From assembly GCF_004348665.1 (NCBI RefSeq), contig NZ_SMKM01000001.1:1-64000 (forward strand): a stretch of 64,000 nt of DNA, in the 5' to 3' direction. Both the position numbers and the translations under genes were made by a program. The stretch comes from Actinomadura sp. GC306. Its GTDB lineage: Bacteria; Actinomycetota; Actinomycetes; Streptosporangiales; Streptosporangiaceae. The notes under the pieces are model-generated. The model saw only the letters and a program-made list of their open reading frames with translations. It was not told where the DNA came from and searched no databases. Shown here piece by piece: positions 1 through 64,000 of this stretch (position 1 is its first letter; each line of letters opens with the position of its first letter).

Positions 1-71
1 ATTTTCGGGTTCGGGGAGGTGGGGGCGGCTAGGCTGGCCGCATATTTCGCCACAGTGAAGGGCAGGCCACG

Positions 72-614
72 ATGAACCGCAGCGAACTGGTCAGGGCCGT
101 GGCGGAACGGGCGGGGAGTGACGAGGCCGCGGGCCGCCGGCATGTGGACGCCGTGTTCGAGGTCGTGATGGAGCGGGTGTCCGCCGGGGAACGCGTGACC
201 GTCACCGGGTTCGGGACGTTCGACAGGCTGTCCCGGCCGGCCCGCAGTGCCCGCAACCCGCGTACCGGGGCGCCGATCGAGGTGGCCGCGGCGGAGGTTC
301 CGCGGTTCCGGTCCGGGCGGACGTTCCGCACCCGGGTCGCCGGAGGAGTCGCCGTCGAGGAGCAGGTCCCCGAGGCGGCGGACGGTGTCGTGGCCGAAAG
401 CCCCGCAAGCTCCGCAAACCTCGAAATGCCCGAGAGTCCCGAGGCGCCCGAGCCCAAGGCCGCCAAGAAGGCCAAGAAGGGTGCCAACGCCAAGAAGGCG
501 CTGAAGAAGGCCAAGGCGGTCAAGGTGGCGGCGCCCTCGAAGAACGGCAAGGGCGCGAAGAACGGCAAGAAGAAGCAGGCCAAGGGCAAGGGGCGCGTCA
601 AGGCCGGCAAGTAG
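72..614 (+). CDS. hupS: HU-family nucleoid protein with lysine-rich C-terminal tail
   Basis: A 180-residue DNA-binding protein that would compact and bend chromosomal DNA. Residues 1 to about 95 form a standard HU/IHF fold, including the GFGTF turn and the RNPRTG arm that inserts into the minor groove. From about residue 115 the protein becomes a tail of Lys/Ala/Gly repeats (AKKAKK, KNGKG), like the histone-H1-like tail of actinobacterial HupS. The two-domain form is seen only in actinobacteria. An AAGGGCAGG stretch lies about 6 bases before the ATG and could serve as a weak ribosome binding site. It appears monocistronic, with the convergent CBS gene directly downstream. Confidence 0.93.
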   Translation: MNRSELVRAVAERAGSDEAAGRRHVDAVFEVVMERVSAGERVTVTGFGTFDRLSRPARSARNPRTGAPIEVAAAEVPRFRSGRTFRTRVAGGVAVEEQVPEAADGVVAESPASSANLEMPESPEAPEPKAAKKAKKGANAKKALKKAKAVKVAAPSKNGKGAKNGKKKQAKGKGRVKAGK

Positions 615-629
615 GCCGCCGGGCGCGTG

Positions 630-1226
630 TCAGTCGCGGATCGAGACCCGGGTGACGCCGGGGACGGTCCGGGCCAGGACGTCGGCGATCTGCTGGGCGG
701 CCTCGTCCGCGGGGCCGCGGAGTTCGACGGCGCCCTCCCGGACCGAGACGTCCCACTGCGCGCCGTCCGTGCCGTACTCGGTGATCGCGGCGAGGACGTC
801 GTCGCGGATCCGGGCGTCGCCGCGGGCGAGGATCGCGATGAGGTCGCGGCGGCTGACGATGCCGACGATGGTGGAGCCGTCCAGTACCGGGACGCTCTTG
901 ATCCGCGTCTTCATCATCGTCTCGGCGAGCACGGCCGCGTCGGTGTTGGGCCGGGCCGTCTCCACGTCGCGGGTCATGACCTCCTCGACGAGGCGCGGCG
1001 AAGGGGACTCGGGGGTGGCCACCGGGCGGACGAAGGCGCGCGGGTCGTGCTCGAACAGGCCCTGCAGGAGGTCCATCTCGCTGACGATGCCGACGAGGCG
1101 CCCCGGCTCGTCCACGACGGGCAGCGCGGTGACGTCGTGCTCGTGCAGGACGCGGATGGCCTGGCGGACGGTGGCCGTCCGCGGGATCGTCACGACGGGC
1201 GAGGTCATCGCCTCCCGGACCAGCAT
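630..1226 (-). CDS. CBS-domain pair plus BON domain protein
   Basis: A 198-residue soluble protein. Residues 1-60 and about 80-135 are two CBS motifs (each with a GIVS core and a following D-L pair), which usually bind adenine nucleotides as one Bateman module. Residues about 140-198 are a BON domain, normally linked to lipid or membrane contacts. This CBS-CBS-BON order is frequent in actinobacteria, often among dormancy or stress genes, but no partner enzyme is present here. AAGGAG lies 9 bases before the ATG. Convergent to hupS with a 15-base gap. The role is inferred to be energy or nucleotide sensing; no enzymatic activity is expected. Confidence 0.88.
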   Translation of the reverse strand: MLVREAMTSPVVTIPRTATVRQAIRVLHEHDVTALPVVDEPGRLVGIVSEMDLLQGLFEHDPRAFVRPVATPESPSPRLVEEVMTRDVETARPNTDAAVLAETMMKTRIKSVPVLDGSTIVGIVSRRDLIAILARGDARIRDDVLAAITEYGTDGAQWDVSVREGAVELRGPADEAAQQIADVLARTVPGVTRVSIRD

Positions 1227-1345
1227 GGCGTGTTCTCCTTCCGGCGAGGACGCCGTTCACCTACCCGGGCAGGACCGCCCTGACCCTTGCGTCCAGGATC
1301 ATCCGGCGGGGACCGCCGGGCCCAGGGCCGTTCGTCCCGGAACCG

Positions 1346-2197
1346 TCAGAACAGTGTCGGCGGTTCCGCGGGCTCCGGCTCCGGCAGGGGGTCGAGCGCG
1401 GGTACCCGGTCCCTCACCTCATCATGGAATCGGCGAGCGAGCGGCAACGCGTCGGAATTGTCGGGTGTGTGGATGAAGATCGTCGGTGAGCGGCCCTCCT
1501 TGAGCCACTCGGCGGCCTTCCCGGCCCAGTACTTCCACCCCTCGACCGTCTGCGCGGTGTCGTCCCGGCCGAGGTAGCGGACGATCGGGCGGTCGGTCAG
1601 CGCCACCGAACGGCGGGGCACGCGCGGCTTCTTCGTCCACGCGTCCCGCTCCGCGTCGCTGCCCGGGCGGTTCCGGAAGAACGCGGTGGTGTCGAAGGGC
1701 ACCCACTCGGCGTCGACGGCCGCAAGGACCTTTTCGAGGTCGCAGGCGCGTCCGGGCTCCTCGAAGAACGCGCGGTGGCGCACCTCGACGGCGTAGCGGT
1801 GGGTGCGGGGCAGGCGGCGCAGGAAACCGGCCAGCGTCCCGAGGTCCGCCGGGCCGAACGAACCCGGGAGCTGCACCCACAGCGCGTGCGTCCGTGGGCC
1901 GAGCGGCTCGATCGCGGTCAGGAAGGCGCGGAGGTCCTCGTCGAAGCCGGTGAGGCGCCGCTCGTGCGTGATCGACCTCGGCAGTTTGAGGACGAAGCGG
2001 AAGTCCGGCCCGACCTGCTCCGCCCAGGACTCCGCGGTGCTCCGCGACGGTGTCGCGTAGAAGGTCGTGTTGCCCTCCACCGCGTTGCACCAGCCCGCGT
2101 AGGCGCGCAGCCGCGCACCGGGCGGCAGCGGATGGGGAAGGAAACGACCCTGCCACGACGGATGCGTCCACATCGCGCACCCCACATGAAGCCGCAT
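1346..2197 (-). CDS. DUF72 family TIM-barrel protein
   Basis: A 283-residue protein starting MRLHVGCAMWTHPSW, the typical N-terminus of DUF72 (YecE-like) proteins. The family shows a TIM-barrel fold and a conserved acidic pocket; its activity is unknown in most members. Visible signatures are the EGNTTFY stretch near residue 45, the FVLKLPRSITHERRL segment and a late IFIHTPDNSDA motif. An in-frame extension would reach position 2524 but has no family similarity, so the ATG at 2197 is preferred although its ribosome binding site is weak. It stands alone between the CBS gene and the divergent protease gene. Confidence 0.85.
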   Translation of the reverse strand: MRLHVGCAMWTHPSWQGRFLPHPLPPGARLRAYAGWCNAVEGNTTFYATPSRSTAESWAEQVGPDFRFVLKLPRSITHERRLTGFDEDLRAFLTAIEPLGPRTHALWVQLPGSFGPADLGTLAGFLRRLPRTHRYAVEVRHRAFFEEPGRACDLEKVLAAVDAEWVPFDTTAFFRNRPGSDAERDAWTKKPRVPRRSVALTDRPIVRYLGRDDTAQTVEGWKYWAGKAAEWLKEGRSPTIFIHTPDNSDALPLARRFHDEVRDRVPALDPLPEPEPAEPPTLF

Positions 2198-2303
2198 GAA
2201 CCCGACGCTATCGCCTCGCCGCCGCGCCGGGCCTTGAACTCCCCGGACGGCGACTGCGTACCTCCACGCGTAGCTCGGGAAGCCGGACCTTGGAGGACCC
2301 CCC

Positions 2304-3410
2304 ATGAGGGCGAGAAAGAGTCGTGTGCGCACCGCGGTCACGTGGACCGCGGTGGCCGCCGGATCCGCCGGGCTCGTGGCCGGCTCGCTGTACGTGGTGC
2401 GGATGCCGGACGGGTCCGGCGACCAGAAGCGGGCCGCGCTGACCGGCGAGCAGGCGGCGCAGGCGCGGGACGGGGCCGCGGGTGCGCTCGCCGCGCGGCT
2501 GGCGGGCCGGCTCGGCGCCCGCACGGCCGGTGCCTACCTCGACTCCGCCGGGCGGCCCGTCGTGACGGTCACCAACGCCGGCGACGCGGCCATGGTCCGC
2601 GAGGCGGGCGCCGTGCCCAAGATGACGCGGCGCAGCCCCGCGGCGCTGAACCGGGTCACCGCGACGCTCCGCACGTCGATGGCGGACGTGCCGGGCACCG
2701 GCTGGGCCGTCGACCCGGCGACCTCGCGGGTGACCGTGTGGACCGACGACTCGGTCACCGGGACGCGGCTGGCGGCCGTCCGGCGGACGGCCCGGCAGAT
2801 GGGCGCGGCGGTGCGGATGGTGCACATCGACGGGCGGCTGCGCCCATTGGCGTTCGGCGGGGACGCGATCTTCGGCGGGGGCTCGCGCTGCTCGCTCGGC
2901 TTCAACGTCACGCGGGGCGGCCAGCCGTTCTTCCTCACCGCCGGGCACTGCGGCAACTCCGTTCGCAACTGGTCCGCCGACCAGCGGGGCGCCCAGTTCC
3001 TCGGCCGGACGGTCGCGAGCAGTTTCCCCGGTGACGACTTCGCGCTCGTCCGGACGGCGCAGCCCGGCCCGAGCGCGGTCAACCTCTACAACGGCCGGGC
3101 GCGGGCGATCACCCGGGCGGGGGACGCCGTGGTCGGCCAGCGGGTCGTCCGCACGGGCAGCACCACCGGCCTCGCCACCGGCCGGGTCACCGCCACCAAC
3201 GCCACGGTGAACTACCCGGAGGGGACCGTCAGCGGCCTGATCCAGACGACCGTCTGCGCGGAGCCCGGCGACAGCGGCGGGCCGCTCTTCAGCGGCAACA
3301 CCGCCCTCGGGCTCACGTCCGGCGGTTCGGGCAACTGCCGGACCGGCGGCGTCACGTTCTTCCAGCCGGTCACCGAACCCCTGCGGGCCTTCGGTGCGCA
3401 GATCTCCTAG
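2304..3410 (+). CDS. Secreted S1 (streptogrisin-like) serine protease with pro-domain
   Basis: A 368-residue exported chymotrypsin-fold protease. Residues 1-32 are a signal peptide or anchor (RKSR start, hydrophobic core, then VVRMP). About 45-180 is a pro-region. The mature enzyme probably begins near residue 183 at AFGGDAIFGGG. The catalytic triad is visible as His215 (TAGHC), Asp244/245 (GDDFALV) and Ser324 (GDSGGPL). Cys196/Cys216 and Cys318/Cys345 could form the two family disulfides. GGAGGA precedes the ATG. The role is likely extracellular protein degradation; nothing links it to the catabolic cluster further right. Confidence 0.93.
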   Translation: MRARKSRVRTAVTWTAVAAGSAGLVAGSLYVVRMPDGSGDQKRAALTGEQAAQARDGAAGALAARLAGRLGARTAGAYLDSAGRPVVTVTNAGDAAMVREAGAVPKMTRRSPAALNRVTATLRTSMADVPGTGWAVDPATSRVTVWTDDSVTGTRLAAVRRTARQMGAAVRMVHIDGRLRPLAFGGDAIFGGGSRCSLGFNVTRGGQPFFLTAGHCGNSVRNWSADQRGAQFLGRTVASSFPGDDFALVRTAQPGPSAVNLYNGRARAITRAGDAVVGQRVVRTGSTTGLATGRVTATNATVNYPEGTVSGLIQTTVCAEPGDSGGPLFSGNTALGLTSGGSGNCRTGGVTFFQPVTEPLRAFGAQIS

Positions 3411-3473
3411 ACCCCGCACACTGGAGGGGGCCCGGAGTGCTCTCCGCGGCCCCTTCCCGAAGGGATCTGGGCG

Positions 3474-4643
3474 ATGACCGGAATCAACGACCGTATCGAG
3501 CGCGAGTTCGCGAGCAACCTGGACCAGGTCACGGAGCTCTCGCGCGAGATCGGTGCCAGGCCCGAGCTCGCCTTCGAGGAGCACGAGACCTCGGCGTCGA
3601 TCGTGGCGCTGCTGGAGCGCAGCGGGCACTTCGCGGTGGAGACGGGCGTGGCCGGCCTGGCGACGGCCTTCACCGCGTCGGCGGGGTCGGGCGAACTGGT
3701 GTTCGGCATCTGCGCGGAGATGGACGCGCTCCCCGGCATCGGCCACGGCTGCGGCCACAACACCATCGCGGCGGCGGGCGCGGGCGCCGCGCTGGCGCTG
3801 GCGCCGTTCGCCGGCGAGCTCGGGCTGACGGTGCGGGTGTTCGGCACGCCCGCGGAGGAGAACGGGACCGGAAAGGAGATCATGCTGAACGAGGGCGTCT
3901 TCGCCGGGACCCACGCGGCGATGATGGTCCACCCTTCGCTGCAGGACGTCGTCGCGGCCCGGTTCTGGGCGTCGCGGTCGTGGCGGATCACCTACACCGG
4001 CCGGGGCGGGCACGCGTCGCGGCCGTGGAGCGCGCGGAACGCCGCCGACGCGACCGTCGTCGCCCAGACGGCCGTGGGGCTGCTCCGCCAGCAGCTGCCC
4101 GACGGCGTCCGCGTCCACCACGTCGTGAAGGAGGCCGGGACGGCGGTCAACGTCATCGCGGACCGCGCCGTCATGGAGTGCATGATCCGCTGCGACACGA
4201 TCGGCGAGGTGGACGAGGTCTGGGAGCGGGTGCGCAACTGCTTCGAGGCCGGCGCGGTCGCGGCCGGGACCGGCGTGGAGTTCACCACGCTGCCCTCCGT
4301 CTACCGCGAGTTCCGGCACGACCCGGACCTGGCCGCGGCGTTCCAGGCCCATGCCGAAGCGCTCGGCCGCACGTTCCCCGACTACGCGGACACGCAGTTC
4401 GCCTCGACGGACATGGGGAACGTCTCGCAGGTGATGCCCGCGCTCCACCCCATGCTGTCGTTCGACCTCCCGCCGGAGGACGGCAACCACACCCCCGGCT
4501 TCGCGGAAGCCGCCTCGGGCGCGGAGGGCGACCGGTTCGTGCGCGACGGCGGGCTGGCGATGGCGCTCACGATCGCGGACGTCGCGCGCTCCGAACCGGT
4601 CCGCGCACGCCTCTTGGCCAAGGGCCCCGGCCGGGACGGGTGA
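3474..4643 (+). CDS. M20 family metallo-amidohydrolase (AbgB/aminoacylase-like)
   Basis: A 389-residue zinc or manganese amidohydrolase that would cleave an N-acyl or p-aminobenzoyl amide bond. Ligands are visible: Asp84 in EMDALPG, His91/Cys93/His95 in GHGCGHN, Glu128/Glu129 in PAEENG and His153. The GHGCGHN motif with a cysteine is the mark of the M20D aminoacylase/carboxypeptidase branch, in which the Cys is metal-bound. A dimerisation insert runs from about residue 165 to 275. It follows the protease on the same strand by 63 bases and converges with the APH-like gene. It could release an acyl group from a conjugated substrate, but that link to the neighbouring catabolic genes is speculative. 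Confidence 0.88.
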   Translation: MTGINDRIEREFASNLDQVTELSREIGARPELAFEEHETSASIVALLERSGHFAVETGVAGLATAFTASAGSGELVFGICAEMDALPGIGHGCGHNTIAAAGAGAALALAPFAGELGLTVRVFGTPAEENGTGKEIMLNEGVFAGTHAAMMVHPSLQDVVAARFWASRSWRITYTGRGGHASRPWSARNAADATVVAQTAVGLLRQQLPDGVRVHHVVKEAGTAVNVIADRAVMECMIRCDTIGEVDEVWERVRNCFEAGAVAAGTGVEFTTLPSVYREFRHDPDLAAAFQAHAEALGRTFPDYADTQFASTDMGNVSQVMPALHPMLSFDLPPEDGNHTPGFAEAASGAEGDRFVRDGGLAMALTIADVARSEPVRARLLAKGPGRDG

Positions 4644-4663
4644 CGGGGGGCGTCGCCGGAGGG

Positions 4664-6022
4664 TCAGGTGAGCGGGGCGTAGTGCTGGTCGGCGAGCCGG
4701 CCCATGGCAGGGAGGCAGACCTGTGTCTCGCGGAGCACCCATCGGTGGAGCACCGGGAGCGCGGCGTCCGCTGACAGCGCGCCCGACCGCAGGGCTTCCG
4801 CGAGAAGCGCCCGGCCGGTCGCGGCATCGGCCGGGCGGGAGCCGAGCACCGATTCCAGGTCGTCCAGTTCCTCCCGGTGCTTGGCGTCCGCGAGGCGCTC
4901 GTGCTCGCGGAGGTACTTCAGGATGCGCGCCAGGCCCTTGCTGCGGAGGACGACGAACGGGTCCTCGCTCCGCGGGACGATGATCTCCTTGATCTGGGTG
5001 AGCGCGGAGTCGTACAGCCGCTCGTTCTCGCCGTGGACGGGCACCAGCGGCTCCGGACGGCCCAGGGAGGTCCCGGTGACGTCCGCCAGCGCCTCGGTGA
5101 ACAGGCGGCGGTGCAGGGTCGTGTACACCAGTCCGTTGCCGACCTCGCCCATGGGATCGGGCTTCCCCGCGCCCTGGTGGGCGAGGATCAGGATGCGCAG
5201 CCCGGCCAGGACGCGGTAGTAGCGGACGCGGTCCAGATCCACAGGGCGCCCGGACGCCGCCGCGTAGTCGGCCAGCCGGTCCGGCATGTGCGTGAACGCC
5301 TCCTGGACGGCGCGGAGCGTCACCCAGGCAAGGTCGTCGTGCGGGTCGCCCAGGTGAGCGAGTTCCCAGTCGAGCACGGCGGTGACGCGGCCGTCCTCGT
5401 AGAGGAAGTTGCCGGGGCCGGTGTCCCCCTGGACGATCACGACGGGCCCGGACACGTCCGGCACGTTGCCCCGCACCCAGGCCAGCCCCATCTCGATCAG
5501 CGGGTCGGCGGGCGCCGCGGACGCCCGGTAGAGCGCCTCCCAGCGGCCGATCTCGGCGCGCACCAGGTCGCGCAGGTCCGCGTCCCGCGCGGCCGGGGAG
5601 ATTCTGCGCGGATCGACCCTGTGCAGCTCGGCGAGGATGCCCATGAACTCGCGGGCGATGCGGACACGCTGCTCCTCGTCGCGCAGCAGGGAGAACCACG
5701 TCTGGCCGGGGACCCGCTCCGCGAGGATCGCCTGCTCGGTGGGGTGCACGGCGTGGATGCGGGGGACGGGGACGGGCGTGTCCTGCAGCGCGAGGAAGAA
5801 GCGCGCCTCGTCGTGCAGGCCGAAGGACTCGGGTGCCCGGCCGCGGTCGTACCGGAGGAACAGCTCCAGCCGGGTCCCGTCCGCCGTCTCCGCGTCGACG
5901 AACCAGGCTTCGCGGCGCCCGCCGCCGGGCCGCCGCTCGAAGGAGACGATCTTCCCTCGGACGGCCTCGGCCATCCAGTCGACCAGGGCCTGGCTGAGCC
6001 CGGTGGAGGTCTTCTCGGACAT
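4664..6022 (-). CDS. Phosphotransferase (APH/ACAD10-type kinase fold) with C-terminal extension
   Basis: A 452-residue protein. Residues 1 to about 300 resemble the aminoglycoside phosphotransferase / ACAD10-11 kinase fold. The catalytic loop reads QGDTGPGN (Asp200, Asn205) and the metal loop is Asp218 in LDWELAHLGDP. The usual His before Gly-Asp is a Gln here. The last ~120 residues (KEIIVPRSEDPF onward) are a helical extension I cannot assign. Relatives in acyl-CoA gene clusters are thought to phosphorylate hydroxylated acyl substrates, as ACAD10/11 do for 4-hydroxyacyl-CoAs; that role is inferred here. It is last in the minus-strand run behind the DUF7064-like gene, with a 5-base gap. Confidence 0.8.
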   Translation of the reverse strand: MSEKTSTGLSQALVDWMAEAVRGKIVSFERRPGGGRREAWFVDAETADGTRLELFLRYDRGRAPESFGLHDEARFFLALQDTPVPVPRIHAVHPTEQAILAERVPGQTWFSLLRDEEQRVRIAREFMGILAELHRVDPRRISPAARDADLRDLVRAEIGRWEALYRASAAPADPLIEMGLAWVRGNVPDVSGPVVIVQGDTGPGNFLYEDGRVTAVLDWELAHLGDPHDDLAWVTLRAVQEAFTHMPDRLADYAAASGRPVDLDRVRYYRVLAGLRILILAHQGAGKPDPMGEVGNGLVYTTLHRRLFTEALADVTGTSLGRPEPLVPVHGENERLYDSALTQIKEIIVPRSEDPFVVLRSKGLARILKYLREHERLADAKHREELDDLESVLGSRPADAATGRALLAEALRSGALSADAALPVLHRWVLRETQVCLPAMGRLADQHYAPLT

Positions 6023-6027
6023 GCCCG

Positions 6028-6966
6028 TCACGCTCCCGGGTTCGTCGAGGGGCGGGGCCACTCCTTGGTGGGCCAGACGTCCTGGTCCTCGCCGGTCAGC
6101 ACGTCGCCTTCCACGGTCCAGCGCAGGCAGGTGCAGAGGCACAGCGACGTCGCGCCCGGCAGGAACATCCGGCTCGTGCCCTCCGCGCGTCCCGCCGTGA
6201 CACGGCCGAGTTCGTCGCGGACCTCCAGGGAGATCGCGGTCACCCAGTTCTCGGTGGGATGGCGTTCGACCTCGCGGTGGCCGTCGACGATGCGCGCCAC
6301 ACGGCCGTCGCGCCGCACGTAGCCGCTGTAGACGTGCTCCGGGCCGGGGCCCGTCGGAGCGGTGTAGGTCAGGAGGGAGAGCTCGGGGGACGCCGCCCAC
6401 GTGTAGCCGACGCGGCGGTAGCCGCGCTCGTGCCGGGGCCCCCAGGAGCGGTCGCGCATGGCGTGGCAGTCGACGTCGATGCGGTCGCCGTCCAGCAGGA
6501 TGTGGCCGGTGATCCGTCCCGTCTGGTCGTAGTGGGACGCCTTGGGGTAGGGCGGCTCGCCGCGGCGCAGCGGCACCGGCTCCTCGGCGGCGTCGAAGCG
6601 GAAGTGGACCTTGATCCGGTCGCGGTCGTCGTAGCGCAGGTCGTAGGACATGCCCGGCTCCAGCGTCCGGATCGACAGGCCGGTGGGGAAGTCGAGCGCG
6701 CCGGGGCCGCGCGGGGTGGGCGGCTTGAGGTGGCCGAACTGCTGGCAGAAGGGCAGCCGCCACGGCTCCGTCGCGGTGCGGTCCCACATCCACATGCCGC
6801 CGCCCGTCGTCCCCGGGACGCCCCGGACCGACGCGTACAGCCATCCGCCGAGGTCGCGTTCGGGGACGAAGAAGGAGTACCAGAAGGTCTCCGTCTCGTA
6901 GAAGTCGTCGCTGGGGGCGTGGAGGTCGTCGTCGGCGGCGGTGAAGCGGTCCTCGGTGTCGATCAC
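6028..6966 (-). CDS. DUF7064/DUF7065-like protein (possible lipocalin/CrtC-like fold)
   Basis: A 312-residue protein starting from a GTG at 6966 with AAAGG 7-8 bases upstream. It has no signal peptide and is rich in Trp and Tyr. The RDRSWGPR motif and many beta-strand-like stretches recall the DUF7064 / AttH / hydroxyneurosporene-synthase (CrtC) group of two-domain lipocalin-like proteins, which bind or hydrate hydrophobic molecules. That match is from memory and moderate. The gene lies between the aldolase fusion and the APH-like kinase in one minus-strand transcript, so it probably binds or modifies the same hydrophobic substrate. No catalytic residues can be named. Confidence 0.6.
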   Translation of the reverse strand: MIDTEDRFTAADDDLHAPSDDFYETETFWYSFFVPERDLGGWLYASVRGVPGTTGGGMWMWDRTATEPWRLPFCQQFGHLKPPTPRGPGALDFPTGLSIRTLEPGMSYDLRYDDRDRIKVHFRFDAAEEPVPLRRGEPPYPKASHYDQTGRITGHILLDGDRIDVDCHAMRDRSWGPRHERGYRRVGYTWAASPELSLLTYTAPTGPGPEHVYSGYVRRDGRVARIVDGHREVERHPTENWVTAISLEVRDELGRVTAGRAEGTSRMFLPGATSLCLCTCLRWTVEGDVLTGEDQDVWPTKEWPRPSTNPGA

Positions 6967-7010
6967 GGGTGGGCCTTTCGTCAGGGACCGGTCGTTCGGA
7001 GCTGGGAGGC

Positions 7011-8666
7011 TCAGCGGTCGGCGCGCAGCAGCAGGGCCCCCGACGGGACGCCGCCCCCGGCGGAGACGACGGCGACGCGGGCGTCCGGGACCTGCCGGTC
7101 CCCGGCCTCGCCCCGCAGCTGCAGCATCGCCTCGCGGACGAAGCCGTAGCCGTGCGTCCGGCCCGCCGACAGCTGGCCGCCGTGGGTGTTGAGTGGCAGC
7201 CGCCCGCCGAGCGCGATGCCGCGGCCCTCGTCGATGAAGTCCCGGGCCTCGCCGAACTCGCAGAACCCGAGCGCCTCCAGCCACGACAGGGCGTTGAAGC
7301 TGAAGCCGTCGTACAGCTCGGCGACGTCGACGTCGGCGGGGCGCAGCGACGTGCGGCTCCACAGGTGCGCCGAGGGGCCGAGCGACTGCGGCAGGTGGGT
7401 GAGGGTGTCCTGGTCCCAGCTCAGCCGCTCGGTGATCTGGGTGCCGGCGGCCTCGACCAGGACGGCGGGCCGGGGCCGGTCCGCCGCGGTCTCCACGGCC
7501 GACACGACGACGGCGACCGCCCCGTCCACCGGCACGTCGCAGTCGTACAGGCCGAAGGGGGATGAGACCATCCGCGCGCCGAGGTAGTCGTCCATGGTCA
7601 TCGGGTCGCGGTAGACGGCCTCGGGGTTGCGGGCCGCGTTGCGGCGCGCGTTGATCGCGATCCAGCCGAGCGTCTCGCGGTCGTCCCCGTACCGGTGGAA
7701 GTAGTGCGACGCCTGGCAGGCGATCCAGTTGGCGGCGGACGCGGCGCCGAACGGGAGACGCCACTCCATCATTCCGGTCGCGGGCGCGTCCGGGACGTGC
7801 CACCGCCCGGAGCGGACCAGGGCGGCGTGGGACGACTCCCAGACCGTCCGGAAGCACAGCACGTGCCGGCACAGCCCGGCGGCGACCGCCAGCATCGCCG
7901 ACGTGATCGACCCGATCTGGCCGGGGGTGTCCGGCCCGCCGTTGACCCACGTCGGACGCAGGCGCAGCGCCTCCTCCAGGGCCATCACCCCGCCCTCCGA
8001 CATGCCCGCGCCGCCGGGACCGGGGTAGGTGGCCAGGCCGTCGATGTCGTCCGGGGCCAGGCCGGCGTCCTCGATCGCGGCCAGGCAGGCGTCCACGGTG
8101 AGCGAGAGGGGATCGACCATGAGGCGGCGGCCGACGGCGGACTGCCCGGCGCCGGTCAGGGCGACCGCGTCCTCGAACTTGCGGGCGCTCGCCATCGGAC
8201 GCGGCACCGGGCGGCGGGCGGGCGGCCCGGGGACGGGACCGGGCGCGGCCCGGCGCTCCGGGTCGGGCTCGAACAGCGGGACGTGGACATCGCCGGCCTT
8301 CTCGAACAGCACCCGCACCCGCATCCCCACGTGCACGTCGCCGGGGTCGCAGTTGACGATGTTCGTGGTCAGGCGCACGCCCTCGTCCTCGTCGAGGATG
8401 ACGATCGCGATGACGTAGGGCGGCGGGAAGCCGGGCAGCCACTGCTGGGCGTTCACGGTGAACCCCGCCACGACCGCCCGGCCGCTCACCGGCGTCATCG
8501 TCATGGCCGGGCTGCGGCAGGAACGGCAGCGCGGCAGCGGCGGGTGGGTGTAGGCCGAGCAGTCACCGCAGCGGGCGATGCGCAGCTCCCCGTCCGCGCC
8601 GGCGGTCCAGAAGTCCGCGCTGGCGAGTGTCGGCTGGGGCAACGGCCGCACCGTCGGTCCATCCAT
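7011..8666 (-). CDS. DUF35 (Zn-ribbon/OB-fold) - thiolase-fold fusion, probable Ltp2-like retro-aldolase
   Basis: A 551-residue fusion. Residues 1-131 are a DUF35 domain: zinc ribbon Cys33/Cys36/Cys47/Cys50, then an OB-fold. A Pro/Arg-rich linker spans 132-165. Residues 165-551 are a thiolase-fold lipid-transfer domain. The place of the thiolase nucleophile Cys reads GQIGSI, so biosynthetic or degradative thiolase chemistry is unlikely. Tyr452 (LYDGFSFN) and His495/His505 (THGGQLSAGRTHGYG) fit the Ltp2-like aldolase branch. In cholesterol degradation Ltp2 works with a separate DUF35 protein (ChsH2) to cleave a side-chain 3-hydroxyacyl-CoA; here the partners are joined. It is first in a minus-strand transcript with a near-leaderless promoter. 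Confidence 0.85.
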   Translation of the reverse strand: MDGPTVRPLPQPTLASADFWTAGADGELRIARCGDCSAYTHPPLPRCRSCRSPAMTMTPVSGRAVVAGFTVNAQQWLPGFPPPYVIAIVILDEDEGVRLTTNIVNCDPGDVHVGMRVRVLFEKAGDVHVPLFEPDPERRAAPGPVPGPPARRPVPRPMASARKFEDAVALTGAGQSAVGRRLMVDPLSLTVDACLAAIEDAGLAPDDIDGLATYPGPGGAGMSEGGVMALEEALRLRPTWVNGGPDTPGQIGSITSAMLAVAAGLCRHVLCFRTVWESSHAALVRSGRWHVPDAPATGMMEWRLPFGAASAANWIACQASHYFHRYGDDRETLGWIAINARRNAARNPEAVYRDPMTMDDYLGARMVSSPFGLYDCDVPVDGAVAVVVSAVETAADRPRPAVLVEAAGTQITERLSWDQDTLTHLPQSLGPSAHLWSRTSLRPADVDVAELYDGFSFNALSWLEALGFCEFGEARDFIDEGRGIALGGRLPLNTHGGQLSAGRTHGYGFVREAMLQLRGEAGDRQVPDARVAVVSAGGGVPSGALLLRADR

Positions 8667-8704
8667 GAGACCGAATTATAGTGTTCACAATTATCCGTAC
8701 TCAA
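8664..8704 (-). promoter_or_regulatory. Strong promoter of the aldolase operon, nearly leaderless
   Basis: Read on the minus strand: -35 TTGAGT (8704-8699), an 18-base spacer, then a perfect -10 TATAAT (8680-8675). The ATG of the aldolase fusion (8666-8664) starts only 8 bases after the -10, where transcription should begin, so the mRNA would be leaderless or almost so. No ribosome binding site is visible before this ATG. This AT-rich patch stands out sharply from the surrounding sequence. Confidence 0.75.
8675..8694. promoter_or_regulatory. Inverted-repeat operator candidate over the -10 of the aldolase promoter
   Basis: ATTATAGTGTTCACAATTAT is an imperfect palindrome (7 of 9 arm positions pair around a central TT). 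It overlaps the -10 box and spacer, a position suited to repression. Its minus-strand half TAATTGTG recurs at 15757-15764. The tandem GntR gene just upstream is the obvious candidate regulator; this is inference from position. Confidence 0.5.
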
Positions 8705-8763
8705 GGCCCGGCAACCAGTGACCTGCGTAATCAGTGGAAATAAGTGCGCTCAAAGGGGCCGGG

Positions 8764-10314
8764 TCAGTGTGCCAGGTGCCGTCGCATCCGGTACTGGGCC
8801 AGGCTGGCGTCGCCCGCCAGGACGGCGGCGAGGATCTCCCGGTGCTCCGTGCCGGTGTGGTCCCCGGCGCCGTGGCCGTCGCACCCTCCGGCCCGCCCGG
8901 TCCGGCGGGACAGCTCGGTGAGGATCCGCAGGAACAGCGTCAGGACGGGATTGCCGACCAGCTCGGCCAGGACGGCGTGGAAGTCCCGCTCGGCACCGCT
9001 CGCCGGCGGCCGTGCCGGAGGGTCACCGAGCGCCGCGAGCCTCGCCGCGACCGCCGGTTCCGCGCGCCGCGCGGCCAGCCGCGCGACGATGCCGACCTCG
9101 ATCGCCTCGCGCACGACCCGGAGGTCGTCGGCGGTGGCGTCCCGGTAGGCCAGGTAGAGCGCGGTGGCGTCGATGGCGGCCCGCGGCTCCTGCCGGGTCA
9201 CGACGAGGCCGCCGCCGGGACCGCGCCGGGACGTGGCGACCGAATGGTGCTCCAGCAGCCGGACCGCCGCGCGCAGCACGGCGCGGCTGGTGTCGTAGCG
9301 CTCCATCAGCTCGGCCTCGGAACCGAGCACCGCCCCGGCCTCCAGGCCGCCCCCGAGGATGTCCTCGTGGATCCGCACCGCGACCACCTCGGCGAGCGTG
9401 CGGCCGGCCGCGAGGCCCACCGGCACGGGCGCCAGCCGGACCGCCGGGCCCCCGCCGGCCCCGGCACCGCTCTCGCGGTCGCCGAGCGCGGCCTGGAACC
9501 ACTCGGTCACCTCGTCCAGGTGCTCGATCAGCCAGTGCTGGGCGCGCGGCGCGTCCCCCGCGATCGTGGCGTCGAGGATGCCGGCGTGGCGCCGGTGGGT
9601 GGTCTCCCTGAAACGGCGTACCCGGTCCTCGGTCATGGTCCCGGCCAGGGCCACGTAGCGGTAGGCGAGCTGTTCCAGGACGTCGATGAACAGCTGGAGC
9701 GCCGGGTTGCGGGTCATCTCGGCCAGGACGGTGTGGAACAGCTCGCCCGCCCACTCGCCGGCCTCCGGCGGGGACAGTTCCCCCGCGAGGGTCGCGCGGA
9801 GCCTCGTGATGCCCTCCTCGTCGATGCGCTCGGCGGCGAGCCTGCCGAGGACGGGTTCGATGAGGCGGCGGGCGAGCAGCACGTCCCGCAGCTCGGTGCC
9901 GACGTACTCGATGTAGACGACCATCGCCCGCACCGTCGGATCGGCGTCGGGGGCGCAGATCACGAGGCCGCCGCCGGGGCCGCGGCGCATCCGGGCGACC
10001 TGGTGGTGCTCCAGCAGCCGGGCCGCCTCGCGCAGCACGGCGCGGCTCACCCCGTACCGCTCGCGGAGCACCGGCTCGGAGTCGAGCACCTCCCCGACCG
10101 GCCAGCCCCGGGCGATCACCTCGGCCTCGATCAGCCGCGCGACCCGCGAGGCGAGCTTCTCCACCGAACCCGCGGCGCCCTGCCGGTCCGCCGGGCCGGA
10201 CGTCTCGTCCCGGCCCCGGCCGCCGGGCGCGGAGCCGCCGTTCGGGGAGCCCGGCGCCGGCCGGGGGCCCGCCCCGGTCACGGGCGGCTCGTCCCTGGCT
10301 TCCGCGGCGTCCAC
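8764..10314 (-). CDS. Tandem-duplicated FadR/GntR regulator (wHTH-FCD-wHTH-FCD)
   Basis: A 516-residue regulator that contains two full GntR-FadR units in one chain. An Ala/Gly/Pro-rich leader (1-50) is followed by a winged helix (about 52-118), an FCD-type helical domain (128-280), a linker, a second winged helix (305-372) and a second FCD (385-510). The wing motif RRGPGGGL occurs at 110-117 and again at 363-370. A normal FadR-type protein is 220-260 residues and dimerises; this one may act as a covalent dimer. It lies between its paralogue at 10373 and the aldolase promoter, in the same direction, and probably controls one or both ABC/aldolase transcripts. Confidence 0.88.
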   Translation of the reverse strand: MDAAEARDEPPVTGAGPRPAPGSPNGGSAPGGRGRDETSGPADRQGAAGSVEKLASRVARLIEAEVIARGWPVGEVLDSEPVLRERYGVSRAVLREAARLLEHHQVARMRRGPGGGLVICAPDADPTVRAMVVYIEYVGTELRDVLLARRLIEPVLGRLAAERIDEEGITRLRATLAGELSPPEAGEWAGELFHTVLAEMTRNPALQLFIDVLEQLAYRYVALAGTMTEDRVRRFRETTHRRHAGILDATIAGDAPRAQHWLIEHLDEVTEWFQAALGDRESGAGAGGGPAVRLAPVPVGLAAGRTLAEVVAVRIHEDILGGGLEAGAVLGSEAELMERYDTSRAVLRAAVRLLEHHSVATSRRGPGGGLVVTRQEPRAAIDATALYLAYRDATADDLRVVREAIEVGIVARLAARRAEPAVAARLAALGDPPARPPASGAERDFHAVLAELVGNPVLTLFLRILTELSRRTGRAGGCDGHGAGDHTGTEHREILAAVLAGDASLAQYRMRRHLAH

Positions 10315-10372
10315 GCTCCGATCTTAGGGAGTCGGCCGGCCCGGGAGATCCGGCTCCGCCGCGGCGCCCGGG

Positions 10373-11854
10373 TCACCACGCCTCGCAAGCGGCGAGGTCG
10401 CGGCGCATCCGGTACCGCGCCAGGCTCTCGTCCCCCGCGAGGATCGCGGCGACCACCTCCCGGTGCGCCCGTTCCCGCGCGGCCACGGCGGCCCCGTCGG
10501 CCGGGCCCGCGGGCCGGGCACCGTCCCCCCGCCCCCGCAGCTCGGCCAGGATCCGGACGAACAGCGTCAGCACGGGGTTCCCGGCGAGGTGGACCAGCTC
10601 GTCGTGGAAGGTCGCCGGGGGAGCGCCGTCCCACCGCGCCGGGCGGCCCCGCACCGCCGCCTCCAGCCGGCCGGCCGTCCCGGGGTCCTCGCGCCGCGCC
10701 GTGACCGGGCCCAGTGCGCCGAACTCGACCGCCTCGCGGACGGCGCGCAGGTCCTCGATCCCGGCGCGCCGGTAGCCGAGGTACAGGGCCATGGACTCGA
10801 TGCTGGCGGCCGGGTCCGGTGCGGTGACCAGCAGCCCGCCGCCGGGGCCGCGCCGCATCCGCGCGACGCCGTGGTGCTCCAGCAGCCGGACGGCCTCGCG
10901 CAGGACGGCGCGCCCGATGCCGTAGCGGTCCAGCAGGTCGGCCTCCGAGCCGAGCGACGTCCCGACCGGCCAGCCCGCCGCCGCGATCGTGTCCTGGATC
11001 CGGGCGGCGACGATCTCGCTGAGCTTGGCGCCGGGCGCCTCCAGCAACTGCCACGCGATCGGCCCCTCGGCGCCGGGACGGCTCTGCCTCATCCACTCGG
11101 CGGCCCCGTACAGGTGCTCGGTCAGCTCGGCGTAGGCGCGGGCCGTGTCCCCGGCGATGACCGCCTCGACGATGACCTTGTGACTGCGGCCGGCGAGTTC
11201 CTTGTTGCGCGTCGCCTCCGCCTTCGACGTGCGCCGCACCGTGTGCGCGTACCGGTCGGTGAGCCGCGTGAGCACCTCGGTGAAGGCGAGCAGCGCCGGG
11301 TTGCCGGACAGCTCGCAGAGCGCCGTGTGGATCAGGTCCTGGGACCAGAGGCCCGGCTCGGTGCGCCTCCTGGCCTCCTGCTCCAGCAGGCCCCGCAGCA
11401 GCGTGACGCCCTCCTCGGTGAGCCGTTCGGAGGCGAGCATGACCGCGCGTGTCTCCAGGAGCAGCCGGGCGTCGACGAGGTCGTCGACCGTGGTGCCCGC
11501 GTAGTCGAGGTAGGTGACCACCGCGCGGGCCGCGGGCGCCACGTCCGGGGCGGTCACGAACAGGCCGCCGCCGGGACCGCGCCGCATCCGCGCCACCCCG
11601 TGGTGCTCCACCAGCCGGACCGCCTCGCGGAGCACGGACTTGCTCACGCCGTACCGCTCCTGCAGGTCGTGCTCCGAACCGAGGTTGCGGCCGACCGGCC
11701 AGCCGTCCCGGACGATCCGGTCCTCGATCTGCTGGGCCACCCGCGCCCCCAGGGTCCCCGCGCGCACGCCGCCGCCCTCCGCGAGGGCGACGGGGAGGCG
11801 CGGGAGGGTGGTGGCGTCGCCGGCCGGCGGGACGTTCGCAGCGGGCGTCGCCAT
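10373..11854 (-). CDS. Tandem-duplicated FadR/GntR regulator (second copy)
   Basis: A 493-residue paralogue of the gene at 8764, built the same way: winged helix 1 (about 35-99), FCD 1 (108-255), winged helix 2 (277-342), FCD 2 (350-490). The wing motif RRGPGGGL sits at 91-98 and 334-341. The recognition helices (GVSKSVLREAVRL and GIGRAVLREAVRL) are closer to each other than to a typical single FadR. It starts at an ATG with GAGGAG about 11 bases upstream. It is 58 bases before the next regulator and 83 bases after livF on the same strand, so it may be co-transcribed with the Liv transporter genes. Confidence 0.88.
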   Translation of the reverse strand: MATPAANVPPAGDATTLPRLPVALAEGGGVRAGTLGARVAQQIEDRIVRDGWPVGRNLGSEHDLQERYGVSKSVLREAVRLVEHHGVARMRRGPGGGLFVTAPDVAPAARAVVTYLDYAGTTVDDLVDARLLLETRAVMLASERLTEEGVTLLRGLLEQEARRRTEPGLWSQDLIHTALCELSGNPALLAFTEVLTRLTDRYAHTVRRTSKAEATRNKELAGRSHKVIVEAVIAGDTARAYAELTEHLYGAAEWMRQSRPGAEGPIAWQLLEAPGAKLSEIVAARIQDTIAAAGWPVGTSLGSEADLLDRYGIGRAVLREAVRLLEHHGVARMRRGPGGGLLVTAPDPAASIESMALYLGYRRAGIEDLRAVREAVEFGALGPVTARREDPGTAGRLEAAVRGRPARWDGAPPATFHDELVHLAGNPVLTLFVRILAELRGRGDGARPAGPADGAAVAARERAHREVVAAILAGDESLARYRMRRDLAACEAW

Positions 11855-11937
11855 CGAGATGGAGCTCCTCTACGGGTGGTCCGAATCCGCCCATTCTAAT
11901 GAGCCCCCCGTTCGCCCCCCGCCCGGCGGCAGGGCCG

Positions 11938-12660
11938 TCACGCCGTCGCGGCCTCCCCGAGGTAGTGGCGCAGCACCTCGTCCCCGGCGGCGGCCGCGGG
12001 CCCGGACCAGGCGACGCTTCCGCGCTGCAGGACGAGGCAGCGGTCGGCGAACTCCAGCGCCCGGTGCGCGAACTGCTCGATCATGATGATCGCCACACCC
12101 GCCGCCCGCGCCCGCTCCAGGCTTTCGAACACCACGTCCACCATGGTGGGCGCGAGGCCGAGCGACAGCTCGTCGGCGATCACCAGCCGCGGCGTGATCA
12201 TCAGGGCGCGGGCCAGGCCGAGCATCTGCTGCTCGCCGCCGGACAGCGTGCCGGCCCGCTGCCGGCGCCGTTGCGCGAGCACCGGGAACAGGGCGAACGC
12301 GCGGTCGATCGCGCCCTCCCGCTCGGCCCCGGCCGCGGTCAGCGCCATCCGCAGGTTCTCGTGGACGGTCAGGCCGGGGAAGACCCCGCGCCCCTCGGGC
12401 AGGTGGACCAGCCCGGCCCTGCGGACGGCGCTCGGGGACGCGGCCGTGATGTCCCGCCCGGCGAAGTCGACCCGTCCCGCGGCCGGCGGGACCAGGCCGC
12501 TGAGCGTGCGGGCGAGCGTGCTCTTCCCCGCCCCGTTCGCGCCGAGCACCGCCAGCGCGCCGTGCTCGGGGACGTCGAAGGACACCCCGGACAGCGCCAG
12601 GGCCGGACCGTAGCGGACCTCCAGGTCGTGGACCGACAGCAGCGGCGTGGTCGCGTTCAC
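11938..12660 (-). CDS. livF: Branched-chain-amino-acid-type ABC transporter ATPase (LivF-like)
   Basis: A 240-residue ATPase of a Liv/HAAT-type importer. Walker A is GANGAGKST, the signature is LSGGEQQML, and Walker B ends in VIADE. The ...GLAPTMVD and late LxRGxxxxSGxA motifs are typical of LivF. The GTG start at 12660 overlaps the livG stop (GTGA), so translation is coupled. With LivG it should power the fused LivHM permease. Liv-type systems in actinobacterial catabolic clusters often carry aromatic or short-chain acids rather than amino acids, so the ligand is not implied by the name. Confidence 0.92.
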   Translation of the reverse strand: MNATTPLLSVHDLEVRYGPALALSGVSFDVPEHGALAVLGANGAGKSTLARTLSGLVPPAAGRVDFAGRDITAASPSAVRRAGLVHLPEGRGVFPGLTVHENLRMALTAAGAEREGAIDRAFALFPVLAQRRRQRAGTLSGGEQQMLGLARALMITPRLVIADELSLGLAPTMVDVVFESLERARAAGVAIIMIEQFAHRALEFADRCLVLQRGSVAWSGPAAAAGDEVLRHYLGEAATA

Positions 12661-13520
12661 CGGCTCTCCTCCTCCTGGCCGCCCTCCTGGGCGGGGTCGG
12701 GCGGCGGCTCGGCCCCGAGGTAGGCGGCGCGCACGGCCGGGTCGGAGCGGATCTCCGCCGGCGGGCCCGTCCGGATCATCGCGCCGAAGTCGAGGACGTG
12801 GACCGTCTCGCACATGCCGAGGACCAGCTCGACGTCGTGCTCGACGAGCAGCAGCGAGACGCCGTGGTCGGCGTTGACGCGCCGGAGCGTCGCCGCGAGC
12901 TCCGCGGTCTCGCGGCCGTCCAGCCCGGACGTGGGCTCGTCCAGGAGGAGGACCTCCGGGCCGGTGGCCAGCGCCCGGGCGACCTCGACCAGCCGGCAGG
13001 CGCCGAGGGGCAGCCCCGACACCTCCCGGTCCTGCAGGTCCTCCAGGTGCAGCGATTCGATGATCGCCGCGACGCGCTCGTCCTCGGCGGCGCTCGGCCG
13101 CCGGAAGCCCCCGCCCGTCACCAGGTCGCGCAGGATGCCGCCGCCGCGGCGCCGCACGCGGTCGGCCAGCACGACGTGGTCGCGGACGGTCAGGCCGGCG
13201 AACAGCTCGGGGCGCTGGAAGGTCCGGGCGAGACCGCGCCGGGCCCGCGCGGCGGCGGAGGCGCGGGTGACGTCCTCGCCGCCCATGCGCACCCGCCCCG
13301 CGTCCGGCCTGAGCAGGCCGGACAGGACGGCGAACAGCGTGCTCTTGCCCGCGCCGTTCGGCCCGACGAGCCCGACCACCGCGCCGGGCGGGACCGCGAG
13401 GTCGACGCCGTCCAGGGCGACGAGCCCGCCGAAGCGCACCGTCACCCCGGACGCCTCCAGCCGGGCGGCCGCCCCGGGGGGACCGGCGGACGCGGGGGAG
13501 CCGGGGGCCACCGTGGTCAT
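12657..13520 (-). CDS. livG: Branched-chain-amino-acid-type ABC transporter ATPase (LivG-like)
   Basis: A 287-residue ATPase. Walker A GPNGAGKST and Walker B VLLLDEPTSGLD are intact. The signature region reads SGLPLGACRLVEVARAL; LivG proteins normally deviate from LSGGQ here (LPYGQQR-type), so this is not degeneration. A Pro/Ala-rich N-terminal leader of about 22 residues precedes the ABC domain. Both ends overlap neighbours by 4 bases (the permease upstream, livF downstream), which indicates one tightly coupled transcript. Confidence 0.92.
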   Translation of the reverse strand: MTTVAPGSPASAGPPGAAARLEASGVTVRFGGLVALDGVDLAVPPGAVVGLVGPNGAGKSTLFAVLSGLLRPDAGRVRMGGEDVTRASAAARARRGLARTFQRPELFAGLTVRDHVVLADRVRRRGGGILRDLVTGGGFRRPSAAEDERVAAIIESLHLEDLQDREVSGLPLGACRLVEVARALATGPEVLLLDEPTSGLDGRETAELAATLRRVNADHGVSLLLVEHDVELVLGMCETVHVLDFGAMIRTGPPAEIRSDPAVRAAYLGAEPPPDPAQEGGQEEESR

Positions 13521-15583
13521 GTGCGCTCACCGCCGGTCGGCTCGGATGCGGATGCGGACGCCGTGGCCGCGAGCGGCGCCGGCGGGAGGGGAGGGGCCGC
13601 GCGGCCGCGCGCCCAGCGGTCCGCGACGCCGCGCAGCTGCCGCGCGTGCATCGCGAGGACCCCGTCCGGGTCCTTCGCGACCATGATCGCGCCGAGGCCG
13701 AACAGCAGCACCGGCACGTCGGCCAGCCCGGTGGGCAGGTAGGTCTGGAACACCCCCGGCAGGAGATGGAAGCCCAGGCCCGCCACGAGCGCCGCGACGG
13801 GGGAGCGCGAGCCGATCGTGACCAGGACGGCGAGCCAGACCAGCCCGCCGAAGACGTTGTAGGAGTCGAGCATGGCGGCCTGCGCGCCCATGGCGAGGAA
13901 GCCGCCGCCGACGGCGGCGATGTAGGTCGCGATCGCCGACACCAGCAGCTTGGTCCGCACGATGCTGAGGCCCACGGTGCGCGCGCCGTCCTCGCTCCAG
14001 CGCACCGCGGCCATGGCCAGCCCGGCGGTCGAGCGCCGGAAGTTGACGATGGCCAGCGCGATGACCGCGAACGCGGCCAGCGTCAGGTAGGCGAACGCGC
14101 GGTCGTCCTCGGCGAAGCCGGGCCGGGGCATCGCGACGCCCTGCCCGTAGTTGTGGAAGCGGTCGCGGGTGAACACGAGGGTCTGGACGAGCAGCCCGAA
14201 CGTCAGCGTCACCAGCGCCACGTACAGGTCGCCGAGGCGGAGGGTGAGCAGCCCGATCACCACGCCCAGCACCACGACCGGCAGCGCGCCGAGGACGACC
14301 GCGGCCAGCGGATGCCAGCCGTGGGTGGTCGCCAGCTCGGCGGCGCCGAGCGCCCCGAGGCCCGCGAAGGTGATCTGGCAGAGCCAGATCATCCCGCCCT
14401 CACCGGTGGCGAGCGTGTACGACAGCAGGACCAGGCTCAGCGCCAGCCCGGACACGGCGAGACCGGCCCAGTACTCGTCCAGGACGAGCGGCAGCGCCGC
14501 GACGGCGACCAGCCCGGCGGCCTTCAGCATCGCCGACGGGCGCGAGCCCGCGAGCCCGCCCGCACGGGAGCCGGCACGCCGGCCCGCCCGCGGGCCGGTG
14601 CGGCCCGCGCCGTCGCCCTCGACCCGGATCGCCCGGTCGAGCGCCCCTCCGGAGGGCCCGTCGCCGACCCGCCCGCGCAGCGCGTAGTAGAGCAGGAAGA
14701 CCAGCATGAACCCGAACGGGATGCTCGGCACGATCTGCGCGGACAGCGCGCTCTCCGGGTCGAGGTAGCGCTGGACGACGGTGGTGAACACCCCCATCGC
14801 CAGCGCGGTGAGGACGGCGGCCGGCAGGTTCGTCAGCCGGGCCGCGACGACGGCCGCGAACGCGGCGGCCATGAGGTAGGTCATGCCGTCGGCCGACAGA
14901 CCCGCGGTGGGCGCGACGAGGATCCCGGCGAGCCCGGCCAGCGTGGTGGTCGTGGCCCAGACCCCGAGCGAGACCCGCGAGGCGTTCACCCCCGACAGCC
15001 CGCTCAGGGCCGCGGAGTCGACCATCGCGCGGACTCTGAGCCCGGCGTCGGTGAACCTCAGCACCGCCACGCCCGCGCCGAGGACGATCGCGAGCCCGAG
15101 GTAGTTCACGACCTGGTCCATGGTGACCGTGGCCCCGAAGGGGTGGAAGACCTTCAGCGGGACGGGCGCCAGCCCCGGCGCGGTCGTGTTGGGCAGCTTG
15201 CCGAAGACGAGGTCGACGGCCGGCGGCAGCGCCACCGACACGCCGATGGTGGCGACGATCTTGATCAGTGGCGGGCGCAGCAGCAGGTGGCGGAACAGCA
15301 GCCAGTAGAGCAGCGCGCCGAGCGCGGGCGCGAAGACCCCGAGCGACGCCGCCGCGGCGGCCGCGATCGGCCACCCGTTCTCGGTGTGCAGGAAGTAGTA
15401 GAACCGGGCGACCGAGAAGGCCATCGCCCCGAAGGCGAAGTTGAAGACGCCGGAGGAGGCGTAGGTGACGACGAGCGACGCCGAGGCGATCGCGTAGATC
15501 GCGCCCAGCGCCAGACCGGCGAGGACGTATTGCAGCACGGGCACCGTCCATGGGCTGCGACCGGATGCGGCGAACGGGGTCAC
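13517..15583 (-). CDS. Fused LivH-LivM ABC permease
   Basis: A 688-residue membrane protein joining both permease subunits of a Liv-type importer. Residues 1 to about 305 are LivH-like (LQYVLAGLALGAIYAI start, about 8 membrane segments). A Gly/Ala/Arg-rich linker of about 45 residues follows (GRRAGSRAGGLAGSRP). Residues about 350-650 are LivM-like, including the GLYDLYVALVTLTFG-type region (here GDLYVALVTLTFG) and the EDGARTVG cytoplasmic loop that meets the ATPases. The GTG start has no clear ribosome binding site and a start nearer the first membrane segment is possible. The binding protein is divergent at 15873. Confidence 0.9.
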   Translation of the reverse strand: MTPFAASGRSPWTVPVLQYVLAGLALGAIYAIASASLVVTYASSGVFNFAFGAMAFSVARFYYFLHTENGWPIAAAAAASLGVFAPALGALLYWLLFRHLLLRPPLIKIVATIGVSVALPPAVDLVFGKLPNTTAPGLAPVPLKVFHPFGATVTMDQVVNYLGLAIVLGAGVAVLRFTDAGLRVRAMVDSAALSGLSGVNASRVSLGVWATTTTLAGLAGILVAPTAGLSADGMTYLMAAAFAAVVAARLTNLPAAVLTALAMGVFTTVVQRYLDPESALSAQIVPSIPFGFMLVFLLYYALRGRVGDGPSGGALDRAIRVEGDGAGRTGPRAGRRAGSRAGGLAGSRPSAMLKAAGLVAVAALPLVLDEYWAGLAVSGLALSLVLLSYTLATGEGGMIWLCQITFAGLGALGAAELATTHGWHPLAAVVLGALPVVVLGVVIGLLTLRLGDLYVALVTLTFGLLVQTLVFTRDRFHNYGQGVAMPRPGFAEDDRAFAYLTLAAFAVIALAIVNFRRSTAGLAMAAVRWSEDGARTVGLSIVRTKLLVSAIATYIAAVGGGFLAMGAQAAMLDSYNVFGGLVWLAVLVTIGSRSPVAALVAGLGFHLLPGVFQTYLPTGLADVPVLLFGLGAIMVAKDPDGVLAMHARQLRGVADRWARGRAAPPLPPAPLAATASASASEPTGGERT

Positions 15584-15872
15584 GGCGATGTGACCACCAT
15601 CACCATGGCCTCATATACCGTGCACTTAGTTACCCATGTCCGTCAAGAGAGGAATCCGATTCGGCTCGGGTGGTGCCGCGAGATCTCCTGCTCCTGCCCA
15701 GAGCCGAAGGTGATCATGGAAGGTCCAGGTAACGCTTGTGTTGCGGCCTCTCGCTTTAATTGTGCGCATTAAGTTTACTTAGCTAGCTAGGTCCACCCGG
15801 CTAGCCCCGCCCGGTCCCGGAAACGCGGGCCCCGCGGCCGCCGGCCGGCGTCCCGTCCGAAAGGGAAGACCC
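15584..15872. other. Divergent control region between livHM and the binding-protein gene
   Basis: These 289 bases contain no convincing gene. They are AT-rich in two places. A minus-strand TTGACG (15646-15641) and TATATG (15617-15612) could be promoter boxes for livHM, but the 23-base spacing is too long. Near the binding-protein side is a palindrome at 15756-15772 and a GCTAGCTAGG run. Two diverging transcripts must start here. Confidence 0.6.
15756..15772. promoter_or_regulatory. Operator candidate TTAAT-N7-ATTAA
   Basis: TTAATTGTGCGCATTAA has perfect 5-base outer arms. It shares TAATTGTGNNCANTA (all 12 defined bases) with the minus strand of the aldolase promoter at 8694-8680. It lies about 100 bases before the binding-protein ATG. 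The repeat in two promoters flanking the two tandem GntR genes suggests a common regulator. Confidence 0.5.
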
Positions 15873-17117
15873 ATGCCAAGGACCAGACCTCTCGCCGCCG
15901 CGGGCGCCGCCTGCGCCCTCCTGCTGTCCGCGACGGCATGCGGCGGCGAAGACTCCGCGACCGGCGGATCCACCGCGAAGATCGGCGTCCTGACGTCGGT
16001 GAGCGGCTCGGCCAGCGCCGGCTTCACCGGCGTCGAGGCCGGGGTGAAGGCCCGCCTCGCCGCCTACAAGGACGAGCCCGGCGCCTGCGAGCGCGACTTC
16101 GAGGTCGTGACCGCCGACGACGCCTCCACGCCCCAGGGCGCGCTGGCCGCGACCCAGAAGCTCGTCCGCCAGGACGACGTCTTCGCCGTGCTTCCGAACA
16201 GCTCCTTCTTCTTCGGCGCCGGCCAGTTCGCCGGCACCCAGGCGAAGGGGACGCCGTTCGTGGGAGCGGGCTTCGACGGCGGCAAGCAGTGGCTGAACGA
16301 GGACTACCGCAACCTGTTCAACACCCTCGGCAACACCGACTACGAGAAGGTCGCCTCGACGATGGGCGCCTACTGGAAGGACCTCGGCGGCACCAAGGCG
16401 GCCACGGTGAGCTTCGACACCGCGAGCTCGTCCGGCGCGGCGCTGGCGAGCGTCCAGTCCGCGGAGCACGCCGGCCTGGAACGGGGCTACGTCAACGTCA
16501 AGGTGCCCTTCGGCAGCAAGGACGTCGGCCCGCTCGTCCTCGGCATCAAGAACTCCGGCGCCGACGTGCTGTACCTCCCGGTCACGCCCGAGACGGCCTT
16601 CGCCATCGTGGGCGGCCTCAAGCAGGCGGGCGTCGAGCTGAAGTCCGTCCTCCTGGCCACCGGGTACGGCGCCGACCTGCTGAAGTCCGAGCCCGCCGTG
16701 CAGGCGGCCCAGGGGCTCGGCTTCATCACCAACACCGCCCCGATCGGGGTGCCGACGCCGGGCGGCACGGCGATGCGGGACGGCGTCAAGAAGCACACCG
16801 GTGGGACCACCGACCTGCCGAGCTTCTCGGAGAGCATCGGGTGGGTGAGCGCCGACCTGCTGCTGCACGGGTTCAAGAAGGCGGGCTGCGACGCCACCCA
16901 GGAGGAGTTCATCGACGCGCTCCGCAAGAGCACCGACTGGGACGCGGGCGGCATGGTGCCCAAGCCGATCGACTTCTCCGACTACGGCGCCATCGCGGGC
17001 AGCCACGCGTCCGGCAACTGCTTCTTCGTCTCGATCCTGAAGGGCAAGGAGTTCGTCCCGGACCCGAAGGCCAAGCCCGTCTGCGGGACCCTGCTCGACG
17101 AGCCGGTCAAGCGCTGA
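15873..17117 (+). CDS. Liv-type ABC transporter solute-binding lipoprotein
   Basis: A 414-residue extracellular binding protein. Residues 1-22 are a lipoprotein signal with lipobox LSATAC; Cys23 would be lipidated and anchor it in the membrane. The mature part is a type I periplasmic-binding fold (KIGVLTSVSG start, GAAL..TQKLV, two Rossmann lobes), as in LivJ/LivK and the aromatic-acid binding proteins. GGGAAG precedes the ATG. It diverges from the livHM-livG-livF operon and completes that importer. The ligand is unknown. Confidence 0.92.
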   Translation: MPRTRPLAAAGAACALLLSATACGGEDSATGGSTAKIGVLTSVSGSASAGFTGVEAGVKARLAAYKDEPGACERDFEVVTADDASTPQGALAATQKLVRQDDVFAVLPNSSFFFGAGQFAGTQAKGTPFVGAGFDGGKQWLNEDYRNLFNTLGNTDYEKVASTMGAYWKDLGGTKAATVSFDTASSSGAALASVQSAEHAGLERGYVNVKVPFGSKDVGPLVLGIKNSGADVLYLPVTPETAFAIVGGLKQAGVELKSVLLATGYGADLLKSEPAVQAAQGLGFITNTAPIGVPTPGGTAMRDGVKKHTGGTTDLPSFSESIGWVSADLLLHGFKKAGCDATQEEFIDALRKSTDWDAGGMVPKPIDFSDYGAIAGSHASGNCFFVSILKGKEFVPDPKAKPVCGTLLDEPVKR

Positions 17118-17134
17118 CGGTGCGGCGGCCCGGC

Positions 17135-17166
17135 GGCCCGGCGGGGCGGTGCGGCCCCGCCGGGCC
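17135..17166. terminator. Bidirectional terminator-like hairpin
   Basis: A perfect 13-base inverted repeat (GGCCCGGCGGGGC at 17135-17147, complement at 17154-17166) around a 6-base loop lies between the convergent ends of the binding-protein gene and the 81-aa gene. There is no T-run, as usual for GC-rich actinobacterial terminators. Confidence 0.65.
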
Positions 17167-17178
17167 CGTCCGGCGTCC

Positions 17179-17424
17179 TCAGCCGCCGGGCGGGCCCGGC
17201 GACGCGGCGGCATGGGAGCGCAGCGCCGCGAGGCGCCGCTCCAGCGCGGCCCGCTCTTGCGCCCGCGCCGGGTCGGTCCGGTCCAGGCGCGCCAGGGTCT
17301 CGGCGATCTCGGCCCGGATCCGGTCGCCCGCCTCGCCGCGGGTGAGCAGGTCCTGGTCGGTCCAGTCGGAACGCTCCGACTCCGGCCGCCCGCCCGCCGG
17401 GTCCCCCGCCGGCCCGGCCGTCAT
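17179..17424 (-). CDS. Small acidic/helical protein of unknown function
   Basis: An 81-residue protein whose ATG overlaps the stop of the amidohydrolase (ATGA), so it is the translationally coupled last gene of the P450 operon. After a Gly/Pro-rich start it has a charged amphipathic helix, about residues 25-70 (GDRIRAEIAETLARLDR ... RAALERRLAALR), with coiled-coil character. No Cys, no membrane segment. I do not recognise the family. The coupling makes it a real gene more likely than a shadow; it may be a small subunit or adaptor of an upstream enzyme. Confidence 0.6.
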   Translation of the reverse strand: MTAGPAGDPAGGRPESERSDWTDQDLLTRGEAGDRIRAEIAETLARLDRTDPARAQERAALERRLAALRSHAAASPGPPGG

Positions 17425-18566
17425 GCGCCGAAGTTGTAGAGCCGGCGGGTGTTCAGCTCCACGATCTTGTGCGCCTCGTCGTCCGGGACCTCCGCCAGCC
17501 GCTCGGCGGCGATGGCCCGGCTCTTGGGCCAGTACGAGTCGGAATGCGGGTAGTCGCACTCCCACGTGATGTTGTCGATCCCGATCGCGTGCCGCGCCTG
17601 GATGCCGAACTCGTCGTCGATGAAGCACCCGTGGATGTGCCGGGCGAACAGCTCCGAGGGCCGGACGTCCTGGTTGATGTTCTGGTAGTGGCGGTGCCGC
17701 TCCCAGGTGCCGTCGATGCGCTCCAGCAACCACGGGATCCAGCCGATGCCGCCCTCCGACAGGCCGACCTTCAGCCGGGGGTGCCGGTGGAACACCGGGG
17801 AGAACAGCAGGTCGGCGGTGGCGTACATCGAGTTGCAGCCGAACAGGGCGATCATCACGGCCATCGGCGCCTCGGGCGCGGTGATCGGGGCCTGCCCCGA
17901 GGTGCCGAAGTGCATGGCCAGCGGCATGTCCGCCTCCTCCGCGGCCGACAGCACCGGGTCCCAGTGGTCGGTGTGGAAGGACGGCAGGCCCAGCGGGACG
18001 GGGTTCTCCGGGAACGCGATCGCCTTGGCGCCCTTGGCGGCGCAGCGCTGGATCTCCGCCACGCACAGGTCCACGTCCCACAGCGGCAGGATGATCAGCG
18101 GGATGAAGCGGTCGGGCGCGGCGGCGCACCACTCGTCGAGCACGTAGTCGTTCCACGCCCGCACGCACAGGTGCGCCAGCTCGCGGTCCTCGCCCTCAAG
18201 GAAGACGGTGCCCGCGAAGCGCGGGAAGGACGGGAAGCACATCGCGCCCCAGACGCCGTCGATGTCCATGTCCGCCAGCCGGGCCCGCGGGTCGTAGCAG
18301 CCGGGGATCATGTCGTCGTAGCGGGTCGGCTCGATCCCGTACTCCTGGGGCGTCTTCCCCGCGACGGCGTTGAGGCCGATGTTGGGGTAGAGCCGCCCCT
18401 CGTACCGCCACACCTCCGCGGGCGCCCGGCCCTCGCCGCGGGGATGCTCGATGATCGTCGGCCCGCTCTCGCGGTACTTGGCCGGCAGCCGGTCCGTCCA
18501 TACGTGCGGGGGCTCGATCAGGTGGTCGTCGACGGACAGCAGCTTCATATGGGGCTGCAGGGGCAT
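17421..18566 (-). CDS. TIM-barrel metal-dependent hydrolase (amidohydrolase 2 / ACMSD-like)
   Basis: A 381-residue enzyme of the amidohydrolase_2 family. The N-terminal SVDDHLIEPPHVW (Asp13-x-His15) supplies two metal ligands, MHFGTSG near the middle another His, and WECDYPHSDSYWP near residue 315 the catalytic Asp. Members hydrolyse or decarboxylate cyclic and aromatic acids and occur often beside SDR and P450 genes in actinobacterial terpenoid/steroid clusters. AAGGAG is 7 bases before the ATG at 18566. It lies 23 bases after the SDR and overlaps the 81-aa gene. The reaction, C-C hydrolysis or decarboxylation, cannot be decided from sequence. Confidence 0.85.
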   Translation of the reverse strand: MPLQPHMKLLSVDDHLIEPPHVWTDRLPAKYRESGPTIIEHPRGEGRAPAEVWRYEGRLYPNIGLNAVAGKTPQEYGIEPTRYDDMIPGCYDPRARLADMDIDGVWGAMCFPSFPRFAGTVFLEGEDRELAHLCVRAWNDYVLDEWCAAAPDRFIPLIILPLWDVDLCVAEIQRCAAKGAKAIAFPENPVPLGLPSFHTDHWDPVLSAAEEADMPLAMHFGTSGQAPITAPEAPMAVMIALFGCNSMYATADLLFSPVFHRHPRLKVGLSEGGIGWIPWLLERIDGTWERHRHYQNINQDVRPSELFARHIHGCFIDDEFGIQARHAIGIDNITWECDYPHSDSYWPKSRAIAAERLAEVPDDEAHKIVELNTRRLYNFGA

Positions 18567-18589
18567 CGGTGGCTCCTTCCTGCGAGGTC

Positions 18590-19450
18590 TCAGAAGGCGG
18601 GCGGCTGGGGACGGTTCTTGACGTAGCTGCCCGCGTCGACCCGCAGCTGCATGCCGGTCATGAACCGGGACTCGTCCGACACCAGGAACAGCACCAGGGC
18701 GGCGACGTCCTCGGGTTCCACGAACCCGACCGGCATCGCGTTCATCGCCGGGAACGCGAGGAGCGCGTCCTCGCGGGTGGGGCTCTCCAGGTCCGGGCGG
18801 AACACCCGGTACATCGGGTCGCTGTTGAGCATGTCGGTGTTGGTGTTGGTCGGATGCACCGCGTTGGCCCGGATGCTGCGCGGGGCGAGCGTCACGGCCA
18901 GGTCGTGGACGAACGAGGCGAGGGCCCGCTTCGCCCACGAGTAGCCCATCCCGCCGAAGCCGTTGGCCGGGTTGTCGGTGCCGCCCGGCAGGAGCCCGGC
19001 GACGGAGCCCGTCGCGATCACCGAGCCGCCGTCGGGCAGGTGCGGCAGCGCCGCCTGGACGGCGTGCACGACGCCGTTGAAGTCGACGGCGACCGCGTCG
19101 AGGAACGAGGCCGGGTCCTGGTTGCCCAGGGGGCAGATGCCGGCCTGCGCGATGACGGCGTCCAGCCGGCCGAGTTCGGCGGCGCCGGCGTCGGCCGCCT
19201 CCTTCAGCTCGCCGGGCTCGCGCACGTCGGCCTGCCGGGCGACCATGCGGCGGCCCAGCTTCTCCACCTGGCGGACGGTCTCGTCGAGGTCCTCGCGGGT
19301 GGCGAGCGCGTAGCCGTTGGTGGCGATGTCCGCGCAGAGGTCCACGCCGATGATGTCCGCGCCCTCCTCGGCGAGCCGCAGGGCGTGGGCGCGGCCCTGC
19401 CCCCGGGCGGCGCCGGTGATGAACACGACTTTGTCCTGTACGCGGCCCAT
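18590..19450 (-). CDS. Mycofactocin-type short-chain dehydrogenase
   Basis: A 286-residue SDR that would oxidise a secondary alcohol to a ketone, or a primary alcohol to an aldehyde. It shows GAARGQGRAHALRLAEEGAD (glycine-rich motif) and the YSWAK catalytic pair. The N-terminal GRVQDKVVFITGAARGQGR and the insertion with NGYALATREDLDETVRQVEKLGRR match the mycofactocin-coupled family (TIGR03971), whose NAD stays bound and is re-oxidised by the peptide-derived cofactor mycofactocin. No mycofactocin synthesis gene is in this window. It lies between the ALDH and the amidohydrolase in one operon. Confidence 0.88.
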   Translation of the reverse strand: MGRVQDKVVFITGAARGQGRAHALRLAEEGADIIGVDLCADIATNGYALATREDLDETVRQVEKLGRRMVARQADVREPGELKEAADAGAAELGRLDAVIAQAGICPLGNQDPASFLDAVAVDFNGVVHAVQAALPHLPDGGSVIATGSVAGLLPGGTDNPANGFGGMGYSWAKRALASFVHDLAVTLAPRSIRANAVHPTNTNTDMLNSDPMYRVFRPDLESPTREDALLAFPAMNAMPVGFVEPEDVAALVLFLVSDESRFMTGMQLRVDAGSYVKNRPQPPAF

Positions 19451-19484
19451 GGCCGCACCTCCTCGTTACCGGGCGTGCGGCCGG

Positions 19485-20963
19485 TCAGCCGGACGCCGCT
19501 CCCCAGGTGATGCTCTTCGTCTGCAGGTACTCGTCCAGGCCGTGCTCGCCCCATTCGCGGCCGAGCCCGCTCTGCTTGTAGCCGCCGAACGCCACGTGCG
19601 GCGTGACGCCGCCGCCACCGCCGTTGACCATGACCATCCCGGCCCGGACGCGGCCGGCGATCCCGTAGGCCCGCAGCGGGTCGGCCGCCCACACCGAGCC
19701 GGCCAGCCCGTAGGGGTTGTCGTTGGCGAGCCGCACGGCCTCGTCGTCGTCGTCGAAGGGGATGACGCAGCCGACCGGCCCGAAGAACTCGGTCCGCGCG
19801 ATCGTCATCGCGTTGTCGACCCCGGTGAACAGCGTCGGCTCGAAGAAGAAGCCGCGGTCCAGCCCGGCGGGGCGGCGCCCGCCGTGCGCGATCCGCGCGC
19901 CCTCCTCCTCGCCCGCGCGGACGAGCTTCTCGACCTTGTCGCGCTGCGCCCGGCTGATCAGCGGGCCCATCGCGGTACCGGGATCGGCCGGGTCGCCGAC
20001 CGTGATGTACCCGAGCGCGGCGACGGCCTTCTCGACGAGTTCGTCGTGCCGCGAGCGGTGGACGAGCGTGCGGGTGAACAGCGAGCAGCCCTGGCCCGCG
20101 TTGGTGGCGATCCCGGCGAGCATCTCGCCCAGCGCCTTGTCCAGGTCGGCGTCCTCGCAGATGATGCTCGGCGACTTGCCGCCCAGTTCGAGCACGACCT
20201 TCTTGACGCCCTCGGCGGCCTGCGCGTACACCTGCCGGCCGACGGTGTCGGAGCCGGTGAAGCTGACCAGGTCCACCCGCGGGTCGGTGGTGAGGACCCG
20301 GCCCGCCTCGACGCCGCCGGTGACGATGTTGAGCACCCCGGCGGGCAGCCCGGCCTCCTCGGCGATCTCGGCGAGCGCCAGCACCTCCAGCGGCGCGGCC
20401 GGCGCCGGCTTGAGCACCGTGGTGCAGCCGGCCGCGAGCGCGGGCGCGAGCTTCATGACGCTCAGGAACAGCGGGAAGTTGTACGCGGGGATCAGCGCGG
20501 CGACGCCGAACGGCTCGCGCCGTATGACGCCCTGCCCGAGCCCCAGCCCCGGGACGGCCGTCGGCGGTATCGACCGCTCCCACGCGAACCCCGGCATGAT
20601 CCGCTCGGCCATGTCGCGGAAGTGGGTGACGGGCACGCCGACCTGGAGCATCTCGGCCAGCATCCGGACGCTGCCGACCTCGGCGATGTTCAGGTCGATG
20701 AGCTCGGGCGCGCGGCGCTCCAGCAGCTCCGCCATGCGGAGCATGACCGCGGCCCGCTCCCGCACGGGCATCGCGGGCCAGGGGCCGTCGTCGAACGCGC
20801 GCCGCGCGGCCGCGACCGCCCGCTCCGCGTCCTCCCGGGCCGCCTCCGGGACGCGGCCGATGACCTCCTCGGTCGCCGGGTTCACGACGTCGATCCACGC
20901 GTCGCCGGCGGCGTCGGTCCAGGCGCCGTCGATGTAGAGCCGGTGGGCCGGCACTTCGCTCAT
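19485..20963 (-). CDS. NAD(P)-dependent aldehyde dehydrogenase
   Basis: A 492-residue ALDH that turns an aldehyde into the carboxylate that a CoA ligase could then activate. Catalytic Cys293 (GQGCS), general base Glu259 (LELGGKSP) and Asn162 (PAYNFPLF) are present. The GAGGAGG ribosome binding site lies 5 bases before the ATG at 20963. It sits 29 bases after the P450 and 34 before the SDR, giving the order P450, ALDH, SDR, consistent with stepwise oxidation of a methyl or alcohol group. Substrate not deducible. Confidence 0.93.
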   Translation of the reverse strand: MSEVPAHRLYIDGAWTDAAGDAWIDVVNPATEEVIGRVPEAAREDAERAVAAARRAFDDGPWPAMPVRERAAVMLRMAELLERRAPELIDLNIAEVGSVRMLAEMLQVGVPVTHFRDMAERIMPGFAWERSIPPTAVPGLGLGQGVIRREPFGVAALIPAYNFPLFLSVMKLAPALAAGCTTVLKPAPAAPLEVLALAEIAEEAGLPAGVLNIVTGGVEAGRVLTTDPRVDLVSFTGSDTVGRQVYAQAAEGVKKVVLELGGKSPSIICEDADLDKALGEMLAGIATNAGQGCSLFTRTLVHRSRHDELVEKAVAALGYITVGDPADPGTAMGPLISRAQRDKVEKLVRAGEEEGARIAHGGRRPAGLDRGFFFEPTLFTGVDNAMTIARTEFFGPVGCVIPFDDDDEAVRLANDNPYGLAGSVWAADPLRAYGIAGRVRAGMVMVNGGGGGVTPHVAFGGYKQSGLGREWGEHGLDEYLQTKSITWGAASG

Positions 20964-20992
20964 GGGTGCCTCCTCGTTGGGGCCGGCCGCAC

Positions 20993-22183
20993 TCAGGCGT
21001 TCCAGCGCAGCTTCAGGTCGTCCAGGGCCCACACCCCGCCGGAGTGCTCGCTCGGCTGCTCGGCGAGCTCGTAGTCGGGGATGCGCCGGTGCCATTCCTC
21101 CAGCAGCACGGCCAGCTCCTGCCGGGCCAGGTGCGAGCCCAGGCAGCGGTGCGGCCCGCCGCCGAAGGAGATGTGCTTGGTGGAGTCCCGGTCGAGGTTC
21201 ACGCGCCGGGCGTCCGGGTGGACGGTCTCGTCCCGGCCCGCGGCCGCCAGCGGGAACACCGCCATGTCGCCGGCCTTGACCGGGCAGCCGTGGAACTCGG
21301 TGTCCTTGACGGCCTTGCGGGCGGTCTGGACGATCGGGTAGGCGCGCAGGATCTCCTCGACCACGATGGGGATGAGGTCCGGGTCGTCGGTGACCCGCTT
21401 GCGGTCCGCGGGGTGGGTCGCCAGGTGCAGGAACATGTAGGACGACTGGCTGCTGACCGTGTCCAGGCCCGCCATGAACAGCAGCAGCATGCAGTTCAGC
21501 AGGTCGGCGTCGCTGACGGGCTCGCCGTCGATCTCCCAGGTCAGCGCGTTGTTGACGATGTCGGTGGCGTCCGGGTCGGGGGCGGCCCGGCGCTCGGCGA
21601 TCAGGCCCGCGAAGTACTCGATCACCAGCCCGGTGCCGGCCGCCACGCGGTCCCGGTCGGTGCCGGAGTGCAGGATCATGCCCTCCCACTCCAGGAACTC
21701 CGGCAGCTTCGACGGGGGCATCCCCATGATCTGGAGGAAGATCGTGGCGGGGAAGACGCGCGCGACCGCGTCCACGAAGTCGCACCCGCCCTGCGCCACG
21801 AGGCCGTCGATGATCTCTCCGGCGAGCCGCCGCTGCTCGTCCGCCATGCTGCGGACGCGCTTGGGGGAGAAGTAGCCGCGCAGCAGCACCCGCCACGGGG
21901 TGTGCTCCGGCGGGTCCAGCATCAGCGGGATCAGCCGGAAGGGCGGGTTCGGGTCGGTCGGGATGATGGCCGAGCTGGACCACAGGTCGGTCCGCTGGAG
22001 CCCGTCGTGGATGGCCTCGTGGTCGGTGAAGACCCAGTAGCCGCCGGCCTCCTCGGAGCGCATCACCGGGCGGGCGCCGTCCTGGTAGGCGTCCATGCGC
22101 TCGAAGAAGGTGAGCGCGGGGCCCGTGCCGTACGACGTGTAGTCACCGACAGGGCAGGTCTGGGGGGTGGGATCTGCGACCAT
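20993..22183 (-). CDS. Cytochrome P450 monooxygenase
   Basis: A 396-residue soluble class I P450. The heme ligand is Cys347 in FGGGPHRCLGSHLAR, the oxygen-activating I-helix motif is AGLDT (238-242), and the ExxR pair is Glu277-Arg280. An in-frame ATG 25 codons upstream exists, but the ATG at 22183 has GAGGAG at the right distance and matches the usual start. It is first in the operon with ALDH, SDR and amidohydrolase. No ferredoxin or reductase gene is nearby, so electron partners must be elsewhere. It probably hydroxylates the imported substrate; the CYP family cannot be fixed by eye. Confidence 0.93.
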   Translation of the reverse strand: MVADPTPQTCPVGDYTSYGTGPALTFFERMDAYQDGARPVMRSEEAGGYWVFTDHEAIHDGLQRTDLWSSSAIIPTDPNPPFRLIPLMLDPPEHTPWRVLLRGYFSPKRVRSMADEQRRLAGEIIDGLVAQGGCDFVDAVARVFPATIFLQIMGMPPSKLPEFLEWEGMILHSGTDRDRVAAGTGLVIEYFAGLIAERRAAPDPDATDIVNNALTWEIDGEPVSDADLLNCMLLLFMAGLDTVSSQSSYMFLHLATHPADRKRVTDDPDLIPIVVEEILRAYPIVQTARKAVKDTEFHGCPVKAGDMAVFPLAAAGRDETVHPDARRVNLDRDSTKHISFGGGPHRCLGSHLARQELAVLLEEWHRRIPDYELAEQPSEHSGGVWALDDLKLRWNA

Positions 22184-22473
22184 CTCGGCTCCTCGGCACG
22201 CGTATGGGATGCAGTGCCCAGGATCGTACGACTCCGATGTCCATTTGGGTAGTCTCAATTAGCTATCTCGTTGAGTCGGCTCCGCATCCGCCGTCCGGCT
22301 CCGGCGACCGGGGGCCGCGGGTGGACACGGCCGCCCCAGTGTCGACCTTGATGCATTACAGGCCCTCCTGTATCGAATTTTTCGGCGGGGGCGCCCGATG
22401 CCTTCCGTGGACCCGGACTGGTTGTTACCCTCCGAGCAGTAGATCGACAGAGTGCACACAATAGGCGGGAACC
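22184..22473. other. Divergent control region between P450 and CoA-transferase operons
   Basis: No gene seen in these 290 bases. On the P450 side, CTCAA (22253) and TTGAG (about 13 bases later) form a spaced inverted repeat in an AT-rich patch. On the CoA-transferase side TTGATG at 22349-22354, a 17-base spacer and TATCGA (22372) make a weak promoter candidate. Confidence 0.5.
22357..22372. promoter_or_regulatory. Palindrome TACAGG-N4-CCTGTA
   Basis: A perfect 6-base inverted repeat with a 4-base loop falls within the spacer of the weak promoter candidate before the CoA-transferase. The position suits an operator. The regulator is unknown. Confidence 0.35.
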
Positions 22474-23703
22474 ATGCACCGACCGATGGAGGGCGTGCGC
22501 GTCCTGGAGGTCGCCCAGTTCACCTTCGTCCCGGCCGCGGGCGCGGTGCTGGCGGACTGGGGAGCCGACATCATCAAGATCGAGCACGCCGAGCGGGGTG
22601 ACGCGCAGCGCGGCCTCATCCGGGTGCTCGGGCTGGACGCCCGCGGCGGCGGCTCGTTCTTCCCGATCATGGAGGGGCCGAACCGCGGCAAGCGCAGCGT
22701 CGGCCTGGCCCTGGAGAACCCGGCGGCCCGGCCGGTGCTGGAGCGGCTCGTCCGCGAGAGCGACGTGTTCCTGACCAACTTCCTGCCCGGCGCCCGCGCC
22801 CGGCTGGGCATCGAGGTCGAGGACATCCGGGCGATCAACCCCGACATCATCTACGTGCGCGGCAGCGGGTTCGGCCAGAGCGGCGACGAGGCGGACAAGG
22901 GCGGGTACGACAGCACCGCGTTCTGGGCCCGCGGCGGCAGCGCGGCGGGCGTCACCCCGCCGGACGCGGACACGGTGATGCGCCAGCCCACGGGCGCCTA
23001 CGGCGACTCCATCGGCGGCATGACGATCGCGGGCGGGATCGCGGCCGCCCTGTACTCCCGCAAGGCCACCGGCGAGCCGTCGGTGGTGGACGTGTCGCTG
23101 CTCGGCGTCGGCGCCTGGGCCACCCAGTTCTCCGTCAACATGGCCCTCGCGCTCGGCGGGCCGCTGCCCCGGTTCCCGCAGCCCAAACACGGATCGGCGA
23201 CCAATCCGCTGATCGGCGCCTACCGCACCGCCGACGGGCGCTGGCTGGAACTGGCGATGCTGCAGCCCGGCCGGTACTGGCCCGAGTTCTGCGCCGTCGC
23301 CGGACGCGAGGACCTGATCTCCGACGAGCGCTTCGACGGGGTCGAGAACATCATGCGGAACGCCGCCGAGGCGAGCGAGATCGTGGCGGAGCTCATCGCG
23401 GCGCGCGACTACGCCGAATGGGTCGAGCTCCTCAAGGGGACCAGCGGCCAGTGGGCCCTCGTGCAGGAGCCGTGGGACGTGGCGCAGGACCCGTCGCTGC
23501 GGGCCAACGGCCTCATCGCCCCGCTGGAGGACGCCGACGGCGTACAGCGCGAGCTGGTCGCCAGCCCGGTCCAGTTCGACGAGACCCCGGTGGAGATCCG
23601 CCGCGCCCCGCAGTTCGCGGAGCACACCGACGAGGTGCTGCGCGAGCTGGGCTGGAGCGAGGAGGAGCTGATCCAGCTCAAGATCGACGGAGCCGTGACC
23701 TGA
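22474..23703 (+). CDS. Class III (CaiB/BaiF-type) CoA-transferase
   Basis: A 409-residue enzyme that moves CoA from a donor thioester to a carboxylate through an aspartyl-CoA anhydride. Asp146 in GGYDSTAFWARGG aligns with the catalytic Asp of formyl-CoA transferase. The N-terminal LEVAQFTFVPAAGAVLADWGAD and the GDDSIGG-like glycine loop (YGDSIGGMT) are typical. It begins a plus-strand operon with a ligase and an ACAD, giving a second, ATP-free route to activate the substrate or to recycle CoA from product. It may also act as a racemase, since alpha-methylacyl-CoA racemases share the fold; the catalytic Asp context favours transferase. Confidence 0.88.
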   Translation: MHRPMEGVRVLEVAQFTFVPAAGAVLADWGADIIKIEHAERGDAQRGLIRVLGLDARGGGSFFPIMEGPNRGKRSVGLALENPAARPVLERLVRESDVFLTNFLPGARARLGIEVEDIRAINPDIIYVRGSGFGQSGDEADKGGYDSTAFWARGGSAAGVTPPDADTVMRQPTGAYGDSIGGMTIAGGIAAALYSRKATGEPSVVDVSLLGVGAWATQFSVNMALALGGPLPRFPQPKHGSATNPLIGAYRTADGRWLELAMLQPGRYWPEFCAVAGREDLISDERFDGVENIMRNAAEASEIVAELIAARDYAEWVELLKGTSGQWALVQEPWDVAQDPSLRANGLIAPLEDADGVQRELVASPVQFDETPVEIRRAPQFAEHTDEVLRELGWSEEELIQLKIDGAVT

Positions 23704-23736
23704 GGGACCCGCACCGTCACCTGCACTGGAGGTGGG

Positions 23737-25248
23737 ATGAAGGGAACGGACCTCGGCGCCGGCATGCGCGCCGCGGTGGAACGGTACGGCGCCACGCCCC
23801 TGGTCTTCCACGGCCCCCGCGGCGTGACGACCACGCGCCTTGACGCTTTGCACGAGCGTGCGCTGCGCGTCGCCGCCGGGCTCGCCGGCCTGGGCGTCGC
23901 GCCCGGTGACGTGGTGGCCCTCCAGCTGACCGGACGGGTGGAGAGCGCGGTGGCCCACGCCGCGGTGCTGCTGCGCGGCGCGACCGTGCTCCCGATCGTC
24001 CCGATCTACGGGCTGCGGGAACTCGGATTCGTGCTGGGCGAGTCGGCGGCCACGGTCCTGATCACCTGGGACGAGCGGGCCGCCGAGGTGCGGGGCATGG
24101 GCGCCGGTCTCCCGGCGCTGCGGCGGGTCGTCGCCGTCGGGGACGAGACCTGGAAGGCGCTGGAGGAGCACCCGCCTCTCGCCGCGCACGCCCCCTCCGA
24201 TCCGGACGACATCTGCCTGCTCGTCTACACCTCGGGCACCACCGCCGATCCGAAGGGCGTCCAGCACACCCACCGGTCGCTCCTCGCGGAACTCGCGACG
24301 ATGCCGGACCACGGCGACGGCTACGTCTACCTCGACGCGTTCCCGCCCGGTCATGTCGCCGGCCTCTGCGTGCTGCTGCGGGCCCTCGTGAACGGGGTGG
24401 CGACCGTCTTCATGGAGAAGTGGGACGCGCGGACGGCCCTGGACCTGGTCCACGAGCACGGGGTGACCGCCTCGGCGGGCGTCCCGTTCCACCTGGCGGC
24501 CCTGCTGGACGCCGCCGACGGCGACGGGCGCGGCGCGGGCCCCCTGCGCGAGTACCTGGTGGGCGCCGCGAGCGTCCCGCCCGTACTGGTCGAGCGGGCC
24601 GGGCGGGCCGGGATCGCCGCCTACCGGGCGTACGGGTCCAGCGAGCACCCCACGATCAGCTCCGGCGGCGCCGACGACCCGCCCGGCAAGCGCGCCGCCA
24701 CCGACGGCCGCCTCAAGCCCGGCACCCGGGTGCGCATCGTCGACCTGGACGGCCGCGACGTGCCGGCCGGGAAGGAGGGCGAGATCTGGTCGCGCGGCCC
24801 CGAGGTCTTCGCCGGCTACCGCGACCCGGCGCTGAACGCGGAGGCGTTCACACCCGACGGGTGGCTGCGCACCGGGGACGTGGGGCGGCTGGACGGCGAC
24901 GGCCACCTGACCGTCACCGACCGGCTCAAGGACATCATCGTGCGCGGCGGGGAGAAGATCTCCTCCAAGGAGGTCGAGGACCTGCTGGCCGCGCACCCGG
25001 CCGTGGCCGAGGCGGTCGCCGTCGCCGAGCCGGACGGGCGCTACGGCGAGCGGGTCTGCGCGTTCGCCGTACTGCGGGACGGGGCGGAACTCGACCTAGA
25101 CGAGGTGCGGGAGCATTTCGCGTCCCTCGGGGCGGCCAGGCAGAAGACGCCCGAGCGGCTGGTCGTCGTGGACACGCTGCCGCGGACGGCCGCCGGCAAG
25201 GTCCGCAAGCACGTTCTGAGGAAGGAAATACGCGAATGGACCTCCTGA
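23737..25248 (+). CDS. Acyl-CoA ligase (AMP-forming), first of five
   Basis: A 503-residue adenylate-forming enzyme that activates a carboxylate with ATP and CoA. The P-loop reads YTSGTTADPKGV, the A5 region YGSSEHPTI, the hinge region GWLRTGDVGRLDGDG ... DRLKDII, and the catalytic Lys is in PRTAAGKVRKH near the C-terminus. The GGEKISSKEVEDLL segment is of the cyclohexanecarboxylate/aryl-CoA ligase type rather than long-chain FadD. A GGAGG precedes the ATG. It lies 33 bases after the CoA-transferase and overlaps the following ACAD by 13 bases. Confidence 0.9.
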   Translation: MKGTDLGAGMRAAVERYGATPLVFHGPRGVTTTRLDALHERALRVAAGLAGLGVAPGDVVALQLTGRVESAVAHAAVLLRGATVLPIVPIYGLRELGFVLGESAATVLITWDERAAEVRGMGAGLPALRRVVAVGDETWKALEEHPPLAAHAPSDPDDICLLVYTSGTTADPKGVQHTHRSLLAELATMPDHGDGYVYLDAFPPGHVAGLCVLLRALVNGVATVFMEKWDARTALDLVHEHGVTASAGVPFHLAALLDAADGDGRGAGPLREYLVGAASVPPVLVERAGRAGIAAYRAYGSSEHPTISSGGADDPPGKRAATDGRLKPGTRVRIVDLDGRDVPAGKEGEIWSRGPEVFAGYRDPALNAEAFTPDGWLRTGDVGRLDGDGHLTVTDRLKDIIVRGGEKISSKEVEDLLAAHPAVAEAVAVAEPDGRYGERVCAFAVLRDGAELDLDEVREHFASLGAARQKTPERLVVVDTLPRTAAGKVRKHVLRKEIREWTS

Positions 25249-26327
25249 CCAGCGACGAGCAGGAGGCGCTGGCCGAGACGGTGCGCGAGTGGCTCGCCGG
25301 CTGCACCGACCTGGCCGCGGCGCACGCCGACCGCGGCGGCGAGCCGCTGGCGCGTCCTCGCGACTTCCGGGAGGCGGCCGAGCTGGGCCTGGTGGGACTG
25401 CTGCGCGACGGCGAAGGCGGCACCCACGCCGACCTCGCGCTGATCGTCGAGGAGCTGGGCCGCGCGGGGTCCCCGCTGCCGCTGGGGCAGGCCGCGCTGG
25501 TGTGCCGCGCGCTCGACGACGTGCGCGGGGACGGCCGGGCGGGAATCGCCGGTGACACCGGCGACCGGATCGCGGCGGGCTCCGCGCTGTGGGTTCCCGT
25601 ACTGCCCGAACCGGGGGAGGAGCCCGCCCGGACGTCGTCCGGCCCGGAGGGCGCGCTGGTCCTGGACGGCCGGGTGGCCATCGCGGCGGGCGCGCCGAAC
25701 GCCGACGGCTTCCTCGTCGCCGCCGGTCCGGCGGAAGCGCCGGTGCTCGCGCTCGTCGAGGCCGATGCGCCAGGGGTCGTCCGCACGGCCCGCACGACGC
25801 TGGACATCACCCGGGACTTCGCGTCCGTGCAGTTGGACGGTGTCCGCGTCGCGGCCGGATCCTGGACCGATGCCGCGCCCGAGACCGCCGAGCGCCTGGC
25901 CGGCGCCTCGGCGCTGCACCACGCCGCCGACGCGCTCGGTGCCGCCCAGCGCCTGCTGTCCATGACGCTCCGGTACGTCCAGGAGCGGAAGCAGTTCGGG
26001 CGGGTGATCGGCGGTTTCCAGGCGGTCAAGCACCACTGCGCCGACATGGCCGTGGACGTCGAGCGGGGACGCGTCACCGTCCGCGCCGCCGCCCGCGCGC
26101 TCGACGACGCGGACCCCGGGACCCGGCGGCTGCGGATCGCCGAGGCGGCGGCCGTCGCCGGGGAGGCGTCCTCGCGGGTCGCCGGCACCGCCCTGCAGTT
26201 GCACGGCGGCATGGGCTTCACCTGGGAGCACGACCTGCACCTGTTCCTGCGGCGCGTCAAGACCGGCGAGCTGCTCGGCGGCACGCCGCGGTACCACTAC
26301 GGCCGCCTGATGGAACTCGTCGCCTGA
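25236..26327 (+). CDS. Acyl-CoA dehydrogenase, likely one subunit of a two-subunit ACAD
   Basis: A 363-residue flavoprotein that would introduce an alpha-beta double bond. It shows RKQFGRVIGGFQAVKHHCADM in the FAD/helix region and LHGGMGFTWEHDLHLFLRR near the end. This short form with GFTWEHD resembles the FadE28-type partner in actinobacterial alpha2beta2 ACADs of steroid side-chain degradation, in which the FAD and the base are shared between unlike chains. Its partner is probably the ACAD at 27287, separated only by a convergent/divergent regulator. The start at 25236 overlaps the ligase by 13 bases, with GAGGAAGGA upstream. Confidence 0.87.
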   Translation: MDLLTSDEQEALAETVREWLAGCTDLAAAHADRGGEPLARPRDFREAAELGLVGLLRDGEGGTHADLALIVEELGRAGSPLPLGQAALVCRALDDVRGDGRAGIAGDTGDRIAAGSALWVPVLPEPGEEPARTSSGPEGALVLDGRVAIAAGAPNADGFLVAAGPAEAPVLALVEADAPGVVRTARTTLDITRDFASVQLDGVRVAAGSWTDAAPETAERLAGASALHHAADALGAAQRLLSMTLRYVQERKQFGRVIGGFQAVKHHCADMAVDVERGRVTVRAAARALDDADPGTRRLRIAEAAAVAGEASSRVAGTALQLHGGMGFTWEHDLHLFLRRVKTGELLGGTPRYHYGRLMELVA

Positions 26328-26387
26328 GCCATGAACCCGTCCCGATGCGCCACGAGACCCGGCCGGCCCCGGCCGTACGGCCCCCGC

Positions 26388-27179
26388 TCAGTCGAGGATG
26401 TCGATCACGGAGGTGGCCTCCCGCCCGCGGAGGACCAGTTCGTCGGCCACCTGGAGGTGCCGGTGCCAGAAACGTTCGGCGGCGGGCCCGTCGCCGGCCC
26501 GGACGAGCGTGACGAGCTTCGCGTAGGCGCGGAGGGCGCGGGGGTAGTCGCCGTGCGCACCGGTCGCCTCGTGGGCGCGGACCGACGCCTGGGTCTGCCG
26601 CAGGATGATCTCGTGCACCATCCCCGCCATCAGCGCGAGCGTCCGGTTGCCGGACAGCTCGACGAGCCGCAGGTGGAAGCGCGCGCTGTCGACCGCGAAC
26701 CGCTCGTAGTCGGTGACCGAGGCGCGCGCGTTGTCCAGCTCCTCCTCCAGGGCCGCGTACCGCTCGTCGTCACCGCTGAGGGCGAGCAGCCGGGCCGCGG
26801 GCGGCTCGATCGCGCTGCGCGCCTGGTACACGTCGCCGAGCGTGGCCTTGCCGAGCTGGAGCAGGAGCGAGGCGGGCCGGGCGACCGCCTCCGGGCCGGG
26901 CAGGGTCACCCGGGCGCCGGTGCGGGAGCCGCGGCGCAGCTCGATCAGCCCCTCGGACTCCAGCACCCGGAACGCCTCGCGGAGCGTGGGGCGGGAGACC
27001 CCGAAGTGCTCCATGAGCGTGGCCTCGTTGGGCAGGAAGTCGCCCTCGGTGAGGGAGCCCTCCACGATGCGGCGCCGCAGCCGGCGCGCCACCAGCTCGC
27101 CGGTCTTGGGGGCGCGGACCCCGCCGCCCCGGCCGCCCGCGGGCAGGCCGTGCCGTGTCCCCGAGTCCGGCAGTGCCAT
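26388..27179 (-). CDS. Single-unit FadR/GntR transcriptional regulator
   Basis: A 263-residue regulator of the usual size: winged helix about residues 22-90 (recognition helix VSRPTLREAFRVLE) and FCD domain about 105-255, in which Asp/His positions (for example HLRLVELSGN) would bind a metal and an acyl or organic-acid ligand. The ATG at 27179 has GGGGAG about 9 bases upstream; longer in-frame starts lack this. It is divergent from the ACAD at 27287 and convergent with the ACAD at 26327, so it probably controls the transcript starting at 27287 and its own. It differs clearly from the three tandem regulators. Confidence 0.88.
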   Translation of the reverse strand: MALPDSGTRHGLPAGGRGGGVRAPKTGELVARRLRRRIVEGSLTEGDFLPNEATLMEHFGVSRPTLREAFRVLESEGLIELRRGSRTGARVTLPGPEAVARPASLLLQLGKATLGDVYQARSAIEPPAARLLALSGDDERYAALEEELDNARASVTDYERFAVDSARFHLRLVELSGNRTLALMAGMVHEIILRQTQASVRAHEATGAHGDYPRALRAYAKLVTLVRAGDGPAAERFWHRHLQVADELVLRGREATSVIDILD

Positions 27180-27236
27180 CGACGATCGCTCCCCGTGCGG
27201 TTGGTGAATCATGACTGACCAGCCGTTCAAGATTAG

Positions 27237-27254
27237 TAGATAACCTAGTCAACC
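27237..27254. promoter_or_regulatory. Operator-like element in the GntR/ACAD divergent region
   Basis: TAGATAACCTAGTCAACC matches, with one gap, the minus strand of the palindrome region at 52918-52900 (TAGATTAACCTGGTTAAC). It lies between two diverging starts (27179 and 27287). The preceding ATTAGTAG (27232-27239) recurs at 33487-33480 on the minus strand. Confidence 0.45.
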
Positions 27255-27286
27255 ATGTAATTTCCGTCGGGAAGAAGGATGCCACC

Positions 27287-28477
27287 GTGGAGTTCGGTGC
27301 CGGTACGCCGCTGGAGGAGTTCCGCGCGCAGGTCCGCGCGTTCGTCGCGGCCCACGCCCCCGGTTTCCGGGTCAGGTCGGGGGTGCGCAGCCCGGAGGAC
27401 GCCGCCGAGCTGAAGGAGCTGCAGCGCTGGACGGCCGAGCTGTACGCCGCCGGCTACATCGGCGCCGACTGGCCCGCGGAGTACGGCGGGACGCCCGGCC
27501 ACGACCCGCTGCGGCAGTTCGTGGTGGGGGAGGAGATCGCGCGGGCCCGCGCGCCGATGCCCGCGAGCGGCGGCTCGCTCGCCGCGCACGCGCTGATCCG
27601 GTTCGGCACGCAGGAGCAGAAGCGGCGGTACCTGCCGCGGATCCGGTCCGGCGAGGACGTGTGGTGCCAGCTGTTCAGCGAGCCCGAGGCCGGCAGCGAC
27701 CTCGCGTCGCTGCGGACCACGGCGGTGCGGGACGGCGACGACTGGGTCGTCTCCGGGCAGAAGGTCTGGACGACCAACGGGCACTGGTCGCGGTACGGCT
27801 ACCTGCTGGCGCGCACCGACCCAGGCGCGCCCAAGCACAAGGGCATCAGCGCGTTCGTCCTCGACATGAGCCTGCCGGGGGTGCAGGTCCGCCCGCTGCG
27901 GGAGCTGACCGGCACCTCCGACTTCAACGAGGTGTTCTTCGACGACGTCCGGCTGCCCGCCGGCGCCCTCATCGGCGAGCCCGGGCAGGGCTGGCTGATC
28001 GCCAACGCGTCCCTCGCCGAGGAGCGCAACGGCGTGGGCGTCTCTGTCGTGCAGCTCCAGATGGCCTGGAAGGACCTCGTCGCCCTCGCCCGCGAGATCG
28101 TCGTGGACGGCCGCCCGGCCCTGGAACTCGACGACGTGCGCCAGCGGCTCGCCAGGTTCCGCGCCGAGGTGGACGCCTGCGCGCTGCTCGCCCACACGTC
28201 GATGGCGCGGTGGCGGGCGGGCCGGGAGCGGATGATCGACGCCCCGGCGACCAAGCTGGCGTTCAGCGAGCTGAACCTGCGCATGGCCGAGTACGCCGTG
28301 TCCCTGCCCGGCGCGGCCGGCGTCCTCACCGAGGACGATCCGGACGCCGTCGCCGGGGGCCGCTGGCAGGACGCCTACCTGTACGCCCGCGCGTACACGA
28401 TCGCCGGCGGCAGCTCGGAGATCATGCGCAACATCATCGCCGAGCGCGCCCTCGGCCTGCCCCGCGAACCCCGCTGA
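27287..28477 (+). CDS. Acyl-CoA dehydrogenase, likely partner subunit
   Basis: A 396-residue ACAD starting at a GTG with AAGGA about 8 bases upstream. It has the FAD-contacting WCQLFSEPEAGSDLASL region, the VSGQKVWTT motif and the C-terminal TIAGGSSEIMRNIIAERALGLPR, the FadE29-like signature that holds the adenine/FAD contact of the heteromeric class. Together with the 363-residue ACAD at 25236 it would form an alpha2beta2 enzyme acting on a bulky acyl-CoA. It opens a transcript with two ligases and a small unknown protein. Confidence 0.9.
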   Translation: MEFGAGTPLEEFRAQVRAFVAAHAPGFRVRSGVRSPEDAAELKELQRWTAELYAAGYIGADWPAEYGGTPGHDPLRQFVVGEEIARARAPMPASGGSLAAHALIRFGTQEQKRRYLPRIRSGEDVWCQLFSEPEAGSDLASLRTTAVRDGDDWVVSGQKVWTTNGHWSRYGYLLARTDPGAPKHKGISAFVLDMSLPGVQVRPLRELTGTSDFNEVFFDDVRLPAGALIGEPGQGWLIANASLAEERNGVGVSVVQLQMAWKDLVALAREIVVDGRPALELDDVRQRLARFRAEVDACALLAHTSMARWRAGRERMIDAPATKLAFSELNLRMAEYAVSLPGAAGVLTEDDPDAVAGGRWQDAYLYARAYTIAGGSSEIMRNIIAERALGLPREPR

Positions 28478-28515
28478 CCGGCCCGTCCCTCGTCCCGCCC
28501 CCCAAGGAGGACGCC

Positions 28516-30024
28516 GTGCACCTGTCCAGGCTCGCCGAGCGGCATCCCGCCAAGCCCGCCGTGATCGAGGCGGCGACCGGCGCGGTCACCACTTACCGCG
28601 AACTGGACGAGGCGTCCCTGCGCCTCGCCCGGCTGCTCGCCGAGCGCGGGTTCGGACCGGGCGACCACGCCGCGCTGCTCATGGACAACGGCGCGGGCTA
28701 CTTCACCGCCGCCTGGGCCTGCCAGCGGTCCGGGCTGTACTGGACGCCGGTCAACCACCACCTCACCGCCGGCGAGGCCGCCTACATCGTCCGCGACTGC
28801 GGCGCCCGCGCCCTGATCGCGTCCGGCGCGCTGGGCGGCGCCGCGCGGGAGGTCGCCGACGCCTGCCCGGACCTCGCGGTGCGGCTGATCGACGGGGACG
28901 GCGACCCGCCCGAAGGCTTCGAGGACCTGCGCGCGGCCACCGCGCCCTACCCCGCCGAGGAGCCGGCGGACGAGCGCGAGGGCTACTACATGTTCTACTC
29001 GTCCGGCACGACCGGGCGGCCCAAGGGCATCCTCCCCGAGTCGGCCGGGGAGCCGTTCGGCACCGGGCGCAGGCTCGACCAGGTGCTGCCCGCGCTGTTC
29101 GGGTTCGGGCCCGACACCGTCTACCTGTGCCCCGCGCCGCTCTACCACGCCGCCCCCACGGGCTGGACGCTCGGCACGATGCGCAACGGCGGCACGGTCG
29201 TCCTCATGGACCGCTTCGACGCCGAGCGGACGCTGGAGCTCATCGAGCGGCACCGGGTGACGCACGTCCAGTTCGTCCCGACGATGCTCGTCCGGATGCT
29301 CAAGCTCCCGGACGAGGTCCGCGCCCGGTACGACCTGTCGAGCCTCCGGACGGTCGTGCACGCCGCCGCGCCCTGCCCGGTCGAGGTGAAGCGCCGGATC
29401 ATCGAGTGGTTCGGGCCGGTCGTGTACGAGTACTACTCCGGCAGCGAGGGAAACTGCTTCTTCCTCATCGACTCCGCCGACTGGCTCGCCCATCCCGGCT
29501 CGGTCGGCCGTCCCACGTTCGGCGCGGTGCACGTCCTCGACGACGATGGGCGGGAGCTGCCCGCCGGCGAGGTCGGCACCGTCTGGTTCGAGGGCGCGCC
29601 GGCCTTCCGGTACCACAACGACCCGGAGAAGACGGCCGGGGCGTACAACGACCGGGGCTGGAGCACGCTCGGCGACCTCGGCCACGTGGACGGCGAGGGC
29701 TACCTCTACCTGGTGGACCGCCGGGCCGACCTGATCCTCAGCGGCGGCGTCAACGTCTACCCGCGGGAGATCGAGGACGTCCTCACCGTCCACCCGGCGG
29801 TCGCCGACGTCGCCGTGGTCGGGGCGCCGGACCCGGAGATGGGGCAGCGGGTGCGCGCCGTCGTCCAGCCCGCGGACCCGGCCGCCGCCGGCCCGCGACT
29901 GGCCGCCGAGCTGATCGCCCACTGCCGGGACCGCCTGGCCGGCTACAAGTGCCCGCGCACCATCGAGTTCACCGGGGAACTGCCCCGGACGCCGACCGGC
30001 AAGCTGCTGCGCCGGCTGCTGTAG
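28516..30024 (+). CDS. Acyl-CoA ligase (AMP-forming), second of five
   Basis: A 502-residue ligase from a GTG with AAGGAGG 6 bases upstream. Motifs: YSSGTTGRPKGI (P-loop), YYSGSEGN (A5), GWSTLGDLGHVDGEGY and LVDRRADLILSGGVNVYP (hinge), PRTPTGKLLRR (catalytic Lys). It resembles the fifth ligase at 50498 more than the others; both have the HHTVYLCPAPLYHAAP-like pocket region and begin immediately at the adenylation domain. It follows the ACAD by 38 bases. Substrate unknown; the family includes fatty-acid and bile-acid-type ligases. Confidence 0.9.
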   Translation: MHLSRLAERHPAKPAVIEAATGAVTTYRELDEASLRLARLLAERGFGPGDHAALLMDNGAGYFTAAWACQRSGLYWTPVNHHLTAGEAAYIVRDCGARALIASGALGGAAREVADACPDLAVRLIDGDGDPPEGFEDLRAATAPYPAEEPADEREGYYMFYSSGTTGRPKGILPESAGEPFGTGRRLDQVLPALFGFGPDTVYLCPAPLYHAAPTGWTLGTMRNGGTVVLMDRFDAERTLELIERHRVTHVQFVPTMLVRMLKLPDEVRARYDLSSLRTVVHAAAPCPVEVKRRIIEWFGPVVYEYYSGSEGNCFFLIDSADWLAHPGSVGRPTFGAVHVLDDDGRELPAGEVGTVWFEGAPAFRYHNDPEKTAGAYNDRGWSTLGDLGHVDGEGYLYLVDRRADLILSGGVNVYPREIEDVLTVHPAVADVAVVGAPDPEMGQRVRAVVQPADPAAAGPRLAAELIAHCRDRLAGYKCPRTIEFTGELPRTPTGKLLRRLL

Positions 30025-30056
30025 GTGACTCGGTCACCCTTGTTTGGGAGGACGAT

Positions 30057-30368
30057 ATGAAGCTGCGTCCCGGCCTGCAACTGGCCAGCGCCGTTGACGG
30101 AACCAGGATGGTCGTGGTCCGCGCACCGGCCGAAGAGGTCGAGGTGACCTGCGGCGGCGCGCCCATGGCCGACGCCGCGCAGGCGGCGGCCCCGGCCCCC
30201 GGCTCCGCCGACCCGGCGCGGCGGGCCGGGACCCTGCTCGGCAAGCGCTACGCCGACGAGGCCCTCGGGATCGAGCTGCTGTGCACCAAGGCGGGTGAGG
30301 GAACCGTCGAGGTGAACGGCGCCGCGCTGCCCGTCAAGGACGCCAAGCCGCTGCCCGCCTCCGACTGA
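30057..30368 (+). CDS. Small conserved-looking protein of unknown function between two ligases
   Basis: A 103-residue soluble protein starting MKLRPGLQLASAVDGTRMVVVRAP. Two Cys-containing blocks stand out: VTCGGAPM (residues 31-38) and IELLCTKAGEGTVEVNG near residue 80. A Pro/Ala linker lies between them. GGGAGGA is 6 bases before the ATG. I recall similar short proteins beside acyl-CoA ligases in mycobacteria and relatives, but I cannot name the family or a function. The two cysteines could bind metal or be modified. Its position between two ligases in a dense operon suggests a role in the same acyl-CoA step. Confidence 0.7.
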   Translation: MKLRPGLQLASAVDGTRMVVVRAPAEEVEVTCGGAPMADAAQAAAPAPGSADPARRAGTLLGKRYADEALGIELLCTKAGEGTVEVNGAALPVKDAKPLPASD

Positions 30369-30445
30369 CCGCCCGCCCCGACGACTCGCCCCCGACGACT
30401 CCGCCCGGCGGCCTCCGCCGGGCGGACCGGCCGACTGGAGCACGG

Positions 30446-31945
30446 ATGAACGTGACGATGCTGCTGGAGATGGCGGCGGACGGCTTCGGCGACCGGGTCG
30501 TGCTCGGTCCCCGCGGCGGCGGCCTGACCGCGTCCCGGCTGCGGGCGCTCGCCGCAGCCGCCGCCGGACGTGTGCGCGAATCCGGTGCGGAGGCGGTCGT
30601 CCACCTCGCCGAGAACGGCCCCGCGTTCCCGGTGGCCTTCTTCGCGGCGGCCTACGCGGGCGTCCCGCTGGTCCCGGTGAACTACCGGCTCGGCGAGGAC
30701 CAGCTGGGCCGCCTGCTCGCCCGGCACCCCAAGGCGTACGGCATCGCCGGCGAGGACCGGCACGAGGCCCTCCGCGGCGCGGGCCTGCCGGTCCGCACCC
30801 CGGCCGACTTCCTGCACGAAGCCGGCGAGGCCGCAGCGGGGGCCGATGCCCCGGAGGCACAGGCCGATCCCGACGCCACCGCGGTGCTGATCTACACCAG
30901 CGGAACCACGTCCGAGCCCAAGGGCGTGGTGCTGCGCCACCACCACCTGACCTCGTACGTGCTGGGGACGGTGGAGTTCGCGGCGGCGGGCGAGGACGAT
31001 GCGGCCCTGATGAGCGTCCCGCCGTACCACATCGCCGCGGTGTCCAACGTGCTCACCAACCTCTACGCGGGGCGGCGCTGCCTCACGCTGCCCTCGTTCA
31101 CCCCGGACGGGTGGCTCGCCCTCGTGCGGGCCGAGGGCGTGACCAACGCGATGGTGGTCCCGACGATGCTCGCCCGCATCATGGACGCCCCCGGGCTGGA
31201 CCGGTCGGTCCCGAGCCTGCACGCCCTCGCCTACGGCGGCGCGAAGATGCCGCCGCGCGTCATCGAGCGGGCGCTGCGCGAATGGCCGCACGTCGACTTC
31301 GTCAACGCCTACGGCCTGACCGAGACCAGTTCGACCATCGCGGTCCTCGGCCCCGACGACCACCGCGCCGCCCTCACCTCGGACGACCCGGACGTGCGGG
31401 CCAGGCTCGGATCGGCCGGGCGGCCCGTCCCGTCCGTCGAGCTGGAGATCCGCGATGATGACGGCCGGGTGCTGCCGGACGGGGCGAGCGGCCGGATCTG
31501 GGTGCGCGGCGAGCAGGTCTCCGGCGAGTACGCGGGGCAGGGCCCCTCGGTCGACGAGCGCGGCTTCTTCGACACCCGGGACCACGGCCGCCTCGACGGC
31601 GGCTACCTGTTCGTCGAGGGCCGCGCCGACGACACCATCATCCGGGGCGGGGAGAACATCGCGCCCGCCGAGATCGAGGACGTCCTGCTCCGCCGCCCCG
31701 ACGTGGCGGACGCGGCCGTCGTCGGCGTACCCGACGACGAGTGGGGGCAGCGCATCGAGGCGGTGGTCGTGCCCGTGGCCGGGGCCGTCCTCGACCCGGA
31801 GGAGCTGCGCGGCCACATCAGGGCGCGGCTGCGCGGCTCCAAGACGCCCGACCGCATCGCCTGCTGGCCGGAGCTTCCCCGCACCCCGACCGGCAAGCTC
31901 GTCAAGCGCGACATCGTCACCGCGCTGACCGCGGCACAGCCCTGA
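30446..31945 (+). CDS. Acyl-CoA ligase (AMP-forming), third of five
   Basis: A 499-residue ligase with P-loop YTSGTTSEPKGV, A5 AYGLTETSSTIAVLG, hinge region FDTRDHGRLDGGYLFVEGRADDTIIRGGENI and catalytic Lys in PRTPTGKLVKR. The GGENIAPAEIEDVL and AYGLTETSS regions are of the medium-chain/aryl-CoA type and differ from the second ligase, so different substrates or pathway stages are likely. It is the last gene of the transcript, convergent with the tandem GntR gene (24-base gap). Confidence 0.9.
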   Translation: MNVTMLLEMAADGFGDRVVLGPRGGGLTASRLRALAAAAAGRVRESGAEAVVHLAENGPAFPVAFFAAAYAGVPLVPVNYRLGEDQLGRLLARHPKAYGIAGEDRHEALRGAGLPVRTPADFLHEAGEAAAGADAPEAQADPDATAVLIYTSGTTSEPKGVVLRHHHLTSYVLGTVEFAAAGEDDAALMSVPPYHIAAVSNVLTNLYAGRRCLTLPSFTPDGWLALVRAEGVTNAMVVPTMLARIMDAPGLDRSVPSLHALAYGGAKMPPRVIERALREWPHVDFVNAYGLTETSSTIAVLGPDDHRAALTSDDPDVRARLGSAGRPVPSVELEIRDDDGRVLPDGASGRIWVRGEQVSGEYAGQGPSVDERGFFDTRDHGRLDGGYLFVEGRADDTIIRGGENIAPAEIEDVLLRRPDVADAAVVGVPDDEWGQRIEAVVVPVAGAVLDPEELRGHIRARLRGSKTPDRIACWPELPRTPTGKLVKRDIVTALTAAQP

Positions 31946-31969
31946 CCCGTCCCGCCCGGCCGTCCGGGG

Positions 31970-33394
31970 TCAGGGCTCCAGCGCCCGGAGGTGCCGGCTC
32001 ATCCGATGCCGGGCCAGACTCACGTCGCCCGCCAGCACCGCGTCGGCGATCTTCTCGTGGACCGCCGCCTCCGCCGCCGACTCCGCCCCGGCCTCGCCGG
32101 GGACGCGGATCAGGCTGAGCTCCGCCAGCACGGCGGTGAACAGCGCCAGCAGCCGGTTGCGGCTCAGCCGCGCCAGCGCCGCGTGCACCTCCACGGCCGC
32201 GGCCGCGGGCGGGGCCGCGGGGTCGAGCTCGCGGCCGAGGGCGGCCTTGAGGTCGGCGGTGTCGCCGTGCGGGGCGAGGGCGGCGGCCAGCTCGACCGCC
32301 TTGAGCTCGACGGCCGTCCGCACCTCGAACACGTCACCGGGCTCGACCTGCAGGTAGCGCAGGTACAGGGCGAGCGCGTCGACGACCCGGGCCGGGTCGG
32401 GGGCCTGGACGACGAGCCCGCCGCCGGGGCCCTGCCGCATGCGGGCGACGCCGTTGTGCTCCAGGATCCGCACGGCCTCCCGGAACACGGCCCGGCTGAC
32501 CTCCAGCTCCTCGCACAGGCTCGCCTCGTTGCCGAGCACCTCGCCGGTGGGCCAGCCGCGCCGCCGGATCTCCTGGCGGACCAGCAGCGCCACCTTCTCC
32601 GGGAGCTTGCCCCCGATGGCCCCGATGACCGGCCCCGCGAGCTGCTCGGCGAGTGACTCGGCGGGCTCGCCGGGCGGCCGCGCGCGCTCCGCGGCCTGCG
32701 CCTCGCGCACCCGGTCCAGCCAGGCGCGCTCGCCGTCTAGCTGGCTGCGCACGCGCCGCTCGGCCTTGACCTCGTCGCCCGAGACGATCGCCTCCGCGAT
32801 GGCCGGGAGCGCCCGCCGGCGGGCGCCGGCCGCCTTCTCGCCCAGCCGGTACCCGTCGGCGGGGACGCCGGCGAGGGCGCCGGTCACCCGGGTGAGCGTC
32901 GGGATGAAGATCGAGAGCACCGGGTTGTGCGTCGCCTGGGCGATCGCGACGCTCAGCGGGCGGTCGACGCGGTCGTCGGCGGCGACCGCGCGCAGGTGGG
33001 CGATGTCCTCCTCGCCGATCCGCCGCGCGGCCAGCCGCGCGGCGAGCACCTCCAGGGTGCTGCGGGCCTCGTACAGCTCGCCGACCGACACGTCCGCGAA
33101 GTGGAAGAACGCGGCCACCGCCTCGGCGACGACCGCGCCGGCCGGGGCCCGCACCACGAGGCCGCCGCCGCGGCCGCGGCGCATCGCCGCGACCTGCTTG
33201 TACTCCAGGATGCTGATCGCCTCGCGCACCACGGCGCGGGAGACACCGTAGCGCTCGATCAGCCGCGCCTCGGAGCCGATCGCCGCACCGACCGGCCAGC
33301 CGCGCTCGACGATCTCGTCCTCGATGCGCCGGGCCACGTGCTCGGCGAGCTTGCGCCGGGGCGCGGCGGGGGACGGCTGCGACGGCGCGGTCAA
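31970..33394 (-). CDS. Tandem-duplicated FadR/GntR regulator (third copy)
   Basis: A 474-residue regulator with two GntR-FadR units: winged helix 1 (about 14-80), FCD 1 (90-230), winged helix 2 (264-328), FCD 2 (335-470). The wing motif is RRGRGGGL at 72-79 and RQGPGGGL at 320-327. The N-terminal leader is much shorter than in the two copies at 8.8-11.9 kb. It is divergent from the crotonase that begins the 15-gene catabolic/transport run and convergent with the third ligase, so the long run is its likely target. Confidence 0.88.
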   Translation of the reverse strand: MTAPSQPSPAAPRRKLAEHVARRIEDEIVERGWPVGAAIGSEARLIERYGVSRAVVREAISILEYKQVAAMRRGRGGGLVVRAPAGAVVAEAVAAFFHFADVSVGELYEARSTLEVLAARLAARRIGEEDIAHLRAVAADDRVDRPLSVAIAQATHNPVLSIFIPTLTRVTGALAGVPADGYRLGEKAAGARRRALPAIAEAIVSGDEVKAERRVRSQLDGERAWLDRVREAQAAERARPPGEPAESLAEQLAGPVIGAIGGKLPEKVALLVRQEIRRRGWPTGEVLGNEASLCEELEVSRAVFREAVRILEHNGVARMRQGPGGGLVVQAPDPARVVDALALYLRYLQVEPGDVFEVRTAVELKAVELAAALAPHGDTADLKAALGRELDPAAPPAAAAVEVHAALARLSRNRLLALFTAVLAELSLIRVPGEAGAESAAEAAVHEKIADAVLAGDVSLARHRMSRHLRALEP

Positions 33395-33469
33395 CGGCGC
33401 ACTCCGGTCGGGTCGGGTACCTCGGTCGGGCGAACCGGATGAATCCTAGCGAGCATCTTGGCGGCCACA

Positions 33470-33489
33470 CCTAAATATGCTACTAATTT
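33470..33489. promoter_or_regulatory. AT-rich operator/promoter element before the tandem GntR gene and the long operon
   Basis: On the minus strand this reads AAATTAGTAGCATATTTAGG. ATTAGTAG followed by ATA and TAG recurs at 27232-27248 on the plus strand. It lies in the 240-base gap between divergent starts at 33394 and 33635. The rest of that gap contains no gene that I can support. Confidence 0.4.
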
Positions 33490-33634
33490 CCCCACGGAAG
33501 CGCGAGTCGCAGGTCCGGGCCGATGGCCCGGGCCAAGGCGCCCGGGTCACTCCGCCCCCGGCGGAGTTCCGGAGACGGTGCAGCGTCTCGGCTTGCGGCG
33601 AGTGATTGCTGTCCGGCAGGAAGAGGTAGATCAG

Positions 33635-34468
33635 GTGGTCCCTGCGGCGGACGACGCGGCGACATCGCGTCCTGACGGCCCGATTCGCAGCGAAACATCC
33701 AACGAAATAGCTCTGATCACCCTGAACCGGCCCGAGCGCCTCAACGCATTCACGGCCGAGATGCGCGAGCTGTACCTGGCGGCGCTCGACCGGGCCGACC
33801 GCGACCCGGAGGTCCGGGCGATCGTGGTGACGGGGGCCGGGCGGGCGTTCAGCGCCGGCGCCGACTTCAAGGCCCTGGAAGGGCTCGACGCCGAGACGAT
33901 GCGGGCGCGCTCGGCCGCGCAGAGGCACCCCTTCGACCGCGCCATGCGGCTCCGGAAACCGCTGATCGCCGCGGTGAACGGGCCCGTCGCCGGCATCGGC
34001 GTGGCGCACGCGCTCATGGCCGACGTCCGCTTCGCCGCCCCGGAGGCGACCTTCACCACCGCGTTCGCCAGGCTCGGGCTGACCGCCGAGGGCGGCACCG
34101 CCTGGCTGCTGTCCCGGCTCGTCGGGACGGCCCGCGCGCTCGACCTGCTGTACTCCTCCCGCCCGGTCGGGGCCGCGGAGGCCGAGCGCATCGGCCTCGT
34201 CCAGTGGATCGTTCCAGCGGACGAGCTCGTCGACCGCGCCCGCGCCTACGCCGCCGGCCTCGCCGCGAACTCCGCCCATTCGCTGACCCGGATGCGCGAG
34301 CAGGTGCACGCCGCCTGGGAGCAGGACTGGCGCACCGCCTACGCGTACTCCCAGGACCTCGTCTACGAGAGCCTCGACCGCCCCGAGTTCGCCGAGCTCG
34401 CCGCCCGCCGCTCCGCCGTGCGGGCCGCCGGGTCCGGCACCGCCCCGTCCCGTCCCAGCAGCGCATGA
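33635..34468 (+). CDS. Enoyl-CoA hydratase/isomerase (crotonase fold), first of four
   Basis: A 277-residue crotonase-fold enzyme. GRAFSAGADFKAL forms one half of the CoA oxyanion hole and PVAGIGVAHALMADVRFAA the other. LGLTAEGGTAWLLSRLVG carries one acidic residue in the active-site region. The frame is open from 33458, but the GTG at 33635 has AGGAAGAGG 8 bases upstream and leaves a normal N-terminal length. It is the first gene of the 15-gene run and overlaps or nearly abuts the NDP-forming synthetase. Hydration of a 2-enoyl-CoA or isomerisation are both possible. Confidence 0.85.
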   Translation: MVPAADDAATSRPDGPIRSETSNEIALITLNRPERLNAFTAEMRELYLAALDRADRDPEVRAIVVTGAGRAFSAGADFKALEGLDAETMRARSAAQRHPFDRAMRLRKPLIAAVNGPVAGIGVAHALMADVRFAAPEATFTTAFARLGLTAEGGTAWLLSRLVGTARALDLLYSSRPVGAAEAERIGLVQWIVPADELVDRARAYAAGLAANSAHSLTRMREQVHAAWEQDWRTAYAYSQDLVYESLDRPEFAELAARRSAVRAAGSGTAPSRPSSA

Positions 34469-34482
34469 AGGAGTTGTCCACC

Positions 34483-36600
34483 GTGACCGAGACGGCGACC
34501 GAGCCGGCCGCGGGCCTGGCGACGCTCACCCCCCTCGTCTCCCCGCGTTCCATCGCGGTGGTCGGCGCGTCCGACCACCCCGCCCGGATCGGCGGGCGCA
34601 TCCTCGCCCGGCTCAAGGAGACCTACCGGGGCGGCATCTTCCCGGTGAACAGCTCCCGCGCCACCGTCCAGGACCTGCCCGCCCACCCCGACGTGTCCGC
34701 CCTGCCCGAAGCCGTCGACCTGGCGATCGTCGCGGCGCCCGGCCCGGCCGTCCCGCAGATCGCGCGGGACGCCGCCGCCCGCGGCGTCGGCGCGCTGCTG
34801 GTCCTGTCGGCGGGCTTCGGCGAGGCCGGCGAGGAGGGCCGGCGCGCGCAGGACGAGCTGGCCGCCATCGGCGCCGCGTCCGGGATGCGGATCTGCGGGC
34901 CGAACTGCATCGGGATCATGAACCTGACCATCGGGCTGCGCGGGGTGTTCTCCACCCTCACCGACGTCCCGCAGGAGCCGGGCAACGTCGGCATCGTCAG
35001 CCAGAGCGGCGGCTTCGGCATGGGCATGTTCGAGACCGCCCAGCAGTCCGGGCTCGGTGTCTCCTACGTGCTGGCCACCGGCAACGAGGCCGACGTGACC
35101 TGCGGCGAGATGGTCGGGCACCTGGTCGAGCAGCCGGACGTGGAGGTCATCGCGCTGTTCATGGAGGGGGTGCGCAAGCCGGGCACGCTGCTGGCCGCCG
35201 CCCGCCGCGCCCTGGAGCTGGGCAAGCCGATCGTGGCCGTGCGGACCGGCCGCTCACAGGTGGGGGCCCGCGCCGCCGCCAGCCACACCGGCGCGCTCTC
35301 GTCGGCCGACGACGTCGTGTCGGCGGCGTTCGAGGGCGCGGGGATCGTCCGCGTCGACGGGCCGGCCGAGCTGGTGGAGTACGCGCGGATGTTCGCGGCC
35401 GGGCGGCGGCCGGCCGGGCGCAGGCTCGCCGTCGTCACCTCCAGCGGCGGGGCGGGCGTGCTCATGGCCGACATCGCCGAGTCCGCGGGGCTGGAGATGC
35501 CGTCGCCGGCCGGGACGCTGGCGGAGGAGCTCGGCGGGCTGGTGCCGTCCTTCGGATCGACCGCCAACCCGATCGACCCGACCGCGCAGATCGTCAACGA
35601 CCAGTCGATGCTCCGCGAGCTGCTCACCAAGGTCACCGCGGCGCCCGACTACGACATGGTGGCCGTCGCGGGCGCTGCGCGCGGCCTCGGCGCGGCGCTG
35701 CGCGAGACGCTCCAGGCCGGGGCCGAGTCCACCGACAAGCCGTTCGCGGTGTGGGCCGGGCAGCCGGACGTCGCCCGCGACCTGACCGCGCGGGGCGTCA
35801 CCACCTGCCACGACGCGAACCTGCTGATCGGCGCGATGGGCGCGATGGCCGGCTACCGGGAGAACCGGGAGCGGCTGCTCGGCGAGCCGTACCACCCGCG
35901 GCCCGACGCCGTCCCGGCCGCCGCGGCGCCGCCGCGGCCGCTCGCCGAGCACGTCTCCCGCCGCTACGTGGTCGAAGCCGGCATCCCGGTGCCGGACGAG
36001 CGCATCGTCACCGGCACGACCGGGGCAGCGGCCGCCGCCGCGGAACTCGGCGGCACGGTCGTGCTGAAGCTCAGCGCGGACTGGCTCTCCCACAAGAGCG
36101 AGCACGGCGCCGTCCGGGTCGGGCTCACCGGGCGCGCCGAGATCGAGAGCGCCCTCGCCGAGCTGGCCGCGCTCGGCGAGCGGCTGCGCCCGGAGGGTGC
36201 CCCCGCCGCGGAGATCCTCATGCAGCGGATGGCCGAGCCGGGCCTGGAACTCGTCTGCGGGCTGTTCACCGACCCCACGTTCGGGCCCGTCGTCACGGTC
36301 GGGCTCGGCGGGACGCTCGTCGAGATCGTGCGGGACCGGCGGCTCGCACTCGCCCCGGCCGGACCGGCCGAGGCCGGGCGGCTCGTCCGGGGACTGGCCG
36401 GCGGACGCCTCGTCGGCGCCGCCCGCGGGCTCACCGAGGAGCAGGCCGCGTCCGTCGCCGGCGTCCTGGCAGGGCTCGGCGAGGCCGCCCGGCGGCACCC
36501 CGAGCTCCGCGAGCTGGAGCTGAACCCGCTGATCGTCGGGCCGTCCGGCGCCGTCGCCGTCGACGCCCTGGCCGTGGTGGCGGGGGACGGACCGTGCTGA
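34483..36600 (+). CDS. NDP-forming acyl-CoA synthetase (ACD-type, alpha-beta fused)
   Basis: A 705-residue enzyme that interconverts acyl-CoA + ADP + Pi and acid + CoA + ATP through a phospho-histidine. Order: CoA-binding Rossmann domain (SPRSIAVVGASDHPARIGG), succinyl-CoA-ligase-like domain with ICGPNCIGIMN, the phospho-His in ASHTGALSS (near residue 260), then an ATP-grasp domain from about 480 (VLKLSADWLSHKSEHGAVRVGL) ending LELNPLIV. An ATG at 34465 overlaps the crotonase stop, but the GTG at 34483 has AAGGAG 9 bases upstream. It could harvest ATP from an acyl-CoA product or activate the acid without AMP formation. Confidence 0.88.
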   Translation: MTETATEPAAGLATLTPLVSPRSIAVVGASDHPARIGGRILARLKETYRGGIFPVNSSRATVQDLPAHPDVSALPEAVDLAIVAAPGPAVPQIARDAAARGVGALLVLSAGFGEAGEEGRRAQDELAAIGAASGMRICGPNCIGIMNLTIGLRGVFSTLTDVPQEPGNVGIVSQSGGFGMGMFETAQQSGLGVSYVLATGNEADVTCGEMVGHLVEQPDVEVIALFMEGVRKPGTLLAAARRALELGKPIVAVRTGRSQVGARAAASHTGALSSADDVVSAAFEGAGIVRVDGPAELVEYARMFAAGRRPAGRRLAVVTSSGGAGVLMADIAESAGLEMPSPAGTLAEELGGLVPSFGSTANPIDPTAQIVNDQSMLRELLTKVTAAPDYDMVAVAGAARGLGAALRETLQAGAESTDKPFAVWAGQPDVARDLTARGVTTCHDANLLIGAMGAMAGYRENRERLLGEPYHPRPDAVPAAAAPPRPLAEHVSRRYVVEAGIPVPDERIVTGTTGAAAAAAELGGTVVLKLSADWLSHKSEHGAVRVGLTGRAEIESALAELAALGERLRPEGAPAAEILMQRMAEPGLELVCGLFTDPTFGPVVTVGLGGTLVEIVRDRRLALAPAGPAEAGRLVRGLAGGRLVGAARGLTEEQAASVAGVLAGLGEAARRHPELRELELNPLIVGPSGAVAVDALAVVAGDGPC

Positions 36601-37538
36601 GGACCGTGGTCATCCGGCTGGCCGCGCTGCTCCCGCTGGTCTTCCTCGTCTCGACCGCGGTGTTCTTCCTCGGCCAGCTCTCCGACATCGACCCCGCGGA
36701 GAACATCGTCGGGCCGGAGGCGACCGAGGAGCAGGTCGCCGCCGTCCGGCGCGACCTCGGGCTGGACCGCCCCGCCATGGAGCAGTACTCCGACTGGCTG
36801 TCCGGCGCCGTGCGCGGCGACCTCGGCGAGTCGGTCTACACCAGGGCGGACGTGTCGGCCTCGCTGCTGCAGGCGCTGCCGGTGACCCTGTCGCTCACCT
36901 TCGGCGGGCTGCTGGTCGGGCTGCTGCTCGGGGTGCCGTCCGGGATCTGGAGCGCGCTGCGGGCGGGCCGCGCGGGGGACCGGGCGATCAGCCTGTTCGC
37001 CACCGTCGGCCAGGCCGTGCCGGGCTTCTGGCTGGGCCTGCTGCTGATCTTCGCGTTCGCGATCCAGCTGCCCTGGTTCCCCTCGGTCGGCTACGTCGCG
37101 ATCGACCAGAGCCTCACCGGCTGGCTGCGCAGCCTGGTGCTGCCCTCGGTCTCGCTCGGGCTGGTCGCCGCGGCCGCGATCTCGCGGCAGACCCGCTCCA
37201 GCATGATCGGCGTCCTGCAGCAGGAGTACGTGCGCACGGCGCTCAGCAAGGGCCTGTCCAAGCGGCGCGTGGTGGTCAAGCACGCGCTGAAGAACGCCGC
37301 GGTGCCCATCGTGACGGTGGTGTCGTTCCAGGTCACCTCGCTGCTCGGCGGATCGATCGTGATCGAGCGGCTGTTCGCCATGCCGGGCTTCGGGCAGCTG
37401 GCCATCGACGCGGTGCTGCGCCGCGACCCGGACGTCATCCAGGGCATCGTCGTGCTCACGGTGATCATCGTCGTGCTGGTCAACGTGCTGCTCGACCTCT
37501 CGTACGCGTGGCTCAACCCGAAGGTGCGTGCGCTGTGA
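36594..37538 (+). CDS. Oligopeptide-type ABC transporter permease (OppB/DppB-like)
   Basis: A 314-residue membrane protein with about six segments. Start GTG at 36594 overlaps the synthetase stop by 7 bases. It has the DPP-type N-terminal segment, then the EYVRTALSKGLSKRRVVVKHALKNA loop, the EAA motif that contacts the ATPase. Subfamily members carry peptides, nickel or other solutes. It starts a four-gene importer embedded in the acyl-CoA operon, ending with a 4-base overlap with the OppC-OppD fusion. Confidence 0.92.
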   Translation: MLRTVVIRLAALLPLVFLVSTAVFFLGQLSDIDPAENIVGPEATEEQVAAVRRDLGLDRPAMEQYSDWLSGAVRGDLGESVYTRADVSASLLQALPVTLSLTFGGLLVGLLLGVPSGIWSALRAGRAGDRAISLFATVGQAVPGFWLGLLLIFAFAIQLPWFPSVGYVAIDQSLTGWLRSLVLPSVSLGLVAAAAISRQTRSSMIGVLQQEYVRTALSKGLSKRRVVVKHALKNAAVPIVTVVSFQVTSLLGGSIVIERLFAMPGFGQLAIDAVLRRDPDVIQGIVVLTVIIVVLVNVLLDLSYAWLNPKVRAL

Positions 37539-39499
37539 GCGCCGCGCAGGCCGCGGGCGCCCGGTTCACCGCCCGGCTGCTGCGCTCCAGGACGACGCTG
37601 TTCTGGGCCGGGATCGTCGGGGCCGTCGTGCTCTGCGCCGTCCTCGCCCCCGTCATCGCGCCGTACGACCCGCTCGACGGCGACGTCAGGGAGGGGCTGC
37701 TCGGCCCGTCCGGCGACCACTGGCTCGGCACCGACAAGCTCGGCCGCGACGTCTTCTCGCGGATCGTGTACGGCGCGCAGGTCGCGCTCCTCGCGGGCGC
37801 CGAGGCCGTCGGGATCGCGGCGGCCATCGGCATCCCGCTCGGGCTGCTGTCCGGCTACGCCGGCGGCTGGACCGACCGGATCCTGATGCGGATCGTCGAG
37901 GGCGTCATGTCGGTGCCGTTCCTGGTGCTGGCCATCGCGCTGATCTCGGTGCTGGGCCCGGGGCTGTGGAAGTCCATGGCCGTCGTCGGCGTGGTGTTCG
38001 CGATGACGCTGATGCGCCTCACCCGGGGCGAGACGCTCGCCGCCCGGGAGGAGCTGTACGTCGACGGGGCACGGGTCGTCGGCGCCGGCGCGCCGCGGAT
38101 CCTGTTCCGGCACATCCTGCCGAACATCACGCCGCCGCTGATCGTCCAGGTCACGCTCATGATCGCCGGTGCGATCATCGCGGAGGCGACGCTGTCGTTC
38201 CTCGGGCTCGGCGCGCAGGCCGGCCACGCGAGCTGGGGCTCGATGCTGGCGGACGCGCAGGAGAGCATCCGGCAGAGCTTCTTCCTCACGCTGCCGCCCG
38301 GCATCGCCATCCTGGTCACCGTCCTGGCGTTCAACCAGGTCGGCGACGGGGTGCGGGACCTCTTCGCCCGCGAGGCCAAGGCCGGGACGCTGGGCGTCAA
38401 CCCGGTGCACCGCGGCGGGAAGGGCGACGCCCCGGCCGCGACCGCGGCGGAGCCGCCCGCCGGGACGGCGGTTCCGGACCCGCTGCTGAGCGTCCGCGAC
38501 CTCACCGTGTCGTTCCCGCAGCCGGCCGGCGGCCGGGTGACCGTCGTGCAGGGCGTGTCCCTGGACGTGGGCAAGGGCGAGATCCTCGGGCTGGTCGGCG
38601 AGTCCGGGAGCGGCAAGAGCGTCACCGCGATGTCGCTGCTCGGCCTCGTCCCCGACCCCGGGCGGGTCGCCGCCGCCAGCGTCCGGCTGGACGGCCGGGA
38701 GCTGACCGGGCTGCCGTTCGACGAGCTCCGCAAGGTGCGCGGCCGGGAGATCGGCGTGGTGTTCCAGGAGCCGATCGCCAGCCTGAACCCGGCCTACACG
38801 GTCGGCGACCAGGTCGCGGAGGTCCTGCGCGAGCACGCCGGGCTGCCCCGGGAGCGGGCGCGCGGTCGGGTGATCGAGCTGTTCGAGCAGGTGCACATCC
38901 CGAACCCCGCCGACCGGCTCGGCGACTACCCGCACCAGTTCTCCGGCGGCATGGCGCAGCGCGTGATGATCGCGATGGCGCTGGCCTGCGGGCCCCGGCT
39001 GCTCGTCGCCGACGAACCCACCACCGCCCTGGACGTCACCGTCCAGGGGCAGGTGCTCGACCTGCTGCTGGAGCTGCGCGAGCAGACCGGGATGTCCATC
39101 CTGCTGATCACCCACGACCTCGGCGTCGTCGCGGACGTGGCCGACCGGGTCGCGGTGATGTACGCCGGGCAGCTGGTGGAGTGCGGGCCCACCGAGGAGG
39201 TCTTCCGGAAACCGGCCCACCCCTACACCGAGGGGCTGCTCGCGTCCCTGCCGCGCAACGTGCGGCGGACGGGCCGGCTGCCCTCGATCCCCGGCGTCGT
39301 CCCGGCGCCGGACGCCTGGCCCGCGGGCTGCCATTTCGCGGACCGCTGCCCGCACGCCCGGCCCGAGTGCACCGCGGGGCCGATCGACCTGGCCGCCGTC
39401 GCGGGCGGCGGCCGTGCCACCCGATGCGTCCGCGCGGGCGAGCTGGCCCTGACCGGGGTCGGCGGCACCGGCGCGGTGCAGATTGCGAAGAAGCCATGA
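37535..39499 (+). CDS. Fused OppC permease - OppD ATPase
   Basis: A 654-residue fusion of the second permease and the first ATPase. Residues 1 to about 290 are OppC-like: a membrane segment near 20-45, then [18 protein letters not shown] and the EAA loop [28 protein letters not shown] Gly/Ala linker spans about 290-320. Residues about 322-654 are OppD-like: Walker [10 protein letters not shown], signature FSGGMAQRV, Walker [13 protein letters not shown], and the C-terminal cysteine region ([14 protein letters not shown]) that marks the Opp/Dpp ATPases and can bind an iron-sulfur cluster. GTG overlaps the upstream stop by 4 bases. The frame is continuous, with no sign of an error at the joint. 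Confidence 0.9.
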
Positions 39500-40566
39500 C
39501 CTCGACGACAACCGACGCGGGGAGCGCGGGGCAGGGCACCGGCGGGACCGGGCCGCTGCTGCGGGTGCGGGACCTGACCGTCACCTTCGCCGGCCGCCGC
39601 CCGGCCCCCTGGCGGCGCCCCGCGACAACCGTCGCCGTCAACGGCGCGGACCTCGACATCGCGCAGGGCGAGACGCTCGGGCTGGTGGGGGAGTCGGGCT
39701 CCGGCAAGTCCACCACCGCGCGGGCCGTGCTGCGGCTGCTGCGCCCCGACCGCGGCACGATCGAGGCGGCGGGCTTCCGCGTCGACGCGTTCGGCCGCCG
39801 GGTCCCGGACGGCTACCGCCGCGCGGTGCAGGCCGTCTTCCAGGACCCGCTCGGCTCCCTGAACCCCACCAAGGTGATCGGCGACATCGTGGCCGAGCCG
39901 CTCGCCGTCCACTTCGGCCTGCGCGGGCCGGAGCGGGACGGGCGGGTCGCGGAGCTGCTCGACCGGGTCGGCCTCGCCGCCCACCACGCCCGCCGCTACC
40001 CCTACGAGCTGTCGGGCGGGCAGCGCCAGCGGGTGTCGATCGCGCGTGCGCTGGCCCCCGAACCCCGCCTGATCATCCTGGACGAGCCGGTCAGCGCGCT
40101 GGACGTGTCCGTGCAGAGCCAGGTCGTCAACCTGCTGGAGGACGTCCGCGACCGCACCGGCGTCGGGTACCTGTTCGTCGCCCACGACCTGGCCGTCGTC
40201 CGGCACGCCTGCGACCGGATCGCGGTCATGTACCGCGGCCGCGTGGTGGAGGAGGGCCCGGCGGACCGGATCTGCGAGCGGCCCGCCCATCCCTACACCG
40301 AGGCGCTGCTCGCGGCCGTCCCCGACCCCGACCCGGCGCGGCAGCGGCTCCAGCGGCGGCGCCGCCGCGAGCTGGCGGTCTCGCCCGGGACCGCCGCCGC
40401 CGCGCCCGCCGCGGCGGCCGCCGGCTGCCCGTTCGCCCCCCGGTGCCCTCACCGGATGCCGGTGTGCACCGACATGTTTCCCGACCGGACGTCCGTGCCC
40501 GGTGGCGGCCGCGTGGCCTGCCACCTGTACGACGCCCCCCTCACCACCCCGGAGGACGCTCGATGA
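39496..40566 (+). CDS. Oligopeptide-type ABC transporter ATPase (OppF-like)
   Basis: A 356-residue ATPase, second of the pair. Walker [11 protein letters not shown]-loop VFQDPLGSLNP, signature LSGGQRQRV, Walker B LIILDEPVSALD, and the C-terminal Cys cluster CPFAPRCPHRMPVC. ATG overlaps the fusion gene stop and the stop overlaps the next start (both ATGA). An insertion GRRPAPWRRPATT lies between strands 1 and 2. It powers the same importer. Confidence 0.93.
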   Translation: MTSTTTDAGSAGQGTGGTGPLLRVRDLTVTFAGRRPAPWRRPATTVAVNGADLDIAQGETLGLVGESGSGKSTTARAVLRLLRPDRGTIEAAGFRVDAFGRRVPDGYRRAVQAVFQDPLGSLNPTKVIGDIVAEPLAVHFGLRGPERDGRVAELLDRVGLAAHHARRYPYELSGGQRQRVSIARALAPEPRLIILDEPVSALDVSVQSQVVNLLEDVRDRTGVGYLFVAHDLAVVRHACDRIAVMYRGRVVEEGPADRICERPAHPYTEALLAAVPDPDPARQRLQRRRRRELAVSPGTAAAAPAAAAAGCPFAPRCPHRMPVCTDMFPDRTSVPGGGRVACHLYDAPLTTPEDAR

Positions 40567-42155
40567 CCCGTAACCCGGCACCACGGCGGCTGCTCGCCGC
40601 GACGGTCGCGCTGGCGACCGGCCTGGCCCTGACGGCATGCGGCGGAGGCGGCACGTCCGGCGACGACGCCGGCGGCTCGCTCGTCGACAAGGCCGGCGCC
40701 CCCTCGGCCCCGGCCGGGACGCTGCGCATGGCGGCCTGGCAGGAGACGCCGTCCATGGACCCGGTCCGCACGACCACCCAGAACGGCATGCTGATCTTCC
40801 CCGAGTACGACACGCTGACGGTCGTCGACGCCGAGTTCAAGCCGCAGCCGTGGCTGGCGACCTCGTGGACCCAGCCCGACCCCGGGACGTGGGAGTTCAA
40901 GCTCCGCGACGACGTCGCCTTCCACGACGGATCGAAGTTCGACGCCGAGACCGTCAAGCTGAACCTGGACCGGGCCAAGAAGGTCACCGGCGGCCCCTAC
41001 ACCAACATCTACGCACCGATCTCCAAGGTCGAGGCCGTCGACCCGGGCACGGTCAGGGTGTCGTTCTCGACGCCGCAGCCGAACTTCCCCTACAGCATGT
41101 CCACCGTCGCCGGGGCGATGATCAGCCCGAAGGCGATCAAGGAGGAGACCGACCTGACCCGCACCGCCGCCGGCAGCGGCGGCTGGATCTGGCAGAAGGA
41201 CGCCCACCGGGAGGGCGCCGAGCACGTCTACAAGGCCAACCCGGACTACTGGAACAAGGACGCCGTCCGGGCCGAGACGATCAACGTCAAGATCATGCAG
41301 GAGAGCAACGCCCGGCTGAACGCCGCGCAGAGCGGCCAGGTCGAGGTGATGTCCACGCTGCAGCCGGACCAGATGGACGCGGCGCAGAGCGCGGGCCTGC
41401 GGGTGCTCACCGACCTCACCTCCACCGGCACGTTCCTGATCATGGACCGGGAGGGCAAGAAGGTGCCCGCCTTCGCCAAGCCGGAGGTCCGGCAGGCGAT
41501 CGGACTGCTCCTGGACCGGGACGCCTACAACAAGGCGCTGCTGTCGGGCAAGGGCGACGCGAAGGGCGGCGGGTTCGCCGCGCCGGGGTCCCCCTGGTAC
41601 GACGCGTCGCTGGAGGGGGTCAACAAGGCCGACGCCGCGAAGGCCAAGGAACTGCTCGCCCAGGCGGGCTACCCCGACGGCTTCACGTTCGAGGTCGGCA
41701 ACGCGCCCGTCATCAGGCAGATCAACGAGACCATCGCGCAGCTGCTGAAGGAGGGCGGCATCACGATGAAGATCGTGGACGTCGCCAACGGCCAGTACAC
41801 CGCGGACGTGCGCAAGGGCCGCTTCCCGGCCGGCTACTTCGTGCCCACCTCGATCGACATCTACCAGTGGTGGAGCCGCACCGTCTCCACCAAGGGCATC
41901 TACAACCCGTTCAAGCTGGACGACCTCGACGACCTGGAGAAGACCTACGAGCAGGCCCTGGAGATGTCCGACGACGGCGCGCGCAAGCCGCTGATGGACC
42001 GGCTGCAGCGGGAGACCATCGAGCGCGGCGTGGCGTTCCCGCTGAGCCAGAACCCGCGGGCCGCGGCGCTGGCCGCGTCGGTACGGGCCACACAGCAGCC
42101 CGTCTTCGCGCCGGAGGACATCGCCCCCCGGCCGCACTACCTCTGGACTAAGTGA
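40563..42155 (+). CDS. Opp/Dpp-type solute-binding lipoprotein
   Basis: A 530-residue extracellular binding protein (SBP_bac_5 family). Lipobox LALTAC puts the lipidated Cys at residue 26. The mature part contains the family motifs LATSWTQPDPGTWEFKLRDDVAFHDG and the late ...LLAQAGYPDGFTFEV. It ends the importer block, whereas in most Opp/Dpp operons the binding protein comes first. The ligand need not be a peptide: relatives bind glycosides, nickel complexes, heme and antibiotic-like compounds. Position among acyl-CoA genes suggests the catabolic substrate or a conjugate. Confidence 0.92.
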   Translation: MTRNPAPRRLLAATVALATGLALTACGGGGTSGDDAGGSLVDKAGAPSAPAGTLRMAAWQETPSMDPVRTTTQNGMLIFPEYDTLTVVDAEFKPQPWLATSWTQPDPGTWEFKLRDDVAFHDGSKFDAETVKLNLDRAKKVTGGPYTNIYAPISKVEAVDPGTVRVSFSTPQPNFPYSMSTVAGAMISPKAIKEETDLTRTAAGSGGWIWQKDAHREGAEHVYKANPDYWNKDAVRAETINVKIMQESNARLNAAQSGQVEVMSTLQPDQMDAAQSAGLRVLTDLTSTGTFLIMDREGKKVPAFAKPEVRQAIGLLLDRDAYNKALLSGKGDAKGGGFAAPGSPWYDASLEGVNKADAAKAKELLAQAGYPDGFTFEVGNAPVIRQINETIAQLLKEGGITMKIVDVANGQYTADVRKGRFPAGYFVPTSIDIYQWWSRTVSTKGIYNPFKLDDLDDLEKTYEQALEMSDDGARKPLMDRLQRETIERGVAFPLSQNPRAAALAASVRATQQPVFAPEDIAPRPHYLWTK

Positions 42156-42164
42156 ACTATGTTC
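42154..42164. promoter_or_regulatory. Inverted repeat GAAC-TAT-GTTC before the second half of the operon
   Basis: A perfect 4-base inverted repeat with a 3-base centre lies at the end of the binding-protein gene, 33 bases before the HAD gene. It resembles half-sites of the steroid repressor KstR (GAAC-N2-GTTC) but with a longer centre, so it cannot be called a KstR site. It may mark an internal promoter. Confidence 0.3.
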
Positions 42165-42197
42165 GCGAAGTCAGCTACGTCGGCGTAAGGTGAGGAC

Positions 42198-42665
42198 ATG
42201 ACCGCGAGGGCGTGGCTCTTCGACGTCGACGGCACCCTGCTGGACTCGGTGACCGGGACGTCGCTGCGTCCCCTGGCCCGCGAGCTGCTCGCCGGGCTGC
42301 GGGAGCTGGACGTGCCCGTGCTGCTGTGGAGCGCGGGCGGGGCGGACTACGCGCGCCGCCGCGCCGAGAGCGCGGGCATCGCCGACCTGGTCACGGCCGT
42401 CCACGTCAAGGCCGAGCGGGACGGGCGGGGCCACTGGGTCCTGCCCGCCCTGCCGCCCGAGCACGCCCCCGCCGTCCTGGTCGACGACCTTCCCCACGAG
42501 GTGCCGCCCGTGGGGGAGGTGGTCGGCGTCCCGCCCTACGTCGGGCCGAACCCGCACGACACCGCCCTCGCCGCGCTGCTCCGCCGGCTTCCCGCCCGCG
42601 CCGGGCCCCGCGACGAGACCCACTCGAACGACGAAGACCCGCTGAACACCGGAAGGACCCGATGA
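42198..42665 (+). CDS. Small HAD-superfamily protein
   Basis: A 155-residue capless HAD-fold protein. Motif I FDVDGTLL gives Asp9 and Asp11, motif II is the Ser in LLWSAGG, and motif IV is probably VLVDDLPHE. It could remove a phosphate from a small metabolite. The ligase start overlaps its stop (ATGA). Presence beside an APH-like kinase at the far end of the cluster (4664) is of interest, as the two could add and remove a phosphate, but this is speculative. The tail after residue 135 is charged and without known motif. Confidence 0.75.
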   Translation: MTARAWLFDVDGTLLDSVTGTSLRPLARELLAGLRELDVPVLLWSAGGADYARRRAESAGIADLVTAVHVKAERDGRGHWVLPALPPEHAPAVLVDDLPHEVPPVGEVVGVPPYVGPNPHDTALAALLRRLPARAGPRDETHSNDEDPLNTGRTR

Positions 42666-44191
42666 ACCACGCCCGTCCCGAGCCGGGAGCGAGCCCCGCC
42701 GACCGGCCGCTGCCCGCGCGGCTGCGCCGGGTGATCGCGCTCGACCCCGCGGCGACCGCGCTCACCTTCGGCGACCGGAGCTACCCCTGGGCCTACCACG
42801 CCGAGACCATCGACGACCTGGAGTCCCTCCTGGCGGGGACCGGGGCCCGCCGGATCGGCATCGTGCTGCGCAACCGGCCCGCGCTGCTGTCGGCGGTGAT
42901 CGCCGTGCTGGCCACCGGTCGCGAGGTCGTCACGCTGAGCCCGTTCCACGGCGACGTCGGGCTGGCCGAGGACATCGCGGCGCTCGCGCCGCAGGCCGTC
43001 ATCGCCGACCCGGAGGACTGGGCCCGGAGCGGTGTCACCGACGCCGCCCGCGCCGCCGGGGCCGTGGCCGTCCAGACCGGGCAGGAGCGGGCGCTGGCCC
43101 GCCGCGAGGTGGACTGGACGCCCGCGCCGCGCCCCGCGGAGCCCTCCGACGTCGCCGTCCTGATGCTGACCAGCGGCACCACCGGCAAGCCCAAGCGGGT
43201 GGAGCTGACCTACTCGCGGCTCACCGCCGCCTACAACGCCGCCGGGACGGCGGCGGCGCTGGACGGCGAGCCCCGGCTCCGCCCCGGCAGCGTGATCCTC
43301 TGGACCTCGCTGGTGCACATCGCCGGCCTGTACTTCGTGGTGAGCACCGTCCTGGAGGGGCGCGCCACCGCGCTTCTCGAACGGTTCGAGGTGGACGCGT
43401 GGGCCGCGCTCGTCCGCGCGCACCGGCCGAAGGTCGTGGGCCTGCCGCCGACCGCGATGCGCATGGTCATGGACGCCGAGGTGCCCGCGGACGTGTTCGA
43501 CGGCGTGCGCGCCGTCCTGTCGGGCACCGCGCCGCTCGACCCCGCCGACGCCGAGCGCTTCGAGGCCCGCTACGGCATTCCCATCCTCACCAACTACGGC
43601 GCGACCGAGTTCGCCGGGGCCATCGCCGGCTGGCACCTGAAGCTGCGCCGGGAGTGGGGCGAGTCGAAGCGGGGCAGCGTCGGCCGGGCCCACCCCGGCA
43701 TCGAGCTGCGCATCGTCGACCGGGACACCGGCGCGCCGCTGGGGCCGGGCGAGACCGGCATCCTGGAGGCGCGCGGCGACCAGCTCCCCGCCGGCGGCGG
43801 CGCCTGGACCCGGACCACCGACCTGGCCTCCCTCGACGAGGACGGCTTCCTCTACATCCACGGCCGCGCCGACGACGCCATCAACCGCGGCGGCTTCAAG
43901 ATCGTTCCGAGCGTGATCGAGGACGCGCTGAAGGAGCACCCGGCCGTCTTCGACGCCGCCGCCGTCGGGCTGCCCGACCCGCGGCTCGGCGAGGTGCCGG
44001 TCGCCGCGGTCACCCTGCGCTCCCCGGCCGGTTCCGCCGAGCTCGCCGCGTGGCTGCGCGACCGGCTGGCCCGCTACCACCTGCCGGCCGAGATCAAGGT
44101 CGTGGACGAGCTGCCGCGCACCCCGTCCATGAAGATCAGCCGCCCGGGCGTCCGGGCGCTCTTCGACGTCCCCGAAAGGACCGCCTCATGA
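42662..44191 (+). CDS. Acyl-CoA ligase (AMP-forming), fourth of five
   Basis: A 509-residue ligase. P-loop TSGTTGKPKRV, A5 NYGATEFAGAIAGW, hinge DLASLDEDGFLYIHGRADDAINRGGFKI, catalytic Lys probably in PRTPSMKISR, where the usual Gly-Lys is Met-Lys. It is the most divergent of the five and has a shortened adenylation N-domain that begins with an Arg/Asp-rich stretch. It overlaps the HAD gene and the double-hotdog gene by 4 bases each. Confidence 0.87.
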   Translation: MNHARPEPGASPADRPLPARLRRVIALDPAATALTFGDRSYPWAYHAETIDDLESLLAGTGARRIGIVLRNRPALLSAVIAVLATGREVVTLSPFHGDVGLAEDIAALAPQAVIADPEDWARSGVTDAARAAGAVAVQTGQERALARREVDWTPAPRPAEPSDVAVLMLTSGTTGKPKRVELTYSRLTAAYNAAGTAAALDGEPRLRPGSVILWTSLVHIAGLYFVVSTVLEGRATALLERFEVDAWAALVRAHRPKVVGLPPTAMRMVMDAEVPADVFDGVRAVLSGTAPLDPADAERFEARYGIPILTNYGATEFAGAIAGWHLKLRREWGESKRGSVGRAHPGIELRIVDRDTGAPLGPGETGILEARGDQLPAGGGAWTRTTDLASLDEDGFLYIHGRADDAINRGGFKIVPSVIEDALKEHPAVFDAAAVGLPDPRLGEVPVAAVTLRSPAGSAELAAWLRDRLARYHLPAEIKVVDELPRTPSMKISRPGVRALFDVPERTAS

Positions 44192-45474
44192 GCGAGACGA
44201 CCGATGCCCCGACCCAGGAGGAGTTCGAGAAGGCGACCTCCGCCGAGCTGGACGAGGCCGACATCGATAAGGACCGCGCGGTCGTCGGCCGGGACTGGGC
44301 GAGCCGCTCGCAGGAGTTCCTCAGCACCGCCACCCCGGAGGCGATCCGCAACTTCGCCACCGGCTACGGGGACGACAACCCGCTGTTCACCGACCCCGAC
44401 TACGGGCGGGGCACCCGGTGGGGCGGGCAGATCGCGCCGCCGATCATGGCGGCGATCCTGAACGCCCCGCTGCGCGGCGAGCGCCCGTCCAAGCAGGAGC
44501 GCGGCGGCAGCTACCGGGGCATCCACGCCTTCGTGTCCGGCGGCACCTGGGACTGGTACCGGCCGATCCGCCCCGGCGACACCATCTACAGCTTCGGCGG
44601 GCTGGAGTCGGTCGAGCTGAAGCGCTCGGAGTTCGCCGGCCGCTCGGTCGTGAAGGTGAACCGCCAGGTCAAGATGAACCAGAACGCCGAGGTCGTCGGC
44701 GTCTACCGCACGCTGGTCATCTACACCGAGCGCAAGAAGGCCCGCGAGCGCGGCAAGTACAAGGACATCGCGGACCCGAGCTACACCGACGAGGACCTCG
44801 CGAAGATCGAGGAGATCTACGCGGCGGAGCAGCCGCGCGGGAGCGAGGTCCGCTACTTCGAGGACGTGCAGGCCGGCGAGGAGCTCCCGCCGATGGCGAA
44901 GGGCCCGCTGACCACCACCGACATGATCGTCTTCCACGCGGGCGGGTACGGGTTCGTCCCGTACGGGCTGAAGACGGGCCGCCTCGCCCACCGCAACCGG
45001 CAGCGGATCGCCCCCTTCTACATCAAGAACGAGTACGGGGTCCCGGACGTGGCGCAGCGCGTCCACTGGGACTCCGCCTGGGCGCAGGCCATCGGCACCC
45101 CCCGCGCCTACGACTACGGCGTGCTGCGCGAGTGCTGGGCGCACCACTACCTGACCGACTGGGCCGGCGACGACGGATGGGTCGTCTCCCAGCACGACGA
45201 GATCCGCAAGTTCAACTACCAGGGCGACACGCACTTCCTGTCAGGCGAGGTCACCGGCAAGTCGGTCGCCGAGGACGGCCGGTGCCTGGTCGACATCGCG
45301 TTCCGGGGCACCAACCAGCGCGGTGAGGACACCGTCAAGGGCACCGCGGCCGTCGCGCTGCCGAGCCGCGAGCACGGGCCCGCGCTGCTGCCCGGGGTCC
45401 CGGCCGAGCTGCAGCGCAAGGCGGTCGAGATGATGTCCCGGCACGGGGAGCTGCTGCGCGAGGGGCGGCCGTGA
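44188..45474 (+). CDS. Double-hotdog MaoC-type enoyl-CoA hydratase
   Basis: A 428-residue protein with two hotdog folds. The first, about residues 40-190, resembles the FAS1-like N-terminal dehydratase domain (FATGYGDDNPLFTDPDYG). The second, about 215-400, is MaoC-like (RYFEDVQAGEELPPMAKGPLTTTDMIVFHAG), in which Asp and His of the hydratase dyad would lie in the TTTDMIVFHAGG stretch. Two-fold hydratases accept bulky 2-enoyl-CoAs such as steroid side chains. ATG and stop both overlap neighbours by 4 bases. With the Ltp2-like fusion it could form a hydratase-aldolase pair. Confidence 0.85.
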   Translation: MSETTDAPTQEEFEKATSAELDEADIDKDRAVVGRDWASRSQEFLSTATPEAIRNFATGYGDDNPLFTDPDYGRGTRWGGQIAPPIMAAILNAPLRGERPSKQERGGSYRGIHAFVSGGTWDWYRPIRPGDTIYSFGGLESVELKRSEFAGRSVVKVNRQVKMNQNAEVVGVYRTLVIYTERKKARERGKYKDIADPSYTDEDLAKIEEIYAAEQPRGSEVRYFEDVQAGEELPPMAKGPLTTTDMIVFHAGGYGFVPYGLKTGRLAHRNRQRIAPFYIKNEYGVPDVAQRVHWDSAWAQAIGTPRAYDYGVLRECWAHHYLTDWAGDDGWVVSQHDEIRKFNYQGDTHFLSGEVTGKSVAEDGRCLVDIAFRGTNQRGEDTVKGTAAVALPSREHGPALLPGVPAELQRKAVEMMSRHGELLREGRP

Positions 45475-46289
45475 CCGCTCCGGAGGCCGGTCCGGCGGAC
45501 GGCGTGCGGTGCGAGGTCGCGGGCGGCGTGCTGCACGTGACCCTCGCCCGCCCGGACAGGGCCAATGCGCTGCGGGGCGGGGACATGGGCGTCCTGCTGC
45601 GCGCGCTGGAGGACGCCGCCGCGGGCGGCGCCGTCCGGGCCGTGCTGCTGCGCGGCGAGGGCCGGAACTTCTGCGGTGGCGCCGACCTGGTCGCCGCGAA
45701 CGCCCCGGGTGGCGGGGAGCGCCCGCCGCTGGGCGCGATGATCCGGAACCTGTCCGCGACGGCGCACCGGCTCGTCCGGACGCTGTGGGAGCTGCCGGTG
45801 CCGACGGTGGCCGCCGTGCAGGGGCGGGCGGCCGGGCTCGGCCTGCACCTGGCGCTGGCCTGCGACTTCGTCGTGGCCGCCGACACGGCCGCGTTCAGCG
45901 AGCCGTTCGCCCGGCGCGGGTTCACCGCCGACAGCGGCGGCACGTTCCTGCTGCCGCGGCTCGTCGGGATCGCGCGGGCCAAGCAGATGCTCATCCGGGG
46001 CGCGGTCGTCCCGGCGGCGCGGGCCCTGGAGTGGGGCCTCATCGGCGAGGTGGTGCCGGCGGACGAGCTGGCCGGCACCGCCCGGGACCTCGCCGCCGAA
46101 CTGGCCGCCGGGCCGACCCTCGTGCACGGCCTCACCAAGGCGCTGATCTCCGAGCACCTCAGCGCCGACCTGCCGCGTGCGCTGGACGCCGAGGCGCGCA
46201 CGGTCGAGCTCAGCCTGCGCGGCGAGGACTTCAAGGAGGGCATCCGGGCGTTCCTCGGGCGCCGCGCACCCGCCTTCACCGGACGCTGA
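45471..46289 (+). CDS. Enoyl-CoA hydratase/isomerase (crotonase fold), second of four
   Basis: A 272-residue crotonase. GRNFCGGADLVAAN and GRAAGLGLHLALACDFVVAADTA build the oxyanion hole; RRGFTADSGGTFLLPRLVG carries an Asp where hydratases have Glu, suggesting isomerase or hydrolase activity as well as hydration. Its GTG overlaps the double-hotdog stop. A 16-base tandem duplication covers its stop codon (46275-46306), a local oddity treated separately. Confidence 0.87.
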   Translation: MTAPEAGPADGVRCEVAGGVLHVTLARPDRANALRGGDMGVLLRALEDAAAGGAVRAVLLRGEGRNFCGGADLVAANAPGGGERPPLGAMIRNLSATAHRLVRTLWELPVPTVAAVQGRAAGLGLHLALACDFVVAADTAAFSEPFARRGFTADSGGTFLLPRLVGIARAKQMLIRGAVVPAARALEWGLIGEVVPADELAGTARDLAAELAAGPTLVHGLTKALISEHLSADLPRALDAEARTVELSLRGEDFKEGIRAFLGRRAPAFTGR

Positions 46290-46306
46290 CTTCACCGGAC
46301 GCCGAC
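46275..46306. repeat. 16-base tandem duplication across a stop codon
   Basis: TTCACCGGACGCTGAC is followed at once by TTCACCGGACGCCGAC (15 of 16 identical). The TGA of the crotonase lies in the first copy; the second has CGA instead. This is a typical slipped-strand product. Confidence 0.85.
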
Positions 46307-46333
46307 CCCACCGCACCGACGAGGAAGGACGCC

Positions 46334-47455
46334 GTGGAGATCGCATTCACCCCCGAGCAGGAGGAGCTGCGCGCGGTCCTGCGCGGCTTCCTGGCCGAGC
46401 ACGCCGACCCGCGCCGCACGCTCGGCTCAGGGTCCCCGCACGACGCGGAGCTGTGGCGCAGGATGGCCGCCGAACTCGGGGTGCAGGGCCTCGCCGTCCC
46501 CGAGGAGTACGGCGGGGCCGGGTTCGGCGCCGCCGAGATGTGCGTGGTGTTCGAGGAGCTGGGCCGGACGCTCGCGGCGGGGGCGCTGCTGGCCACCGCC
46601 GGGCTCGCCGTCCCGGCGCTGCTGGCCTGCGGCGACGAGGAACTGAGGGCGGAGCACCTCCCGGGAATCGCGGACGGCTCCGTCATCGCGACCCTGGCGC
46701 TGGTGGAGGCCGGCGGCTCCTGGGACGAGGAGGCGTCGCGGACCACGGCGAAGGAGGGCGGCGACGGGTTCGTCATCGACGGCTCCAAGTACTTCGTCCT
46801 GGACGGGGCCATCGCGGACCTGGTCCTGGTCACCGCCGGCACCGGCGGGGGGACGGCGCTGTTCGCGGTCTCCGGCACCGCGCCGGGCCTCACCCGCCGC
46901 GCGCACGAGGCGGTCGACCCGACCCGGGGGATGGCCCGGCTGGACTTCGCGTCCGTCCCGGCGCGGCTCGTGTCGCGCGACCCGTCCGTCACCGCGGCGG
47001 CCCTCGACCACGCGCGCATCGCCCTCGCCGCCGAGCAGGCCGGGGGAGCGCAGTGGTGCCTGGACGCCGCCGTCGGCTACGCGAAGACGCGGCACCAGTT
47101 CGACCGGCCCATCGGCGGCTTCCAGGCGATCAAGCATCGCTGCGCCGACATGATGGTCGCCGTGGAGGCGGCGCGGTCGGCGGCGTACGCCGCCGCGCTG
47201 ACCCCGCACCCGGACCCGGCCGGCCTCGCGGTGGCCGCGGCGAGCGCGCAGATCTGCTGCTCGCGCGCCTACACCGAGGCCGCCGCCGGCGCCATCCAGA
47301 TCCACGGCGGCATCGGCTTCACCTGGGAGCACGACGTGCACCTCTACTACAAGCGCGCCAAGACCGACGAGCTGCTGTTCGGCACGCCGGACCGGCACCG
47401 CGACCGCCTCGCCCGGCTGAGCGGGATCACGGAGGAGGGCATCGATGGCCGCTGA
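46334..47455 (+). CDS. Acyl-CoA dehydrogenase, first subunit of an adjacent pair
   Basis: A 373-residue ACAD from a GTG with GAGGAAGGA upstream. It contains TRHQFDRPIGGFQAIKHRCADMM and IQIHGGIGFTWEHDVHLYYKRAKTDE, the same short-form signature as the ACAD at 25236. Catalytic Glu of the MCAD type cannot be seen with certainty. It overlaps its partner by 11 bases. The pair is the classical arrangement of actinobacterial alpha2beta2 ACADs, in which each chain supplies part of the site. Confidence 0.9.
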   Translation: MEIAFTPEQEELRAVLRGFLAEHADPRRTLGSGSPHDAELWRRMAAELGVQGLAVPEEYGGAGFGAAEMCVVFEELGRTLAAGALLATAGLAVPALLACGDEELRAEHLPGIADGSVIATLALVEAGGSWDEEASRTTAKEGGDGFVIDGSKYFVLDGAIADLVLVTAGTGGGTALFAVSGTAPGLTRRAHEAVDPTRGMARLDFASVPARLVSRDPSVTAAALDHARIALAAEQAGGAQWCLDAAVGYAKTRHQFDRPIGGFQAIKHRCADMMVAVEAARSAAYAAALTPHPDPAGLAVAAASAQICCSRAYTEAAAGAIQIHGGIGFTWEHDVHLYYKRAKTDELLFGTPDRHRDRLARLSGITEEGIDGR

Positions 47456-48626
47456 CACCGGCACCGCCGCTGACACCGACGACGGGTTCCGCGCGTCCGT
47501 GCGCGCGTTCCTGCAGGAGCACGCGCCGGGGAGGCCGCCGAAGGGCGCGGCCGAGCGGCTGGCCTTCGCCAAGGCGTGGGCGGCCACCAAGTTCGACCAC
47601 GGCTTCGCGGGTCCGTCCTGGCCCCGCGAGTACGGCGGCATGGACCTGCCGTTCCCGCGGCAGGTCGTCTACAACCAGGAGATGGCCCGGGTGCGGGTCC
47701 CCGGACACCCCGGGACCGGGTGGGACATGGTCGGGCCCACGATCATCAAGTACGGCACGCCCGAGCAGCGGGACGCTTACCTGCGGCCGACGCTGCGCGC
47801 CGACATCGTCTGGGCCCAGGGATTCTCAGAGCCCGACGCCGGGTCGGACCTGCCCGGCCTGCGCACCACGGCCCGCCGCGACGGCGACCACTACGTGGTG
47901 ACCGGGCAGAAGGTGTGGAACACCAACGCCGACAAGGCCGACATGTTCTTCGTCCTCGTCCGCACCGGCACGCGGGAGTCGCGGCAGAAGGGCATCAGCT
48001 ACCTGCTGGTCGACGCCCGCGCCCCCGGCGTCACCGTGCGGCCCATCCGCGACATGACCGGCCGCGAGCACTTCTGCGAGATCTTCTTCGACGAGGTCCG
48101 CGTCCCGGTGGCCGACCGGGTGGGGGAGGAGAACGACGGGTGGCGCATCGCGCGCACCACGCTCGGCCACGAGCGCTCGGCGGGCGCCCTCACCCAGGCC
48201 GCGTTCTACCGGCGGATCGTGGACGAGCTGATCGCGCTGGCCCGCGAGCGCGGCGCCGTCGCCGACCCGGGGGTCCGGCGGCGGCTGGCGGACTTCGACG
48301 TGCGGGTCCGGGTGATGAACGTGCACGCCGCCCGCACGATCGCGTCCATCGTCGCGACCGGCGAGCCCGGGCCCACGTCGTCGGTGTCGCGCCTCTACAA
48401 CAGCGTCTTCGAGCAGGAGCTGCACGAGTTCGCGGTCGACCTGCTCGGCCCGTTCGGGCTGCTCGGGCGCGGCGACCCGGACGCGGTCCAGCGCGGCCGG
48501 TGGACGACCGGCTGGCTGGCGACCCGCGCGTCCACCATCGGCGCCGGCACCGCCGAGATCCACCGCAACACCATCGCCGAGCAGGTGCTGGGCCTGCCCC
48601 GCGACCCGGCGATGCCACCGAGGTAG
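47445..48626 (+). CDS. Acyl-CoA dehydrogenase, second subunit of the adjacent pair
   Basis: A 393-residue ACAD with WAQGFSEPDAGSDLPGL, VTGQKVWNT and the C-terminal STIGAGTAEIHRNTIAEQVLGLPR. It resembles the ACAD at 27287 as its partner resembles the one at 25236. The N-terminus contains a repeated AADTGTAADTD, from a 13-base DNA repeat just after the ATG. It lies 6 bases before the next crotonase. The pair should oxidise an acyl-CoA too bulky for one-chain ACADs. Confidence 0.9.
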   Translation: MAADTGTAADTDDGFRASVRAFLQEHAPGRPPKGAAERLAFAKAWAATKFDHGFAGPSWPREYGGMDLPFPRQVVYNQEMARVRVPGHPGTGWDMVGPTIIKYGTPEQRDAYLRPTLRADIVWAQGFSEPDAGSDLPGLRTTARRDGDHYVVTGQKVWNTNADKADMFFVLVRTGTRESRQKGISYLLVDARAPGVTVRPIRDMTGREHFCEIFFDEVRVPVADRVGEENDGWRIARTTLGHERSAGALTQAAFYRRIVDELIALARERGAVADPGVRRRLADFDVRVRVMNVHAARTIASIVATGEPGPTSSVSRLYNSVFEQELHEFAVDLLGPFGLLGRGDPDAVQRGRWTTGWLATRASTIGAGTAEIHRNTIAEQVLGLPRDPAMPPR

Positions 48627-48632
48627 GCCGCC

Positions 48633-49448
48633 ATGACGGAGAGGGAGACCATGGACGGTGCCGTCCGGCAGGTCGATTCGGGGACGCCGACCGTCCTCGG
48701 CCGGGTCACCGGCGGGGCCGGGGTGATCGAGCTGAACCGGCCCGAGCGCCGCAACGCCCTGCACCCCGAGATGTACGACGCGATCCCCCGGCTCATCGAG
48801 CGCTACGACGGCGACGACGAGGTCGGCTGCGTGCTGGTGACCGCGGCGGGCACGGTGTTCTGCGCGGGCGGGGACGTGCGCGCGGGGGCGGGCCCGGCCC
48901 CGGAGGGCGCCGGCGAGGCGGAGACGCTCACCCACCTCGCTCGCATGGCGGTCATGCTGCGGGAAAGCCCGAAGATTTCCGTGGCCGCGCTGCCCGGCCC
49001 GGCGGTCGGCGCCGGGATCGGGCTGGCGCTGGCCGCGGACCTGCGCATCGCCGCGTCCTCCGCGACCTTCGTGAACGGCTGGTCGCGGCTGGCGTTCAGC
49101 GGTGACTTCGGCGGCCCGTGGGCGCTGACCCGGATCCTCGGGCCCGCGCGGGCCCTGGAGTTCCTGATCGGCGACGCCCCCATCGACGCCGCGGCGGCGG
49201 AGCGGCTCGGCCTGGTCAACCGGGTCGTGCCGGACGCGGAGCTCCCCGGCGCGGCACTGGCCTGGGCCCGCGAGATCGCCGCCGGTCCGCGCACCGCGCA
49301 TGCGCTGATCAAGGAGAACGTGCGGGACGCGCAGACGCTCGGCCTGCGCGAGGCGCTGCCGCGCGAGAGCGAGCGGATGGTCCGCTCGGGCCGTTCCGAG
49401 GAGCACCGTGCGGCCGTCCGGCGCTGGCTCGCCGAGCGCGGCCGCTGA
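48633..49448 (+). CDS. Enoyl-CoA hydratase/isomerase (crotonase fold), third of four
   Basis: A 271-residue crotonase. GTVFCAGGDVRAG and GPAVGAGIGLALAADLRIAASSA frame the active site; SGDFGGPWALTRILG replaces the usual catalytic Glu region with a Gly/Pro-rich segment, so hydratase activity is not assured. Its start may be the ATG at 48633 or the ATG at 48651, after the GAGGGAG stretch; the first is annotated. It precedes the F420-type gene by 36 bases. Confidence 0.85.
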   Translation: MTERETMDGAVRQVDSGTPTVLGRVTGGAGVIELNRPERRNALHPEMYDAIPRLIERYDGDDEVGCVLVTAAGTVFCAGGDVRAGAGPAPEGAGEAETLTHLARMAVMLRESPKISVAALPGPAVGAGIGLALAADLRIAASSATFVNGWSRLAFSGDFGGPWALTRILGPARALEFLIGDAPIDAAAAERLGLVNRVVPDAELPGAALAWAREIAAGPRTAHALIKENVRDAQTLGLREALPRESERMVRSGRSEEHRAAVRRWLAERGR

Positions 49449-49484
49449 CCCGGCGGACCGCCGCCATCGAAGGAAGGGAAGCGG

Positions 49485-50501
49485 ATGAAGATCGATGCCA
49501 ACCTGGGCGCCGACCTGGCCGGGGCCTCGGCCGCGGCCGCGGAGCTGGAGAAGGGCGGGTACGCCGGCGTCTGGGTCGCCGAGGCGGGGAGCGACCCCTT
49601 CCTGGCGAGCCTGCAGGCGATCACGGCCACCGGGTCGGTGACCGTCGGGACCTCGGTGGCGATCGCGTTCGCCCGCAATCCGATGACGCTGGCGACGGTG
49701 GGCAACGACCTCGCGCGGGCCTCGGGCGGGCGGTTCGTGCTCGGCCTCGGATCGCAGGTCAAGGCGCACATCGAGCGGCGGTACTCGATGCCGTGGTCGC
49801 GCCCGGCGGCGCGGATGCGCGAGCTGGTGCTGGCGATGCGCGCGATCTGGGCGTCCTGGCAGGACGGCGCGAAGCTCGACTTCCAAGGCGACTTCTACAC
49901 CCACACCCTGATGACGCCGTTCTTCGCGCAGCAGCCGCACCCGCACGGGCCGCCGCCGGTCTACCTCGCCGGGGTGGGGGAGCTGATGACCCGGGTCGCC
50001 GGTGAGGTCGGCGACGGGTTCTTCGTCCACCCGTTCACCACCGGGCGGTACCTCCGCGAGGTCACGCTGCCCGCGCTGCGGCGCGGGCGGGAGAAGGCCG
50101 GCCGGGACGGGCTGGACGGGTTCACCGTGGCCGGCTCGCAGATGGTGGTCACCGGGGACACCGAGGAGGAGATCGCCAAGGCCACGCGGGGCATCAAGCG
50201 GCAGATCGCCTTCTACGCGTCCACCCCGGCCTACCGGCCGGTGCTCGACCTGCACGGGCTCGGCGACCTGCAGCCCGAGCTGACCGCCCTGTCCAAGCAG
50301 GGCCGCTGGCGGGAGATGACCGACATGATCACCGATGACGTGCTGGGCGAGTTCGCGGTGACCGGCGCGCCGGACGAGATCGCCCCGGCGCTCCAGGCGA
50401 GGGTGGGCGACGTCTACGACCGCGTCACCCTCTACACCCCCTACCGCGTGGACCCCGCGTCGTTCGCCAAGTCCCTCGACGGCCGCGGCGGCGTCCGATG
50501 A
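49485..50501 (+). CDS. F420-dependent (LLM-class) oxidoreductase, TIGR03617-like
   Basis: A 338-residue luciferase-like TIM-barrel protein that would use deazaflavin F420 for hydride transfer. The N-terminal MKIDANLGADLAGASAAAAELEKGGYAGVWVAEAGSDPF and FVLGLGSQVKAHIERRY match the TIGR03617 subfamily, which is confined to F420-producing actinobacteria and often sits beside mycofactocin SDRs and acyl-CoA genes. It may reduce an enone or oxidise an alcohol on a CoA-bound intermediate. ATGA overlap with the fifth ligase. Confidence 0.9.
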   Translation: MKIDANLGADLAGASAAAAELEKGGYAGVWVAEAGSDPFLASLQAITATGSVTVGTSVAIAFARNPMTLATVGNDLARASGGRFVLGLGSQVKAHIERRYSMPWSRPAARMRELVLAMRAIWASWQDGAKLDFQGDFYTHTLMTPFFAQQPHPHGPPPVYLAGVGELMTRVAGEVGDGFFVHPFTTGRYLREVTLPALRRGREKAGRDGLDGFTVAGSQMVVTGDTEEEIAKATRGIKRQIAFYASTPAYRPVLDLHGLGDLQPELTALSKQGRWREMTDMITDDVLGEFAVTGAPDEIAPALQARVGDVYDRVTLYTPYRVDPASFAKSLDGRGGVR

Positions 50502-52045
50502 ACCACCCGTGGGACCGCCCGCTGGGCGTCTGGTACCTCGCCGAGCACCACCCCGGCCTTACGGCGGTCGCCCGCTGCCCGGCCGGTGAGACGCTCACGT
50601 ACGCGGAGCTGGCGGCGCGGGCGCACCGGCGGGTCCACGCGCTGCGCGCACGCGGCGTCGGCCACGGCGACGTGGTCGGCATGGCCCTGCCCAACGACGT
50701 GGACATCCTCGTGTGGCAGCTGGCCGCCGCGGAGGCGGGCTGGCGCTACGTCACGCTGAACACCGGCTCGCCCGCCGCCGAGGTGGCGTCGATCGCCGAG
50801 CACGCCGGCATGAAGGCGCTGGTCGTCCACGCCGGGTACGCGGGGCGCGCGGGCGCGGTGACCGGCGTGCCGGTCCGCGTGTCCGTCGGCGGCCGCATCG
50901 ACGGATACGTCCCGCAGGAGGAGTTGCTGCGCGGGCACCCGGACACCGCGCCGCCGGACCGCCGCGCCGGGGCACCGCTCGTGTACACCTCCGGCACCAC
51001 CGGCCGGCCCAAGGGAATCTGGCGGGACATGCCGGACATCGCCCCGGACGCGATGGCCGACGCGATGAAGTCGTTCGCGCACGCGTTCCGGTTCCGCCCG
51101 CTGGAGGGCGCGCACCTGGTGTCGGCCGGCATGTTCCACGGCGGCTGCCAGGTCTTCTACCTGGCGGCGCTGCACGTGGGCCAGCCGCTGGTCATCATGG
51201 GCGCGTTCGACGCCGCCGAGACGCTGCGGCTGATCGAGGAGCACCGGATCACCACCGGCTACATGGTGCCGACGCAGTTCGCGCGGCTGCTGAAGCTGCC
51301 GGAGGACGTGCGGGCCCGCCACGACGTGTCGTCCCTGGAGTCCATCGTCCACTCGGCGGCGCCCTGCCCGGCGGAGCTGAAGAAGCGGATGCTGGACTGG
51401 TGGGGCCCGGTGATCTGGGAGACCTACGGCGGCACCGAGGGCGCCGCGACCATCGCCAAGCCGCACCACTGGCTGGCCAAACCCGGCACGGTGGGCCGCC
51501 CCGTCCGGGGCATGACGGTCAAGATCCTTGACGACGACGGCAACGAGCTGCCGCCCGGCCGGGTCGGCGCGGTCTACCTGGACGGCGGCGGGCGCGGCTT
51601 CCGCTACCACCGGGACCCCGGCCAGACCGCCGAGGTCTACCGCGGGACGGCGTTCACCCTCGGCGACGCGGGCCACCTCGACGAGGACGGCTTCCTGTTC
51701 ATCGTCGACCGCATCAAGGACATGATCATCACGGGCGGGGTGAACGTGTACCCGGCCGAGGTCGAGGCCGCCCTCGCCGGCCATCCGGCCGTCCTCGACA
51801 TCGCGGTGGTCGGCGTGCCGGACCCCGAGTGGGGCGAGCAGGTCCGGGCGCTCGTGCAGCTCGCGCCCGGCCACGCCCCGTCCGACGAGCTCGCCGCGGA
51901 GCTGATCGGGTACTGCCGGGAGCGGCTGGCCGGCCACAAGTGCCCGCGCGTGGTCGAGTTCCGCGCGGCGCTGCCGCGCACCGAGACCGGCAAGCTCCTC
52001 AAGCGCGTGCTCCGCGACGAGCTGCGCGGCACGCAAGCGGGCTGA
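50498..52045 (+). CDS. Acyl-CoA ligase (AMP-forming), fifth of five
   Basis: A 515-residue ligase. P-loop YTSGTTGRPKGI, A5 TYGGTEGAAT, hinge FTLGDAGHLDEDGFLFIVDRIKDMIITGGVNVYP, catalytic Lys PRTETGKLLKR. Closest in style to the ligase at 28516 (same PTMLVRML/PTQFARLL and CPVEVKRR/CPAELKKR segments), so the two are probably paralogues with related acids as substrates. It closes the 15-gene run before a strong hairpin. Confidence 0.9.
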   Translation: MNHPWDRPLGVWYLAEHHPGLTAVARCPAGETLTYAELAARAHRRVHALRARGVGHGDVVGMALPNDVDILVWQLAAAEAGWRYVTLNTGSPAAEVASIAEHAGMKALVVHAGYAGRAGAVTGVPVRVSVGGRIDGYVPQEELLRGHPDTAPPDRRAGAPLVYTSGTTGRPKGIWRDMPDIAPDAMADAMKSFAHAFRFRPLEGAHLVSAGMFHGGCQVFYLAALHVGQPLVIMGAFDAAETLRLIEEHRITTGYMVPTQFARLLKLPEDVRARHDVSSLESIVHSAAPCPAELKKRMLDWWGPVIWETYGGTEGAATIAKPHHWLAKPGTVGRPVRGMTVKILDDDGNELPPGRVGAVYLDGGGRGFRYHRDPGQTAEVYRGTAFTLGDAGHLDEDGFLFIVDRIKDMIITGGVNVYPAEVEAALAGHPAVLDIAVVGVPDPEWGEQVRALVQLAPGHAPSDELAAELIGYCRERLAGHKCPRVVEFRAALPRTETGKLLKRVLRDELRGTQAG

Positions 52046-52052
52046 CCGCCCC

Positions 52053-52085
52053 GGCGCCCGGCACCCGCGGCGGGTACCGGGCGCC
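52053..52085. terminator. Bidirectional terminator-like hairpin after the long operon
   Basis: The arms at 52053-52068 and 52070-52085 pair at 15 of 16 positions; inner pairs must open to give a loop. It lies between the convergent ends of the fifth ligase and the HSD10-like SDR. No T-run is present. Confidence 0.65.
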
Positions 52086-52111
52086 GGGCACTGGACACCG
52101 GGCGCCGCGCG

Positions 52112-52870
52112 TCAGCGCGGGGCGAACCGCTGGCCCGCGTCGAGGCGCAGGCACTGGCCGTTCAGCATGGGGTTGTCGACGATGGCCAGGGCGAGCTTCG
52201 CGTACTCCTCGGGCCGCCCCATGCGCCTGGGGAACGCGGCGTCCTTCGTGAGCGCCTTGGCGAAGTCGTCGGGGATGCCCTGGGTGATGCCGGTCGCGAA
52301 GAGGCTCGGCGCGATCGCCAGGACGCGGATGCCCAGCGAACCGAGGTCGCGGGCCATGGTCAGGCACATCCCGGCGATCGCGGCCTTGGCCGCGCTGTAG
52401 GCGACCTGGCCGATCTGCCCCTCGAACGCGGCGATGGACGAGGTGTTGATGATGACCCCGCGCTCCTCGTCCTCCGGCTCGTTGCGGCTCATGTGCTGGG
52501 CGGCGAGCCGGGAGATGTTGAACGAGGCGACGGCGTTCAGGTCGAGGACGCGGCGGAACTCGTCCAGGTCGTGCGGGCCCTGCTTGCCCAGGGTGCGCTG
52601 CGCGATGCCGCCGCCCGCCGTGGTGACGACGACGTGCAGCGCGCCGAGGCCGGCGACGGCCGCGTCGATGGCCTGCCCGGTGCCGTCGAAGTCGGTGACG
52701 TCCACCGCGTGGAACGTCCCGCCCAGCGCCTTCGCGACCTCCTCGCCGTCCGAGCCGGCCCGGTCCAGGATCGCGACGGACGCGCCGCGCGCCGCCATCA
52801 GCTCCGCGGTGGCCCGGCCCATGCCGGACGCGCCGCCCACCACGATCGCCTTCTTGCCGCTGATCTCCAC
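52112..52870 (-). CDS. Short-chain dehydrogenase, HSD10-like 3-hydroxyacyl-CoA dehydrogenase
   Basis: A 252-residue SDR. VVGGASGMGRATAELM is the NAD motif, with Asp in AILDRAG favouring NAD over NADP; YSAAKAAI is the catalytic Tyr/Lys and the N-terminal EISGKKAIVVGG is typical of HSD10-like enzymes that oxidise 3-hydroxyacyl-CoA. It would catalyse the third step of beta-oxidation after the crotonases. The GTG at 52870 has GGAGGGAGAG just upstream; the in-frame GTG at 52885 has none. A perfect palindrome lies 31 bases before the start. Confidence 0.88.
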   Translation of the reverse strand: MEISGKKAIVVGGASGMGRATAELMAARGASVAILDRAGSDGEEVAKALGGTFHAVDVTDFDGTGQAIDAAVAGLGALHVVVTTAGGGIAQRTLGKQGPHDLDEFRRVLDLNAVASFNISRLAAQHMSRNEPEDEERGVIINTSSIAAFEGQIGQVAYSAAKAAIAGMCLTMARDLGSLGIRVLAIAPSLFATGITQGIPDDFAKALTKDAAFPRRMGRPEEYAKLALAIVDNPMLNGQCLRLDAGQRFAPR

Positions 52871-52900
52871 GCTCTCTCCCTCCACCTGCCCCCGACCAAG

Positions 52901-52913
52901 TTAACCAGGTTAA
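52901..52913. promoter_or_regulatory. Perfect palindrome TTAACC-A-GGTTAA
   Basis: This 6-base inverted repeat with a 1-base centre lies between the crotonase end and the SDR start. Read on the minus strand, TAGATTAACCTGGTTAAC (52917-52900) nearly matches the element at 27237. It is a strong operator candidate, probably for a FadR- or TetR-type regulator of the cluster. Confidence 0.55.
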
Positions 52914-52949
52914 TCTAGTGGTCGATGATGCGTCACGGACGACCCGGGG

Positions 52950-53723
52950 TCACCGGAGCTTCCACGTCCGGGTCGGGACGGCGGACCGGTCGACCTGCGC
53001 GATTCCGAGCGGGTTGCCGATGTGCGTGTACAGCATCCCCGTCCGCAGCGCCTCCGTCCTGCCGGAGTCCAGCGACTCCCACACGGCCCGGACGGTGCCC
53101 TGCACGGCGGCGGGCGGCTTGGCGGCGATGATCCGCGCGAGCTCCGCGCCCCGGGCCCACAGCTCCTCGCGCGGCAGCACCTCGCTGACCAGCCCGATCT
53201 CGTGCGCCCGCCGCGCGGACATCCGCTCGTCCAGGCCGAGCAGCGCGATCCGCATCACCTCGCCGACCGGGATCTTGCGGGCCAGCCCGATCGGCTCCAG
53301 CGCCGCGGTGAGCCCGTAGCTGACGTGCGGGTCGAAGAACGTCGCGTCGTCGGAGGCGATGACGATGTCGGACTCGTTGATCCAGTAGAACGCCCCGCCC
53401 GCCGCGATGCCGTGCACGCAGCACACGACGGGCTTCCAGACCCGGTTGAGCTTGGGCGACAGCCGGGCGCCCGGGTCCTCCTCCGTCCAGACGTTGTCGG
53501 GCCGCTCGAACCCCTGCTTGACGTCCGCGCCGGAGCTGAAGGCCCGGTCGCCCGCGGCGCGCAGCAGGACGGCGTGCACGTCGTCGTCCTCCCGCACCCG
53601 CGTCCAGATCCCGGCGAACTCGTTGAGCATCGCCTCGTTGAAGCTGTTCATGGCCTCGGGCCGGTTCAGCGTGATCGTGGCGACGTGGTCGGCGACCTCG
53701 TAGGTCACCGTGGTGTAGGTCAT
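52950..53723 (-). CDS. Enoyl-CoA hydratase/isomerase (crotonase fold), fourth of four
   Basis: A 257-residue crotonase. DRAFSSGADVKQGF and HGIAAGGAFYWINESDIVIASDD form the active-site frame. VSYGLTAALEPIGLARKI shows Ala-Leu-Glu-Pro, with a Glu at the expected spot for hydratase chemistry. GGGAGGA precedes the ATG. It is upstream of the HSD10-like SDR on the same strand (79-base gap), giving hydration then oxidation. It is the last catabolic gene before the polyketide-type region. Confidence 0.88.
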   Translation of the reverse strand: MTYTTVTYEVADHVATITLNRPEAMNSFNEAMLNEFAGIWTRVREDDDVHAVLLRAAGDRAFSSGADVKQGFERPDNVWTEEDPGARLSPKLNRVWKPVVCCVHGIAAGGAFYWINESDIVIASDDATFFDPHVSYGLTAALEPIGLARKIPVGEVMRIALLGLDERMSARRAHEIGLVSEVLPREELWARGAELARIIAAKPPAAVQGTVRAVWESLDSGRTEALRTGMLYTHIGNPLGIAQVDRSAVPTRTWKLR

Positions 53724-53795
53724 CGGTCCTCCCGGCGAAGATCCACAGTAGGCCGATTCAAGCGTGCCGGGCGGTGCGGGCGGAAGGGCGGGGGC

Positions 53796-55106
53796 TCAGT
53801 CGACGGCCAGGGTCTTCTCGCGCCGCGCCTCCTCCTCGCTCACCGCCGTCCCGCGGCGCACCGCGTACCGCAGCATCGGCGGCGCCATGAGCGACGTCCC
53901 GACCGCGACCAGGACGATGACCGTGTACATCTCCATGCCCAGCACGCCGAGCCGCAGCCCCACCATCGCGATGATCATCTGGATGACGCCGCGGGCGTTC
54001 AGCCCGGCGCCGAGGGCGAGCGCGTCCCAGTGGTCGCATCGGGCGGCGCGCGCCCCGGCGTACCCGCCCGCCAGCTTGCCCACGACGGCGACCGCCAGCA
54101 GCAGGCCCGCCGCGCCCAGCACCACCGGGTCGGCCAGCGCGGTGAGGTCCATCCGCAGCCCGGCCGTCGCGAAGAAGAGCGGGGCCAGCACCGACAGCGT
54201 GAACGTCCGCAGCGGTGCGAGCCGCTCGCGGTCCACCCACTTCGAGGAGCCGATGAGGATGCCGGCGTAGAACGCGCCGAGCACCCCCTCCATGCCCGCC
54301 GCCTGGGTCCCCGCCGCGGCCAGCAGCACGATCAGGACCGCCACCGCGACGCCGGCGCCCGGTTCGGCCGACCGGGCGGCCAGCCGCAGCAGCGCCCCCA
54401 CGACGGGACGGCCGACGAACCGGGCGAACAGCAGGATCCCGGCGAGGCAGCCGACCGCCAGCGTCACCTCGCCGGCCCTGATCCCGGTGGTGGCCATCGC
54501 CGACACCACCGACAGCAGCAGCCATCCGACGACGTCGTCCACCGCCGCCGCCGCGATGATCATCTGGCCGATGTCCCGGTGCAGCAGCCGCATGTCGAGC
54601 AGCGTCTTGGCGATGACCGGGACCGCGCTGACGCACATCGCCACGCCGACGAACCAGGCGAAGACCGCGCGGTCGGCGCCCTCCGCGAGCAGCGAGGCGG
54701 GCAGCAGGAAGCCGGCGGCCACCCCGAGCGCCAGCGGGACGAGCGCCCCGCCGGCGCTCACCTGGGCCGCCGCGGCGCCCTTGCGCCGCACCAGCCCCAT
54801 GTCGACGCTCATGCCGGTGACGCCCACCAGCAGGAGCACGCCGAACTGGCCCACCGAGTCGAGGAGGTGCATCCCGCCGGGCGTGTCGGGCAGCAGCCAC
54901 CGGTACAGGCCGGGGGCCGCGTGGGCGAGCACGGACGGCCCGAGCAGGATCCCGGCCGACAGCTCCCCGACGATGGCCGGCATGCCCAGCCGCCGCGCCA
55001 GCCGCCCCAGCCCGACCGCGCAGCCCAGCAGCAGGCCGAGCTGCAGCAGCAGGGCCAGGGTCTGGTCCGCGCTCATCGGGGCGATCGGAGGTGCCGCTAG
55101 GAGCAT
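53796..55106 (-). CDS. Cation/proton antiporter (CPA2, KefB/Na+:H+ type)
   Basis: A 436-residue membrane protein with about 12-13 hydrophobic segments and the Asp-Asp pair VDDVVGW in the middle, typical of CPA2 exchangers. The start at 55106 has GGAGG 5 bases upstream; MSADQ ten codons later is an alternative without a ribosome binding site. No C-terminal TrkA/RCK domain is present. It follows the halogenase by 40 bases on the same strand, so it is probably in the polyketide region rather than the catabolic one. Antiporter-like genes in polyketide clusters can serve ion balance or product export; that role is inferred. Confidence 0.88.
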   Translation of the reverse strand: MLLAAPPIAPMSADQTLALLLQLGLLLGCAVGLGRLARRLGMPAIVGELSAGILLGPSVLAHAAPGLYRWLLPDTPGGMHLLDSVGQFGVLLLVGVTGMSVDMGLVRRKGAAAAQVSAGGALVPLALGVAAGFLLPASLLAEGADRAVFAWFVGVAMCVSAVPVIAKTLLDMRLLHRDIGQMIIAAAAVDDVVGWLLLSVVSAMATTGIRAGEVTLAVGCLAGILLFARFVGRPVVGALLRLAARSAEPGAGVAVAVLIVLLAAAGTQAAGMEGVLGAFYAGILIGSSKWVDRERLAPLRTFTLSVLAPLFFATAGLRMDLTALADPVVLGAAGLLLAVAVVGKLAGGYAGARAARCDHWDALALGAGLNARGVIQMIIAMVGLRLGVLGMEMYTVIVLVAVGTSLMAPPMLRYAVRRGTAVSEEEARREKTLAVD

Positions 55107-55146
55107 CCGAGCCTCCGCGCACCCGCTCCGCTCCCCACCCGGGCGC

Positions 55147-56514
55147 TCAGGCGGCGGGGTGGACCGGGCACTCGTAGCTCGGCTCGAAGTCGTCGAACAG
55201 CCGCCACGCCTTCTCCTCGCGCAGCCGCTGGAAGAACCGGTTGTCGCCGGACCAGAAGTCTCCGTTCAGCGCGCGCACGAGCCAGAAGTGCTCGATGGAC
55301 TCGCTGGTGTCGAACGGCCCGCCGGACGTGGCCTGGAGCCGCTCCTGGATGCCCCACCACCCGGCCCCGGCGAGCCGCTGGCCGCCGTGCCGCGGGGTCA
55401 CCCGCAGTTCCCGGCCCTCCGACACGTACCGGTTGTCGTACACGGCGCGGATGAGCCGGTAGTACGTCTCGTAGCCGGTCTTGAAGAAGTTCTGGTAGCG
55501 CAGCGCCACCTCGCCTTCGCCGGCTTCTCCGGCCAGCACCCGGGCGCTCTCCTCGGCCGCCCGCCGGCCGGTCGTGAGGGCGAGCAGCACGCCGCCGGAG
55601 AACACCGGGTCGGTGAAGCAGCCGGCGTCGCCGACGATGAAGAAGCCCGGCCCGGCGAGGGTGTCGCAGTGGTACTCGAAGTTGTTCTCGCCGGTGAGGT
55701 CGCGGGCGACCGTCGTGCCCTCGATGCGCTGGGAGATCCGCGGGATCCGCTTGAGGTTGCGCGCGAACACGTCCTCGGGCACGGACGTGCGCAGGATCTC
55801 CGCCGGGACCAGGCAGCCGACGCTGATGACGCCGGGGCGGATCGGGATGGCCCAGAACCAGCCGTCCTCGTACAGCCCGAGCTGGATGTCGCCCTCGGTG
55901 GCCGGGTTGTTGCGCTCGTCCAGGCCCTCGTAGTGCCGGAAGATCGCCGCCATCTTCAGCTCGTCGTCGGTCTTGCGCAGGCCCATCCCGCGGGCGATCA
56001 CGCCCGTCCGGCCGCTCGCGTCGACGACGAAGCGCGCCGTGACGTCGTGCTCCTCGCCGTCCCGGGTGTACCGGACGCCGGAGATGCGCTCGCCGGCGAA
56101 GAGCAGCTTGCGGACCTTGGCCTTCTGGAGCATGGTCACGCCCGGCGTCTCCGCCGCCGCGTCCAGCAGGATCTTGTCGAAGTGGGCCCGCTCCACGTGG
56201 AAGGTCCAGCCGCGCCGGCCCTCGCCGACCTTGCCGAGGTCGAGCCGCCGGAACGTGCCCTCGGTCCCGGTCAGCTCGATGCCCCGCTTGACCACGAAGC
56301 CGCCGCCGGCCACCCGGTCCAGCAGGCCCATCTGCTCCAGCACGTCCGTGGTGTAGGTCAGCAGCGACTCGCCGATGTGGAAGCGCGGCATCTCCTCCCG
56401 CTCCAGCAGGAGCACCGAGTGGCCTTTGCGGGCGAGCGTCATCGCGTACGAGGACCCGCTGGGCCCCCCGCCGATCACAATCGCGTCGTAATCGCTGCTG
56501 CGAGCCTCGGACAC
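55147..56514 (-). CDS. FAD-dependent halogenase-family oxidoreductase
   Basis: A 455-residue flavoprotein. The GTG at 56514 has AAAAGGAG upstream; the longer frame lacks family similarity. FAD motif Gly15-x-Gly17-x2-Gly20, FHIGESLL at 45-52, the halogenase WxWxIP motif as Trp219-Phe-Trp221-Ala-Ile-Pro224, and GDAGCFTDPVFSGG near residue 290. Lys76 in VVKRG lies where the chlorinating Lys of phenolic halogenases is found. This set fits an FADH2-dependent halogenase of a phenolic or carrier-bound substrate, as in chlorinated type II polyketides. Some relatives with WxWxIP hydroxylate instead. No flavin reductase is in the window. Confidence 0.82.
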   Translation of the reverse strand: MSEARSSDYDAIVIGGGPSGSSYAMTLARKGHSVLLLEREEMPRFHIGESLLTYTTDVLEQMGLLDRVAGGGFVVKRGIELTGTEGTFRRLDLGKVGEGRRGWTFHVERAHFDKILLDAAAETPGVTMLQKAKVRKLLFAGERISGVRYTRDGEEHDVTARFVVDASGRTGVIARGMGLRKTDDELKMAAIFRHYEGLDERNNPATEGDIQLGLYEDGWFWAIPIRPGVISVGCLVPAEILRTSVPEDVFARNLKRIPRISQRIEGTTVARDLTGENNFEYHCDTLAGPGFFIVGDAGCFTDPVFSGGVLLALTTGRRAAEESARVLAGEAGEGEVALRYQNFFKTGYETYYRLIRAVYDNRYVSEGRELRVTPRHGGQRLAGAGWWGIQERLQATSGGPFDTSESIEHFWLVRALNGDFWSGDNRFFQRLREEKAWRLFDDFEPSYECPVHPAA

Positions 56515-56739
56515 GGCATTCTCCTTTTCAGAGCGCGTCAGGAATGGCCACGGCACGCCGCGCCATTTCCGGGGCCATGTCCGTGGCAAAACCAGCATCC
56601 GGACGGCCTTGCGGAAAGTCAACGCGGCCAATTGGCGTTCGACTGCGCCGCTTTCTCAGTTGAACGCATTCGGCGTGTTCTACCGTGGCCTTTTCCGCCC
56701 GCACAGGCCGGCTCATCACCATGCCCGAGGAGTTCGATC

Positions 56740-57033
56740 GTGCTCACGTTGACCGACACCGCAGTCGAGGCCATCCGCATCCTGACCGACAAGCCGGACG
56801 TCCCGCGGGATTCCGGGCTTCGCATCGTCCACCACGACTCCGCCGGCGGCCTCGAACTGTCGATCGCGCCCGGCCCGGACGCCGGGGACGAGGTCATCGA
56901 GACCGGCGGGGTGCGGGTGTTCCTGCAGGACACCGCCGCCGCCATGCTCGGCGGCCGTGCGCTGAACGCGGAGATAGCCGAGGACGACGTGGTCTTCCGG
57001 ATCACGAACCCGCAGGGAAGCGGGCGGCGGTAG
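56740..57033 (+). CDS. HesB/IscA-like domain protein without cysteines
   Basis: A 97-residue protein of the iron-sulfur carrier (A-type) fold: LTLTDTAVEAIRILTD start, GLRIVHHDSAGGLELSIAPGP middle and EDDVVFRI end. The three conserved Cys of true carriers are absent; there is no Cys at all, so it cannot hold a cluster. Similar Cys-free HesB-like proteins exist in actinobacteria with unknown role. GAGGAG is 7 bases before the GTG. It diverges from the halogenase across a 225-base gap with a GCCAATTGGC palindrome and a possible promoter. Confidence 0.8.
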   Translation: MLTLTDTAVEAIRILTDKPDVPRDSGLRIVHHDSAGGLELSIAPGPDAGDEVIETGGVRVFLQDTAAAMLGGRALNAEIAEDDVVFRITNPQGSGRR

Positions 57034-57197
57034 GGCGCGCTTTCGGCCCGCCGGGGTGGGCGCGCCCATGTTTCGATCGGCCAGATCGGTCAACTTCACC
57101 AAGTGGCCGCGTTCGGTATGAGGCAGGGCCGCGAGCCACGGCAGCACGCCTTCGCGCGACGCCTCGGCCGTTGACGAGCACGAACGACGGAGTAGCC

Positions 57198-57641
57198 ATG
57201 CCGACGAGCAAGAAGAAGACCGACGAGGGCTCCGGCTCCGGGCCGAAGCTGCTCTCCGGCGGGAACCCGCAGATCCCCAAGGGGGAGGGTGACAAGCCGG
57301 TGCAGGACTACATCAAGGCCATGCCCGGCTGGAAGAGCCAGGTGGGCGAGCGGATCGACCGCCTGGTCTCGCGCACCGTCCCCGACGTGCACAAGGCCGT
57401 GAAGTGGAACCAGCCGTTCTACGGCAACGAAGGCGACGGGTGGTTCCTCTCGTTCCGGTGCTACACGCAGTACGTCCAGCTCCAGTTCCTCAACGGCACC
57501 TCGCTCGACCCCGTGCCGCCCAAGGAGTCCAAGCACCCGGGCATGCGGTACCTCGACGTCCACGAGGACGACGAGCTGGACGAGAAGCGGCTCGTCTCCT
57601 GGATCGAGCAGGCGAGCAAGCAGCCCGGCGCGACGCTCTAG
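57198..57641 (+). CDS. DUF1801-family protein
   Basis: A 147-residue protein. After a polar Lys/Gly-rich N-terminus (1-25), residues 35-140 show the DUF1801 pattern: KPVQDYIKAMPGWKS, VPDVHKAVKWNQPFYG, WFLSFRCYTQYVQLQFLNG and MRYLDVHEDDELDEKRLVSWI. The fold is a small alpha-beta barrel, and function is unknown in the family, where members occur in varied stress contexts. No membrane segment or catalytic motif is obvious. Nothing ties it firmly to the polyketide region. Confidence 0.82.
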   Translation: MPTSKKKTDEGSGSGPKLLSGGNPQIPKGEGDKPVQDYIKAMPGWKSQVGERIDRLVSRTVPDVHKAVKWNQPFYGNEGDGWFLSFRCYTQYVQLQFLNGTSLDPVPPKESKHPGMRYLDVHEDDELDEKRLVSWIEQASKQPGATL

Positions 57642-57658
57642 CCACGGGCTTCGACCCC

Positions 57659-57711
57659 GGCCCGCGAATCAGGCCCGCGAATCAGGACCGCGAACACAGG
57701 ACTGCGAACAC
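57659..57711. repeat. Four-copy 13-14 base tandem repeat after the DUF1801 gene
   Basis: GGCCCGCGAATCA occurs twice perfectly (57659, 57672), then GGACCGCGAACACA (57685) and GGACTGCGAACAC (57699) follow as degenerate copies. It lies in non-coding sequence directly before a strong hairpin. Confidence 0.8.
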
Positions 57712-57712
57712 G

Positions 57713-57757
57713 GGGCCGCGACCGGCGACGCTCCCCAAGCGCCGCCGGTCGCGGCCC
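57713..57757. terminator. Bidirectional terminator-like hairpin
   Basis: A perfect 15-base inverted repeat (GGGCCGCGACCGGCG at 57713-57727 and its complement at 57743-57757) with a 15-base loop separates the convergent DUF1801 and hemerythrin genes. Confidence 0.7.
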
Positions 57758-57766
57758 TGATGCGCG

Positions 57767-58426
57767 TCAGGCGCCGCGCACGCTGCGGACTCTGCGGGCG
57801 TACCGGACACGGCCGACCGTGTGCCAGATCAGGCGTGCCGGAAGCGGGAGCCCTCCGAGGACGTGCGCCCGCTCCCGCGGGTCGGCGTCCTCCAGGACCG
57901 CGCCCAGGAAGAACAGCTGCTTGTCCCTGGGCGCATGCGTCGTGAAGTGCTCGGACAGCTTGGCCCACTCGTGCACGCTCACATGCCGCTCCACCAGGGG
58001 CAGGATGTTCCGCTCCTCGTCGTCCAGGTGCTCGGTGAGCAGTCCCACGTGCTCCATCAGCAGTTCGCTCAGCGCGTCGCGCGGCCCCTCGTCCGCATGC
58101 CCGGCCCAGGCCGGCGCGACCTCCGCCATGCGCTCCATGCCCGCGGCCATCCGCTCGTGCTGCCGCTCCATCCGGCGGACGACGTCCGCCTCAAGCTCCG
58201 CGCGGGCCAGCAGCAGCGGCCACAGCAGCTCGTCCTCGGCCGAATGGTGCAGGTGCAGGGCGAGCAGGTAGTCGCTCAGGTGGGCGGCGAGCACCCGGGC
58301 CCGGCCGGTGTCCCCCGGCCGGACCCCGGGCACCTGGGCGGCCAGCACCCGCGACTCGCGGCGGGAGACGCGGTGGGTGACCACCATCTCGTGGGTGTCG
58401 GGACGCTGGCGGGATGCGGTGGCCAT
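57767..58426 (-). CDS. Hemerythrin-like (HHE) domain protein
   Basis: A 219-residue protein with a four-helix-bundle HHE domain. Candidate diiron ligands: His19 region (THEMVVTHRVSRRE), HLHHSAEDELLW (His/Glu), RQHERM (His), EHVGLLTEHLDDEERNILP (His, Glu, Asp). GAGGAG lies 6 bases before the ATG. The C-terminal LPLPARLIWHTVGRVRYARRVR is basic and amphipathic. It probably senses or binds oxygen or reactive nitrogen/oxygen. It diverges from the acetyl-CoA carboxylase operon, and may be unrelated to the polyketide genes. Confidence 0.87.
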   Translation of the reverse strand: MATASRQRPDTHEMVVTHRVSRRESRVLAAQVPGVRPGDTGRARVLAAHLSDYLLALHLHHSAEDELLWPLLLARAELEADVVRRMERQHERMAAGMERMAEVAPAWAGHADEGPRDALSELLMEHVGLLTEHLDDEERNILPLVERHVSVHEWAKLSEHFTTHAPRDKQLFFLGAVLEDADPRERAHVLGGLPLPARLIWHTVGRVRYARRVRSVRGA

Positions 58427-58496
58427 CGACGGCTCCTCGTGGCTGGACAGTCTGCTACGCGCCGATCGTCGGCCGCCGTCCTCGGAACCGGCTGGT

Positions 58497-58520
58497 GAGC
58501 CGCTCGGAGAGCCGTTCGGA
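58497..58520. repeat. 12-base tandem repeat upstream of the carboxylase operon
   Basis: GAGCCGCTCGGA then GAGCCGTTCGGA (11 of 12 identical). It also reads as two heptamers, TCGGAGA and TCGGAGG, 12 bases apart. SARP regulators bind direct heptamers of TCGAG type with 11-12 base spacing, so this is a possible site for the SARP at 63737. The gap 58427-58629 has no other feature I can support. Confidence 0.35.
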
Positions 58521-58629
58521 GGGCGGGGAGACCGCGGGCGCCGCGTCCGGTGCTCTCTAGCGGCCCTCCATCGGCCCTTGATGGCGGGCGTCCAGAGTCG
58601 TCCACGCAACGACGACTGGGGAGGCGCGG

Positions 58630-60330
58630 TTGACTGACGTGCTGACGGCTCGATCGGTGGATCTGCCCGAGTGGGTGATCTGCGCGGGATGCAACGCGCC
58701 GGCCTACGGCAACCGGTTCAGGCGCGATCTGCTCGTGTGCCCCGAGTGCGGCCACCACGAGCGGATGACCTCGGACGAGCGGATCGCGACCCTGCTGGAC
58801 GAGGGGTCCGCCGAGGACCTCGGGTTCCCCGTCGCCACCGGGGACCCGCTGGGGTTCGTCGACTCGAAGCCCTACCCGGCCCGGCTGAGCGAGGCGCAGG
58901 CCGCCACCGGCATGCCGGAGGCGGTGGCCTGCGTCCGCGGCACGATCGGCGGGAACCCGGTCGTCGCCGCCGTCATGGACTTCCGCTTCCTCGGCGGGAG
59001 CCTCGGCGCGGCGGTCGGGGAGCTGATCACCCGGACGGCCGAGCTCGCCCGCGCGGAGCGGACGCCGCTCCTCGTCGTGACGGCGTCGGGCGGGGCCCGC
59101 ATGCAGGAGGGCGCACTGGCCCTGATGCAGATGGCCAAGACGAGCCAGGCGTTCCGCGAACTCGACGAGGCGGGCGTGCTCACCGTCTCGCTGGTCACCG
59201 ACCCGACCTACGGCGGGGTCGCGGCCTCGTTCGCGACCCAGGCGGACGTGATCATCGCCGAGCCGGGCGCGCGGATGGGCTTCGCCGGGCCGCGCGTGAT
59301 CGAGCAGACGATCCGGCAGTCCCTTCCGGACGGCTTCCAGACGGCGGAGTTCCTGGCCGAACGGGGACTGGTGGACGCCGTCGTGCCGCGGCACGGGTTC
59401 CGGTCCACGCTGTCCCGGCTGCTGTCCGCGGGGGCCCGTCGTGCGGCGCCGCCGCACGACGGCGGCGGGCGGGACGCGGAGCCGCCGGGCACGCCGCTGG
59501 TCACCGACCCGCGCGACCTGCCCGCCGGGGAGACCTGGGAGGCGGTGCGCCTGGCGAGGGCGCTGGACCGGCCGACGGCCCTGGACTACATCCAGCGGAT
59601 CACCGACGACTTCGTCGAGCTGCACGGCGACCGCCTCGGCGGCGACTGCCGGGCGATCACCGGGGGCCTGGCCCGGCTGGACGGCGCCCCCCTCGTGATC
59701 ATCGGCCATCGGAAGGGGCACACCGCGAAGGAGCTGGCGAACGCCGACTTCGGCATGCCGGCGCCGGCCGGGTACCGGAAGGCGGCCCGGCTCATGCGTC
59801 TTGCCGCGAAGCTGGGCGTGCCGGTCGTCACCCTGGTCGACACGCCGGGCGCCTACCCGGGGATCGAGGCGGAGGCCGAGGGCCAGGCCGGGGCGATCGC
59901 CGACAGCCTGCGGCTCATGACCGGGCTCCCGGTCCCGGTCGTTTCGGTGGTCACCGGGGAGGGCGGCAGCGGCGGCGCCCTGGCGCTCGCGGTGGCCAAC
60001 AAGGTCCTCGCGTTCTCGAACGCCGTCTACTCGGTGATCAGCCCGGAGGGGTGCGCGGCCATCCTGTGGCGCGACCCGGACGCAGCTCCGCGGGCGGCCC
60101 GCGAACTCCGCGTCGACGCCCGGTCGCTGCTGGAGCTCGGGATCGTCGACGCGGTCGTCCCGGAACCCGGGGGCGGCGCCCAGCGCGACCCCGGCGCGGC
60201 GGCGACGGCCCTCAAGGCGGCGATCCGCGCGAGCCTGGACGAGCTGTCGCCGCTCGACGCGGCGCGGCTCGTGGAGGAGCGCCGCGTGCGGTTCCGCCGC
60301 TTCCAGGCCCTCGGTGAGGAGACATCGTGA
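58630..60330 (+). CDS. accAD: Fused acetyl-CoA carboxylase carboxyltransferase (AccD-AccA)
   Basis: A 566-residue fusion of both carboxyltransferase halves, which transfers carboxyl from carboxybiotin to acetyl-CoA to make malonyl-CoA. N-terminal zinc ribbon Cys18/Cys21/Cys37/Cys40, then the AccD crotonase-like fold ([30 protein letters not shown]), a linker near 275-295, then AccA ([47 protein letters not shown]). TTG start with GGGGAGG upstream. In actinobacteria the housekeeping enzyme is of the different AccA3/AccD5 type, so this plant/E. coli-like version is a pathway-dedicated one seen in aromatic polyketide clusters. GTGA overlap with accB. Confidence 0.93.
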
Positions 60331-60833
60331 CCAGCGAGAAGACCGGGCGCGACGACGTCCTCGGCGACGTCTGCGGCCACGCGGCACGGCTCATCTCGGC
60401 GGCCGACCCGCGGCTGCACAGGCTCTCGATACGGACGGGGGACATCGCCGTCGAGCTGGAATGGTCGCCGGCCGCGTCCCCCGCCGCCGGCCCGCAGGGC
60501 GCGCTCGCCGCCCCCGCGCGGTATGCGCTCGCGGAACCGGAGTCCTGCGCGGCGGCCGGGCGGGACTCGCTCCACCACGTCTGCGCGGAGATGGTCGGGA
60601 CGTTCTACAGCGCACCGGAACCGGGCGCCGAGCCGTTCGTCGCGGTGGGCGACGAGGTCCGGGCGGGCCAGCAGATCGCGATCCTGGAGGTGATGAAGCT
60701 GATGACCCCCGTCGCGGCCGACCGCGCGGGCCGGGTGGTCGAGGTCCTGGTCCCCGACGGCACGCCCGTCGAGTTCGGGACGGGCCTGATCGCCGTCGAC
60801 ACGTCCGCGCAGGCCCTCACCACCCCCGGCTGA
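60327..60833 (+). CDS. accB: Biotin carboxyl carrier protein (AccB)
   Basis: A 168-residue carrier that shuttles carboxyl between AccC and AccA/D. The C-terminal biotinyl domain has Lys124 in EVMKLM as the biotin site, preceded by [22 protein letters not shown], the AccB thumb-type signature. The N-terminal 80 residues are less conserved, as is usual. GTG overlaps the upstream stop by 4 bases and accC starts 4 bases after its stop. Confidence 0.93.
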
Positions 60834-60837
60834 CGCC

Positions 60838-62193
60838 ATGGTCGACAAGGTTCTGGTCGCGAACCGGGGCGAGATCGCGCTCCGGGTTATCCGCGCCTGC
60901 CGGGAACTCGGGATCGGGAGCGTCGCCGTGTACTCGACGGCCGACGAGGACTCGCTCGCGGTCGCCCACGCCGACGAGGCCGTCCGGATCGGGCCCGAGC
61001 ACCCGCGGCGCAGCTACCTGAGCATCCCCGCGATCATGGAGGCCGCCGCGCTGTCCGGCGCCGACGCGATCCACCCCGGATACGGCTTCCTCTCCGAGGA
61101 CCCCGACCTCCCCGAGGTCTGCGAGAAGGCGGGCCTGACGTTCATCGGGCCGCCGCACGGCGTCCTCGCCCGGCTCGGCGACAAGTCGCGGGCGCGGGAA
61201 CTCATGGCGGACCACGGCCTCCCGCTGCTGCCGGGCACCCTGCACCCGCTGCGGGACGTGGGCGACGCCCTGCGCACGGCGGACCGGATCGGCTACCCGC
61301 TGATCATCAAGGCGGCGATGGGCGGCGGGGGCCGCGGGATGCGGATCGCCCGCGGCCCCGCCGACCTGCCCGGCGCGTTCCGGCAGGCGTGCGCGGACGC
61401 CCACTCCTTCTTCGGGGACGGGCGCGTGTACGCCGAGCGCTTCGTCCGGGACGCGCGGCACGTCGAGGCGCAGGTGCTCTGCGACGCGTACGGCGAGGTC
61501 GTCTGCCTGGGGGAGCGGGACTGCACCGTCCAGCGCCGGAACCAGAAGCTCATCGAGGAGACGCCGGCGCCCGGCCTGCCGCCCGAGCTGGTCGGGGAGA
61601 TACGCCGGGCCGCGGTGACGGGCGCCCGCGCCGCGCGGTACGTGGGCGCGGGCACCTTCGAGTTCCTCGTGGACCGCGACCGGCGGTTCTACTTCATGGA
61701 GGTCAACAACAGGATCCAGGTGGAGCACCCGGTCACCGAGGTGGCGACCGGCATCGACCTGGTGCGGGAGCAGATCCGCGTCGCGGCGGGGGAGCGGCTC
61801 GGCTTCGGGCAGCCGGACGTGCGGCCCGGCGGCGCCGTGATCGAGTGCCGGGTCAACGCGGAGGACCCGGAGCGGGACTTCATACCCGCGCCGGGCCGCC
61901 TCACGGAGTTCCTGCCGCCGGGCGGGCCCTTCGTGCGGGTGGACACCCACTGCTTCCCCGGCATGCGCATCCCGGGGGCCTACGACTCGCTGCTCGCCAA
62001 GGTGGTCGTGTGGGCGCCCACCAGGCCGGAGGCGATCGCCCGGATGCGGCGGGCGCTCGCCGAGTTCCGGATCGACGGCGCCGGCGTCCGCACGACGGTG
62101 CCGTTCCTGCTGCGGGCGCTCGACCATCCCGACTTCCGGAACGCGGCGCACACCACGGATTTCGCCGCGGGCCTGCTCGACGCGGGCCGTTGA
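60838..62193 (+). CDS. accC: Biotin carboxylase (AccC)
   Basis: A 451-residue ATP-grasp enzyme that carboxylates biotin with bicarbonate. MVDKVLVANRGEIALRVIRACRELG start, GYGFLSED, the glycine-rich ATP lid KAAMGGGGRGMRI, and EVNNRIQVEHPVTE (here Asn-Asn instead of the usual Glu/Met-Asn-Thr/Arg order) are present. Length is that of a free AccC, without fused biotin domain. Completes the dedicated carboxylase with accAD and accB. The frame is intact. Confidence 0.93.
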   Translation: MVDKVLVANRGEIALRVIRACRELGIGSVAVYSTADEDSLAVAHADEAVRIGPEHPRRSYLSIPAIMEAAALSGADAIHPGYGFLSEDPDLPEVCEKAGLTFIGPPHGVLARLGDKSRARELMADHGLPLLPGTLHPLRDVGDALRTADRIGYPLIIKAAMGGGGRGMRIARGPADLPGAFRQACADAHSFFGDGRVYAERFVRDARHVEAQVLCDAYGEVVCLGERDCTVQRRNQKLIEETPAPGLPPELVGEIRRAAVTGARAARYVGAGTFEFLVDRDRRFYFMEVNNRIQVEHPVTEVATGIDLVREQIRVAAGERLGFGQPDVRPGGAVIECRVNAEDPERDFIPAPGRLTEFLPPGGPFVRVDTHCFPGMRIPGAYDSLLAKVVVWAPTRPEAIARMRRALAEFRIDGAGVRTTVPFLLRALDHPDFRNAAHTTDFAAGLLDAGR

Positions 62194-62233
62194 GCGCCGC
62201 TCCAACCGCGGTTGAGCGGGGGCCCGGATGCTG

Positions 62234-62281
62234 AACGGCAGAACTGAAACGGCAGGACTGAACGGCAGGGCAGAACGGCAG
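62234..62281. repeat. Four direct repeats AACGGCAG upstream of the nucleotidyltransferase
   Basis: AACGGCAG starts at 62234, 62248, 62261 and 62274 (spacing 14, 13, 13). It lies in the 127-base gap after accC, before the ATG at 62321. The upstream in-frame ATG at 62228 would translate it as a low-complexity leader, which is unlikely to be used. Confidence 0.75.
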
Positions 62282-62320
62282 GCAATGGCACCGGGAAGGG
62301 CCGGAGGGGTGACGGGCGTG

Positions 62321-63481
62321 ATGAAGGGGATCATTCTCGCGGGCGGCTCCGGCACCCGGCTGTACCCGATGACCAGGGTCATCTCCAAGCAGCTGCTGCC
62401 GGTCGGCGACAAGCCGATGATCTACTACCCGCTCTCCGTGCTCATGCTCACCGGGATCCGGGACGTCCTGATCATCTCCACCGCCGAGGACGTGCCCCGG
62501 TACCGGCGGCTGCTCGGCGACGGATCGGACCTCGGAATGAGCTTCTCCTACGCGGTGCAGGACGAGCCCAGGGGCATCGCGGACGCGCTCGTCATCGCGG
62601 CCGGCCACATCGGGAACGAACCGGTCGCGCTCGTCCTCGGCGACAACATCTTCTACGGGGACCCGCTCTCCGAGATACTGCGCGAGCAGGCGCGGAACGT
62701 CGACGGCTGCGTCCTTTTCGGCTATCCGGTCAAGGACCCCGAGCGTTTCGGGATCGCGGAGACGGACGCCGGCGGCCGGCTCCTCTCCATCGAGGAGAAG
62801 CCCGCCCGGCCCCGCTCGAACCGGGCGGTGACCGGGCTCTACCTCTACGACAACGACGCGGTGGAGATCGCCAGGAATCTGCGCCCGTCGGCGCGCGGCG
62901 AACTGGAGATCACCGATGTGAACCGCGCCTACATGGAGCAGGGCAGGGCGCGGCTCGTCGAACTCGCCCGCGGTTTCGCCTGGCTGGACACCGGGACGCC
63001 CGAGGCGCTGCTCGCCGCCAGCCAGTACGTGCTGACCCTGGAGGAACGGCAGGGGCTGCACGTGGCCTGTGTCGAGGAGATCGCCCTGCGCATGGGGTTC
63101 ATCGACGCCGAGACCTGCCACCGGCTCGGCGCCGGGCTGGCCTCGTCGCGATACGGCCAGCACGTCATGACCGTGGCGTGCTCGGAGAGAGCCGACCGGA
63201 AGGAGACGGCATTGAAAGAGCTGACGATCGAGGACCTGAAGCAGATCATGCGCGCGTGCGCGGGTGAGGACGAGTCGGTCGACCACGGCGGCGACATCCT
63301 CGACACCTCGTTCATGGACCTCGGCTACGACTCGCTGGCGCTGCTGGAGGCGACGGCCGTCATCAAGCGCGAGTACGCGGTCGAACTGAGCGACGAGGAC
63401 GCGGACGTGGTGGAGACGCCGCGGACCTTCCTCGGCAAGGTGAACGGCATGCTCGCCGGCCGGCAGGCACTCGGCGCATGA
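62321..63481 (+). CDS. Glucose-1-phosphate thymidylyltransferase (RmlA) joined in frame to a type II acyl carrier protein
   Basis: A 386-residue open frame with two normal-sized proteins end to end. Residues 1-297 are a full-length RmlA: LAGGSGTRLYPMT, ISKQLLPVGDKPMIYYPLS, VLGDNIFYG, ITDVNRAYMEQG, FAWLDTGTPEALL and GQHVM near the end; it makes dTDP-glucose for deoxysugars. Residues 298-386 are a type II PKS ACP (LTIEDLKQIM start) with phosphopantetheine Ser338 in LGYDSLALLE. There is no stop between them, but an AAGGAG and an in-frame TTG at 63212 mark a natural separate ACP start. Either a true fusion, a lost stop or a base error. ATG at 62321 chosen from RmlA length; a GTG one codon earlier is possible. 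Confidence 0.9.
   Translation: MKGIILAGGSGTRLYPMTRVISKQLLPVGDKPMIYYPLSVLMLTGIRDVLIISTAEDVPRYRRLLGDGSDLGMSFSYAVQDEPRGIADALVIAAGHIGNEPVALVLGDNIFYGDPLSEILREQARNVDGCVLFGYPVKDPERFGIAETDAGGRLLSIEEKPARPRSNRAVTGLYLYDNDAVEIARNLRPSARGELEITDVNRAYMEQGRARLVELARGFAWLDTGTPEALLAASQYVLTLEERQGLHVACVEEIALRMGFIDAETCHRLGAGLASSRYGQHVMTVACSERADRKETALKELTIEDLKQIMRACAGEDESVDHGGDILDTSFMDLGYDSLALLEATAVIKREYAVELSDEDADVVETPRTFLGKVNGMLAGRQALGA
63200..63214 (+). promoter_or_regulatory. Internal ribosome binding site and TTG start for the ACP
   Basis: AAGGAG (63200-63205), 6 bases, then TTG (63212-63214) in frame with RmlA codon 298. From this TTG an 89-residue ACP would be made, the standard length. The TTGA here also contains an out-of-frame TGA (63213-63215), the usual shape of a 4-base stop-start overlap. 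Confidence 0.65.
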
Positions 63482-63513
63482 CGTAACGGCACCTCGCGCG
63501 CTTCTCCGCGACA

Positions 63514-63548
63514 GGGGGCGGCCGGCCGATGGGCCGGCCGTCCCCTTT
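63514..63548 (+). terminator. Rho-independent-like terminator after the ACP
   Basis: Arms 63514-63527 and 63532-63545 pair at 14 positions, one as a G-T wobble, with a GATG loop and TTT following. It closes the carboxylase-RmlA-ACP transcript. Confidence 0.75.
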
Positions 63549-63588
63549 ACGCGCACCCGGGGGATCGGAAGTGGTACAACTTCGGACG

Positions 63589-63606
63589 CATTCGATGTTC
63601 CGAATG
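63589..63606. promoter_or_regulatory. Inverted repeat CATTCG-N6-CGAATG
   Basis: Perfect 6-base arms with a 6-base loop in the gap between the terminator and the SARP promoter. Possible regulator site for the SARP gene. Confidence 0.4.
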
Positions 63607-63632
63607 GACGTCTTCCGGCTGCCGTAAGCACA

Positions 63633-63686
63633 ACTTAGGTAATTCGATCTTGTCTTCTCAATAGGCGCTGATTAACGTGCCTAAGT
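63633..63686. promoter_or_regulatory. SARP gene promoter flanked by a long inverted repeat
   Basis: -35 TTGTCT (63650-63655), 17-base spacer, -10 TAACGT (63673-63678), close to the principal-sigma pattern TTGNNN/TANNNT. ACTTAGG (63633-63639) and CCTAAGT (63680-63686) form an inverted repeat that brackets the promoter, one arm upstream of the -35 and one at the start site. A regulator dimer or looped pair could bind here. Confidence 0.55.
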
Positions 63687-63736
63687 GGTCGACGGCCGGT
63701 CGATCCGGCCATTACCTCCGGTCGAGGGAGAATGCG

Positions 63737-64000
63737 ATGGAATTCCGGGTCCTAGGGTCCTTCGAGATCATGCTGGCGGAGGAGAACATCGCGCCGACGG
63801 CGCCTAAGCCGCGGCAGGTCGCCGCCCTGCTCGCGCTGCGCCGCAACTCCGTCGTCCGGACCTCGGAACTCATCGACGAGCTGTGGGAGGACGATCCGCC
63901 GGTCAGCGCGATGACCACCCTGCAGACCTACATCTACAAGCTGCGGAAGATCTTCCAGCGGTGCGGCGCGGGCGAGGTCCTGCAGACGCGGCCCGCCGGG
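63737..64000 (+). CDS. SARP-family transcriptional activator (partial, cut by window end)
   Basis: The first 88 residues of a Streptomyces-antibiotic-regulatory-protein-type activator. MEFRVLGSFEI followed by KPRQVAALLALRRNSVVRTSELIDELW and TLQTYIYKLRK is the OmpR-like winged helix at the N-terminus of SARPs; the bacterial transcriptional activation domain would follow beyond the edge. GAGGGAGAA lies 5-13 bases before the ATG. No TTA codon occurs in the visible part. It is the probable pathway activator of the polyketide cluster. Confidence 0.9.
   Translation, partial: MEFRVLGSFEIMLAEENIAPTAPKPRQVAALLALRRNSVVRTSELIDELWEDDPPVSAMTTLQTYIYKLRKIFQRCGAGEVLQTRPAG

Follow-up and report, generated by a model that had tools for sequence, protein, structure and literature searches.

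Genes A and B, which lie next to each other in the 64-kb stretch of the Actinomadura sp. GC306 genome analysed here (the window), encode real regulators with two complete winged-helix (wHTH) plus FCD units in each chain. The two proteins belong to a scattered and apparently undescribed family of actinobacterial GntR regulators of the FadR subfamily, here called double because of their two units, and it is probable that each of them acts as a covalent pseudo-dimer repressor, which would grip a palindromic operator symmetrically while carrying two diverged effector pockets. GntR/FadR proteins are among the largest families of bacterial regulators, and their characterised members are one-unit chains that dimerise. 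It is the covalent two-unit architecture that is new here; the candidate operator follows a grammar already known.

When scored alone, all four halves of A and B exceeded the Pfam gathering cut-offs for both domains (32.0-38.8 bits for GntR, PF00392, with a cut-off of 27 bits; 37.5-64.5 bits for FCD, PF07729, with a cut-off of 24.3 bits), which bears out the two full units per protein proposed in the first-pass annotation of this region. The spacing of 240-250 residues given there for the wing motif RRGPGGG was also recovered: the motif is found at residues 90 and 333 in B and at residues 109 and 362 in A, i.e. 243 and 253 residues apart, respectively. Profile comparison, which might have left a single real DNA-binding domain, found two per chain, and the coding signal in third-position GC backs both genes. 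A gene fusion caused by sequencing error was considered and set aside, since there is no stop between the units and the architecture is kept in ~40 proteins; the possibility of tandem paralogues misread as one ORF was considered for A and B and dropped. With two units per chain in these ~40 proteins, the family departs from the classical FadR-type homodimer, which has one wHTH-FCD unit per chain. The corresponding halves of A and B are 47% (N-N) and 53% (C-C) identical, compared with 38-41% between N and C halves (41% within a chain), which places the duplication of the unit before that of the gene. A genome search for FCD revealed a third two-headed gene, C, in the same window, the product of which is 40-44% identical to B. 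The N unit of C displays an atypical wing (RRGRGGG) and lacks the FCD histidines at the usual places, and a scan of the promoter of C with the operator matrix described below gave no match. The same catabolic cluster also contains a single-headed FCD regulator at 26391-27212. The A-B pair is flanked, as had been annotated, by transport and aldolase-like genes: a branched-chain-type (liv) ABC transporter at one end and a thiolase/aldolase-like protein at the other (Table 1).

Table 1. Regulators, predicted target genes and candidate operators in the window.
Feature	Position	Strand	Details
Regulator A, two-headed	8764-10314	minus	516 aa, GTG start
A, wHTH-N	9973-10155	minus	
A, FCD-N	9514-9885	minus	
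A, wHTH-C	9214-9393	minus	
A, FCD-C	8770-9126	minus	
Regulator B, two-headed	10373-11854	minus	493 aa, ATG start
B, wHTH-N	11570-11746	minus	
B, FCD-N	11111-11482	minus	
B, wHTH-C	10841-11020	minus	
B, FCD-C	10391-10753	minus	
Regulator C, two-headed	31970-33394	minus	474 aa, TTG start uncertain
Predicted target	7011-8666	minus	ChsH2-type OB/zinc-ribbon fused to thiolase-like (aldolase-like) protein
Predicted target	11938-15583	minus	liv-type ABC transporter, two ATPases and fused permease
Predicted target	15873-17117	plus	substrate-binding protein of liv-type transporter (Peripla_BP_6)
Predicted target	22486-23703	plus	family III CoA-transferase
Candidate operator 1	8675-8692		A-type, TATnGTGnnCACnATA; inside -35/-10 (TTGAGT-18-TATAAT) of thiolase gene
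Candidate operator 2	8738-8755		AAATAAGTGCGCTCAAAG; 80 bp upstream of thiolase start; conserved in A. livida and Actinomadura sp. 7K507
Candidate operator 3	15614-15631		AACTAAGTGCACGGTATA (minus strand); 39 bp upstream of liv permease start; conserved in A. livida and Actinomadura sp. 7K507
Candidate operator 4	15767-15784		CATTAAGTTTACTTAGCT; 98 bp upstream of binding-protein gene
Candidate operator 5	22446-22463		GACAGAGTGCACACAATA; 32 bp upstream of CoA-transferase gene

A search of the accessible literature found no description of a doubled GntR/FCD regulator and no known well-studied family with the two-headed architecture. The host genome comprises 7.08 Mb in 554 contigs, and the closest named relatives of B are encoded by Actinomadura livida (84% identity) and Actinomadura sp. 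7K507 (79%), in both of which the A-B pair occurs in the same gene order. Full-length two-headed relatives are present in 8 genomes, including that of the host, of a 200-genome sample of the family, and in about 20 of 395 genomes of the class, mainly in a Mycobacterium-like (g71) and a Frankia-like (g101) genus. One further relative was found outside the class, in a genome from another class of the same phylum (G1010), and two plasmids, one of Streptomyces sp. NBC_00080 and the other pRHL2 of R. jostii, carry one two-headed gene each. Forty two-headed proteins were kept after removal of duplicates, one of which (L025) is a weak outlier. The linkers between the units are 10-29 residues long in most members and reach 82 residues in the Frankia-like ones.

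In a tree of 109 units, comprising N heads, C heads and single-headed relatives that are located near the base (L017, L061, L092 and L093), 33 core C heads grouped on a single branch (SH-aLRT 98). The N heads also clustered, and lineages branched among them in the same pattern. Head labels change 6 times on the tree compared with 51 times in shuffles. A constraint joining all C heads was not rejected (AU p 0.54) and had a higher likelihood, with a few long-branch members remaining unplaced. The separate branches of N and C heads are consistent with one old duplication, and the scenario that appears to fit best is that the wHTH-FCD unit was duplicated once within a single gene and that the two heads were inherited jointly thereafter.

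The equivalents of the DNA-contact residues E34, R45, R49, E50 and G66 of FadR (PMC4494728) are 89-100% conserved in both heads of the ~40 proteins. Since both heads share these residues and the arms of the palindromic candidate operator are equally conserved when oriented by transcription, the asymmetric operators envisaged in the first-pass annotation find no support. On average, the winged helices of the N and C heads of one protein are 59% identical (64-67% for the same head between proteins), whereas the FCD domains of the two heads share only 28% identity (40-41% between proteins), as would be expected if symmetric DNA reading were combined with diverged sensing. Because the FCD domains have diverged to this extent while the winged helices have not, two different effector pockets per chain are plausible. 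In both heads, three histidines of the FCD domain are conserved at 79-92%, albeit the third is replaced by Asp in the C-terminal FCD of B. The Asp expected four residues ahead of the first of these histidines lacks conservation in the family; the combination of Asp and three His that characterises the metal-binding FCD subgroup (TM0439, CGL2915 type) is thus not found.

AlphaFold (AF2) models, built from alignments of only seven sequences, had all units folded in both B (mean pLDDT 78.4, pTM 0.75) and A (mean pLDDT 74.6, pTM 0.70), with helical FCD domains in each. The PDB matches of the units were FadR-subfamily proteins: the N unit of B matched Streptococcus GntR (6az6; Z 16.9, rmsd 2.5, 202 residues) and CGL2915 of C. 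glutamicum (Z 15.4, rmsd 4.3, 222 residues), and the C unit of A matched NanR in complex with DNA (6wfq; Z 12.4, rmsd 6.6, 201 residues). Judging from the pTM values, the two halves of the chain are placed in a defined way relative to each other, which we read as an intramolecular pseudo-dimer, the packing of the FCD domains being inferred from pTM. The covalent dimer postulated earlier is made likely by the FadR fold of each unit, the whole-chain pTM values and the palindromic candidate site.

Comparison of promoters alone yielded a motif with the core AGTnnACT, in which GT and AC are 2 nt apart, a spacing that represents a known class among FadR-subfamily sites (PMC4494728). The family-wide candidate operator, learned from Mycobacterium-like promoters, is the palindrome AAnnAGTnnACTnnTT. 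In all seven Mycobacterium-like loci the thiolase promoter beside the two-headed gene contains AATACAGTACACTCWATT (W = T or A), and searches of these 5-7-Mb genomes for AATANAGTNNACTNTATT with at most one mismatch retrieved the thiolase-promoter site as the sole match or, in one genome, as one of two; the nearby FadE promoter carries another version, of the ATTAAGTACACTCTTTA type. It took an alignment of these promoters to bring out the motif: a first palindrome scan with strict arms produced only scattered matches, and the signals from a blind count of dyads were mixed, the CRP-like GTGA-N6-TCAC among them. Fourteen Mycobacterium-like sites, drawn from the thiolase and FadE promoters of 7/7 genomes, were used to build a matrix, which was scanned against 339 kb of other two-headed loci, where the motif recurs ahead of catabolic genes. 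The scan resulted in 41 matches above 9 bits, 39 of them intergenic, with intergenic sequence making up 10.6% of the bases; column-shuffled matrices gave a mean of 2.6 matches and a maximum of 15 in 200 shuffles. Two held-out plasmid loci contained six matches of at least 9.0 bits, all intergenic and including the own promoters of both two-headed genes (shuffled matrices: mean 0.24, maximum 4 in 500). In control single-headed loci there were 4 matches in 14.8 kb of intergenic sequence versus 38 in 35.9 kb at two-headed loci (Fisher p 0.003), and two of the control matches were at single-headed relatives (L018 and L093). The sites precede start codons by a median of 36 bp. What ties the motif to the two-headed regulators is co-occurrence; part of its conservation reflects shared promoter ancestry, and there is overlap between the matrix and AT-rich elements of promoters. 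One further operator-like site (L124:16995, contig C210 of G000) is located between the gene for a 718-aa FadE-like acyl-CoA dehydrogenase and a divergent gene for a 263-aa protein; this region holds a single-headed FCD match, possibly a single-headed relative with the same operator grammar.

The window contains exactly five matrix matches above 7.5 bits, all in promoters, whereas 352 kb from other parts of the host genome gave three (p = 0.003). Candidate operator 1 is the sole match with at most one mismatch in the whole genome and is kept in A. livida, Actinomadura sp. 7K507 and G067; its position inside a promoter is that which a repressor would be expected to occupy. For candidate operator 4, TAAGTnnACTTA is exact in all three Actinomadura genomes, and the same site as candidate operator 5 precedes the orthologous CoA-transferase gene in L071 (position 183). 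The stretches 8660-8710 and 15740-15780, which had been singled out for footprinting, contain, wholly or nearly, candidate operators 1 and 4, found independently. The thiolase-like product of 7011-8666 resembles lipid-transfer/aldolase proteins, and genes for relatives of this product are also next to two-headed genes in the Mycobacterium-like loci; a single homology group of such genes is present in 13 of the 23 clustered two-headed loci. Targets in other two-headed loci include acyl-CoA dehydrogenases, SDRs and an amidohydrolase. The proteins probably read one symmetric site ahead of genes for the breakdown of fatty or steroid-like compounds; our guess is that the substrate is hydrophobic and side-chain-bearing, steroid- or terpenoid-like. 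Fused genes recur in this cluster: in addition to the ChsH2 OB-thiolase fusion, the transporter genes at 13520-15583 and 37535-39496 (688 and 654 aa, respectively) look like fused subunits.

Taken as a pseudo-dimer, one chain would most likely fold upon itself with its two FCD domains packed together, so that two near-identical winged helices could grip both arms of one palindrome. Since the sites overlap promoters and lie close to start codons, the protein most likely represses operons for uptake and for catabolism of the acyl-CoA type, the predicted repressed genes encoding the thiolase/aldolase-like protein, acyl-CoA dehydrogenase, CoA-transferase and liv transporter and, in some genomes, the regulator itself; a pathway metabolite would release it from the operator. 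FadR-subfamily proteins with a single unit form dimers as a rule, and three dimers of NanR are reported to bind its repeat operator (PMC8012715), which raises the unlikely alternative that chains pair through their FCD domains into a four-headed particle bridging two operators, by looping or in cooperative pairs. Such a particle would suit the paired sites of the thiolase promoter (8675/8738, with 63 bp between centres) and of the liv promoter (15614/15767, with 153 bp), but site pairs are not general, there being one site per thiolase and FadE promoter in the Mycobacterium-like loci, and the pair spacings vary (63, 97 and 153 bp). That the palindrome is the site of another regulator or a promoter element, and that the two-headed proteins bind elsewhere, appears improbable: although the sites overlap -10 regions (8666-8710) and the catabolic clusters hold further regulators (TetR, single FCD), the enrichment over column-shuffled matrices, the equal arms, the sites at the own promoters of two-headed genes in held-out loci and a GT-N2-AC grammar typical of the FadR subfamily all argue against it.

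Regulator A might be a special case. The C heads of A-type proteins are altered, with RAA for REA and TSRR for RMRR, and candidate operator 1 has the variant core GTGnnCAC, which is present at the thiolase promoter in 4/4 genomes with A and absent from G048 and G103, which lack A; in G140, also without A, it occurs once, away from the thiolase promoter. A link between this variant and the altered C head is tentatively suggested by these sequences. There is, however, little likelihood that the heads read different half-sites or operators, given that the family-wide motif is palindromic with equal arms, the A-type site itself is nearly so (9/10 pairs in G067), and the correlation between A and its site is confounded by shared ancestry. 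Least of all do we expect DNA binding to be confined to one head, with the other turned into a dimerisation or sensing module; the A-type C heads have lost the Glu equivalent to FadR E50 and B lacks the third His noted above, but the contact residues and operator arms are conserved on both sides. The pseudo-dimer repressor might further be a single-chain FadR 'heterodimer', in which two effector pockets and one symmetric grip integrate two metabolites on one operator, a possibility that we regard as less likely than not.

The proteins share with the FadR subfamily (E. coli FadR, LldR, PdhR, NanR) the wHTH-FCD unit, its fold and DNA-contact residues, a palindromic GT-Nx-AC operator (a candidate one here) and a link to acyl-CoA or carboxylate metabolism; the characterised members have one unit per chain, whereas here two are joined in one chain of 470-520 aa. 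We take the subfamily groups with GT-N2-AC sites to be single-headed. Their operator spacing is the same, while flanks and regulated pathways differ (PMC4494728). In R. jostii RHA1, WP_011600154.1 (~477 aa) can be aligned with 88% of B, and a candidate operator is located at its own promoter. The gene order of the Mycobacterium-like loci is NrdI, NrdH, Pol IV, SDR, TetR, P450, two-headed gene, thiolase, FadE, LigB and CstA, and presumably the neighbourhood of M. tuberculosis Rv3060c matches it (NrdH, Pol IV, P450, FadE, LigB, CstA). Rv3060c, listed in the literature as an uncharacterised FadR-type regulator, is thus probably a member of the family, its two-headedness being deduced from gene order only. 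It adjoins cyp136 (PMC13192937), and its M. smegmatis ortholog is given as 254 aa (PMC2018728). The peptide TYGASGMPSR (PMC5017210), used as a test for Rv3060c, had no match in 396 genomes of the Mycobacterium-like genus. Two other features of the Mycobacterium-like loci are a palindrome, ACTTGAC-N4-GTCAAGT, between divergent TetR and P450 genes (L080:5476, L082:14169), which lies close to the two-headed gene and may be an operator for TetR, and a MEDS sensory domain joined to HATPase_c_2 directly downstream of that gene (L080:8318-9319).

With both halves in one gene, each can evolve and be mutated separately, which renders symmetric DNA reading and asymmetric ligand sensing directly dissectable. 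The predicted operator and targets provide testable functions for uncharacterised regulators in Actinomadura, Rhodococcus and mycobacteria, the probable M. tuberculosis member being situated beside fadE22 and cyp136. If the heterodimer reading were true, a substrate and a downstream acyl-CoA, for example, could be read together, a logic that a homodimer cannot encode and that would have been kept in several actinobacterial lineages, probably including M. tuberculosis with its Rv3060c.
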